Of a DNA stretch of 36,501 bases, positions 1 through 36,501 are shown piece after piece (positions within the stretch are counted from its first letter, which is position 1; the number at the start of each line of letters is the position of its first letter). Location: positions 1-36,501 of the forward strand of contig LFEY01000004.1 in the NCBI GenBank assembly GCA_001510275.1, in the 5' to 3' direction. The stretch comes from Thaumarchaeota archaeon casp-thauma3 (lineage in GTDB: Archaea > Thermoproteota > Nitrososphaeria > Nitrososphaerales > Nitrosopumilaceae). The translations under genes were made by a program, and so were the position numbers. The notes under the pieces are model-generated. The model had not been told where the DNA came from, ran no database searches, and worked only from the letters and a program-made list of their open reading frames with translations.

Positions 1-163
1 TCCTTCGAATATTTCTAGTCCTGCAACCACCCGCCTCGGCGTGATTTCATTTCCGCACACCAAGCGGGAATTACCCATCTAGAGATTTACCCAACAGTTA
101 CTGATCTCTGCATATAGCCGGTTTCAGAATAGGGCACGGCTGGCACCCCGATCTTACCTACTA
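1..163 (-). ncRNA. ffs: Signal recognition particle RNA (7S), 5' half, cut by the window edge
   Basis: Read on the minus strand, the segment has the archaeal SRP Alu-domain pattern: a GGGGTGCC...CCGTGCCC helix, then CTGAAACCGGCTATATGCAG, matching the GAAACCGCCGAUAUGCC block of archaeal SRP RNAs. Downstream, positions about 30-70 fold into a long hairpin (CCGCTTGGTGTG against CACGCCGAGGCGG with one bulge) that fits helix 6. The helix 8 asymmetric loop should lie beyond position 1, so only the 5' half is present. A TATA-like AAATATAAC lies at 187-195 on the minus strand, about 25 bases before the proposed 5' end, which is approximate. The region is far more GC-rich than its surroundings. The identity is from pattern recall. 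Confidence 0.7.
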
Positions 164-186
164 CCATTTTTCCTAAAGAAAGTAAT

Positions 187-195
187 GTTATATTT
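187..195 (-). promoter_or_regulatory. TATA-like box for the SRP RNA
   Basis: AAATATAAC on the minus strand, spaced about 25-30 bases from the proposed RNA 5' end. It lies just outside the stop codon of the neighbouring thiolation gene, so the RNA appears to have its own promoter. Confidence 0.45.
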
Positions 196-198
196 GCA

Positions 199-1113
199 TT
201 AGGATTGATTTGCTTTTAGTTTTAAAATCATGTTGCAAACTGAGCACACATTACCTGTACAATCATTTCCACATTTTTCACATTTTATTTTTTCTTTAGA
301 ACTAGAATTCTTTATGGCTGTTGAAACTTTGAGAATTGATTGATACAAATTATTTTTAATTCCACTATGTTGATTTTCTAATGAATTTAAAAATTCACGA
401 ATTTCTGTTCTTATTCCCTCATTCATGTGTGGACATGGTTCTGATTGAAATGGCATATCATTTGTAAATGCATAAAAGACTATTTCAGATTCATAAATCT
501 CACAAAATGGTTTTATTTTTCTTAAATCATTTGCAGAAGTGTCAGGATCCATCCATCCAATCTTAGTTGTATCTCCAGAAAGCATGTTTATGACAAATGT
601 TTGTAACGTATCATCTAGATTGTGACCTGTTGCAATAACATCTGCACCAATATCTTTAGCTGCATAATTTATTGCTCTCCTTCTAAGGGTTCCACATATT
701 GAACATGATGAAGTTTTTTCATTTTCTCGTAAATCTAGGGCTTCATCTAATGTCAATTCAAAAAGATCTTTGTAAGCATAAACTTTGTGTTCTACATTTA
801 GTTTTGTACAAAACTTTTCAACAATCTCTAATGCCTCATTTCTGTATCCTGGAATTCCCTCATCAATAGTAATTGCCTTTATTCTAAAACTATGCGTTAA
901 TGCCATTTCGTTAATGATTTTTAATAATGCTAGAGAATCTTTTCCTCCTGATACTGCTACTGCCACTAACTCATCATGTTTAATCATATTATATTTTGAA
1001 ATAGTTTTTGCGGTTTTTCTTACAATTGACTTTGAAAAACATTGTGAACAAAGTTTTTCCCCAGAGTATTTTCTTGTATATGCTGCAGGATTTTCACATC
1101 TGTCACAATTCAT
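199..1113 (-). CDS. ncsA: tRNA 2-thiolation ATPase, NcsA/TtuA (Ctu1) family
   Basis: This 304-residue PP-loop protein should activate a tRNA uridine with ATP and place sulfur on it, in the wobble-uridine (NcsA/Ctu1) or TtuA-type reaction. The PP-loop VSGGKDS is at residues 54-60. An N-terminal zinc finger uses C3, C6, C22 and C25, and a C-terminal one uses C278, C281, C290 and C293. The C137-x-x-C140 pair with C227 matches the three cysteines that hold the [4Fe-4S] cluster in TtuA-type enzymes. Length is normal for the family. The sulfur carrier (SAMP/TtuB-like) is not next to it. The distinction between NcsA and TtuA specificity cannot be made from sequence alone. Confidence 0.85.
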   Translation of the reverse strand: MNCDRCENPAAYTRKYSGEKLCSQCFSKSIVRKTAKTISKYNMIKHDELVAVAVSGGKDSLALLKIINEMALTHSFRIKAITIDEGIPGYRNEALEIVEKFCTKLNVEHKVYAYKDLFELTLDEALDLRENEKTSSCSICGTLRRRAINYAAKDIGADVIATGHNLDDTLQTFVINMLSGDTTKIGWMDPDTSANDLRKIKPFCEIYESEIVFYAFTNDMPFQSEPCPHMNEGIRTEIREFLNSLENQHSGIKNNLYQSILKVSTAIKNSSSKEKIKCEKCGNDCTGNVCSVCNMILKLKANQS

Positions 1114-1157
1114 GAAATCAACTGAGTTTTTTTCATTAATGATTCTTTAGGTATTTT

Positions 1158-2378
1158 TTATATTGTAAACCATCCAGATTTCAAATATGATAAGGCAATA
1201 TTGAGGCCAAACAGGGCAAAGGTGAATGCGTATATTCCCCACATTACTATGTTGACTGATTTATCTGAAAATCTTTTATCAATAATTATATGAATAAATT
1301 TTCCTCCATCCAAAATTGGTAAAGGAAGCATGTTGATAATGCCAATGAAAAATGAAATCATCCAAAGCCATAACAAGAACATTGAAATGTTGAAATCCAC
1401 GTTTGCCCAATCGATGAAATTCATTACAGGTTTGTATGGAATTGAATTATCTCTCATAATTCCTATTAATCCTCTCTCAGGATCATCTGGAGATGACATT
1501 ACTTCTAATCCAAATTCTAATGCTTGTCCATCTCTAAGTATAGAAACACTAGCTGTTTCTCCTGGAATTAAGATGGGGAAATCAGCTGGACCATGGATCG
1601 GTATATCATTAATTGTAGTAATAATGTCATTTGCAAGCAATCCTGCTTGTTCAGCTCCTGAGTTTTCTATAATTGAAAGTATCAAAACTCCTTGTGATAA
1701 TTCATAAAATGTGTTTAAGATAACTTCTCCAAACAGTGGAATACTCTCTAAAACCATTCCAAAAATTGGATTTGTTAACATAATGGCACCCAAAACAATT
1801 GCAAACATTACATTTGATGTGGCACCTGCTCCAATCACTCTTAATTTTGAAATCTTTTTAGCTTTATCAAATTCTTCCTCATCTGGTTCTACAAATCCTG
1901 CAAATAATGCAATAAATATTGCAAATCCACCAGTCTTGATTTTTATTTTTTCTAATGCAGCTACTATACCATGTGCTCCTTCATGAATAACTAATACAAT
2001 TGGAATTGAAAGTAAAAAGTATGTAATAGCTGGTGCTGAAGTTAATGTAACTCCTGGGATAAGTACTGTTAATTCTGAAAAATTTGATTGTGCAACAAAA
2101 TAGTTTGAAACATTGTTTAACAAAAAGTAAAATGCGAATCCCATCATTATGAAACCTGCAATTATACTTACATCTGCAAAAATTTTGATGCTTCTTTTTG
2201 TTCTTCCTAGAATTTTGATTAATACCTCATTTATGCCTCTATTCTTGTATACTAGACTGTATGCCTTTAATTCAAAACCATATTTTTCTAATTTGAGAGC
2301 TTTTGCAATTACAATAATGACAACCCAAGCCATTAAGACATAGATTATCGAATTCTGAGTAATAAAATCAAGTTCCAA
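1158..2378 (-). CDS. Site-2 protease-like membrane metalloprotease (M50) with PDZ domain
   Basis: A multi-pass membrane protein with the zinc site HEGAH (residues about 132-136 from the start chosen here), a PDZ-like domain in the middle (SGAEQAGLLANDII region) and the second M50 motif NMLPLPILDGG near the C-terminus. The family cuts substrates inside the membrane, usually in stress signalling. The frame stays open to an ATG at 2519, but that start would overlap most of the first third of cutA on the other strand. The TTG at 2378 (product MELDFITQNS...) leaves a 43-base divergent promoter gap and is preferred; an ATG at 2333 is also possible. The substrate is unknown. Confidence 0.82.
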   Translation of the reverse strand: MELDFITQNSIIYVLMAWVVIIVIAKALKLEKYGFELKAYSLVYKNRGINEVLIKILGRTKRSIKIFADVSIIAGFIMMGFAFYFLLNNVSNYFVAQSNFSELTVLIPGVTLTSAPAITYFLLSIPIVLVIHEGAHGIVAALEKIKIKTGGFAIFIALFAGFVEPDEEEFDKAKKISKLRVIGAGATSNVMFAIVLGAIMLTNPIFGMVLESIPLFGEVILNTFYELSQGVLILSIIENSGAEQAGLLANDIITTINDIPIHGPADFPILIPGETASVSILRDGQALEFGLEVMSSPDDPERGLIGIMRDNSIPYKPVMNFIDWANVDFNISMFLLWLWMISFFIGIINMLPLPILDGGKFIHIIIDKRFSDKSVNIVMWGIYAFTFALFGLNIALSYLKSGWFTI

Positions 2379-2421
2379 ACTAATTGTTAATTTTTTAAGG
2401 TACAGCCATTTATCGGTTACT

Positions 2422-2733
2422 ATGAAACCAGTAATAATTATCTCAACATATCCTAACAAAAAGTCACTTTCTAAAATTGCAAATGAACTTGTAAAAAACA
2501 AGACAGTGGCATGTGTCAATATCTCTAAAATTTCATCAATTTACTCTTGGAAGGGAAAAGTAGAAAATTCATCAGAATATCTTGCTATATTCAAAACAAT
2601 TACAAAAAACAAGACTCTGCTAAAAAAGAAAATTAAAGAAACTCATCCATATGATGTTCCTGAAATAGCAGAAATTGATGTTACTTCTATTAACAAATCA
2701 TATCTTAATTGGTTAATAGAATCTACAAATTAA
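2422..2733 (+). CDS. cutA: CutA1 divalent-ion tolerance protein
   Basis: A 103-residue protein with the full CutA1 layout: an N-terminal strand IIISTYPN, the ACVNI and SIYSWKGKVE segments that form the trimer core, and the signature HPYDVPEI near the C-terminus. CutA1 proteins are small trimers linked to copper or other divalent-metal tolerance, although their molecular role is not settled. It is divergent from the M50 protease, sharing a very short promoter gap, and its stop overlaps the pelota stop by 4 bases in convergent orientation. Confidence 0.92.
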   Translation: MKPVIIISTYPNKKSLSKIANELVKNKTVACVNISKISSIYSWKGKVENSSEYLAIFKTITKNKTLLKKKIKETHPYDVPEIAEIDVTSINKSYLNWLIESTN

Positions 2734-3770
2734 GATTCTATTGCATATCGTAATAACGAAATTATTCCACCTAAACCTGTAACTCTCAGACCAATATCTG
2801 TCGATGAATCAACACTGTAAATTTTTACTCCTTTACTTTCAACATCATTTAGAAAATCCATCATTTTTTGTTCATTATCTTGAATTGCCTTGTCTGAAAA
2901 TACAATGGATTCGACTGCTCCCATTTGATTTGCATTAAACGTCTCATCAAATCCCATAGTAAATTTTCTACTTTTTTTGTTTGCAAGAAGCATAACCTCA
3001 TCAATAATTGATGATACTTTTGCTAGCTTGCTATCTGACATTATCTCCTTCATTGTTTGAGATTTTGTGAATATGTAAATTCCATCTTCACCACCTGAAT
3101 CAATTCCTTCAACAACTTGTACTTTGTATTTTTGTAAGTTTTGAATAAAATTAGCAAATCTTTTTTTTGTTTCACCAGGACCAAAAACTACTATTAAATC
3201 TCCTTCTTTAAGTACAGTTGATACTGCCTGTTGTACTTGCTCAAAGAATTTTTCAATATTAAAATTAGTCTTGTATCTTTTTCCGCCAGAGCCTGAATAG
3301 ATATTTGGAATAAATTCCAGATGTGTCCCTCTCAGTCTTGCTATCCCACAATCACCAGTATCAATTGCAACAAGTACAAAGATTGCCTGATTATTATTTG
3401 ATACTAGAAGGTTCTTTTCAATTGGTAACCATTTTTTCTTTGAAATTGTTATTCCATCATTAATTCTTAGAATAAATGAATGATGCGAGCCATGTGGTAC
3501 TGATTCATTATTTGATTCAGAAATAGTTCCACCAATTCTTAATCTATCTAAGACATCGTCAAGTGAAATTTTTTCTACCGTTAACGCAATTCTAATCTTA
3601 ATTCTTTCTCCTTTATCCGGTCTTGAATAATCTTTGTCTTGTTTTAGAACTCTTGTTGTATCTCCAATTACTTTGTCATCTTCTTTAATTATACGACGTA
3701 GATTCAAAAGATCATCAGAATCTTCTGGCATGACAGAAATTGAATTCTCATCAATAATCTTTGTAATCAT
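2730..3770 (-). CDS. pelA: mRNA surveillance protein pelota (Dom34)
   Basis: At 346 residues it has the usual length of archaeal pelota. Domain A (about 1-130) carries the Sm-like fold segments DLLNLRRII and GDKVIGDTTRVLK-like text; the central domain includes VVFGPGETKKRF; the C-terminal domain, similar to eL30/eRF1 domain 3, holds DVESKGVKIYSVDSSTDIG and GLGGIISLLRY. Pelota recognises ribosomes stalled with an empty or blocked A site and, with aIF2/ABCE1-type partners, drives subunit splitting. The downstream gene 3803-4282 is 32 bases upstream on the same strand, so the two may be co-transcribed. Confidence 0.93.
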   Translation of the reverse strand: MITKIIDENSISVMPEDSDDLLNLRRIIKEDDKVIGDTTRVLKQDKDYSRPDKGERIKIRIALTVEKISLDDVLDRLRIGGTISESNNESVPHGSHHSFILRINDGITISKKKWLPIEKNLLVSNNNQAIFVLVAIDTGDCGIARLRGTHLEFIPNIYSGSGGKRYKTNFNIEKFFEQVQQAVSTVLKEGDLIVVFGPGETKKRFANFIQNLQKYKVQVVEGIDSGGEDGIYIFTKSQTMKEIMSDSKLAKVSSIIDEVMLLANKKSRKFTMGFDETFNANQMGAVESIVFSDKAIQDNEQKMMDFLNDVESKGVKIYSVDSSTDIGLRVTGLGGIISLLRYAIES

Positions 3771-3802
3771 GATATTATTCTAGTATACAAAAAGAAAAGA
3801 GT

Positions 3803-4282
3803 TTAGCTTGTAACTTCATTACTCTTTGCTTCTTCAGACTTTTTCTTTAGATAATTTTCAACCCAATCTAAAGTAAGAACACCTGATTCTGCTAGATTTG
3901 TAAGAGAATTTGCAGAAGCTTCTCCTGAAACTTTACCATTGTTATTTCTTATCTGGCGCCATTTTAGGGATGTATTTCCACTTTTTGAATTATAAATTAC
4001 TCCAAGAATGTCTCTTGCATTTACAAATGTAACGTCTCTAATTTTTTTTAAAGTTACTTTATCAGCTGCTTCTACGTAAATAGATCCTAAATTCTCCTCT
4101 CTTTCTGCAAATACCTCAAAATCATCTAAATAACTTCTTGGTGCATAGGACTGACATGTACTTGAAATGACAAATCTTCGAAAACTTTCCACTGAAGCTG
4201 GTGTATCAATTATAACCATTTTGAATGATTGATCTATTAGCCATTTATCAAGCTTCTTGAAAGACTCAATAGGAATCTGCAT
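3803..4282 (-). CDS. Unrecognised 159-residue protein upstream of pelota
   Basis: I do not recognise this family. The sequence is soluble-looking and alpha/beta in character (KMVIIDTPASVESFRRFVISS), with a lysine- and glutamate-rich tail KKKSEEAKSNEVTS and no membrane segment. It precedes pelota by 32 bases on the same strand, which suggests an operon. The first ATG is at 4282, but the frame stays open for another 27 codons up to a stop at 4364-4366, reading plausibly (QRDRFITARKPYF) yet with no ATG, GTG or TTG. The start is therefore uncertain. A TATA-like ATTAAAAT lies at about 4362-4369 on the minus strand. Confidence 0.7.
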   Translation of the reverse strand: MQIPIESFKKLDKWLIDQSFKMVIIDTPASVESFRRFVISSTCQSYAPRSYLDDFEVFAEREENLGSIYVEAADKVTLKKIRDVTFVNARDILGVIYNSKSGNTSLKWRQIRNNNGKVSGEASANSLTNLAESGVLTLDWVENYLKKKSEEAKSNEVTS

Positions 4283-4360
4283 GAAATATGGCTTGCGGGC
4301 GGTGATGAACCTATCCCTTTGATTGATGATGAGGATCTTGAGTTCTGAGCCTGCCTTAGG

Positions 4361-4369
4361 ATTTTAATG
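4361..4369 (+). promoter_or_regulatory. TATA-like box in the YjbQ/3803-4282 divergent gap
   Basis: ATTTTAATG read on the plus strand is about 27 bases before the ATG at 4391, giving a leaderless transcript for the YjbQ gene. Read on the minus strand the same bases are TA-rich too and could serve the divergent gene. Confidence 0.4.
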
Positions 4370-4390
4370 GATGATTTACTTTGAAAAAAT

Positions 4391-4810
4391 ATGAAATCTC
4401 TAACTGAATATATGACATTTCATGTTAAAACACGAAGAGCCTTTGTTAACATTACTTCTGATGTTAGAAAATTAGTTACAAAAAGCAAAATCCAAGAAGG
4501 ACTTTGTCTTGTAAATGCAATGCATATCACTGCTAGTGTTTTCATTAATGACAATGAAAGTGGATTGCATAAGGATTATGAAAAATGGTTAGAAGAATTA
4601 GCTCCACATGCACCTATTGATCAGTATGATCACAACAACACTGGTGAAGATAATGCAGATGCCCATCTAAAACGACAAGTAATGGGACGAGAAGTGGTAA
4701 TTGCTATTACTAATGGCGAATTAGATTTTGGTCCATGGGAACAAATTTTCTATGGAGAATTTGATGGAAAAAGATCAAAAAGAGTTTTAGTTAAAATAAT
4801 TGGTGAATAG
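4391..4810 (+). CDS. YjbQ family protein (UPF0047)
   Basis: The 139-residue sequence has the YjbQ hallmarks: an N-terminal [11 protein letters not shown] strand, [18 protein letters not shown], the [19 protein letters not shown] histidine-rich block and the [14 protein letters not shown] segment with the C-terminal [10 protein letters not shown]. Members form trimers with a metal-binding site; some have been reported to have weak thiamine-phosphate synthase activity, but the physiological role is unclear. It starts a few bases after a predicted transcription start, so it is probably leaderless. Confidence 0.9.
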
Positions 4811-4814
4811 TTTT

Positions 4815-4979
4815 CTATCCAAAATCTACGTCACGTTTTTGACTTTGTGATTCATTCTTTCTTGCAGCATCTCTGAATTCTTCATCGTGATTTTGAGATC
4901 CATGTCCACATTTTACACATGCTATCTTGAACCCATCATCACTTTTCTCATATGTCTCACAGCCACAAAAACATGCCAT
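4815..4979 (-). CDS. Small zinc-ribbon-like protein (54 residues)
   Basis: The product begins MACFCGCETYEKSDDG and carries cysteines at 3, 5, 7, 21 and 24 with a following histidine (CVKCGHGS), enough for one treble-clef or zinc-ribbon site; the C-terminal half is polar and charged. I do not know a function. It lies 49 bases downstream of the DtxR gene on the same strand but has its own TATA-like AAGATATATC about 25 bases before the ATG, so it can be expressed independently as a leaderless message. Codon use matches its neighbours. Confidence 0.65.
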   Translation of the reverse strand: MACFCGCETYEKSDDGFKIACVKCGHGSQNHDEEFRDAARKNESQSQKRDVDFG

Positions 4980-5028
4980 GCCTAAGTGTAATTTCTGAGA
5001 TGATATATCTTTTAGGATAAAATTTCAC

Positions 5029-5475
5029 TTAGGTAGATTCACAACATTGGCCTATTGGTATCTCATGATCATGTGGACATTTTCTTGGATGATTTAGCAT
5101 TGTACAAAGTGCATTTGTAAATTGTTTATTCATATGATGTTCAATTCCACATACCATTTCTTCATCAATTGCTACTTTTAGTGCACTATCCATGAGAACC
5201 TCTAATAATCTACTATTTCTCATCATACTTGCGCCAATTGCTTGACCTTCTTCTGTGAGTTTTACTCCCGCCTTGTTGTAATTAACCAAATTTTTACCGT
5301 TTAATTTCTTGAGCATTTGAACTACACTTGGCTGTCTAATATTGAGCATTTTTGCAATAGTGCTAATTTTGACATCTTCTCCTCTCTCTTTGATATGCCA
5401 AATTGCCTTTAGATACATCTCTACATGTTCTGCTTCTGCAGTTCCTACAAATAGAATTTCTTCATCTATATCCAT
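5029..5475 (-). CDS. DtxR/MntR-family metal-dependent transcription regulator
   Basis: The 148-residue protein has the family winged helix at about 15-75 (AEHVEMYLKAIWHIKE, IRQPSVVQMLKKL) followed by the metal-binding and dimerisation helices with C109, E112 and H113 (MVCGIEHHM) and the typical CPHDHEIP turn at 133-140. The SH3-like third domain of long DtxR proteins is absent, as in MntR. Such regulators repress iron or manganese transport genes when metal is bound. It follows the TrmB-type gene by 3 bases, so the two are almost certainly one transcript; no target genes are visible here. Confidence 0.88.
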   Translation of the reverse strand: MDIDEEILFVGTAEAEHVEMYLKAIWHIKERGEDVKISTIAKMLNIRQPSVVQMLKKLNGKNLVNYNKAGVKLTEEGQAIGASMMRNSRLLEVLMDSALKVAIDEEMVCGIEHHMNKQFTNALCTMLNHPRKCPHDHEIPIGQCCEST

Positions 5476-5478
5476 ATT

Positions 5479-6246
5479 CTATACCTGCTTTGAATCTTTT
5501 AATAAATATTCAAAATATTGACGTGCAAATCCTGCTAATCCTGCGTGTTCTGCCCAAATTGCAACTACATCTGAAGAGCCCTCACCTCCTATTTCTGGGC
5601 CTAATAAAATTACGACATATTTTTTGTCAGATATTATACCTCCTCCAAACAATCCTTTCTTAATTTTTACAGTTGCAACTCTTTTAATTGATTGGATAGT
5701 CTCTTTGTCCATTTTATCTGAAGCAAGTATTGTAATGACTACCCCTTTATCATGAAGTGATCTTAATTTTGGTAATGCTTGTTTAACTAGTCCTTCCCCA
5801 GCTTCAGGTAATGCAATCATTACTTCATTTCTACAAGTATCTACCATCTGCAAAATCTTTGCAGCAATGTTAATTGCACCTGAGAGTACCCAAATATCTG
5901 GTCTTTCACTTGTTCCACTTTTCTCATATAGTGGAACTAATTCATTTAGAATTACACTTTGATTCTGTGAAAAATCACTTTCCATTTTCTGCTTTGTAGT
6001 TTCTAGTCCTGTTGATGGTGACTTTGCAAAATATTTTGTTGGTCTTGAATCATCTGAACCAATCCAACTTTTATCTTCTAGAGTTCCTAGTACTTCGTAA
6101 ATTTTTGAGTATGGCACTCCTGACTTTTGGCTAAGATCTGATGCTGTTAGTTCCCCTGCTTTGAGTAGAGCCGAGAATGTTCTAATTTCGTAACTTGTAA
6201 GACCCACTTTTTCTAGTGCCTTCTTTGTTTTGTCAGATATACTCAT
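5479..6246 (-). CDS. TrmB-family transcription regulator
   Basis: A 255-residue protein with the TrmB winged helix at the N-terminus (GLTSYEIRTFSALLKAGELTASDLSQKSGVPYSKIYEVL pattern, residues about 15-55) and a C-terminal phospholipase-D-like ligand domain. TrmB proteins usually respond to sugars or other metabolites in archaea. The start ATG at 6246 lies about 28 bases after a TATTTAAAT box read on the minus strand (6271-6278), so the message is leaderless. The divergent neighbour is the large radical SAM enzyme, which makes it a natural candidate target, but this is inference from position only. Confidence 0.85.
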   Translation of the reverse strand: MSISDKTKKALEKVGLTSYEIRTFSALLKAGELTASDLSQKSGVPYSKIYEVLGTLEDKSWIGSDDSRPTKYFAKSPSTGLETTKQKMESDFSQNQSVILNELVPLYEKSGTSERPDIWVLSGAINIAAKILQMVDTCRNEVMIALPEAGEGLVKQALPKLRSLHDKGVVITILASDKMDKETIQSIKRVATVKIKKGLFGGGIISDKKYVVILLGPEIGGEGSSDVVAIWAEHAGLAGFARQYFEYLLKDSKQV

Positions 6247-6270
6247 GCGATCTAGTCGATCAGTTTTCGT

Positions 6271-6278
6271 ATTTAAAT
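6271..6278 (-). promoter_or_regulatory. TATA box for the TrmB-DtxR operon
   Basis: ATTTAAAT, a good archaeal TATA box, is 25-32 bases from the ATG at 6246. Confidence 0.55.
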
Positions 6279-6325
6279 CACGTATGCCTATCTCCTAAAT
6301 TCCCACGGGGCCAAGTATGAAATGC

Positions 6326-6333
6326 ATTATATA
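6326..6333 (+). promoter_or_regulatory. TATA box for the radical SAM gene
   Basis: ATTATATA lies about 30 bases before the ATG at 6362, with no ribosome binding site visible between, so a leaderless or very short leader transcript is expected. Confidence 0.55.
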
Positions 6334-6361
6334 CTAATTCAGAAAAATTCCTAATATAGGC

Positions 6362-8026
6362 ATGGCACTAATTCAAATATCAAATCAGTCAACTAAAAGT
6401 TTAGGTAAAAAATCTACTATTAGATTTACTCAAAGTATCTGTCCAGATTGTAATATGATTCTGGATGCAGAAGTCTTTGAGCGAGATAGTAAAGTCTTCA
6501 TGTCTAAAGTTTGTCCAACTCACGGCGAATGTGAGGAATTGTATTTTGGTTCTTATGAAATGTACAAGAAATTCAGTACATATTGGATGGATGGAAAAGG
6601 TGCTCATTCTCCAAATGTAATGATTGACAAATGTTCTTGCCCAAATAACTGTGGATTATGTTCAAACCACTTATCTCATAGTGGACTTGCAAACATGATT
6701 GTAACTAACAGATGTGATTTAACATGCTGGTATTGCTTCTTTTATGTAAAGAAAGGTCTTGAAGGCGCTTACATGTACGAGCCAGATCATACTCAAATCA
6801 GAGCAATGATGAAGACTCTAAGAGCTGAAAGACCAATTCCAGGAAACTCTATGCAAATCACTGGTGGTGAACCAATGCTTAGAGAAGATATTGCTGATAT
6901 TATTAAAATAATGAAAGAAGAAGGTGTTGACCATATTCAAATGAACACCAATGGAATTCGACATGCAATGGATCCAGAGGCAGCAAGAGAAGTAAGACTT
7001 GCTGGATGTAACAACTTGTATCTTTCCTTTGATGGTGTAACTGCGAGAACAAATCCAAAGAATCACTGGGAGATTCCATATGCACTTGATAGTTGTAGAA
7101 AGACAGGAACTACTGTAGTATTTGTTCCAACAGTAATCAAATCAATTAATGACCACGAATTAGGTGGAATTATCAGATATGCACAAAAGAACATGGATGT
7201 AGTTCATGCTGTAAACTTCCAACCAGTATCACTTACTGGTAGAATGGGAAAATCTGAACGTGAAAAATACAGAATCACAGTTCCTGATTGTGTCCAAAGA
7301 ATTGAAGAGCAGACAAATGGTGAAGTAACTGTTGATGATTGGTTCCCAGTTCCTAGTTGTATGCCACTAACAAATGTAATTGAAGCCTTCTCAAGCAAAC
7401 CAAAATACGAATTATCAATTCACTTTGCTTGTGGTGCAGGTACATACATCTTTGAAGATGCAGAAACAAAGAAGTTTGTTCCACTAACAAAATTCTGTGA
7501 TATTCAAGGAATGTTAGAATTATTTGAAGATAAAGCAGAAGAGATTCGTTCTGGTAAAAACAAGTACTTTACAATGCTTGAAGTTGTAAGAAAACTCAAA
7601 GGTTTTGTTGATTCCAAGAAACAACCAGCAGGATTAGACCTAGCAAAGATGTTTGGTAATATTTTGATGAAAAGATCATTTGATTCAATTGGTTCATGGC
7701 ACGTCAAGGGATTATTCCTTGGTATGATGCACTTCCAAGACAAATACAACGAAGACCTAGAAAGACTACAAAGATGTGATATTCACTATGTAACTCCAGA
7801 TCTTAGAATAGTTCCATTTTGTGCATTTAATGTAATTCCTGAATGGTATAGAGACAGAATTCAAAAGAAATATTCTATTACTGTTGAAGAATGGGAAGAA
7901 AGAGAAGGCGTCAAACTAGAAGATGGTCTTTACAGAGGATTAATGAGACGTGGTGCAGGTGATGAACTTGCTGCTGGCTGTGCAAAGAGTCAGATGTTCC
8001 ATGATGCAGCACAAGCTACAACATAG
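6362..8026 (+). CDS. Radical SAM enzyme resembling tetraether lipid synthase (Tes/MJ0619 type)
   Basis: The 554-residue protein contains the radical SAM signature C118-x3-C122-x2-C125 (RCDLTCWYC) and the GGEPM segment that helps bind SAM. Two further cysteine groups precede it: C27, C30, C51 and C57 in a rubredoxin-like knuckle, and C91, C93, C97 and C100. More cysteines lie near the C-terminus, so several metal clusters are likely. This layout matches the MJ0619 group, shown to join lipid tails into tetraethers (GDGT); thaumarchaea make GDGTs and crenarchaeol. The function is an inference from this layout. It is monocistronic, divergent from the TrmB-type regulator and probably strongly expressed, judging by its clean promoter. 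Confidence 0.65.
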   Translation: MALIQISNQSTKSLGKKSTIRFTQSICPDCNMILDAEVFERDSKVFMSKVCPTHGECEELYFGSYEMYKKFSTYWMDGKGAHSPNVMIDKCSCPNNCGLCSNHLSHSGLANMIVTNRCDLTCWYCFFYVKKGLEGAYMYEPDHTQIRAMMKTLRAERPIPGNSMQITGGEPMLREDIADIIKIMKEEGVDHIQMNTNGIRHAMDPEAAREVRLAGCNNLYLSFDGVTARTNPKNHWEIPYALDSCRKTGTTVVFVPTVIKSINDHELGGIIRYAQKNMDVVHAVNFQPVSLTGRMGKSEREKYRITVPDCVQRIEEQTNGEVTVDDWFPVPSCMPLTNVIEAFSSKPKYELSIHFACGAGTYIFEDAETKKFVPLTKFCDIQGMLELFEDKAEEIRSGKNKYFTMLEVVRKLKGFVDSKKQPAGLDLAKMFGNILMKRSFDSIGSWHVKGLFLGMMHFQDKYNEDLERLQRCDIHYVTPDLRIVPFCAFNVIPEWYRDRIQKKYSITVEEWEEREGVKLEDGLYRGLMRRGAGDELAAGCAKSQMFHDAAQATT

Positions 8027-8067
8027 AAATCTATTTTTTAAAATTTTTACAACAAAATAAATCAGAA

Positions 8068-8931
8068 TTAATTGGAATTCATCTTTTCAGATGATCCATC
8101 AGCTGTTAATTTTTTTAGTAATTGTTTTGGGTTATACAAGAGATCTTCCCAAGAATGTTCAAGATTTTTTTTACAGTACTGACGAATTTTTTCATTGTAA
8201 GTTATGTTACGATTTGCAAAGAAACCTACTGAAAACATCAAACCATTATACAGTCCATATTTTTTTGCAATAGTCAAACCTCTACCAATTCCGTAAAATG
8301 ATGTATAGCCTAATGCCTTGTAGGAAAATCCCATGTGATAAAATTTCTTTTTATTATAATTTGTTCCAGTAGGTCTTTGGGTTTTAGTCATTATAGGATA
8401 GACAAGTGTTTTCATGCCTTCTGATTGTATCTTAAACAAGGCATAAGTTTCATAGCCATAATTAGACTGATATTTCCAATCTATACATTCCATCGCTTTT
8501 TTTGTAAAAATTCTTCCTGAACCTCTAGGTGATTTAGTTACTTCATTTTCTATAATTCCAGATGCTATATCGACATTATCTTTTTTCATATCTTTGATAA
8601 TATCTTCAATATAGTTTTCAGGTAAGATATGATCTGCACCTAGAATCATAAAATGAGAATTATTTTTATCAAAATGCTTCATTCCAAATGAAAATACAAT
8701 GCCTAACTTTCCATTTATTACCCAATTTTTGTGTTCATAGGGAAAATCAATGACTTTTGCACCATCTGATATTGCAATTTCTTTTGTTTTATCATTAGAG
8801 TTATCATTTACAACAATCACTGAATTTGGTTTGATTGTTTGTTTGTTAAGATGCTCTAGTGTTTTTTCTATAATGTGTTCTTCATTCCTTGCAGGAATCA
8901 GTACATCATAACTTATCTTGTCCATGCTCAT
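8068..8931 (-). CDS. Family 2 glycosyltransferase
   Basis: The 287-residue protein starts with the GT-A fold of family 2: VLIPARNEEHIIEKTL, then VVNDNSNDKT and the metal-binding region LGADHILPENY in place of a classical DxD. There is no obvious membrane segment, so it probably acts on a lipid-linked or protein acceptor at the inner face of the membrane. Its ATG at 8931 overlaps the end of the upstream 119-residue membrane protein by 26 bases; the ATG at 8925 (MDKISYDV) is an alternative. The overlap implies translational coupling. Donor and acceptor sugars cannot be told. Confidence 0.85.
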   Translation of the reverse strand: MSMDKISYDVLIPARNEEHIIEKTLEHLNKQTIKPNSVIVVNDNSNDKTKEIAISDGAKVIDFPYEHKNWVINGKLGIVFSFGMKHFDKNNSHFMILGADHILPENYIEDIIKDMKKDNVDIASGIIENEVTKSPRGSGRIFTKKAMECIDWKYQSNYGYETYALFKIQSEGMKTLVYPIMTKTQRPTGTNYNKKKFYHMGFSYKALGYTSFYGIGRGLTIAKKYGLYNGLMFSVGFFANRNITYNEKIRQYCKKNLEHSWEDLLYNPKQLLKKLTADGSSEKMNSN

Positions 8932-9265
8932 CTTCCATTTTTTTTAATTCTTTTATCCATGTTTCTGTTTCTGGAGTTTTATTTGGTTGTGATTCTAACA
9001 TCAATCTTATTGACTTTATCAAATTGGTTTGTTTGCTAAAATTCATGTTAAAATCAGTAGATTGTTGTTTGTTGTGAAAAATACTTCCAATCACCATCAA
9101 CATTGAAATTAATACAATTGCAAAAATTGGAATGTAAAAATGAATTGGTATAACATCTTTTATCGTTGTCAACGAATATGAGATTATAATAAAATTAATC
9201 ATTGATAATACTGGAAAAACTACTGCTTGACCTAATCGTATTTTGTGATAAAGCTCTTTAATCAT
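8906..9265 (-). CDS. Small membrane protein upstream of the glycosyltransferase
   Basis: The 119 residues include two hydrophobic segments (about 14-33, FPVLSMINFIIISYSL, and 44-64, YIPIFAIVLISMLMVIGSIF) followed by a charged cytoplasmic tail ending in KELKKMEDEHGQDKL. No known family. Because its end overlaps the glycosyltransferase start, it may help to hold that enzyme at the membrane. A TATA-like TTTATGTATAAATT lies at about 9292-9305 on the minus strand. Confidence 0.65.
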   Translation of the reverse strand: MIKELYHKIRLGQAVVFPVLSMINFIIISYSLTTIKDVIPIHFYIPIFAIVLISMLMVIGSIFHNKQQSTDFNMNFSKQTNLIKSIRLMLESQPNKTPETETWIKELKKMEDEHGQDKL

Positions 9266-9390
9266 AATTATTCACCTAGCATAGTTCTTACTGAATTTAT
9301 ACATAAAACTATTATTTGAATTACAGGCTCCATTTTTGATTCAAAAGACTTCCTTGTAATATTGAGACATCTATTGTATTCTTGGTATGG

Positions 9391-9400
9391 TTTTAATAAA
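9391..9400 (+). promoter_or_regulatory. TATA-like box supporting the TTG start of mtnA
   Basis: TTTTAATAAA is about 30 bases before the TTG at 9425. It lies inside the upstream in-frame extension that begins with TTG 9362, which argues against that longer start. Confidence 0.4.
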
Positions 9401-9424
9401 GTTCGAATACGTTCAAACTATAAC

Positions 9425-10486
9425 TTGGAAGAACAATTAACTGACATTTCATCCTCTCTTAGAACAGTAGAGTGGAAAAACAACAAAGTTGTAATGATTG
9501 ATCAAACAAAGTTACCAAATGAACTTGTTTTTGTAGAATATGATGATTTTAATCAAATTGCTGATGCCATCAGAACTCTTGTAGTGAGAGGTGCTCCTGC
9601 AATTGGTGTATCAGGTGCATTTGGTTTAGGGTTGGCTGTATTGCAAAGTAAAGCAACTACTAAAGATGAATTGATTTTAGATTTAGAAAAAGCAAAACAA
9701 ATTCTCTTTGAGACAAGACCCACTGCAGTAAACTTAGCATGGGGATTAGAAAAAATTATGAAAGTGGCAAATTCTGGAGATTCTGTAGAACAAATTAGAA
9801 AATTAGTAATTTCTGCAGCAAAAAAAATGGCAGAAGATGATATTGAAATTAACAAAACTATGGGAAAGAATGGTTCAATTCTTTTTGATGATAATGATAC
9901 AATAATGACTCATTGTAATGCTGGTGCATTAGCTACTGTTGCTTATGGAACTGCATTAGGTGTTATTCGTGCAACTAGAGAGAGTGGAAAAAATGTCAAA
10001 ATAATAGCTACTGAAACTAGACCAATTCAACAAGGTTCTAGATTAACTGCTTTTGAATTAAAACATGATGGATTTGATGTAACCTTAATTCCAGATACTG
10101 CTGTAGGATACTCAATGGCAAATGGATTAGTGAACAAAGTTATAGTTGGTGCTGATAGAATTGTAAAGACAGGACATGTCTTTAACAAAATCGGAACTTA
10201 TCAAGTAGCTACAATGGCCAAACAACACGGAATTCCATTTTATGTTGCAGCACCATTATCCACTATTGATCTGGAAACTAAAGCAGAAGATGTAATTATT
10301 GAGATGCGAAAAGGAACTGAAGTCACAGGAATTGGTGATAAAAAAACTGCTCCTGATGGTATCAACGTCATAAATCCTGCATTTGATATGACTCCCCCTG
10401 AATTAATTTCTGGAATTATTACAGAAAAAGGGGTGGCTACAGCTCCTTATGAGGAATCTATCCCAAAATTATTTGAAGATACTTAA
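9425..10486 (+). CDS. mtnA: S-methyl-5-thioribose-1-phosphate isomerase / aIF2B-like
   Basis: The family converts methylthioribose-1-phosphate to the ribulose form in methionine salvage. The sequence has the conserved text RGAPAIG, the catalytic cysteine region THCNAGALAT, and ETRPIQQGSRLTA with the active-site aspartate block VGADRIVKTGHVFNKIGTY. The frame is open from a TTG at 9362, but the TTG at 9425 gives the usual MtnA beginning and is 25-30 bases after a TATA-like box, so 353 residues are assigned. Related archaeal proteins can be ribose-1,5-bisphosphate isomerases, but the RTVEWKNNKVVMIDQ start and overall motif set favour MtnA. It is a single gene here. Confidence 0.88.
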   Translation: MEEQLTDISSSLRTVEWKNNKVVMIDQTKLPNELVFVEYDDFNQIADAIRTLVVRGAPAIGVSGAFGLGLAVLQSKATTKDELILDLEKAKQILFETRPTAVNLAWGLEKIMKVANSGDSVEQIRKLVISAAKKMAEDDIEINKTMGKNGSILFDDNDTIMTHCNAGALATVAYGTALGVIRATRESGKNVKIIATETRPIQQGSRLTAFELKHDGFDVTLIPDTAVGYSMANGLVNKVIVGADRIVKTGHVFNKIGTYQVATMAKQHGIPFYVAAPLSTIDLETKAEDVIIEMRKGTEVTGIGDKKTAPDGINVINPAFDMTPPELISGIITEKGVATAPYEESIPKLFEDT

Positions 10487-10640
10487 ACTTTTTAATTCAA
10501 CTATGATTTTAGTTTATAAAAAAACATGTTTGATTATATATTGTCATACATTTTCATACCTAAATTTTAGCGGCAGATGAGAATAGTATTTTTATTATCT
10601 ATGTGCCTACCTGAAATAATCTTGTCCAAATTTTTTCACT

Positions 10641-10657
10641 CATATGATTACTTTGTA
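10641..10657. repeat. 17-bp direct repeat, left copy
   Basis: CATATGATTACTTTGTA here recurs exactly at 11658-11674. The two copies bracket the structured RNA candidate and the DUF3800-like gene, about 1.03 kb apart. Confidence 0.6.
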
Positions 10658-10669
10658 ATGAGTAATCAT
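10644..10669. repeat. Perfect inverted repeat (9-bp arms)
   Basis: ATGATTACT at 10644-10652 and AGTAATCAT at 10661-10669 are exact reverse complements with an 8-base spacer. It overlaps the left copy of the 17-bp direct repeat and precedes the structured RNA candidate, so it could be an operator or a hairpin. No factor can be named. Confidence 0.6.
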
Positions 10670-10705
10670 ACCGTACATTTTTATGGTATTATGTTATAAT
10701 ATTAC

Positions 10706-10790
10706 TGCAGATAAGCGCGTTCCCAGGGCTGACGAGAACCGTTTGGTATATCGGCGGTAGTCTGGATTAATGCGATTATCTGTGTAATAA
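10706..10790 (+). ncRNA. Candidate structured RNA, possibly H/ACA-type guide
   Basis: A GC-rich island in AT-rich intergenic DNA. Its ends pair: GCAGATAA at 10707-10714 with TTATCTGT at 10776-10783 (one G-U). Inside, CGCG can pair with TGCG, CCAG with CTGG and CCG with CGG, giving a long interrupted hairpin. The downstream AATAAT followed by a T run (10784-10800) could include an ANA box and terminator. ATTTTTATGG at 10677-10686 is a possible TATA box about 25 bases before. The 3' end overlaps the tail of the convergent gene. Not a tRNA or 5S rRNA. The H/ACA idea is weak; the strand is inferred from promoter and T run. Confidence 0.45.
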
Positions 10791-11360
10791 TTTCTTTTTT
10801 AGTTCAGATGAAATATCTAGACGCCAATCAAATAATTGTAATTTAGGAACAGTGTAATTTTTGTTGTGACAATAGGCTACTGCATCAGCAAATTCATGTG
10901 CGATATCTTCTTGTTCCCATTTAATTCCCCAATTTCTAATAGTGTGTTTCATGTCATCATCAACTTGATAAACTAATTCTTCAGGTCTAATTCTTCTAGG
11001 AACAGTAAAATTTTCTATAAAAGGTTTAACTTTTCTTAACATAATTAAATCAAACTCACGAAAAATTGTATTGATATCAGCATACTTGTTTTTTCTTTTT
11101 TTATGATCATGAATTTCATGTACTACATTGATTTTATTAACAAGAAATGATAAAGCTATTCTATCAATATGATCAAAAGTAATTCGATCAATCACCTGTG
11201 CACGTTTTTTATTGTCTAATTTTTGCATATGGATTTTTTTTAAACCAATGTTTTTATGAAGAGAATATAGACTATCTCTAGTTCCTACTACAATTGAAAT
11301 GATCTTATGTTGATTACCATCGTCTCCAGATACATCAGCACCAGCTAAAAGCATGATCAC
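10776..11360 (-). CDS. DUF3800 / RNase H-fold-like protein
   Basis: The 194-residue protein begins with a strand and acidic turn, GADVSGD (D9), resembling the DESGD opening of DUF3800 proteins. Further acidic sites are VDDD (134-136) and EFADAVAY (D159), and a HMQKLDNKKR segment at 44-53 recalls the conserved histidine helix. Taken together this suggests a metal-dependent nuclease or integrase-like RNase H fold; the sequence is too divergent to be sure. The start may be GTG 11360 or ATG 11354 (AGGAAAG lies before the latter). It is convergent with and slightly overlaps the structured RNA candidate and lies between the 17-bp repeats. Confidence 0.6.
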   Translation of the reverse strand: MIMLLAGADVSGDDGNQHKIISIVVGTRDSLYSLHKNIGLKKIHMQKLDNKKRAQVIDRITFDHIDRIALSFLVNKINVVHEIHDHKKRKNKYADINTIFREFDLIMLRKVKPFIENFTVPRRIRPEELVYQVDDDMKHTIRNWGIKWEQEDIAHEFADAVAYCHNKNYTVPKLQLFDWRLDISSELKKKLLHR

Positions 11361-11698
11361 TTTCCTAAGTTACGGAGTAAATAAGACTTATGACTACATT
11401 ATTTCAGATAATTTTTTTGACAACGATCGTTTCTAGAGATCTTTTTGGATCATTTTTCTTTACATCAAGTACAAAATATGTACATATATCCACATGATTA
11501 TTGATAAGGAAAAATATGCGCACAAATTACACTGCTACTATGAAGTTCATATTGGCATTACTGTAACAACAATCTACGATGATCGTTATATCTAAAACTG
11601 ATCAAAAAGTTTTGAAAAATGATCGTAACTAGTTTTTCATTTACGAATTTCAGATAACATATGATTACTTTGTAGATTTGAGCCTGACATTAGTAAAA
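11361..11698. other. Gene-free stretch with clustered GATC sites
   Basis: No open frame of interest is visible on either strand in these 338 bases, and no fragment of an integrase catalytic domain. GATC occurs at 11425, 11438, 11448, 11581, 11600 and 11621, well above what an AT-rich sequence would give by chance; several sit in TGATCGTWA-like contexts, and AACGATCGTT at 11423 is a palindrome. The right 17-bp repeat is at 11658. On the minus strand the promoter of the DUF3800-like gene (TTATTTA near 11383-11389) is at its left end. Confidence 0.5.
11658..11674. repeat. 17-bp direct repeat, right copy
   Basis: Exact second copy of the sequence at 10641-10657, 24 bases downstream of the stop of the integrase-like gene. 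Here the palindromic second arm seen at the left copy is missing. Confidence 0.6.
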
Positions 11699-12079
11699 TT
11701 ATTTTAAATTTCTTTTTCTTCTAGCCTTGTATTTGTAAGGGATCCCATTCTCTCCTTTCATTGTGTATGTGAGAAGGTGTTTTGGAATAGGAGGTTTCTT
11801 ACGTCTTGCAAGAAATGTAAAGTATTCATCTAAAATCCCAACTGGATCTGTATCTGGTTGCTTTAGTGAATCTAAAAACTGCTCAAAGTCTTGATTGTAC
11901 TGTTTTTGAATATAGTCGATGAATCTACTCACAATTACTCTGTAAGAGTCTCTTGTAGCGTGACTTCTAGAAATTCTATACTTTCGCTCAAGATATGTTT
12001 CAAGTTTGTTTTCTAGTAATGTCTGCACGCTTGATTTGAGCCCAACTGAGTTACTTAAAGACCGAGTTAATGCCAACAT
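11699..12079 (-). CDS. Stand-alone tyrosine-recombinase N-terminal (SAM-like) domain
   Basis: The 126 residues contain a core-binding-domain pattern: VQTLLENKLETYLERKY, then SHATRDSYRVIVSRFIDYIQ and VGILDEYFTFLARR, as in phage integrase N-terminal domains. The catalytic domain with its R-H-R-Y residues is absent: the frame ends in a basic tail KYKARRKRNLK and a TAA, and nothing downstream on the minus strand continues it. It is either a truncated integrase or a small DNA-binding protein derived from one; the intact start and normal codon use favour a functioning gene. Confidence 0.65.
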   Translation of the reverse strand: MLALTRSLSNSVGLKSSVQTLLENKLETYLERKYRISRSHATRDSYRVIVSRFIDYIQKQYNQDFEQFLDSLKQPDTDPVGILDEYFTFLARRKKPPIPKHLLTYTMKGENGIPYKYKARRKRNLK

Positions 12080-12145
12080 AGAATTGTATTATTTGAAGCT
12101 AATTAATAGAAAGTTTTTATTGTTTTTCAAACTGCAATCTACAAT

Positions 12146-12784
12146 ATGAGTACAGTTTCTGTACAAGCAATCGAGGATTCTCTCAAACAATGCATGGATC
12201 CTGAAGTCCCTCTCAATATTGTAGAAATGGGATTAATCTATGGAATTGATGTTGCAGAAAACAATGATGTTAATATTAAAATGACAATGACCACACAGGG
12301 TTGTCCACTTCATGAAACTCTAGTTCAAGATGCAACAAGATATGTAAAAAAAGTTCCAGGAGTTAACAATGTTAAAGTAGACATTGTTTGGGAACCTCCA
12401 TGGTCAATGGATAAAATGTCTGAAGAGGCAAAAACCAAAATCAAGAATATGGGAGCTGGACTGAATACCCCTGCACCAATAAACTATGAAACTGCATTAC
12501 CTCAAGGTGTCGGAAAACTAGTCCAACAAGAAGATGGTTCAATGGTATTAGCAAATGAACATGAGCAAGGTTTTATGGTAAATCAAGCCATTGTTGATTT
12601 TTGGAAGTCTTGTAATGGGGAACATAAAGTTACAGAACTAGTAGAAATATTTGCACAGCAAACAGGATTACAAAGAAATCAAGTAGAAAAAGAAGTTATG
12701 CAATTGTTACAACAGCTACGTGAAGGTGGATTGATAGCCATTGCAGGCCAACCTGATACACCAAATGTTGAATTTAAAAAATAG
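12146..12784 (+). CDS. SufT/MIP18-like (DUF59) protein fused to a PqqD-like domain
   Basis: Residues 1-100 are a DUF59 domain: MDPEVPLNIVEMGLIYGI, then MTTQGCPLHETL with the conserved cysteine and VDIVWEPPWSMDKMS. This family works in iron-sulfur cluster assembly or delivery. After a linker, residues about 125-205 read like PqqD: GSMVLANEHEQGFMVNQ, then VDFWKSCNGEHKVTELVEIFAQ and a final helix VMQLLQQLREGGLI. PqqD domains normally present a peptide to a radical SAM enzyme. The fusion suggests that cluster delivery and a radical SAM partner are linked, but the partner is not adjacent. Start ATG 12146 is well placed. Confidence 0.75.
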   Translation: MSTVSVQAIEDSLKQCMDPEVPLNIVEMGLIYGIDVAENNDVNIKMTMTTQGCPLHETLVQDATRYVKKVPGVNNVKVDIVWEPPWSMDKMSEEAKTKIKNMGAGLNTPAPINYETALPQGVGKLVQQEDGSMVLANEHEQGFMVNQAIVDFWKSCNGEHKVTELVEIFAQQTGLQRNQVEKEVMQLLQQLREGGLIAIAGQPDTPNVEFKK

Positions 12785-12786
12785 TT

Positions 12787-13434
12787 TTAAAAAATATAGT
12801 TTGAACTAGCACCATCAAAGTTTATTGTAACCCCTGAAAGATATTTTATTTCATTTTCAATAATTGATTTTACAAAATTTCCTATCTCTTGAGGTTCTCC
12901 CAGTCTTTTCATGGGTAGGGATTTTTTAAATTCTTCAATATTTTCAATTAATTCTCGCGTTCTATCTGTATTGATTGGACCTGGTGCAATGTTAATACAA
13001 CTGATATTTTTTTCTGCATATTCTTTGCTTAAAATTTTAAAAACTTCACTAAATGCAGCACGATATGCTGAAGAAATTATCAATTTTGTATTTGGCTCTT
13101 TGATCACATTTGAACTAATCAAAAATATGTATCCGCCATCATTGATTTTGATATTCTGTAAAATAATACAAAATCCTAGAAATAATTGATTATGATATAG
13201 TTTCCAATCATCCTCAGTTATAGTTGAGAATTGTTTTGGAGCAGGACCTCCTGTATTTAGAACTAGTATGTCTGTTTGGTTGTGTTTTTCTAGAAATTCT
13301 TTTACACTATTCAAATCTGATGTATCAATATCCTTCTTTGAAGCAGCAAAAACATCGATTTTTATGGATTTTAGTGATTCTGAAATTGCTTTTCCTATTC
13401 CTCTTGAACCACCAAGAACAATTGCTTTAGTCAT
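12787..13434 (-). CDS. Short-chain dehydrogenase/reductase, atypical active site
   Basis: A 215-residue Rossmann protein with the nucleotide-binding GGSRGIGK at 8-15, the NTGGP block at 60-64 and the SS pair at 107-108. The catalytic YxxxK is not present: the aligned segment is SSAYRAA (121-127), placing S121 where Tyr is expected and R125 where Lys is expected. Some divergent SDRs share such an R-A-A signature. PGPINTDRT follows normally. The substrate is unknown. It is convergent with the SufT-PqqD gene (2 bases between stops). Confidence 0.8.
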   Translation of the reverse strand: MTKAIVLGGSRGIGKAISESLKSIKIDVFAASKKDIDTSDLNSVKEFLEKHNQTDILVLNTGGPAPKQFSTITEDDWKLYHNQLFLGFCIILQNIKINDGGYIFLISSNVIKEPNTKLIISSAYRAAFSEVFKILSKEYAEKNISCINIAPGPINTDRTRELIENIEEFKKSLPMKRLGEPQEIGNFVKSIIENEIKYLSGVTINFDGASSNYIF

Positions 13435-13460
13435 GTTATTTTCAAAATATCACTTGATAA

Positions 13461-13700
13461 TTAAATTTCTTTAATTTCAGTAATTGTTCCCTGAACAGAA
13501 TCCATCTTAATTATGGCTTTTTTCTCTTCCCATCCTAATGCAACATACCAATCTCCTGCATCATCATCATACTTTGTTTCTAGTATCTTGATGTCATCTG
13601 GTTTTTTATCATATTTTTTTGCAATGCCTGATACTGCAAGTGCTATTGCATCTTTTTCTTTTTCTAGTCTTCTCTTCATTAACCCAATTCCTGGACTCAT
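13461..13700 (-). CDS. Conserved-looking 79-residue protein
   Basis: A small, soluble, lysine- and glutamate-rich protein: MSPGIGLMKRRLEKEKD, AVSGIAKKYDKK, DDDAGDWYVALGWEEKK. The alternating helix-strand pattern near the end somewhat resembles PepSY-like domains, but I cannot assign a family. It lies 26 bases upstream of the SDR on the same strand and may share its transcript. Confidence 0.6.
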   Translation of the reverse strand: MSPGIGLMKRRLEKEKDAIALAVSGIAKKYDKKPDDIKILETKYDDDAGDWYVALGWEEKKAIIKMDSVQGTITEIKEI

Positions 13701-13816
13701 GTTCTCTGATGATTATTTCATCTAATATAGTTAATTCTTAAAATTACCCATAATGTTGAATTTTTCTAATTAACACATTACAATATTTCATATTACTGTG
13801 ATAAAGTAGAAACACA

Positions 13817-14410
13817 ATGAAATTAATTCAAAGAATTTCAAACTCTTCACTTGCAAAATCTAGCCTACTTGTTTCATTTGTATCAATTTTAGCAGTTATT
13901 GGCTCTGTCGTAGTTGTTTCAGCAGGATTTTGGGATGCCATCTCACATCTTCAAAAAGAACCAGAATTTTTCTGGAGCCCATCTCATATTGTAGTGTATA
14001 CCGGAGTATCTATGACTAGTTGTGCTGCAATCATGGGCTGTATGCTAATACTTCGAAAATCAGTTATAGGTTCTCTTAAAACTGGGGTTAAACTTGTTAT
14101 TGCTGGTTCTGTACTCCAGATTGTTTCAGGTTTTGGTGATTCTTTATCTCACGATATCTTTGGAATTGATGGTTTGATTTCTTGGTCTCATCAACCGCTT
14201 GAATTTGGACTTGTTCTTGCATCATTAGGAGCAGTTTTGATATTAAAAAATAGGGAACATACTAAACTCAAATCATTTCTTCCTTTCTCGATTGTAGCAT
14301 TCTTGTTTTTTACAACTTGGCTGATCTTTAACTTGGTTCTAGTTTTTGGCCATACAATTCAATGTATTCAAATCTATGAAATATTCTCATCCGGCTGTTC
14401 TATATTGTAA
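13817..14410 (+). CDS. Multi-pass membrane protein, unknown function
   Basis: The 197 residues contain about five hydrophobic segments (near 19-38, 58-78, 88-108, 129-147 and 157-178) joined by short loops; histidines occur in loop positions (FWDAISHLQKEPEFFW, SPSHIVV, LISWSHQPLEFG), a distribution that could bind heme or metal but is not a recognised motif. The end overlaps the convergent neighbouring gene by 37 bases. Confidence 0.65.
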   Translation: MKLIQRISNSSLAKSSLLVSFVSILAVIGSVVVVSAGFWDAISHLQKEPEFFWSPSHIVVYTGVSMTSCAAIMGCMLILRKSVIGSLKTGVKLVIAGSVLQIVSGFGDSLSHDIFGIDGLISWSHQPLEFGLVLASLGAVLILKNREHTKLKSFLPFSIVAFLFFTTWLIFNLVLVFGHTIQCIQIYEIFSSGCSIL

Positions 14411-14865
14411 TTTTTTATTTTCATATATGCTATTATCATCATAATAACAGCACCTACAAGTATCATAATTCCTGGTAGAAGCATTTTTTGAGAATTCGTA
14501 TTACCAAATTCTACTTGCAAATCAATGATATTTTTTGAAATATTTGTAACTTTTATTGTGTGTGTACCATTCTCATTAAAATCAAAATATCCAACTGACA
14601 TTTTTGTCTGAATCTTTTGTTCTTGTATTACATTGTCTTTTGTATCTAATATTTGGGCAAATACCTCCTCTCCTGCAAACTCAGGCATGTATACTTTGTA
14701 ATATCCAATACCTATACCTAGAAATTCTGATTTTAGTTCAAGAGAGTTTGATTGTTTTAATAAAATCGAATCATGTAATTTTTCAGTTTCATCAAAAACA
14801 AATGAAACCCAAATCATTCCTACAATCACCAATCCTAATCCAAGTTTGAATGGTGATATCTTCAT
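14374..14865 (-). CDS. Bitopic membrane protein with extracytoplasmic beta domain
   Basis: The 163 residues have an N-terminal hydrophobic anchor (8-24, LGLGLVIVGMIWVSFVF), an extracytoplasmic domain rich in strands (VYMPEFAGEEVFAQILD, NENGTHTIKVTNIS) and a second membrane segment near the C-terminus (129-148, MLLPGIMILVGAVIMMIIAY). The domain looks immunoglobulin-like. No function can be given. It overlaps the convergent gene at its 3' end. Confidence 0.65.
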   Translation of the reverse strand: MKISPFKLGLGLVIVGMIWVSFVFDETEKLHDSILLKQSNSLELKSEFLGIGIGYYKVYMPEFAGEEVFAQILDTKDNVIQEQKIQTKMSVGYFDFNENGTHTIKVTNISKNIIDLQVEFGNTNSQKMLLPGIMILVGAVIMMIIAYMKIKNYNIEQPDENIS

Positions 14866-14907
14866 TTCATCATAATGGCAAATTATTTGCCTAATAAAAT
14901 AATCTAA

Positions 14908-14982
14908 AGGGCTCGGAGGGCTTCGATCCCTCGACCTAGCGGTTCGAAGCCGCTCGCACTATCCAGACTGTGCAACGAGTCC
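14908..14982 (-). tRNA. tRNA-Arg (anticodon TCG), with unusual bases
   Basis: On the minus strand every arm can be drawn: acceptor GGACTCG/CGAGCCC, D arm GCAC-AGTCTGGATA-GTGC, anticodon arm AGCGG-CTTCGAA-CCGCT with TCG, variable loop AGGTC and T arm GAGGG-ATCGAAG-CCCTC. No intron and no encoded CCA. Oddities: an A3-C70 mismatch, A54 and G60 in the T loop where T54 is nearly universal, and T as the discriminator base. These could mean a decaying gene or an edited tRNA. Its 5' end sits next to the divergent aminotransferase promoter. Confidence 0.85.
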
Positions 14983-14993
14983 AAAGAAGTAAG

Positions 14994-15013
14994 ATTTTAA
15001 CAGGCCTAAATAT
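14994..15013. promoter_or_regulatory. Overlapping divergent promoters of tRNA-Arg and aminotransferase
   Basis: The plus-strand ATTTTAA at 14994-15000 is 27-30 bases before the TTG at 15027. The minus-strand ATATTTAG at 15006-15013 is about 25 bases before the tRNA 5' end at 14982. So each box seems to lie inside the other transcript's promoter, and simultaneous use should interfere. Confidence 0.4.
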
Positions 15014-15026
15014 CTGTCTAGATACT

Positions 15027-16202
15027 TTGAAAGTATCAAAAAAAGTAATTGGTGTTGAATATGCAATTAGAGATATCGTTCTAGCTGCAAGAAAAGTAGA
15101 ACAAAAGGGAATGAAAGTTGATTATCTTAACATTGGTGATCCTGTACAATTTGGTTTTCAACCCCCAGATAATGTCAAACAAGCTCTAATTGATGCAATT
15201 AACAAAGGAGAAAATTACTACGCTACATCTGAGGGTCTCTTAGAATTAAGGCAAGAGATTGCTAAAAAAGAAAATGCAAAAGGACTCTCAATTGGGGCTG
15301 ATGAAATTCTAATCACAAATGGTGTTTCTGAGGGACTTGATATGGTAATTTCTTCAATTGTAGAAGAAGGTGATGAAGTACTTTTACCTGGACCATACTA
15401 TCCTCCATATGCATCATATGTGAGATTGCATGGTGGCATTCCTGTAGAATTTGCAGTAGATTTGAATAATTCTACACCAGACATTGATGATATTAAATCT
15501 AAGATTACATCAAAGACTGTTGCAATCTGTTTGATTAGTCCAAACAATCCTACTGGCGCAGTCTTTAATGAAAATTCACTTAAAGAATTAGTAGATATTG
15601 CAAATCAGCATAATCTCTACATAATATGTGATGAAATTTATGATCAAATTGTTTTTGATGAAAAATTTGTAGGAATTGGTAAAGTTGCAGGAGATTCACC
15701 TGTAATTGTTCTAAATGGATTCTCAAAAGTTCATCTCATGTCTGGTTGGAGAATTGGTTACATTGCATTTAATCAATCACCACAACTTGAAGCACTACGA
15801 GAAAATCTTCCAAAACTGGCAAGAGTTAGGATTGCAACTAGTCTTCCAGTACAACATGCAGCACTAGAATCTCTTCGCGGTCCTCAAGATTACATTAATG
15901 ACTTTGTTTCTGAAATCAAAAAACATAGAGACTTGGTTGTAAAACGTCTCAATGAAATGCCTGGTCTTTCTTGTTCAAATCCAAAAGGTGCATTTTATGC
16001 ATTCCCAAAAATTGAAGACAACAGATTTGGTACAGATAAAGAATTTGTTACAAAACTGCTAGAAACCAAAGGCGTACTTACTGTTCATGGATCTGGATTT
16101 GGTACACAATACGGAAGTGGACATTTCAGACTTGTTTATCTTCCTAGTGTTAAAGTACTAGAATCTGCAATGAACAAAATTGAAGACTTTGTTAGTCAAT
16201 AA
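15027..16202 (+). CDS. Class I/II PLP-dependent aminotransferase
   Basis: The protein is of the aspartate/alanine aminotransferase fold I: LNIGDPVQFG, NYYATSEGLLELRQ, LLPGPYYPPYASYV, ISPNNPTGAV, ICDEIYDQIVFD and the PLP-lysine block LNGFSKVHLMSGWRIGY. The specificity (alanine or aspartate, or branched-chain) is not decided. The open frame begins at an ATG at 14970 inside the tRNA-Arg gene, which cannot be the start; the TTG at 15027 gives 391 residues (MKVSKKVIGVEYAIRD) and fits the promoter. Its last bases overlap the convergent FMN-binding protein by 7. Confidence 0.85.
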   Translation: MKVSKKVIGVEYAIRDIVLAARKVEQKGMKVDYLNIGDPVQFGFQPPDNVKQALIDAINKGENYYATSEGLLELRQEIAKKENAKGLSIGADEILITNGVSEGLDMVISSIVEEGDEVLLPGPYYPPYASYVRLHGGIPVEFAVDLNNSTPDIDDIKSKITSKTVAICLISPNNPTGAVFNENSLKELVDIANQHNLYIICDEIYDQIVFDEKFVGIGKVAGDSPVIVLNGFSKVHLMSGWRIGYIAFNQSPQLEALRENLPKLARVRIATSLPVQHAALESLRGPQDYINDFVSEIKKHRDLVVKRLNEMPGLSCSNPKGAFYAFPKIEDNRFGTDKEFVTKLLETKGVLTVHGSGFGTQYGSGHFRLVYLPSVKVLESAMNKIEDFVSQ

Positions 16203-16597
16203 CTCCAAACTGAAAATTTTTCAGGAATTATTTCTATAATACAATTAGTATCCTCAAGTAATTCTTTTGCAGATTTATTTTGTAGTGTCTTAAAATATCT
16301 CAAAAGAATTTTTTTTGCAATTGTTTTTACTTTGCTGTTTTCTAAAATTAAATTAGCATTTCCTTGTCCCATAACTCCGTAAATACTTGGTGCATTGATG
16401 CCTACATCAACACAAAAGGCAACACGTTTGTTTGTTTTTGCATTTTTTGCCTTTTTTGTTCTAGTGTTTGTTCCTATGTAGATCTTCTTTCCACTATACA
16501 TATACCAAACAGGAGCAATATGTGGGGTTTTGTTTTTACCAATTGTTGCAAACCGTAATACTTTTTGTGATTTTAGAAATTTATCTCTCTTGTTCAT
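16196..16597 (-). CDS. Pyridoxamine 5'-phosphate oxidase-like flavin-binding protein
   Basis: The 133 residues follow the split-barrel pattern of the PPOX/F420-binding group: FLKSQKVLRFATIGKNKTPHIAPVWYMYSGKKIYIGTNTRTKKAKN, then VAFCVDVG and GQGNANLI. These proteins bind FMN or F420. Since F420:NADP oxidoreductase is encoded 240 bases away on the same strand, an F420-dependent role is attractive but unproven. The start overlaps the end of the small membrane protein by 17 bases, suggesting coupled translation. Confidence 0.78.
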   Translation of the reverse strand: MNKRDKFLKSQKVLRFATIGKNKTPHIAPVWYMYSGKKIYIGTNTRTKKAKNAKTNKRVAFCVDVGINAPSIYGVMGQGNANLILENSKVKTIAKKILLRYFKTLQNKSAKELLEDTNCIIEIIPEKFSVWSY

Positions 16598-16814
16598 ATT
16601 TTCTAAATCCCAATGCTATCATAAAAATCCCAAAGCCTAACATTGCTGCTGAAACTTTCTCATTTGTTATTTCTCCATTTAATAAAAATTCTTCAACAAA
16701 TTCTGGTCCCCAGATTAATAATTGTCTAACTAGAACTATTCCCGCCATTATAGAAAAAAGCACACCAATTGCTGTAAACCAATTTTTACCTCTTCTGTAA
16801 TATTCGTGACTCAT
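16581..16814 (-). CDS. Two-helix membrane protein (77 residues)
   Basis: MSHEYYRRGKNW leads into a hydrophobic helix (13-34, FTAIGVLFSIMAGIVLVRQLLI), a charged loop and a second helix (54-70, SAAMLGFGIFMIALGF), then RKYEQER. Family unknown. It lies between the F420 oxidoreductase and the PPOX-like gene, probably in one transcript of three. Confidence 0.6.
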   Translation of the reverse strand: MSHEYYRRGKNWFTAIGVLFSIMAGIVLVRQLLIWGPEFVEEFLLNGEITNEKVSAAMLGFGIFMIALGFRKYEQER

Positions 16815-16834
16815 GATAACTGAAAAAAACTAAC

Positions 16835-17506
16835 TTAGATAATCTTGATACCTGGATTTTTAATTTTATTTCTTATCATTGCATTAAGAAGAAGTGGTGT
16901 AGACATTTCTGCAAAATAAGATAATTCTATTGGACCCAAGTAAATTGGTCTTAGTCCTTTAATTTCATTAATCAATCCATTTACCACTTGAACTGATGCA
17001 TCATCATCTCCACATACAAAGATGTCATAATCAAGTTCCAATGTTGGATTGACTAGTTTCTTTTCAGAAATTACATGAAATGCTGAAACAAGTTTTGATT
17101 TGTCCTTCATGTGGTTTGATACTAGTTGATATGAAAATGGTTTATTTTCCTTAATTGCTACGCATTCAAATCCAACATCTGTTTTTGTCATTGGAACAAT
17201 TGGAGATACAACAACACAACTATCTTTGATCTCTGATAATATTCCCGAACAAGTTGAATCAATATTGTCATATGGAATTGATAAAATCAAAACATCACTT
17301 TCTTTTGCAACTGAAACGTTATCGTTTCCAGAAATTACTCCCTTGATTTCTCCAAATGCTTCTTTGGCAAGATTAGTGTATTCTATTGCTGATTCAGATG
17401 CTCTTACTGCATCTCTAGAGCCAATAATTACATCATGATTTTGTGACCATCTTAGAGCAAAACCTTTACCCATTCCACCAGTTCCACCAATAATTCCTAC
17501 TTTCAT
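16835..17506 (-). CDS. npdG: NADPH-dependent F420 reductase (F420:NADP oxidoreductase)
   Basis: The 223 residues match Fno/NpdG: N-terminal Rossmann site GIIGGTGGMGKGFALRW (5-20), the NADP-contact GSRD at 29-32, the SIPYDN block and the C-terminal FAEMSTPLLLNAMIRNKIKNPGIKI helix typical of the family. The enzyme moves hydride between coenzyme F420 and NADP+. Thaumarchaea carry F420 and use it for electron shuttling. It probably heads the small operon continuing to 16196. Confidence 0.88.
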   Translation of the reverse strand: MKVGIIGGTGGMGKGFALRWSQNHDVIIGSRDAVRASESAIEYTNLAKEAFGEIKGVISGNDNVSVAKESDVLILSIPYDNIDSTCSGILSEIKDSCVVVSPIVPMTKTDVGFECVAIKENKPFSYQLVSNHMKDKSKLVSAFHVISEKKLVNPTLELDYDIFVCGDDDASVQVVNGLINEIKGLRPIYLGPIELSYFAEMSTPLLLNAMIRNKIKNPGIKII

Positions 17507-17556
17507 GATATCTATCTGATAATGTTATTATTATCTCTATTTGAAATTCGATCAAA

Positions 17557-18177
17557 TTGGGACAAATAATTTTCCTTAGACATGGCCAGGCAAAAAATAA
17601 CACTGAAAGAATTTTGGCTGGTAGAACTGAAGGTGTTCCATTAACTGATATTGGAATAAAACAATCTGAACATACTGCTGAATTACTTGAACACATGAAT
17701 ATCTCTACAATTTATTCAAGTCCAATCCAAAGAGCAAAACACACTGCAGAAATTGTTGGAAAACACAACTCACTTGATGTTACACTTGATGATCGTTTAA
17801 TTGAACTTGATATGGGAAAATTTACTGGAATGCCATATGATGAGATTTTTAAAAGTCACGGCAATGTCTTTATGAAATTTTATAATGGCGAACTTGAGAT
17901 TGCTCATAATGGAGTAGAAACTTTTCCCGATGTCAAAAAACGAATTCTAGGAATAGTTGAACACATAACTGAAAAACATCCTGATGAGAATGTATTACTT
18001 GTAACTCATATGGACCCAATCAAAGCAATGCTTTCAACAATTGTTGATTTATCTCCTCTCAATCTCTTTGAATTGATAATTGCAAATGCTTCTCTTAATA
18101 TCTTTAGAGAAAAGGATAAAAAATTTTCACTTTCAGGACTTAATGTAATGCACCCATCACGGTTCGATCAAGGTTAG
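17557..18177 (+). CDS. Histidine phosphatase superfamily protein
   Basis: The 206 residues contain the phosphohistidine motif FLRHGQA near the start, the GVPLTDIGIKQSEHTAELL helix, SSPIQRAKHTAEIV with the second active-site arginine, and a later HMDPIKAML with the second histidine. The family includes phosphoglycerate mutases, sugar phosphatases and cobalamin/adenosylcobalamin pathway phosphatases; the substrate is unknown. The start is TTG 17557; no ATG is available near the motif. It ends 59 bases before the terminal oxidase operon. Confidence 0.85.
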   Translation: MGQIIFLRHGQAKNNTERILAGRTEGVPLTDIGIKQSEHTAELLEHMNISTIYSSPIQRAKHTAEIVGKHNSLDVTLDDRLIELDMGKFTGMPYDEIFKSHGNVFMKFYNGELEIAHNGVETFPDVKKRILGIVEHITEKHPDENVLLVTHMDPIKAMLSTIVDLSPLNLFELIIANASLNIFREKDKKFSLSGLNVMHPSRFDQG

Positions 18178-18199
18178 TATCTAGTAATCTTGAAAACCC

Positions 18200-18206
18200 T
18201 TAAATA
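18200..18206 (+). promoter_or_regulatory. TATA box for the terminal oxidase operon
   Basis: TTAAATA, about 31-37 bases before ATG 18237, giving a leader of only a few bases. Confidence 0.5.
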
Positions 18207-18236
18207 GAAATTATAGGTTTCGTCAGTCAATCGCTA

Positions 18237-18497
18237 ATGAAGAGTATTATCGGATTATTCTTAGTATTGGCAGTTTTAGTAATAATTCCAGCTGTAGACT
18301 TGGCATTTGCTGCAGGTGATACACCTGGAGAATATCTTGATCGTAGAGTGATTATTTGGAATTTATTTTTTAGAATGATGACTGTAGCATTTACAGTAGG
18401 CGCAGTAGTTGCAGGAACAATGATCTGGTTAGTTTGGAGATTTAGAGAATCTCATCCAAAAGCAAAACCAACTGCATATGAGGGAACTGACTGGTAG
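18237..18497 (+). CDS. Heme-copper oxidase subunit II, N-terminal membrane part
   Basis: The 86 residues read as a signal or first helix (5-26, IGLFLVLAVLVIIPAVDLAFAA) and a second helix (42-68, WNLFFRMMTVAFTVGAVVAGTMIWLVWRF) ending in the RESHPKAKPTAYEG segment characteristic of the loop after the second helix of subunit II. There is no CuA site. With the next gene, 2 bases away, it makes up what in most organisms is one polypeptide. The split appears genuine because both halves have clean starts and stops. Confidence 0.75.
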   Translation: MKSIIGLFLVLAVLVIIPAVDLAFAAGDTPGEYLDRRVIIWNLFFRMMTVAFTVGAVVAGTMIWLVWRFRESHPKAKPTAYEGTDW

Positions 18498-18499
18498 AA

Positions 18500-18931
18500 A
18501 TGAGTGGACATTCTAATTGGCCTGAATGGATTTACGTTGCAATTGTAATTGCATTAATGGCATGGGTTGGAGCAGAAGCATGGGAAGCAGAAAGACTTGT
18601 GGAACATATTCCTGCAGATGCTGAAGTAATCAAAGTAACTGGACAACAATGGTTCTGGACTTTTGAGCATGAAGATGGAACAAAAGAAATTGGTGAGCTA
18701 CATGTTGAAGTCGGCAAGGCATACAAATTTGAGATAATGTCAAAAGACGTTATTCACTCTTTTAACATTCATGATTATGTTGTTTTGATGGATGCAATTC
18801 CAGGAAGAATTAATACTGTATGGTTTGCTCCAACTGACGTAGGATCTTTTGATATTCAATGCAGAGAATATTGTGGATTGATTCACTATAATATGCGCGG
18901 AACATTGTATGTGGAGGAACCATCAGCTTGA
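18500..18931 (+). CDS. coxB: Heme-copper oxidase subunit II, CuA domain
   Basis: The 143 residues have one membrane segment (10-24, WIYVAIVIALMAWVG) and a cupredoxin domain carrying the complete CuA set: H86 (VIHSFN), C121, E123, C125, H129 (CREYCGLIH) and M132. QQWFWTF is the conserved aromatic region for electron entry. CuA passes electrons from the blue copper proteins to heme a of subunit I. Both the split and the following subunit I gene (49 bases on) put it in one operon. Confidence 0.92.
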   Translation: MSGHSNWPEWIYVAIVIALMAWVGAEAWEAERLVEHIPADAEVIKVTGQQWFWTFEHEDGTKEIGELHVEVGKAYKFEIMSKDVIHSFNIHDYVVLMDAIPGRINTVWFAPTDVGSFDIQCREYCGLIHYNMRGTLYVEEPSA

Positions 18932-18980
18932 TAACATTATTATCCCAACTTTTGATTGTTTTAAGCGAGGAGATTAACTA

Positions 18981-20528
18981 ATGGTTCTAGAATTAGCAAA
19001 GCCACGTCCAATATGGCAAATTATGTTCTCAACACACCACACTGATGTTGGTTTACTTTATCTTATCACTTCACTTGCGTTCTTGTTCTTAGGTGGTACA
19101 CTAGCACTTGCAATCAGAGCAGAATTGTTCCTTCCTAATATTGAAGGGACTGGACAAATTATTGTAGATTCTATGACCTTTAACAGAATCTTTACTGTTC
19201 ATGGTACGACACTAATCTTCTTGTTTATTATTCCTTTTGCATCTGCAGTTGGAAATTACTTTGTTCCAATAATGGTTAGATACAAGGATATGGCATATCC
19301 AAAACTTAATGCAATTGCATTTTGGATGATTCCACCTGGTGGTGCACTCATCTGGTTAGGATTTGCTGACTTTACATGGTACGCACAACCACCATACTCT
19401 ATCATCAGTGCTCCAGGTCCAGCAGCTGACATGTGGATATTTGGATTAAAGATTTTGGGCATCTCCTCTGTACTTGGTGCCATCAACTTTATCGTCACAA
19501 TTCTCAAATGTAAGCATCCAGACATGTCAATTGGACAAGTCCCACTTCTGGCTTGGTCATTTTTAGCAACATCTTTGATTATCCTTGTTGCAATTCCAAC
19601 ATTTGCAGCAGCGCTCTTGATGCTTCTAACTGATAGATTAGGTGTAAGTGGATTTTTCAATCCTGCGATGGGTGGTGATCCAATTGCGTATTCACACTTG
19701 TTTTGGTTTACATTCCATCCAGAGGTATACGTCTTGGTAATTCCAGCAATTGGTATGATGTATGAAATCATTCCAAGATTCTCAAGAAAACCAATCTACA
19801 GCTATAACTCTGGAGTCTTTGCATTTGTTTTATTATCAATGGTTGCCTTCTCATCATGGGCTCATCACATGTTTGCAACTGGAATGTCATTTACTGAAAA
19901 AACAGTCTTTATGATAGGAACTCTTGCAGCTGTTCCAGCATCTGCCATGCACGTGTTTAACTTTGTTGCAACAATGTGGAATGGTAGAATCAAATTCTCA
20001 ACACCAATGATGTGGGCAGTTGGAGGAATTGCATTATTCTTTGCAGCAGGTGCAGGTGGTGTAGTTAACAGCGCAATGCCATTAGACTTTTCAACACATG
20101 ACTCGTATTGGGTAGTTGGTCACTTCCACCTCTTTGTAATGGGTACTATTGCATTTGGTTCAATTGGCTATCTTTACTACATGTTCCCATATGTCACAGG
20201 TAGAATGTATAATGAAACTATGGGCAAGATACACTTTTTCTTGTCATTTGTAGGTACAATATTGGTATTCTTTACACAACATGTACTTGGCTTGTATGGA
20301 ATGCCAAGAAGAGTTTTCGATTATCCGCCAATCCCAGAATGGATTGCTATGAACCAGATTGCATCTGTAGGCGCAATGATTATTGGTGTTAGCATGGCAA
20401 TTTTCTTGTACAATATGATTTATAGCTCAGGAAAAGGAAAACTTGCAGATACTGATGACCCATTTGGTCTAGGTGGCAAATATTACTATCCATTCGAGTC
20501 AAAGACCCCACATCATACTGGATATTAA
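18981..20528 (+). CDS. coxA: Heme-copper oxidase subunit I (cytochrome c oxidase type)
   Basis: The 515-residue polytopic protein holds the oxygen-reduction site. TVHGTTLIF contains the low-spin heme histidine (H74); WFTFHPEVYVLVIPA has a CuB histidine and its cross-linked tyrosine; SSWAHHMF has two more CuB ligands; and VVGHFHLFVMG has the high-spin and low-spin heme histidines. The reaction reduces O2 to water while pumping protons across the membrane, the last step of ammonia-oxidation electron transport. A GAGGAGA ribosome-binding site lies about 7 bases before ATG 18981. Confidence 0.95.
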   Translation: MVLELAKPRPIWQIMFSTHHTDVGLLYLITSLAFLFLGGTLALAIRAELFLPNIEGTGQIIVDSMTFNRIFTVHGTTLIFLFIIPFASAVGNYFVPIMVRYKDMAYPKLNAIAFWMIPPGGALIWLGFADFTWYAQPPYSIISAPGPAADMWIFGLKILGISSVLGAINFIVTILKCKHPDMSIGQVPLLAWSFLATSLIILVAIPTFAAALLMLLTDRLGVSGFFNPAMGGDPIAYSHLFWFTFHPEVYVLVIPAIGMMYEIIPRFSRKPIYSYNSGVFAFVLLSMVAFSSWAHHMFATGMSFTEKTVFMIGTLAAVPASAMHVFNFVATMWNGRIKFSTPMMWAVGGIALFFAAGAGGVVNSAMPLDFSTHDSYWVVGHFHLFVMGTIAFGSIGYLYYMFPYVTGRMYNETMGKIHFFLSFVGTILVFFTQHVLGLYGMPRRVFDYPPIPEWIAMNQIASVGAMIIGVSMAIFLYNMIYSSGKGKLADTDDPFGLGGKYYYPFESKTPHHTGY

Positions 20529-20532
20529 TAAA

Positions 20533-21519
20533 ATGAGTAACGAAACAGAACACCCACCAAACGAATCAGCACACCAAGTATATCGAACAACTTCAGCTAG
20601 AACTGGAAAAATGTTGGCCATAATGCTAGGCATTTGTATTGTTGGTGGAGCAATATTCTTTGGAATGTGGGACTATTGGATTTCACAACCTGCTCCAGTT
20701 GTAGCAATGATGGCAGGAGAAGCAGATCATACAGCTCCAGCAACAGCAACAGGAAAAACCATTACACAAGATCTTACATTTATTGAATCTGATGACTTTA
20801 GGACTTTGGCATTTAATGCATTGCCTGGAGAATCAGATAACAACCCAACAATCAACATGAATGTTGGAGATACAGTTGTCTTTAATGTAGACAATGGAGG
20901 AATATCATTTCACTCATTTGGTGTTACAAAAAGTACTGAAGGAATTACTGGAATTATTCCTGGAAGTGAAATTGGTTCAATGTCAAGTGCATTAAAACCA
21001 GGAGAAGATGGTTCTTCTAAATTTGTTGCAGGAGAAGAAGGAACTTACTATTACATCTGTACAGTTCCTGGTCATAGAGAGCAAGGAATGGTTGGTGAAA
21101 TCATTATAGGTACTGCAGTAGGTGGTAGTTCTTCTAGTGTAGCAGCAGCCCCAACAGGTGTATCTCATAAATTTACTTTAGACTTTGTAGAATCTGATGA
21201 CTTTAGGACTTTGGCATTTAATGCATTACCAGGTGAGGCTGGTCACAATCCAGAAATTCGTGTAAATTCTGGTGATGAGGTAACCATTACTACCAATAAC
21301 ATAGGTAAATCATTTCATGCATTTGGAGTTGTGACAAATCCTGAAGACTTTAACAGTGTAGTAATGGATTCTGCAATTGCAGCTGCTACAAACCCTCTAA
21401 AACCAGGTGAGGGTGACAGTACTACTTTCATTGCTGGTGCACCAGGAACTTACTATTACATTTGTACTGTTCCAGGACATGCATTACAAGGCATGCAAGG
21501 TAGCTTTATCATAGAATAA
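20533..21519 (+). CDS. Membrane-anchored protein with two tandem blue-copper (plastocyanin-like) domains
   Basis: After a short cytoplasmic tail, one membrane helix (about 27-45) leads to two homologous cupredoxin domains (about 75-195 and 210-328). Type 1 copper ligands are H127, C176, H181, M186 in the first and H262, C311, H316, M321 in the second (SFH, ICTVPGH). A 16-residue block ESDDFRTLAFNALPGE is identical in both, and 38 bases of DNA coding for it are identical (20785-20822 and 21190-21227). It should carry electrons to CuA; thaumarchaea use copper proteins in place of cytochrome c. The earlier in-frame ATG at 20473 overlaps subunit I and is rejected in favour of 20533. Confidence 0.9.
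   Translation: MSNETEHPPNESAHQVYRTTSARTGKMLAIMLGICIVGGAIFFGMWDYWISQPAPVVAMMAGEADHTAPATATGKTITQDLTFIESDDFRTLAFNALPGESDNNPTINMNVGDTVVFNVDNGGISFHSFGVTKSTEGITGIIPGSEIGSMSSALKPGEDGSSKFVAGEEGTYYYICTVPGHREQGMVGEIIIGTAVGGSSSSVAAAPTGVSHKFTLDFVESDDFRTLAFNALPGEAGHNPEIRVNSGDEVTITTNNIGKSFHAFGVVTNPEDFNSVVMDSAIAAATNPLKPGEGDSTTFIAGAPGTYYYICTVPGHALQGMQGSFIIE
20785..20822 (+). repeat. 38-base identical segment, first copy (cupredoxin domain 1)
   Basis: Identical to 21190-21227. The neighbouring DNA of the two domains has diverged at many third positions, so this block stands out as unusually preserved or recently converted. Confidence 0.75.
21190..21227 (+). repeat. 38-base identical segment, second copy (cupredoxin domain 2)
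   Basis: Second copy of the same coding block, 405 bases downstream, in the same codon phase. Confidence 0.75.
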
Positions 21520-21521
21520 TT

Positions 21522-21965
21522 TTGGCAATCCAATATCTTGCACTAGTAACAATGATTGTTTTGTATTCTCTAATGTTTATTGGAGGATATATATCAGCCG
21601 CTGGACTTGGCTTGACATGTCCTGAGTGGCCATTATGTCCAAGTGGAGTATTGCCTTCTGAAGAATATTTTATTGAATGGACTCATAGATTAGTTGCTGC
21701 TACTACTGGAACATTGGTAATTGCAACTATGGTTGCCAGTATTATTAACAAGAATGCTGACTTGAAGATCAAAATAACAAGCTCACTTGCAACTGTATTT
21801 GTTATTACTCAAATCACACTTGGTGCTTTGGTAATTGATCTAAAACTACATGCAGTTTTAGTTGCAGTTCACTTGGGAGTTGGAATATTGTTATTTGCAA
21901 TGGTGTTATTGACTACCTTATTTGCATTTAGAATCTCTAGAGTTCCAGTAGAATCTAGAGTTTAA
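21522..21965 (+). CDS. ctaA: Half-size heme A synthase (CtaA/Cox15)
   Basis: Only 147 residues with four membrane helices, against about 300 and eight in bacterial CtaA. It contains GLTCPEWPLCPSG (cysteines C33 and C39 in the extracellular loop), EWTHR (E52, H55) and the paired histidines H110 and H117. Archaeal half-size CtaA is known and probably acts as a dimer. It oxidises heme O to heme A for subunit I. The TTG start at 21522 is 3 bases after the cupredoxin stop, so the operon continues. Its end overlaps the convergent gene by 11. Confidence 0.82.
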   Translation: MAIQYLALVTMIVLYSLMFIGGYISAAGLGLTCPEWPLCPSGVLPSEEYFIEWTHRLVAATTGTLVIATMVASIINKNADLKIKITSSLATVFVITQITLGALVIDLKLHAVLVAVHLGVGILLFAMVLLTTLFAFRISRVPVESRV

Positions 21966-22476
21966 ATTTTTTGAGTTTTTTTGGCAAGTAAATGTATGCA
22001 ACAACTACTGTAAGACAACAAACACCTATAATTATTGATGAAAAGAAGATGATTCCAAATGGATTTTGTGTTCCCATGTTAAATGTATAAGTTGTAATTC
22101 CTTGATTTTCTCCAATATTGTACAAGTCAACCTTTACAATATGGTTTCCTGGATTCTTCCATACATAATCAATATCCCAATGAGATCCTTCTATGTGAGT
22201 TGCTGGTATTGTATCAATTTGTTGATCGTTATAGAAAACTCGAATCCCCATCGTAAATCTGTTAACTTCATTATAATCCAATCCTTCAGTCACTCTTACC
22301 AAAAATTGAGATGGTTCGTCAATTTGGGGGAATTCAGGCAATGTAGCTACTTGTACTCTATAACCTGCTTCAAATTTCTCAGAGGAATTAAACATTGAAT
22401 GAGCACTAGCATCAAATACTACGATAGATGAAAATAGAAAAATTAGGATCAAACATGCTGATCGCTTTTTAGTCAT
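21955..22476 (-). CDS. Secreted or membrane-anchored Ig-like protein
   Basis: A signal peptide (residues about 5-25, ACLILIFLFSSIVVFDASA) leads to an extracellular beta-sandwich-like domain (QVATLPEFPQIDEPSQFLVRV, NPGNHIVKVDLYNIG) and a C-terminal membrane helix (142-163) with a short basic tail KKLKKFKL. Histidines after the signal (SAHSMFNSS) could bind metal. It is divergent from the SRPBCC gene and convergent with ctaA. Function unknown, but its position invites a look at copper or oxidase assembly. Confidence 0.65.
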   Translation of the reverse strand: MTKKRSACLILIFLFSSIVVFDASAHSMFNSSEKFEAGYRVQVATLPEFPQIDEPSQFLVRVTEGLDYNEVNRFTMGIRVFYNDQQIDTIPATHIEGSHWDIDYVWKNPGNHIVKVDLYNIGENQGITTYTFNMGTQNPFGIIFFSSIIIGVCCLTVVVAYIYLPKKLKKFKL

Positions 22477-22541
22477 TTAGATTATCATGGAAATTGATGA
22501 ATATATTGTAAATCAATTTCTTTACGAAAATCTTCAAAACC

Positions 22542-22548
22542 TTTAAAT
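22542..22548 (+). promoter_or_regulatory. TATA box for the SRPBCC gene
   Basis: TTTAAAT about 27 bases before the GTG at 22572, so the transcript is leaderless with a GTG start. Confidence 0.5.
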
Positions 22549-22571
22549 CCTAATCGACGAGGATCTGAATT

Positions 22572-23174
22572 GTGACCTTTGTTACAAAATCAATAGATAT
22601 CAAAACACCAGTGGATAATGTTTTTACCTATTTTGCAAGACCAGAACACGTTTCTGATCAAATCAAAACTGACACAGTAGGAATGACTGTCATTCCTATG
22701 GATATCAAGGAAGGTATGGGTCTAGGTACAACATTTAGAATTATTGGTGACTTTAGCGGTAAACGTCTAGAGTGGGATTGTGAGACAACTGAATTTATCA
22801 AAAATGAAAAGATCTCTGCAAAACAGATTGAAGGCCCATTTAAGAAATGGCAAATTACTAATGAATTCAAAGCATTAGGTGATAATCTCACTAGAGTAAC
22901 CATGTCAGTAGATTATGATATGCCATTTGGTCCACTAGGAGCAATTTTGAATAAAGCAAAATTTGCAAAATCTGCTGAGAGAGGTATGGAAACAGCTCTT
23001 TACAACGTTAGAGGTTTGCTTGAAGGAAATGGTTCAATTCCTGTATACATCACACTAGATGCATACCAAAAAATTCTTGCCGAAAAGAAAAAGATGAATG
23101 ATGTTCCAGTTTCAACTGTACTTACAGCAATTCTTGAAAAGTACAATGAAGTTGAAGCAAAAGCACAAAACTAA
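22572..23174 (+). CDS. SRPBCC (START-like) ligand-binding protein
   Basis: The 200-residue protein opens with the helix-grip pattern of the polyketide cyclase/SRPBCC superfamily: TKSIDIKTPVDNVFTYFARPEHVSD, then the strands ERLEWDCETTEF-like, ISAKQIEGPFKKWQI, and the long C-terminal helix RGMETALYNVRGLLEG. A further 45 residues follow (PVYITLDAYQKILAEKKK), a short helical extension beyond the standard domain. These proteins bind hydrophobic ligands. The start is GTG 22572. The neighbour downstream is tRNA-Lys. Confidence 0.8.
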   Translation: MTFVTKSIDIKTPVDNVFTYFARPEHVSDQIKTDTVGMTVIPMDIKEGMGLGTTFRIIGDFSGKRLEWDCETTEFIKNEKISAKQIEGPFKKWQITNEFKALGDNLTRVTMSVDYDMPFGPLGAILNKAKFAKSAERGMETALYNVRGLLEGNGSIPVYITLDAYQKILAEKKKMNDVPVSTVLTAILEKYNEVEAKAQN

Positions 23175-23234
23175 ATTTTCCTTTATTTTACAATCTTAAG
23201 ATTAATAACAACTCTAGGCTTTAGCTATTTTGGT

Positions 23235-23308
23235 GGGTCTATGGCGCAGCCAGGTAGCGCACCGGACTCTTAATCCGGTTGTCGAGGGTCCGAATCCCTC
23301 TAGACCCG
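23235..23308 (+). tRNA. tRNA-Lys (anticodon CTT)
   Basis: Acceptor GGGTCTA/TAGACCC, D arm GCGC-AGCCAGGTA-GCGC, anticodon arm CCGGA-CTCTTAA-TCCGG with CTT, variable loop TTGTC, T arm GAGGG-TCCGAAT-CCCTC, discriminator G. All stems are perfect and CCA is not encoded. The T loop has TCC instead of TTC, a minor change. Confidence 0.95.
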
Positions 23309-23356
23309 CTATTTGGAATATGCAAATCTTAAATTTCATATTGTTGTAATTATTTT

Positions 23357-23458
23357 ATGAAACCCCAATCATGTAGAAATTGTGGGAAAGAATTATGGCA
23401 AAATCAAAGAGTCTGTCCTCATTGTGGACGAGATAGTGGACAAGACGATCCAGATTAA
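23357..23458 (+). CDS. Tiny zinc-ribbon protein (33 residues)
   Basis: The product MKPQSCRNCGKELWQNQRVC plus PHCGRDSGQDDPD has two CxxC knuckles (C6/C9 and C20/C23), a complete four-cysteine zinc ribbon. Its stop overlaps the convergent thioredoxin-like gene by 4 bases. Such lone ribbons in archaea may serve in transcription or protein-protein contacts; no function is known. Confidence 0.65.
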   Translation: MKPQSCRNCGKELWQNQRVCPHCGRDSGQDDPD

Positions 23459-24138
23459 TTTACAAGCAAGACATCAATTGCCTTTGAGAAAGCATCGTAT
23501 GGCTGTGCACCTTTTAATGAAATAAAGTCATCAGGACCAACTATGATAAATGAAGGAGTAGACTGAGCTCCAGTTCTATATGCAGTCATAATATTATCCC
23601 TTATTTTTCCTATGTACTTTCCAGAATCAAGACATTCATTAAAAAGATCAACATCCAGTCCATCGAGTTCAGTTACCAAAGTCTTCAAATTTTCTGTGTT
23701 AGCCCATCCATTATTTTCATGACCTTGATTAGCATAGATAAAGTCATGGTATTCCCAATATAGGCCCTGTTCATCTGCACAGTAACTCCCTTCATGAACA
23801 GTTTTAGAATCATCACCAATAATTGCAAAATCAACATAAACTAAACTAGCCTTACCAGTGTTGATGTAGTTTTCCTCAATCAATGGTTTTGTTGTTTGAT
23901 TCCATCTCTTACAAAAAGGACACTGATAGTCCCCAAATTCAATTATTTTTACAGGGGCATCAGGAGAGCCAAGAAGTGGAGAACCATTTAATGTATCAAG
24001 TATCGATGTTTCTGATTCATCTACATTTGATTCATTATTTAATGCAAAAAAGAAAATTCCAATAATTATGACGACAATTATGCCTACAATTGCATATTTT
24101 GCCTTGGAATTGCTAGATGCCTTCTCTTTTCTTACCAT
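23455..24138 (-). CDS. DsbA-family thiol-disulfide oxidoreductase, membrane-anchored
   Basis: The 227 residues start with an N-terminal anchor (about 14-34, KYAIVGIIVVIIIGIFFFAL) facing a thioredoxin-fold domain with the active site CPFC in the FGDYQCPFCKRW segment, the insertion typical of DsbA/BdbD and the cis-proline TPSF (AQSTPSFIIVG). It should oxidise or isomerise disulfides in proteins outside the membrane, for example copper proteins of the respiratory chain. The CPFC site is intact. It is the first gene after the tiny ribbon protein in convergent orientation. Confidence 0.85.
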   Translation of the reverse strand: MVRKEKASSNSKAKYAIVGIIVVIIIGIFFFALNNESNVDESETSILDTLNGSPLLGSPDAPVKIIEFGDYQCPFCKRWNQTTKPLIEENYINTGKASLVYVDFAIIGDDSKTVHEGSYCADEQGLYWEYHDFIYANQGHENNGWANTENLKTLVTELDGLDVDLFNECLDSGKYIGKIRDNIMTAYRTGAQSTPSFIIVGPDDFISLKGAQPYDAFSKAIDVLLVN

Positions 24139-24146
24139 ACTTTTCT

Positions 24147-24713
24147 TTACAGTTTTTTTAACAGAGTAAATCTGTTTTTATCAGGTTCTATGTCTTCGTG
24201 CATATCGACATTGCTTACAACTTTTACCTTATAGTTTAACCATCTTTTGTACATATTCCGGGATTTGTGATTCTCATCAATCTGTTTTTCTGTTTCTTCA
24301 AATTCTTCACAATTCATTATGTATTTTCCAGCGACTCTGTACATTTCTGCAACTCCTTTTTCTAATGTATCATCATCTAAATAATTCAATAATCCATGTG
24401 TAAAAACAAAATCTATTGATGAATCCTCAAATGGTAAATTAGTGATATCTCCTTTCTTAAAATTTGCAATAGGAAGTTTTTCTTTTGCTATATCCAAGGC
24501 ATGGTCATTTAGATCAACTCCATGAATTTGAAATGTATCTGGAAATAGTCTTAAATCAATTCCAGTTCCACATCCAATTTCTAGAACACTTGTGCAGCGC
24601 AAAGAAGTAGCCAAATCTCTTGTGTATTTTGAAAATTCATCATTGTATCTTGCTTCATTCTCATCTGTATATTTATCCCAAAATTCCTTATTGTAACTCA
24701 TAGAATTTTTCAA
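24147..24713 (-). CDS. Class I SAM-dependent methyltransferase
   Basis: The 188 residues have motif I VLEIGCGTGIDLRLF, the acidic motif II GVDLNDHALD, and DITNLPFEDSSIDFVFTHGLL as motifs III-IV. The class and substrate are not determined; the text resembles sugar- or small-molecule methylases. It precedes the DsbA-like gene by 8 bases on the same strand. Its ATG at 24713 is clean. Confidence 0.82.
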   Translation of the reverse strand: MKNSMSYNKEFWDKYTDENEARYNDEFSKYTRDLATSLRCTSVLEIGCGTGIDLRLFPDTFQIHGVDLNDHALDIAKEKLPIANFKKGDITNLPFEDSSIDFVFTHGLLNYLDDDTLEKGVAEMYRVAGKYIMNCEEFEETEKQIDENHKSRNMYKRWLNYKVKVVSNVDMHEDIEPDKNRFTLLKKL

Positions 24714-24739
24714 CCATAGCTGTATTTGATACTAATTGT

Positions 24740-24901
24740 TTAATGCTGACACTTGCATGGAATGAGTTTTGTATCAAAAGTACAATCATCTGGCCCATCT
24801 GATTTTCCCTGCGTTGGAATATCTTTCATACAGTCTTCATGGCGTCCTTTTCTGCAAAACCAACAGATTTCCTGAGTATCACCTGTAGCACATGAATCCA
24901 T
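24740..24901 (-). CDS. Small cysteine-rich protein (53 residues)
   Basis: The 53 residues start MDSCATGDTQEICWFCRKGR and end LIPCKCQH, with cysteines at positions 4, 13, 16, 24, 40, 49 and 51; a metal site is likely. It is 26 bases upstream of the methyltransferase on the same strand. No family recognised. Confidence 0.6.
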   Translation of the reverse strand: MDSCATGDTQEICWFCRKGRHEDCMKDIPTQGKSDGPDDCTFDTKLIPCKCQH

Positions 24902-24942
24902 AATATCTAATCATTTTTGTGGGTAAAAAACTTCGTGGAAAA

Positions 24943-25857
24943 TTAGATAAATGTCAACCATGGCAAAAATCTCTCATCTTTGCTCATTGCAACATCAGTA
25001 AATGATTTTTGTAATGCTTTTGTGATGCCTCCCATCTTACCATTTCCAATCTTTACTTTGTCTATCTGCGTTACTGATTTTACCTCTGCAGCAGTACCTG
25101 TCATGAAAATTTCATCAGCTGTGTAAAGATCATCTCTTTCTAGATCTCGCTCAATTACAAATCCACCGTTTTCTTCAATAATTTGGATGACACTATCTCT
25201 AGTAATTCCCTCTAATCCTCCTGCTGAAAGAGGTGGTGTTTGAATAGTGTCATCTTTTACAATAAAGATATTTTCAGCGCTTCCTTCTGCAATCTTTCCA
25301 AATGAATTTAACATAATTGCCTCATCATATCCATTTTCTAATGCTTCCATTCTTGCAAGTGCTGCATTTGAATAGTTTGCTGCTGCTTTTGCTTGCATTG
25401 GTTGAGATCTTGAATCAATTTTTATCCAACTTGATACTTTACATTTTGCTCCAGAGAATTTACCTGCTTTTGATTCTCCCATCTTCCATGCCCAACATGC
25501 AATTGAAACATCTACTTTATTTGAAGTAGGAGTTAGTCCCATTGTTCCATAACCATAATATGCTAATGGTCTAATGTAACATTCTTTGAGTCCACTAGCC
25601 TTTACAGTTTTTACTATGGCATCTGAAATTTCTTTTTTTGAGAACTGCATTTTCATTGAATATAATTTTGCAGAATTAAAGAATCTATCAATATGTTCTT
25701 GCAGTCTAAATATTGCAGAACCATTTGGTGTGTTATAACATCTAATTCCTTCAAAGATTGATGTTGAATAATGTAATGCGTGAGTTAGTACGTGAACTTT
25801 GGCATCTTTGAATGGTACTAGCTTTCCATTCATCCATATTTTGCCACTCTCTATCAT
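24943..25857 (-). CDS. ilvE: Branched-chain amino-acid aminotransferase
   Basis: The 304-residue protein has class IV PLP aminotransferase motifs: SIFEGIRCYNTPNG near the start, IRPLAYYGYG, the PLP lysine region QAKAAANYSNAALARMEA, YDEAIMLNSFGKIAEGSAENIFIVKD, GITRDSVIQIIEENG and FMTGTAAEVKSV. It transfers amino groups to the 2-oxo acids of valine, leucine and isoleucine. The start IESGKIWMNGKLVPF is the normal one. It is divergent from the two-helix protein at 25949. Confidence 0.93.
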   Translation of the reverse strand: MIESGKIWMNGKLVPFKDAKVHVLTHALHYSTSIFEGIRCYNTPNGSAIFRLQEHIDRFFNSAKLYSMKMQFSKKEISDAIVKTVKASGLKECYIRPLAYYGYGTMGLTPTSNKVDVSIACWAWKMGESKAGKFSGAKCKVSSWIKIDSRSQPMQAKAAANYSNAALARMEALENGYDEAIMLNSFGKIAEGSAENIFIVKDDTIQTPPLSAGGLEGITRDSVIQIIEENGGFVIERDLERDDLYTADEIFMTGTAAEVKSVTQIDKVKIGNGKMGGITKALQKSFTDVAMSKDERFLPWLTFI

Positions 25858-25948
25858 AGGAGAGGGAAAAAACTCTACTAATTTAAAGAATTATTTTTTA
25901 ATGCTCTAAATTTGTAAACTACATATTCGGTAAACGACAAATTATAGT

Positions 25949-26155
25949 ATGGAATCGATTTTGGGTTTTGCTGCAATTACTCTTCTTGTAATGGGCTTAG
26001 TTGGTCAAGCATTTGAAATGAGAAAAATTCGCTTGTCTACATACAAAGATAAAGAATTAGGCTCAGCAAATATTTTCATGAATAAGAAGAACTTCAAGTG
26101 GTATGCATTAATTGGAATTGGAATAGTTCTATACTATGCAGCTGAGCGTATATAA
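25949..26155 (+). CDS. Two-helix membrane protein (68 residues)
   Basis: Residues 5-22 (LGFAAITLLVMGLVGQAF) and 50-66 (WYALIGIGIVLYYAAE) form two membrane segments joined by a basic cytoplasmic loop (EMRKIRLSTYKDKE, NKKNFK). The start ATG 25949 is 25 bases after an AT-rich gap. No family known. Confidence 0.6.
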   Translation: MESILGFAAITLLVMGLVGQAFEMRKIRLSTYKDKELGSANIFMNKKNFKWYALIGIGIVLYYAAERI

Positions 26156-26158
26156 TAC

Positions 26159-26172
26159 GATCTATATAGATC
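26159..26172. repeat. 14-bp perfect palindrome
   Basis: GATCTATATAGATC lies just after the stop of the small membrane protein and about 35-45 bases before the structured RNA candidate. It could be an operator or a promoter element for the RNA (its centre is TATA-like). Confidence 0.55.
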
Positions 26173-26204
26173 ATCTCTAAATACTTGAAAATCTAACCTA
26201 TTGT

Positions 26205-26300
26205 AGCGTGTTTTGGGTAACGCCGGACTAAATCTAGATAACGGTCCAAGAACAAACCCATGATGGCGGTTTACAGGTGAAAGCCCGTAACGCCACTCTT
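26205..26300 (+). ncRNA. Candidate structured RNA between convergent genes
   Basis: A GC-rich stretch in AT-rich DNA, with internal complementarity. GGCG at 26265-26268 with nearby bases pairs with GTAACGCC at 26289-26296 in a hairpin with small bulges; GGAC and GTCC (about 26227-26250) pair around an AT-rich loop; GGGT and ACCC may also pair. A TAAATACTT at about 26178-26186 lies 25 bases before the proposed 5' end, and a CTTTTAC run follows the last stem. Boundaries are approximate. It is not a tRNA, and no riboswitch I know fits. It lies between the convergent ends of a small membrane protein and aspartate kinase. Confidence 0.5.
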
Positions 26301-27719
26301 TTACTTTACAAAATCAATTTCTGAAATCTCTTTGTGTATTGCATTGATGGCTTTACTTATGTTGCCTTTTGAATCTTCTACAACAATAATTATTCGTGAA
26401 GTTTCTTCTTGTGCATCCATATTCAAAATGTTTAATCCTGACTCACCAATTTTTGCACTAGTTCTTGATGCAACCTGTTGAACCCTCCACATTTCATCAC
26501 CAATTAATGTAATTACACCTCTGTTGTATGTAATTGTAGCAAGAGAATCAAATCCCAACAAATATTTCTCATTTCTTTTAACATAATCCCCATCTAAGAA
26601 TAATATTCTAGAAAATTCAATTCCATCTTTTGTAAATGGTGATAAAATTATAAACTCATTGTAACGTTTGTCTTTTTCTAATGATGTTAATAATTTCTGA
26701 ATACAACTTGTTTCAATTCTAAAAATTGCACAATTTTCTTTTCCTGTAACTATTTTAATTGGATGTCCTTTCTGTTCATCTAACATCCTCTTTATTGTAG
26801 TTACTTTTTCTGGATTATTCATATTTGTAACAGTAATTGGCATATCAATTCCATTTTCTACAATTTCTTTTATTGCAATGGGATCTAAAATTTTCATTCC
26901 AAACATTCCTGCTAGCCTAGCTTCATTGTATGATAATTGCTTCACATCCTTTAATCCAGACTTAACAATTTTTGGATCTGCAGAAACTACTGCACTATCT
27001 TTTTCAAAATCTATACTGGTTTCGTATTTTTTGTAAAATAAAATTCCTAGATCTGCAGCTGTTCTATCTGAGCCTCCTCGCTCATAGGTAGTTGTAACAC
27101 TATCTACTGTTTTTCCAATAAATCCTCCAATTACGACTACTTGATTTTCTTCTACTAGTTCTGCTATTTTACCCATCTTTTCCCTAGATTCTGATGTGAG
27201 AAAATTTGTTGATTCTATGTTGTTATCTGTGATAATTGGCCAATCCTCAAATTTTACAGCATCTGCCTTCATTCCATTGCTTCTTAGAATGTAGTTCATC
27301 ACATGAGACATCAATATTTCTCCTGAAAATGCTAATGCTCTTGATCGTACCTCATCTGCAAATTCTTTGTTTGCAAATACCTCATCCAGCGCTTTTTGTG
27401 CTTTTTCTAGGTATGAATCAATAATATTTTTGCAGTTTTCTTTGTTTTCTGAATTTACCATTTCCAGAATTTTTTGATAAGTTGATTTTACAATATCTAA
27501 TGATGGACTAATTCCATTTTCTGCATTTTTGCCTTGCTCTAAAATTACATCAGTAAGAGAACGATTTTTTCCATTATGCATAGTTAATGGAGCTGAAAAA
27601 ACAGCAATTACTTTGGAATCTTTTTTCAAATCATTGATTCGTTTAACAATTTCTGAAATAGATTTCCCATCTGGACCTATCGCACTTCCGCCAAACTTTA
27701 CTACTACTAACTTGGTCAT
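26301..27719 (-). CDS. lysC: Aspartate kinase
   Basis: The 472 residues start with the amino-acid-kinase motif VVKFGGSAIGPDGKS, continue with GGFIGKTVDSVTTTYERGGSDRTAADLG, the regulatory linker and two C-terminal ACT-like segments (FRIETSCIQKLLTSLEK, INAIHKEISE). It phosphorylates aspartate, opening lysine, threonine and methionine synthesis; ACT domains usually bind end products for feedback control. It overlaps nothing and follows the glycosyltransferase at 27765-28781 by 45 bases on the same strand. The length fits a monofunctional kinase. Confidence 0.92.
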   Translation of the reverse strand: MTKLVVVKFGGSAIGPDGKSISEIVKRINDLKKDSKVIAVFSAPLTMHNGKNRSLTDVILEQGKNAENGISPSLDIVKSTYQKILEMVNSENKENCKNIIDSYLEKAQKALDEVFANKEFADEVRSRALAFSGEILMSHVMNYILRSNGMKADAVKFEDWPIITDNNIESTNFLTSESREKMGKIAELVEENQVVVIGGFIGKTVDSVTTTYERGGSDRTAADLGILFYKKYETSIDFEKDSAVVSADPKIVKSGLKDVKQLSYNEARLAGMFGMKILDPIAIKEIVENGIDMPITVTNMNNPEKVTTIKRMLDEQKGHPIKIVTGKENCAIFRIETSCIQKLLTSLEKDKRYNEFIILSPFTKDGIEFSRILFLDGDYVKRNEKYLLGFDSLATITYNRGVITLIGDEMWRVQQVASRTSAKIGESGLNILNMDAQEETSRIIIVVEDSKGNISKAINAIHKEISEIDFVK

Positions 27720-27764
27720 GGTACCTTATCAAAACAAAATGACCATCTATTAAGTATTTGATTG

Positions 27765-28781
27765 CTAATTTATCAATTTTTTAATAATATCTGATGCATT
27801 TTTTGCACCATTTGTGTTTACTTGGTTTCTCTTTTCTTCAAGTTTTTCTAAAATTAATACATCAAGCCTGTTAATATCATCAAAAACAAATCCTTGTTCT
27901 TTTGCGTTATCTTCTTGTTCAAAATGATTCTTTATGGGGATAAATATTGAAGGTGTTCCATAGGTATTAGCCTCATCTATAGTTGATTTTCCAGCTAGGG
28001 AAATTAGCAAATCTGCAGCAAAAATCAATTCATGCAAATTATCAACAAATCCCAAATTTCTAACATTTTCAAATTTTTTACTAATTACTGGACCTGAAAT
28101 TACCACAACTTCGATGTCTTGATTTATTTTTGAAATTGATTCTAATGCTTTTTCAATAAGAAATACTCCTGCGTCAGTTCCTCCAATTGAAATAACTATT
28201 GTTTTTTTCTCAAATGAGAACTTTTTTTGTAGTTCTTCTCTTGAAAACTTTGTTTGTCTAACTATTGGACCTACTCTTTTAATATTGTCTTGATCATTTC
28301 CATTTTCAGGAAGAATGACAATATCGCATTTTTTAATAATTTCTTGCATTGACTTATTCATTTTTCTCTCCATAAATGATATTAATCCTTTAGTGAATCT
28401 AGTCTCTAAAACATCGGTGACAAGTATACTTGGAATTTTCATATTTTGTGCAACAGTTAATACTGCAAAATCCTCATCACTAATCACCAAATCTGGATTG
28501 TCTTCTTGAAGAATTCTTTGTGAGATTTTTTTACAATCTTTATAGTATTGATAATAATTCCACAGCCATTTTGCTGAACTCTTTAGTGTACCGTTTTGGA
28601 TAACAAATGATGGTGGATTGTATACATCTTGTACTTTAAAATCTAAATTTTTTAGAATTTTGGCAGCTCCACTTCCTGTAACAAAATTAGTTGTAATGTT
28701 TTCAAAATTATTTACAATTGCAATGTCTCGCGTAACATGACCTAATCCAATTGGACTGGAAAAAAAATCTAAAATCTTCAT
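27765..28781 (-). CDS. Glycosyltransferase of the GT-B/MurG-like type
   Basis: The 338 residues begin with the short GLGHVTRD loop near the N-terminus, typical of GT28/MGT enzymes, and include VVISGPVISKKFENVRNLGFVDNLHELIFAADLLISLAGKSTIDEANTYGTPSIFIP, the nucleotide-sugar-binding block of the C-terminal half. The donor is probably UDP-sugar; the acceptor is unknown (a lipid or protein glycan is likely). The start MKILDFFSSPIGLGHVT is clear. It may form a two-gene unit with aspartate kinase without functional link. Confidence 0.82.
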   Translation of the reverse strand: MKILDFFSSPIGLGHVTRDIAIVNNFENITTNFVTGSGAAKILKNLDFKVQDVYNPPSFVIQNGTLKSSAKWLWNYYQYYKDCKKISQRILQEDNPDLVISDEDFAVLTVAQNMKIPSILVTDVLETRFTKGLISFMERKMNKSMQEIIKKCDIVILPENGNDQDNIKRVGPIVRQTKFSREELQKKFSFEKKTIVISIGGTDAGVFLIEKALESISKINQDIEVVVISGPVISKKFENVRNLGFVDNLHELIFAADLLISLAGKSTIDEANTYGTPSIFIPIKNHFEQEDNAKEQGFVFDDINRLDVLILEKLEEKRNQVNTNGAKNASDIIKKLIN

Positions 28782-28830
28782 GAATTTCTTAATTTTTTAT
28801 CGAATTTCTAGATTCTCCTACTTCTCAAAG

Positions 28831-28838
28831 TTTAAATG
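28831..28838 (+). promoter_or_regulatory. TATA box for tRNA-Val
   Basis: TTTAAATG about 25 bases before the tRNA start at 28861. The glycosyltransferase promoter lies on the opposite strand in the same gap. Confidence 0.5.
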
Positions 28839-28860
28839 GATTTTAACAAGGTAGGTTTCT

Positions 28861-28935
28861 GGGCTCATGGTCCAGGTCGGTTATGACGTCGCCCTTACAC
28901 GGCGAAAATCCAGGGTTCAAATCCCTGTGGGCCCA
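28861..28935 (+). tRNA. tRNA-Val (anticodon TAC)
   Basis: Acceptor GGGCTCA/TGGGCCC, D arm GTC-CAGGTCGGTTAT-GAC, anticodon arm TCGCC-CTTACAC-GGCGA with TAC, variable loop AAATC, T arm CAGGG-TTCAAAT-CCCTG, discriminator A. The D stem has only three firm pairs. No intron, no encoded CCA. Confidence 0.93.
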
Positions 28936-29047
28936 TGCCTAACTGTGTCCAAAACATTCCCCATTTTGTGGATGTCTAGTTTTTATTGTATAATTAAGCA
29001 TCACACTTGGACATATTCTTAAATTAGATAAGTAATATCATCACATT

Positions 29048-29191
29048 ATGAGTAAACGTGTTACAATTATGATTGATGAAGATCTTGACAAAAAACTTCG
29101 ATTTCGTCAAGCAAAAATGATTCAACAAGAACAATCTTCATATAGTTATTCCAAAGTCTTGAATGAAACTCTTCGTAAAGTTTTGAAATAA
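29048..29191 (+). CDS. Small ribbon-helix-helix-like DNA-binding protein (47 residues)
   Basis: The product MSKRVTIMIDEDLDKKLRF plus RQAKMIQQEQSSYSYSKVLNETLRKVLK has the short beta strand (KRVTIMID) and two helices of ribbon-helix-helix proteins such as CopG/Arc. These bind operators as dimers and often act as repressors or antitoxins. No toxin-like partner is next to it. CTTAAATTAG at 29008-29017 is a likely promoter. It is a likely leaderless or short-leader message. Confidence 0.7.
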   Translation: MSKRVTIMIDEDLDKKLRFRQAKMIQQEQSSYSYSKVLNETLRKVLK

Positions 29192-29250
29192 TTTCCAATT
29201 ATCCTATCTTACAACAACTACGACTTTGTAGTCCTCTTGTAATCCAATAG

Positions 29251-29403
29251 ATGGAAAATATTAAAAACCTACTGAAATGAATTTTAGCTCTAATCCTTGC
29301 ATTGGAAACAGTGACAGTCCTCCAACTGCACTTCCAATTACTGCTAGAGGTGCAGTACATCCTGGAGTAAATGCTGCAAAAGCCTTCTCACTTGGATACT
29401 ACA
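29251..29403 (+). other. Possible decayed membrane-protein coding region
   Basis: One plus frame starts ATG 29251 and reads MENIKNLLK, then a TGA (29278-29280), then ILALILALETVTVLQL, membrane-like text that runs on out of use. A second plus frame (29277-29498) reads PITARGAVHPGVNAAKAF, also protein-like. A minus frame at about 29260-29390 reads AFAAFTPGCTAPLAVIG and LSLFPMQGL without a start. No single frame explains the segment. I see either a pseudogene with several lesions or overlapping shadows. Confidence 0.35.
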
Positions 29404-29544
29404 ATGGAGTTAATGCCTTCCTACATCATTACATCAGTAGGATTAACAATTGTAATTTCAGCTTTGGCTGGAATCAATTTTGCATTGATGGTATTTAAGA
29501 CAAAGAGAATGAAGATGATAAAATCTGTAAAATCAAACTCTTAA
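29404..29544 (+). CDS. Small single-helix membrane protein (46 residues), tentative
   Basis: From ATG 29404 the frame reads MELMPSYIITSVGLTIVISA, then LAGINFALMVFKTKRMKMIK and a basic tail SVKSNS: one membrane helix and a basic cytoplasmic end. It is in the same frame as ATG 29251, so it may be the tail of a larger broken gene. A longer start at 29371 exists. It overlaps the convergent small gene by 50 bases. Confidence 0.4.
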   Translation: MELMPSYIITSVGLTIVISALAGINFALMVFKTKRMKMIKSVKSNS

Positions 29545-29680
29545 GCTGTATTAGGGAAGGTAGCATTGACATTGTCATAAAATAATAGATTATTCCTAAT
29601 CCTAGTCCGCTAATTATTGCAATTGTAGCATATCTTTTCATAGTCAATACATTTGAAATTAATTGTAATTTGTTTTCCAA
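29495..29680 (-). CDS. Small membrane protein (61 residues), tentative
   Basis: From TTG 29680 (product MENKLQLISNVLTMKRYATI) the frame has one membrane segment (IAIISGLGLGIIYYFMTM). A TATA-like GTTAAAATA is about 27 bases upstream, consistent with a leaderless TTG start. The tail after LPSLIQ is low-complexity and lies over the convergent gene, so the real end may be uncertain. Function unknown. Confidence 0.4.
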   Translation of the reverse strand: MENKLQLISNVLTMKRYATIAIISGLGLGIIYYFMTMSMLPSLIQLKSLILQILSSSFSLS

Positions 29681-29761
29681 GTAGGATCATTTACAATTAA
29701 TCATATTTTAACTATTTTTCACTAAACAACGATTATTAGCCTTGAATCACTTTGCACAAGC

Positions 29762-30013
29762 ATGACAGAATTTTCTTTAGAAGAAAAAATCATTCTTGTT
29801 CAGTATGGGATAAAAAAATACGAAAATGAAGAAATTATTACTGAAAAATTAAAGACTATTTTATCTGAAAAAGACATTCAAAGAAATATTGATACCCTTA
29901 TTGGAACTCAACGAGTTAGGCGTATAGGGCCTGAAATCCTCCAAAACAATGAAAGCCATACAGAATTGCCAGAACTGCCTGAAAATCTAAAACCAATAAT
30001 TGATTCTCTTTAG
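29762..30013 (+). CDS. Unrecognised 83-residue protein
   Basis: A small acidic, helix-rich protein: MTEFSLEEKIILVQYGIKKY, then ILSEKDIQRNIDTLIGTQRVRRIG and a proline-rich end (TELPELPENLKPIID). The middle could be a helix-turn-helix. The stop overlaps the convergent radical SAM gene by 4 bases. Confidence 0.55.
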   Translation: MTEFSLEEKIILVQYGIKKYENEEIITEKLKTILSEKDIQRNIDTLIGTQRVRRIGPEILQNNESHTELPELPENLKPIIDSL

Positions 30014-30891
30014 AATCCACGTAATCCCTGTGGACGTATAATTTCTGGATGTTGCTTCATCCATTCTATTTTATCTAACATCGCTTGTTTGTCCTGTGGA
30101 AAAGTACCTTTGATTGTATATGCATTTGAACCATGATTTGCTCTAAAGATAATCTCATCTTTAGTTTCTATTTGGCTAATCAAATCACGAAGTTCTTCTA
30201 ATGATTCATCATCATTAATTTTAATAAATTGCTCTTCAAATTTGTCAAGAAATTCCTGCTTTATTCCATTTTCTAGATACAAAGTAAGGGCTCCTACATA
30301 CTGTGGTGAACATGCACTAATTACTTCAGCAGTACCTTTGATGTGTTCTTTAGAATATGTTCTTCCTCCTAATCCCAAAATTATCATACATGACATTATG
30401 TAACCTGCTTCTTTTGCCTTGTTGACTGATTTCGTAATTGTTTTTGCAATAGCTCCCTTTGTTACTTTTTTTAGAATTATATCTGAACCACTTTCAATTC
30501 CTAGATAGAACATATCCAGTCCAGCTTCATTTATCTTCTTTAATTCTTCAGGTGTTTTCTTTAGAATATTCATTGGCATTGCGTAACAAGAAATTCTTTC
30601 AAGCTTTGCAAATTTTTCTTTAATGTATTTTACAATTTTTATCATATATTCTGAATCAAGATTTAATGCATCTCCATCTGCAAGAAATACTCTTGTAGTG
30701 TCAGGCAAATAATTTGCCATCATATCAATTTCTGCTTTTATTTCATCCCATGTTCTTTCAGAATATTCTTTTGATCTATACATATCACAAAAAGAACATT
30801 CGTTAAATGAACAACCTAATGTTACTTGGAAAATCAATGATCTTGATTCTGAAGGAGGTCTATACATTGGAGCATCATAATTTAACATCAT
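30010..30891 (-). CDS. Radical SAM protein (COG1032-like)
   Basis: The 293 residues have GCSFNECSFCDMYR at 26-39, a CX4CX2C spacing (C27, C32, C35) seen in one radical SAM branch with text like GCSWNxCxFC. FLADGDALNLDSEYM follows, then FYLGIESGSDIILKKVTKG, conserved for SAM and substrate sites. It lacks a visible B12 domain. The substrate is unknown. It stands alone between small genes, convergent with 29762-30013. Confidence 0.82.
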   Translation of the reverse strand: MMLNYDAPMYRPPSESRSLIFQVTLGCSFNECSFCDMYRSKEYSERTWDEIKAEIDMMANYLPDTTRVFLADGDALNLDSEYMIKIVKYIKEKFAKLERISCYAMPMNILKKTPEELKKINEAGLDMFYLGIESGSDIILKKVTKGAIAKTITKSVNKAKEAGYIMSCMIILGLGGRTYSKEHIKGTAEVISACSPQYVGALTLYLENGIKQEFLDKFEEQFIKINDDESLEELRDLISQIETKDEIIFRANHGSNAYTIKGTFPQDKQAMLDKIEWMKQHPEIIRPQGLRGF

Positions 30892-30994
30892 TTTTTCTTC
30901 AAAGAAATTTGTTTGATTATGTTTTTTATCCTTTCTATTATGCTAAAATTCCCAAATACCTTTTAGTAGTAAGCTAGAAGAATTTTCATAGTTC

Positions 30995-31297
30995 ATGGCA
31001 AATGATCCTGATGCAAAAAGACTGCTTTGGTTTGTGTTTGCAGCTTCGCGAGGAGGACTAAATCGATTAAAGATTATTTCAAAATTAAAGGAAAATCCAC
31101 ATAATACTAATCAACTAGCAAAGGAGATGGGTCTAGATTACAAGGCTATCCAGCATCACATTAGGGTGCTTGAAAAAAATAACATGATCACCAAAGTTGG
31201 AGAAAAATATGGAGTCACATATTTCATATCCACCTTTCTTGAAGTAAATATGGAGACATTTGATGAAATTGAAAGAAAATTGGACAAAAGTAAATAA
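30995..31297 (+). CDS. Winged-helix (ArsR-like) transcription regulator
   Basis: The 100 residues form one winged-helix domain: LLWFVFAASRGGLNRLKIISKLKE, NTNQLAKEMGLDYKAIQHHIRVLEKNNMI (the recognition helix), VGEKYGVTYFIS (the wing), then a short C-terminal helix. No metal-binding cysteines are visible, so it is not a metal-sensing ArsR. The next gene, 25 bases downstream, encodes a three-helix membrane protein; the same wHTH/small-membrane pair occurs in other archaea, suggesting a regulatory unit whose signal is sensed by the membrane partner (inference). Confidence 0.78.
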   Translation: MANDPDAKRLLWFVFAASRGGLNRLKIISKLKENPHNTNQLAKEMGLDYKAIQHHIRVLEKNNMITKVGEKYGVTYFISTFLEVNMETFDEIERKLDKSK

Positions 31298-31322
31298 AAG
31301 CTCAAGAGGTGTTTTTCACTAA

Positions 31323-31607
31323 ATGGAGTCTACCTCACTAATCTTGTCTATTGTCTCAATTGCAAATATGGGCATACTTGGAATTCTAATATGCATATTT
31401 GGAAAGATGTATGGAAAGACCCGAGCACAGCTTCCATTAGGTATGATTGTTGTTGCTGGGATGCTATTTTTACATAATGTCATTGGTGCATTTGCTTATT
31501 TCTCAATGGAGGAAATATTCTCTCATGAAATATTTCCATACATGCTAGGAGTAGGAATTGCAGAACTTGCAGGATTGATAATATTTCTAAAGATTACTTT
31601 GGACTGA
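31323..31607 (+). CDS. Three-helix membrane protein paired with the wHTH gene
   Basis: The 94 residues contain membrane segments at about 5-26 (SLILSIVSIANMGILGILICIF), 38-60 (LGMIVVAGMLFLHNVIGAFAYF) and 72-90 (YMLGVGIAELAGLIIFLK). A histidine lies within the second helix (FLHNVIG). GAGGTG about 15 bases before the ATG may be a ribosome binding site, as expected for a second gene of an operon. Confidence 0.7.
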   Translation: MESTSLILSIVSIANMGILGILICIFGKMYGKTRAQLPLGMIVVAGMLFLHNVIGAFAYFSMEEIFSHEIFPYMLGVGIAELAGLIIFLKITLD

Positions 31608-31642
31608 CCTTAGTTTAATTGTAACAAAAAATAATCTAAATT

Positions 31643-32086
31643 GTGTTACAAGACTATCTCAAACTTAACAAAAATATTCTAATTGCAATTTTATCATCAA
31701 TTTTTATTTCTGCAACAATTGCCCAAATGCTATCTGATCAAGCAGATTATCTAAACTCAACATATACTACAATTGCAGATTATTCCATTTACTTTTCAGT
31801 TTTTGGTGTGTTGTACTATTTTGATAACAGAAAAAAATATCGTACTGAATCTGGTGATACAGATACTGCAAAACTAAAACATGATCTCATAAAATTAATT
31901 ACTTCACTTGGAATAGCTGAAGTTGTTTATACTATTGCTAGATGGGGTTTGCAGTACTATTTTCTGACAATAGACTATGATCCATACTTGGCATCAATTA
32001 TATCACAAAGTATATCCGCAATAATTTTCTTAATAGTAGTTAATCTAAATGTAAAGTTAGTGAGGTTGTATAAAGATGGGAATTAG
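31643..32086 (+). CDS. Four-helix membrane protein, unknown function
   Basis: The 147 residues start at GTG 31643 and show hydrophobic segments near 10-29, 44-60, 86-103 and 119-138, separated by charged loops (DNRKKYRTESGDTDTAKLKHD). The stop lies 11 bases inside the next gene (RNase HI-like), so the pair is translationally coupled. No family recognised. Confidence 0.6.
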   Translation: MLQDYLKLNKNILIAILSSIFISATIAQMLSDQADYLNSTYTTIADYSIYFSVFGVLYYFDNRKKYRTESGDTDTAKLKHDLIKLITSLGIAEVVYTIARWGLQYYFLTIDYDPYLASIISQSISAIIFLIVVNLNVKLVRLYKDGN

Positions 32087-32432
32087 CATTTACGTTGATG
32101 GTTCTGGAGGTACTGATAGTGGATATGGATATTTTGTAAAAGAGATAGGTGAATCATTTTATGAAAAAAAACCAGAGATAACTAACAATCAGGCTGAATA
32201 CTTGGCAATAATTTCTGCATTAAACAAGTATGTTGATTCAGATGATAAAATTACTATTTACAGTGATTCTAAAAATACTGTAAATCAACTAAATCATGAA
32301 TTTGCAATTAATAATGAACAACTTCGTAATTTGGCACGAGAAGCATGGAGTATTATAGGAAAATTTTCTAATCTTTCAATAGTATGGATTCCTAGAAATG
32401 AGAATCTAGCAGGAAAAATGTTGGGAAGCTAA
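32076..32432 (+). CDS. rnhA: RNase HI-like protein with an altered active site
   Basis: The 118 residues follow the archaeal type 1 RNase H order: D8 in IYVDGSGG, E41 in NNQAEYLAI, D64 in IYSDSKNTVNQL. The fourth acidic residue normally seen in N..AD.LA is absent: the sequence is NENLAGKMLG, with G113 where Asp is expected. RNase H cleaves the RNA strand of RNA-DNA hybrids with two metals; loss of the last Asp should weaken but may not abolish activity. Length is at the short end. Overlaps the preceding membrane protein by 11 bases. Confidence 0.8.
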   Translation: MGISIYVDGSGGTDSGYGYFVKEIGESFYEKKPEITNNQAEYLAIISALNKYVDSDDKITIYSDSKNTVNQLNHEFAINNEQLRNLAREAWSIIGKFSNLSIVWIPRNENLAGKMLGS

Positions 32433-32464
32433 AAAATCATGAATCAGAAATTTCTATGAATAAC

Positions 32465-32478
32465 TTTATTATATAAAA
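32465..32478 (+). promoter_or_regulatory. TATA box for 4-hydroxybutyryl-CoA synthetase
   Basis: TTATTATATAAAAT, a strong AT box, is about 25 bases before ATG 32497. The message should be leaderless. Confidence 0.55.
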
Positions 32479-32496
32479 TCCTTAGATCCAACTTAC

Positions 32497-34593
32497 ATGG
32501 CAGAGTCTGTCTTTTTATCACCAAAATCAATTGCAGTAATTGGCGCATCTGACAAGCGAGGAAGTGTTGGAGCTACTATTACCTCAAATATTATGAATGG
32601 TTTTACGGGAACTGTTTATCCAATTAGTCCTTCAAGGGATACTGTCTTTTACAAAAAAGCATACAAGAGTGTTTTAGATGTTCCAAAACCCATTGATCTT
32701 GCAGTTATTGTTATCAAAAATACATTGGTTGCACCAGTGTTAAAAGAATGTGGTAAGAAAAAAATCAAAGGCGTCATTATCATTACAGCTGGTTTCAAAG
32801 AAGTTGATGAAGAAGGTGCAAAGCGTGAACAAGAAATAAAAGACATTGCTAAAAAATACAAAATACAAATCGTTGGACCAAATTGTCTTGGTGTCATGAA
32901 TCTTGATCCAAAGACAATGATGAATTCTACATTTCTTAAAATTACTCCAAAATCTGGAAAAATTGCACTTGTATCTCAAAGCGGTGCAATATGTGCTGCA
33001 TTAGTTGAAGATGCTAGTGCGCAAGGAATTGGTTTTTCTGCAGTAATCAGTCTTGGAAACAAAGCTGTAATGAGTGAAGTTGATGTTCTAAAGATACTTG
33101 CAAATCATAAACAAACCGAAGTTATTGTAATGTATCTTGAGGATATGGGTGATGGCCAAGAATTCCTTAAAGTTTGTAAAAATATTACTAAACAACTCAA
33201 AAAACCAGTTCTTGTTCTCAAATCTGGACGTAGTCCTGAAGGCGCACAAGCTGCAATGTCTCATACTGGAGCCTTGATGGGCTCAGATGAAATCTATGAT
33301 GCTTTGTTGAAACAATCTGGCGCAATCAGAGTTGATACCATGGAGGAACTCTTTGATTATGCAACAGCATTTTCTAAACAACCACTACCATCAGGTGGTG
33401 ATCTAGTAATTGTATCAAATGCTGGTGGCCCTGCAATTATCTCCACTGATGCATGTTCAAAGACTAAAATCAAGATGGCAGATATTACAAGTGTTAGAAA
33501 AAAGATTGATGAGGTAATTCCACCTTGGGGAAGCTCTAGAAATCCTGTTGATATTGTAGGTGATGCTGATTTTAACCGATTTCATAATGTTTTGGATCGT
33601 GTACTAAAACATCCAAAAGTTGGCTCTGTTATTACAATGTGTACTCCTTCTGGCACTCTAGATTATGATAAACTTGCAGAAGTTGTTGTTGAAATGTCAA
33701 AGAAATACAAAAAGACAATGCTTGCAAGTTTGATGGGATTAGATGAAGGAATTACTAACAGAGAAATTTTGGCAAAAGGAAATGTACCATATTATACATA
33801 TGCTGAGGGAGCAATCAGAACTCTTGCAGCAATGATTAGATTCTCTAACTGGATCAAAGCTCCAACTGGAAAAATTACTAAATTCAAAGTAAACAAAGCA
33901 AAAGCAAAGAAAATCTTTGATCAAGCTAAAAAAGAAAAAAGACCAAATCTTTTAGAAGAAGAAGGACAAGAAATTCTCAGAGCATATGGTTTACCATTAC
34001 CTTCAAGTGCACTTGCTACAACAGAAGATGAAGCAGTAAAAGTTGCAAAGAAGATTGGTTATCCAGTTGTAATGAAGATTGCATCACCTCAGATTATTCA
34101 TAAATCTGATGCAGGTGGTGTTAAAGTAAACTTGACAAATGATGTTGAGATTAAATCTGCATTCAAAACAATTATCAAAAATGCTAAAAATTACAACAAG
34201 AAAGCTGAGATTAAAGGTGTCTTGATTGTAGAGATGGTAAAAGGTGGTAAGGAACTAATCATTGGTTCAAAACTCGAGCCTGGATTTGGTCCAGTAATTA
34301 TGCTTGGAATGGGAGGAATCTATGTAGAAGTTCTCAAAGATGTTACATTCAAGCTAGCACCAGTAACTGATCTAGAAGCAGATGACATGATAGCATCAAT
34401 TAAAACTCAAAAATTACTACAAGGTGTAAGAGGCGAAAAACCTTCAGACATATCAAAACTTTCTGAATGCATTCAGAGATTATCTCAACTAGTTTCTGAT
34501 TTTAAAGAGATCAAAGAATTAGACATGAATCCTGTACTAGTAATGGAGAAGGGAAAAGGTTGTCGTATTCTAGATGTCCGAATAGGTCTCTAA
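32497..34593 (+). CDS. ADP-forming acyl-CoA synthetase, probably 4-hydroxybutyryl-CoA synthetase
   Basis: The 698 residues hold the fused alpha-beta form of NDP-forming acyl-CoA synthetases: CoA-binding Rossmann domain (SIAVIGASDKRGSVG), ligase domain with the phosphohistidine H256 in SHTGALMGS, and C-terminal ATP-grasp (LPLPSS, GYPVVMKIASPQIIHKSDAGGV, ELDMNPVLV). In N. maritimus this enzyme is adjacent to 4-hydroxybutyryl-CoA dehydratase and activates 4-hydroxybutyrate in the 3HP/4HB cycle at the cost of one ATP to ADP, which is cheaper than AMP-forming versions. The same adjacency here supports 4HB rather than 3HP use. Acetate cannot be excluded from motifs alone. Confidence 0.8.
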   Translation: MAESVFLSPKSIAVIGASDKRGSVGATITSNIMNGFTGTVYPISPSRDTVFYKKAYKSVLDVPKPIDLAVIVIKNTLVAPVLKECGKKKIKGVIIITAGFKEVDEEGAKREQEIKDIAKKYKIQIVGPNCLGVMNLDPKTMMNSTFLKITPKSGKIALVSQSGAICAALVEDASAQGIGFSAVISLGNKAVMSEVDVLKILANHKQTEVIVMYLEDMGDGQEFLKVCKNITKQLKKPVLVLKSGRSPEGAQAAMSHTGALMGSDEIYDALLKQSGAIRVDTMEELFDYATAFSKQPLPSGGDLVIVSNAGGPAIISTDACSKTKIKMADITSVRKKIDEVIPPWGSSRNPVDIVGDADFNRFHNVLDRVLKHPKVGSVITMCTPSGTLDYDKLAEVVVEMSKKYKKTMLASLMGLDEGITNREILAKGNVPYYTYAEGAIRTLAAMIRFSNWIKAPTGKITKFKVNKAKAKKIFDQAKKEKRPNLLEEEGQEILRAYGLPLPSSALATTEDEAVKVAKKIGYPVVMKIASPQIIHKSDAGGVKVNLTNDVEIKSAFKTIIKNAKNYNKKAEIKGVLIVEMVKGGKELIIGSKLEPGFGPVIMLGMGGIYVEVLKDVTFKLAPVTDLEADDMIASIKTQKLLQGVRGEKPSDISKLSECIQRLSQLVSDFKEIKELDMNPVLVMEKGKGCRILDVRIGL

Positions 34594-34633
34594 TCGAAAT
34601 TTATTCCTAAATTTTCACTTATTCCTATCTAGA

Positions 34634-34642
34634 ATATTTATA
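34634..34642 (+). promoter_or_regulatory. TATA box for 4-hydroxybutyryl-CoA dehydratase
   Basis: ATATTTATA lies about 29 bases before ATG 34667. Although the synthetase ends only 73 bases upstream, the dehydratase has its own promoter and leaderless start. Confidence 0.55.
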
Positions 34643-34666
34643 CATCATAAATGTGAATATTGTTAC

Positions 34667-36193
34667 ATGGCTAATGTCTTAAAGACAATTAGAACAGGTG
34701 ATGATTATATACAAAGTCTTAGAGGTCGTGATCTCAAAATTTACTTGTTTGGAGAATTAGTAAAAGAACCAGTCGATCATCCAATGATTAGGCCATCAAT
34801 CAATGCCGTTGCAGAAACTTATGATCTTGCAGTACGTAACGAAGCACTAGCTTCAGCTGATTCATCACTTACTGGATTGAGAGTTAATCGATTTTTACAT
34901 ATTGCAGAAAGTGCAGAAGATCTAGTTTTACAAAATAAAATGCAAAGAACACTAGGACAAAACACTGGAACATGTTTCCAGAGATGTGTTGGAATGGATG
35001 CACTGAATGCTTTACACTCTACAACTTTTGAAATTGATGAAAAACACGGAACAGACTATCATAAAAGATTCTTAGAATTTGTAAAGATGGTTCAACGAGA
35101 AAATCTTGTAATTGGTGGTGCAATGACTGATCCTAAAGGTGATAGAAGCAAAGGACCAGCAGAACAAGACGATCCAGATTTGTTTACAAGAATAGTAGAT
35201 ACAGATGATAAAGGCGTCTATGTGTCTGGTGCAAAAGCACACCAAACTGGTTGTATTAATTCACATTGGATAATTTTGATGCCAACAGTTAGACTAACAG
35301 AAAATGACAAAGACTGGGCAATAGTTGGTGCAGTACCTGCAGATGTCAAAGGAATTACTTACATCTACGGTAGACAGTCTTGTGATACTCGAAGTATGGA
35401 AGAAGGTGACATTGATGATGGTAACGCAAAATTTGGTGGACAAGAAGCCTTGATGATTTTAGATAGAGTGTTTATTCCATGGGACAAAATCTTCATGCAT
35501 GGAGAATATGAATTTGCATCTATGCTAATAGAGCGTTTTACTTGTTATCATAGACGTAGTTATGTATGCAAAACAGGACTTGGTGATGTACTCATTGGTG
35601 CTGCAGCAACAATTGCTGAGTATAATGGAGTAGAAAAGGTATCTCACATCAAAGACAAAATTGTTGAGATGACCCATCTTAATGAGACAATCTTTGCTGC
35701 AGGAATTGCATCATCTCACCTAGGGCACAAGTTGAAATCAGGTGTATATCTAAATGAAGATATGCTTGCACAAGTTTGTAAACACAACGTAACTCGATTC
35801 CCATATGAGATTGCCAGACTTGCACAAGACATTGCAGGTGGAATGGTAGTAACTCTTCCATCTGAAAAGGACTTTAGACATCCAGTGGCTGGACCGTTAC
35901 TCAAAAAATACCTTGTAGGAAAAAAAGGTGTTGATGTTGAAAACAGAATGAGAATTTTTAGACTAATTGAAAACATGACTCTTGGTAGAAATGCAGTTGG
36001 ATATCTTACAGAATCTATGCATGGTGCAGGCTCTCCACAAGCACAAAGAATTCAAATGCAAAGACAAATGCAAATTGGCTACAAAAAGAATCTTGCAAAG
36101 AATCTAGCTGGTATTACTAATGATATTGTAGAGCCTTCAGAGCCTTCTGGTTACTTTAACCGAATATTCAAAACAAAAGACTCTGTTTTATAG
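34667..36193 (+). CDS. abfD: 4-hydroxybutyryl-CoA dehydratase
   Basis: The 508 residues belong to the 4-hydroxyphenylacetate 3-hydroxylase fold. The [4Fe-4S] ligands of the clostridial enzyme are all present: C103 and C107 in TCFQRCVG, H295 in CYHRRSY and C301 in VCKTG. FAD contacts are in the AHQTGCINSHWIILMP region. The enzyme removes water from 4-hydroxybutyryl-CoA by a ketyl radical to give crotonyl-CoA, the diagnostic step of the 3HP/4HB cycle. With the synthetase before it, two consecutive steps are covered. Length and motifs are normal. Confidence 0.93.
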   Translation: MANVLKTIRTGDDYIQSLRGRDLKIYLFGELVKEPVDHPMIRPSINAVAETYDLAVRNEALASADSSLTGLRVNRFLHIAESAEDLVLQNKMQRTLGQNTGTCFQRCVGMDALNALHSTTFEIDEKHGTDYHKRFLEFVKMVQRENLVIGGAMTDPKGDRSKGPAEQDDPDLFTRIVDTDDKGVYVSGAKAHQTGCINSHWIILMPTVRLTENDKDWAIVGAVPADVKGITYIYGRQSCDTRSMEEGDIDDGNAKFGGQEALMILDRVFIPWDKIFMHGEYEFASMLIERFTCYHRRSYVCKTGLGDVLIGAAATIAEYNGVEKVSHIKDKIVEMTHLNETIFAAGIASSHLGHKLKSGVYLNEDMLAQVCKHNVTRFPYEIARLAQDIAGGMVVTLPSEKDFRHPVAGPLLKKYLVGKKGVDVENRMRIFRLIENMTLGRNAVGYLTESMHGAGSPQAQRIQMQRQMQIGYKKNLAKNLAGITNDIVEPSEPSGYFNRIFKTKDSVL

Positions 36194-36310
36194 AGAATTT
36201 TTAATTAGAAATTTATTTTATGCTAGTTGTTAAGTGGTTCTACTCTTGTTGAAACTTATAATTTCTCAGGATCCTTTTTTAGTAATTTTCACGTAATCAC
36301 ATCACACCAA

Positions 36311-36363
36311 GCAAACAGGACGATCTATTGCTTTTTTTCTTGGCATAATGTGAACCTGTTTGC
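36311..36363. repeat. Inverted repeat with 9-bp arms
   Basis: GCAAACAGG at 36311-36319 and CCTGTTTGC at 36355-36363 are exact complements with a 35-base spacer that includes a run of seven T. The arms extend imperfectly. It lies between the convergent stops of the dehydratase and the partial gene. It could be a terminator or regulatory hairpin. On the minus strand the spacer contains a 14-codon frame starting MPRKKAIDRPVCLV. Confidence 0.5.
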
Positions 36364-36378
36364 CTGAACACTGCTCAC

Positions 36379-36501
36379 TTATTCTTCCTTGTCTTTTTCA
36401 GATAGACTCTCATCTATTTTAGTTACATCATCTTCATCAATTTTTTCGCCTTCTATAATCTCTGATTTTTCTACATGTTCAGAATATTCAGAATCTTTTT
36501 C
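36379..36501 (-). CDS. C-terminal end of an acidic protein, cut by the window edge
   Basis: Forty residues and a stop are seen. They are highly charged, mostly glutamate, aspartate, lysine and serine (EKDSEYSEHVEKSEIIEGEK to SLSEKDKEE), suggesting a disordered acidic tail. The rest of the protein lies beyond the window, so no identity can be given. Confidence 0.6.
   Translation of the reverse strand, partial: EKDSEYSEHVEKSEIIEGEKIDEDDVTKIDESLSEKDKEE

What the first reader, a model, noticed from the sequence alone, without database searches (positions are those of the whole stretch)
10706..10790. GC-rich structured RNA candidate next to a DUF3800-like gene
The bases form a closed stem (GCAGATAA with TTATCTGT) around further complementary pairs, in otherwise AT-rich intergenic DNA, with a possible TATA box before it and a T run after. 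It points toward and touches the end of a DUF3800/RNase H-like gene, so an RNA plus nuclease-fold pair lies between two 17-bp repeats. RNA-guided or toxin-antitoxin use is speculation; the pair itself is what is seen. An H/ACA guide is an alternative.
Basis: partly seen in the sequence, partly recalled or inferred. Interest (0 to 1): 0.6.

Follow-up and report, generated by a model that had tools for sequence, protein, structure and literature searches.

The report
Archaeal small RNA paired with nuclease
In an ammonia-oxidising archaeon, a short folded RNA with its own promoter sits end-to-end with a small RNase-H-like enzyme gene; the same RNA-enzyme pair recurs in eleven related genomes, so the RNA is very probably a real gene, perhaps part of an RNA-protein module that travels with mobile and defence DNA.

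Summary
Window 10706-10784 (+) folds better than 199 of 200 shuffles. A two-sequence model (window plus one relative) finds two more copies; over the four, 9 of 25 base pairs show compensatory double changes (0/500 shuffles). Of 23 related RNase-H-like genes in 11 Nitrosopumilaceae genomes, 22 (window included) have a hairpin within -16 to +127 nt of the stop codon, convergent in 21. A model built from other genomes finds 28 such RNAs, 13 not directly 3' of such a gene, with strong covariation. G-U pairs far outnumber A-C mismatches on the strand opposite the gene, so that strand (window +) is the RNA. An archaeal TATA box sits at -27 from the hairpin base; T-rich DNA follows. The partner folds as RNase H (pLDDT 94), resembles DUF3800 by fold, but misses Pfam DUF3800. 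Some relatives lie in Ssp phosphorothioation operons. The window copy sits in a 1.62-kb insertion at the mtnA 3' end beside a truncated integrase. Nothing in Rfam matches; the nearest known kind is the DUF3800 motif RNAs. Best reading: an RNP module whose RNA is a compact cofactor or inhibitor, not a guide. Binding and function are inferred; no transcript data were available.

The parts
10706..10784 (+). structured ncRNA, one long imperfect hairpin of about 78 nt
   Evidence: fold z -3.24; R3 match 93 bits (the window is in that model); compensatory changes over 4 members; RNA strand from family G-U/A-C counts
10678..10685 (+). TATA box of the RNA (TTTTTATG), -29 to -22 from the hairpin base
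   Evidence: aligned position is AT-rich across 37 hairpins, -27 being A or T in all; z 10.4 over 28 R1 hits, 0/2000 jittered controls
10791..10800 (+). T-rich stretch after the RNA, likely archaeal terminator; lies inside the 3' end of the convergent gene
   Evidence: sequence; T-rich position shared by the family
10776..11360 (-). 194-aa RNase-H-like (DUF3800-like) protein gene, convergent with the RNA
   Evidence: ORF; homologs; AF2 pLDDT 93.9; invariant D8, S10, D133, D135, D158 in A3 numbering; fold matches
10479..12098 (.). 1.62-kb insertion between mtnA and the FeS-assembly gene, which lie 49-52 bp apart in most relatives
   Evidence: empty sites in about 20 same-genus genomes
10468..10478 (.). 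left copy of the 11-bp repeat ATTATTTGAAG at the insertion boundary (end of mtnA; att-like)
12088..12098 (.). right copy of ATTATTTGAAG (att-like)
11699..12079 (-). truncated tyrosine recombinase (N-terminal part, 126 aa)
   Evidence: 32-40% identity to the N-termini of about 420-aa recombinases; XerA_Arch E 0.017, below cut-off
10641..10657 (+). 17-bp exact repeat, copy 1, inside a palindromic stretch (10643-10670) upstream of the RNA promoter
11658..11674 (+). 17-bp exact repeat, copy 2

Best explanation
10706-10784 (+) is a small non-coding RNA gene with its own archaeal promoter (TATA at -27) and T-run terminator. Its partner is the convergent gene for an RNase-H-fold, DUF3800-like protein. 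The two most likely form an RNA-protein module carried by mobile and defence DNA: the protein is a metal-dependent nuclease, and the RNA is a compact structured cofactor that docks on it and controls or assembles it, rather than a guide that base-pairs with targets. Shown: RNA structure with covariation, strand, promoter position, near-constant pairing with the gene, RNase H fold with conserved acidic residues, insertion site. Inferred: RNA-protein binding, nuclease activity, control, defence role. Rough confidence: real ncRNA 0.95; functional pair with the protein 0.85; cofactor or inhibitor rather than guide 0.6.
For: RNA: z -3.24; window and G010 hairpins align far above 5000 shuffles (54 vs max 36); R3 finds new members in G025 (E 2.6e-10) and G574 (E 1.8e-7); 9/25 pairs compensatory, 96% of cells paired, 0/500 shuffles. 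Wider family: 28 R1 hits, 13/16 pairs compensatory, GU 80 vs AC 15, complement strand folds better in 34/37, TATA at -27, also for copies without the gene. Link: 22 of 23 genes have the RNA within -16..+127 nt, 21 convergent. Protein: pLDDT 93.9, RNase H2 as best PDB match (E 0.019), a DUF3800 protein among the two best viral matches, invariant acidic residues. Defence/mobile context: sspB-type, sspC, gene, RNA, sspD-type order in G068, sspC-gene in G027; cytosine methyltransferase beside G010; truncated integrase beside window and G068a. Against a guide: nearly every base is paired, and the promoter and T run leave no long single-stranded flank.
Against: No transcript or binding data. The wide-family model R2 gives the window only 2.2 bits (E 2.7), so the window joins the wide family through G010/R3, a weak bridge (R3 hits R2 member G480:C202 at E 0.023), and through shared gene position. 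About half of the R1 RNAs are not 3' of a gene of this family, so the RNA may act alone or in trans. Fold-search E-values are modest (0.019 and 0.0012). The G010 RNA is co-oriented with the gene, not convergent.
Confidence: 0.55

Rival explanations
1. RNA-guided nuclease: the RNA carries or exposes a guide that directs the RNase-H-fold protein to DNA or RNA targets, as omega RNAs do for TnpB.
For: RNase H/RuvC-type fold; RNA beside the 3' end of the gene, as in TnpB loci; multiple and solo RNAs per genome, tandem copies in G383 and G478; the apical part varies most.
Against: The variable apical part stays base-paired with mostly 3-4 nt loops; promoter and T run put both ends at the hairpin base; the protein (about 190 aa) is far smaller than known RNA-guided effectors (established knowledge). 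Target matches to the apical region were not searched.
Confidence: 0.12
2. Toxin-antitoxin or abortive-infection pair: the protein is a toxic nuclease and the RNA its antitoxin, by binding (type III-like) or by antisense pairing with the mRNA 3' end (type I-like).
For: Convergent, touching layout; patchy spread (11 of 250 genomes); several broken gene copies; solo RNAs could be anti-addiction copies; links to Ssp and R-M loci.
Against: Overlap with the mRNA is small and often nil (-16..+127), which argues against antisense pairing; most copies have a single RNA, not the repeat array of ToxI (general knowledge of type III); toxicity untested. It overlaps with the best explanation, differing in calling the protein a toxin.
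Confidence: 0.22
3. The hairpin is a DNA element, a recombination site (integron attC-like) or transposon end, and its RNA form is incidental.
For: Multi-copy, arrays in G383/G478, site 3' of the gene like attC, truncated tyrosine recombinases near two copies.
Against: G-U over A-C asymmetry of 80:15 and a TATA box at fixed -27 are RNA-level signals; no consistent direct or inverted repeats around the other copies; no integrase of this type near most copies.
Confidence: 0.05
4. Ordinary guide RNA (H/ACA or C/D) or a terminator hairpin that happens to lie there.
For: Length and hairpin form fit a single-hairpin H/ACA RNA.
Against: No Rfam match; the internal loop, where H/ACA guides vary, is the most conserved part of the wide family; the 3' tail is T-rich; tight link to one protein family; archaeal terminators do not need hairpins (general knowledge).
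Confidence: 0.03

Closest known systems
DUF3800 motif RNAs (Rfam RF02968 DUF3800-IX, RF02969 DUF3800-I; Weinberg et al. 2017, doi 10.1093/nar/gkx699, cited in PMC10910872)
   Same: Candidate structured RNAs associated with genes of DUF3800, an RNase-H-fold family (PMC10910872, PMC11701678).
   Different: No Rfam DUF3800 model matches here at E 1 over 18 loci or E 10 around the window hairpin; this family was found in archaea and its protein is below Pfam DUF3800 detection. The 2017 paper itself was not held, so details of those motifs were not compared.
Pfam PF12686 DUF3800
   Same: RNase-H-like fold, D-x-S-G near the first strand, L-A-D-x-x-A-Y/W in a late helix; a DUF3800 viral protein is among the two best viral fold matches.
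   Different: No Pfam DUF3800 hit for the eight members tested; the profile-profile match to canonical archaeal DUF3800 is weak (P 0.0045, probability 8%).
TnpB / OMEGA RNA systems
   Same: RNase-H/RuvC-type nuclease with an RNA at the 3' end of its gene.
   Different: Small protein; the RNA is on the opposite strand with its own promoter, and has no evident guide.
SspABCD phosphorothioation defence (and type 4 BREX)
   Same: In G068 and G027 the gene follows sspC within 10 nt or overlaps it, an operon-like fit.
   Different: DUF3800 is not mentioned in the two reviews of these systems that were searched; most copies, including the window's, have no ssp genes nearby.

Membership tests
Rfam DUF3800 motif RNAs | match to a curated covariance model above its gathering score | tested here: not met
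   no DUF3800 model reported even at relaxed E-values
Rfam DUF3800 motif RNAs | structured RNA genomically associated with a DUF3800-type gene | tested here: met
   22 of 23 related genes; G046 RNA about 390 nt from a canonical DUF3800 gene
Pfam DUF3800 (PF12686) | score above the curated cut-off | tested here: not met
Pfam DUF3800 (PF12686) | RNase-H-like fold close to DUF3800 structures | tested here: inconclusive
   right fold; DUF3800 viral protein E 1.2e-3, TM 0.42
H/ACA guide RNA | match to H/ACA families; 3' ANA box; variable guide pocket | tested here: not met
   no Rfam match; internal loop conserved; ANA box judged only by eye from the tails
TnpB/OMEGA RNA-guided nuclease | TnpB-type protein domains | tested here: not met
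   no Pfam/NCBIfam hits; about 190 aa
TnpB/OMEGA RNA-guided nuclease | guide-dependent cleavage | not testable with these tools
   needs biochemistry
Toxin-antitoxin (type I/III) | toxic protein neutralised by the RNA | not testable with these tools
   needs expression tests
Integron cassette site attC | folded single-strand recombination site used by an IntI | tested here: inconclusive
   no recombinase of the type searched beside most copies; promoter and G-U evidence favour RNA

The most novel reading that the evidence does not exclude
An undescribed class of archaeal ribonucleoprotein nuclease: a small RNase-H-fold enzyme that needs, or is held in check by, a promoter-driven hairpin RNA encoded against its 3' end. 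It spreads on mobile elements, is recruited into phosphorothioation (Ssp) defence operons, and leaves solo RNA copies that act in trans.
Probability: 0.35. Interest if true: 0.82.

Novelty: new variant of a known kind. Interest (0 to 1): 0.66.

Why it matters
DUF3800-type proteins and their RNAs have been linked since 2017, and no function was found in the papers searched here. This gives an archaeal family with a mapped RNA strand, promoter and ends, a conserved internal loop, a confident protein model with its likely active site, and natural variants with and without the gene. That makes the question of whether a DUF3800-type nuclease is an RNP directly testable, and ties it to a known defence operon.

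Tried and rejected
blastn with the hairpin in 95 same-genus genomes and phage records: nothing real; sequence alone is too divergent. Protein searches of viral contigs, phages and plasmids and motif patterns in viral contigs: nothing. The genome-contig scan returned only the query's own record. The first CM (R1) was built on the gene's strand; fold energy and G-U/A-C counts showed the other strand is the RNA, so R2 was rebuilt. Transposon ends: no shared direct or inverted repeats around copies except tandem duplicates in G383. Empty-site test for the G024 solo RNA: absent in four relatives, but boundaries could not be fixed. Single-sequence structure prediction of a canonical DUF3800 protein failed (pLDDT 34). 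A hairpin scan around canonical DUF3800 genes gave no convincing RNA. A weak R2 hit in another family (G342, E 4.8e-4 per genome over 398 genomes) lies by unrelated genes and was treated as chance. PDB sequence search with the protein profile: only chance hits.

Full report
WHAT IS THERE. The hairpin at 10706-10783 is as described. On the plus strand it folds at -31.4 kcal/mol, z -3.24; the minus strand gives -19.5, z -2.31. In a scan of 9106 windows of 78 nt (step 8, both strands) only two tRNA genes and one unexamined spot at the contig start are as stable or more so. Rfam finds only three tRNAs in the window, and nothing at this place even at E 10.

THE SETTING. In about 20 same-genus genomes examined, mtnA is followed 49-52 bp later by the FeS-assembly gene. 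In the window these two genes are 1.66 kb apart. The extra DNA, 10479-12098, is flanked by an 11-bp repeat, ATTATTTGAAG, that occurs once at the empty site. Next to its right end is the N-terminal part of a tyrosine recombinase. Six other genomes also lack the FeS gene directly after mtnA, so this looks like an integration hotspot. Integration into 3' ends of protein genes with short repeats is known for Thaumarchaeota (PMC6563490).

THE PARTNER PROTEIN. The convergent ORF (194 aa) has relatives in 11 of 250 Nitrosopumilaceae genomes (its own included), with up to six copies per genome and several broken ones. The window protein has no Pfam, NCBIfam, PADLOC or PHROG match. The AlphaFold2 model is confident (pLDDT 93.9, pTM 0.89). 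The best solved match is human RNase H2 (E 0.019); the two best viral matches include a named DUF3800 protein (E 0.0012). D8, S10, D133, D135 and D158 are invariant in 15 sequences, a plausible metal site (inference). In G068 and G027 the gene directly follows sspC of the Ssp phosphorothioation system; G068 also has sspB-type (judged by eye) and sspD-type genes around it. G010's copy lies near a cytosine methyltransferase, named here by sequence motif.

THE RNA RECURS WITH THE GENE. Hairpins lie at the end of 22 of 23 genes (gap from stop codon -16 to +127 nt); in 21 the RNA strand runs against the gene, in G010 along it, and G027 has one farther off in the same module. A model from 13 of them (R1) finds 28 copies in 8 of 250 genomes: 15 just 3' of the gene, 13 not, some in arrays in G383 and G478. 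One lone copy lies about 390 nt from a canonical Pfam DUF3800 gene.

STRUCTURE, STRAND, PROMOTER. Over 27 RNAs, 13 of 16 pairs show double changes, covariation score 0.486 against 0.268 in shuffles and at most 0.187 when slid. G-U pairs number 80 against 15 A-C mismatches on the strand opposite the gene, and 34 of 37 hairpins fold better on that strand. On that strand a seven-base AT-rich block sits at -27 from the hairpin base, z 10.4, 0 of 2000 jittered controls, and it holds separately for copies beside the gene and for the others; position -27 is A or T in all 37. T-rich DNA follows the 3' base. This fits an archaeal promoter, RNA and terminator, and the window shows all three. R2 also finds the G435 and G545 hairpins, which were not in the model (E 7e-6 and 1.2e-4).

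THE WINDOW RNA ITSELF. R2 scores it only 2.2 bits, at the right place and strand, so its kinship was tested separately. It aligns with the G010 hairpin at 54 against a maximum of 36 in 5000 shuffles, with 25 of 29 pairs kept and five changed on both sides. A model of these two (R3) finds two unseen members in 214 genomes, G025 (44.8 bits) and G574 (35.9 bits), both without the gene. The four give 96% paired cells and 9 of 25 pairs with double changes, 0 of 500 shuffles; this alignment was fitted to the structure, which favours it, but the covariation score falls from 0.60 to 0.15 or less when the partners are slid. R3 also touches an R2 member at the same coordinates and strand (E 0.023). So the window RNA is real by comparative evidence; its membership in the wide family is likely, not proven.

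HOW IT PROBABLY WORKS. Constant pairing with one nuclease-fold protein, a conserved internal loop and a fixed promoter point to an RNA made to be bound by that protein (inference). Almost all bases are paired and both ends lie at the hairpin base, so a base-pairing guide is unlikely. A cofactor or inhibitor of the nuclease is the best guess; a toxin-antitoxin reading is the nearest rival. Mobile and defence settings suggest a role against, or carried by, foreign DNA.

COMPARED WITH WHAT IS KNOWN. Structured RNAs linked to DUF3800 genes have been reported (Weinberg 2017, cited in PMC10910872; Rfam RF02968 and RF02969 in PMC11701678), and DUF3800 is described as an RNase H fold with a catalytic rearrangement (PMC10910872). 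Our family is not matched by any Rfam model and its protein is below Pfam DUF3800 detection, so it is filed as a new variant of that kind, not as a member. Limits: no expression data, many draft genomes, short model calibration, and the 2017 paper could not be read.

Noticed in passing
mtnA 3' end; loci L053, L058, L062, L063, L064, L068: Six same-genus genomes have other DNA instead of the FeS-assembly gene directly after mtnA, so the site looks like an integration hotspot; the cargo was only glanced at.
   Followed up: partly
L155:3750-9430 and L199:8-6880: Ssp phosphorothioation operons in which the DUF3800-like gene directly follows sspC; it may be an undescribed Ssp accessory gene.
   Followed up: partly
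L145:3770-6504 (G383): Array of three RNA copies with a duplicated small ORF (MEVHIF...) and remnants of the nuclease gene, as if the module had been duplicated in tandem.
   Followed up: partly
L232 (G574 contig C6, RNA near 5372-5446): A window-type RNA without the gene lies on a contig stretch of small, mostly same-strand ORFs with weak HNH and DNA-binding hits, possibly a virus or plasmid.
   Followed up: partly
L197:3074-4354 and G079:C23:28602-29750: Lone RNAs near canonical Pfam DUF3800 genes or fragments, hinting that the RNA can pair with that family too.
   Followed up: partly
L144, L146 (G383b, d, e) and L159, L115 (G072, G068a): Hairpins at the same place beside the gene that are not matched by the family models; apparently further sequence subtypes with the same promoter spacing.
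   Followed up: partly
window 10641-10670: The left 17-bp repeat is half of a palindrome TATGATTACT...AGTAATCATA about 40-60 nt upstream of the RNA start; a possible regulator site.
   Followed up: no
window 9-86 (-): Another stretch with a very stable fold (-29.6 kcal/mol) at the contig edge, outside any RNA that the tools found.
   Followed up: no
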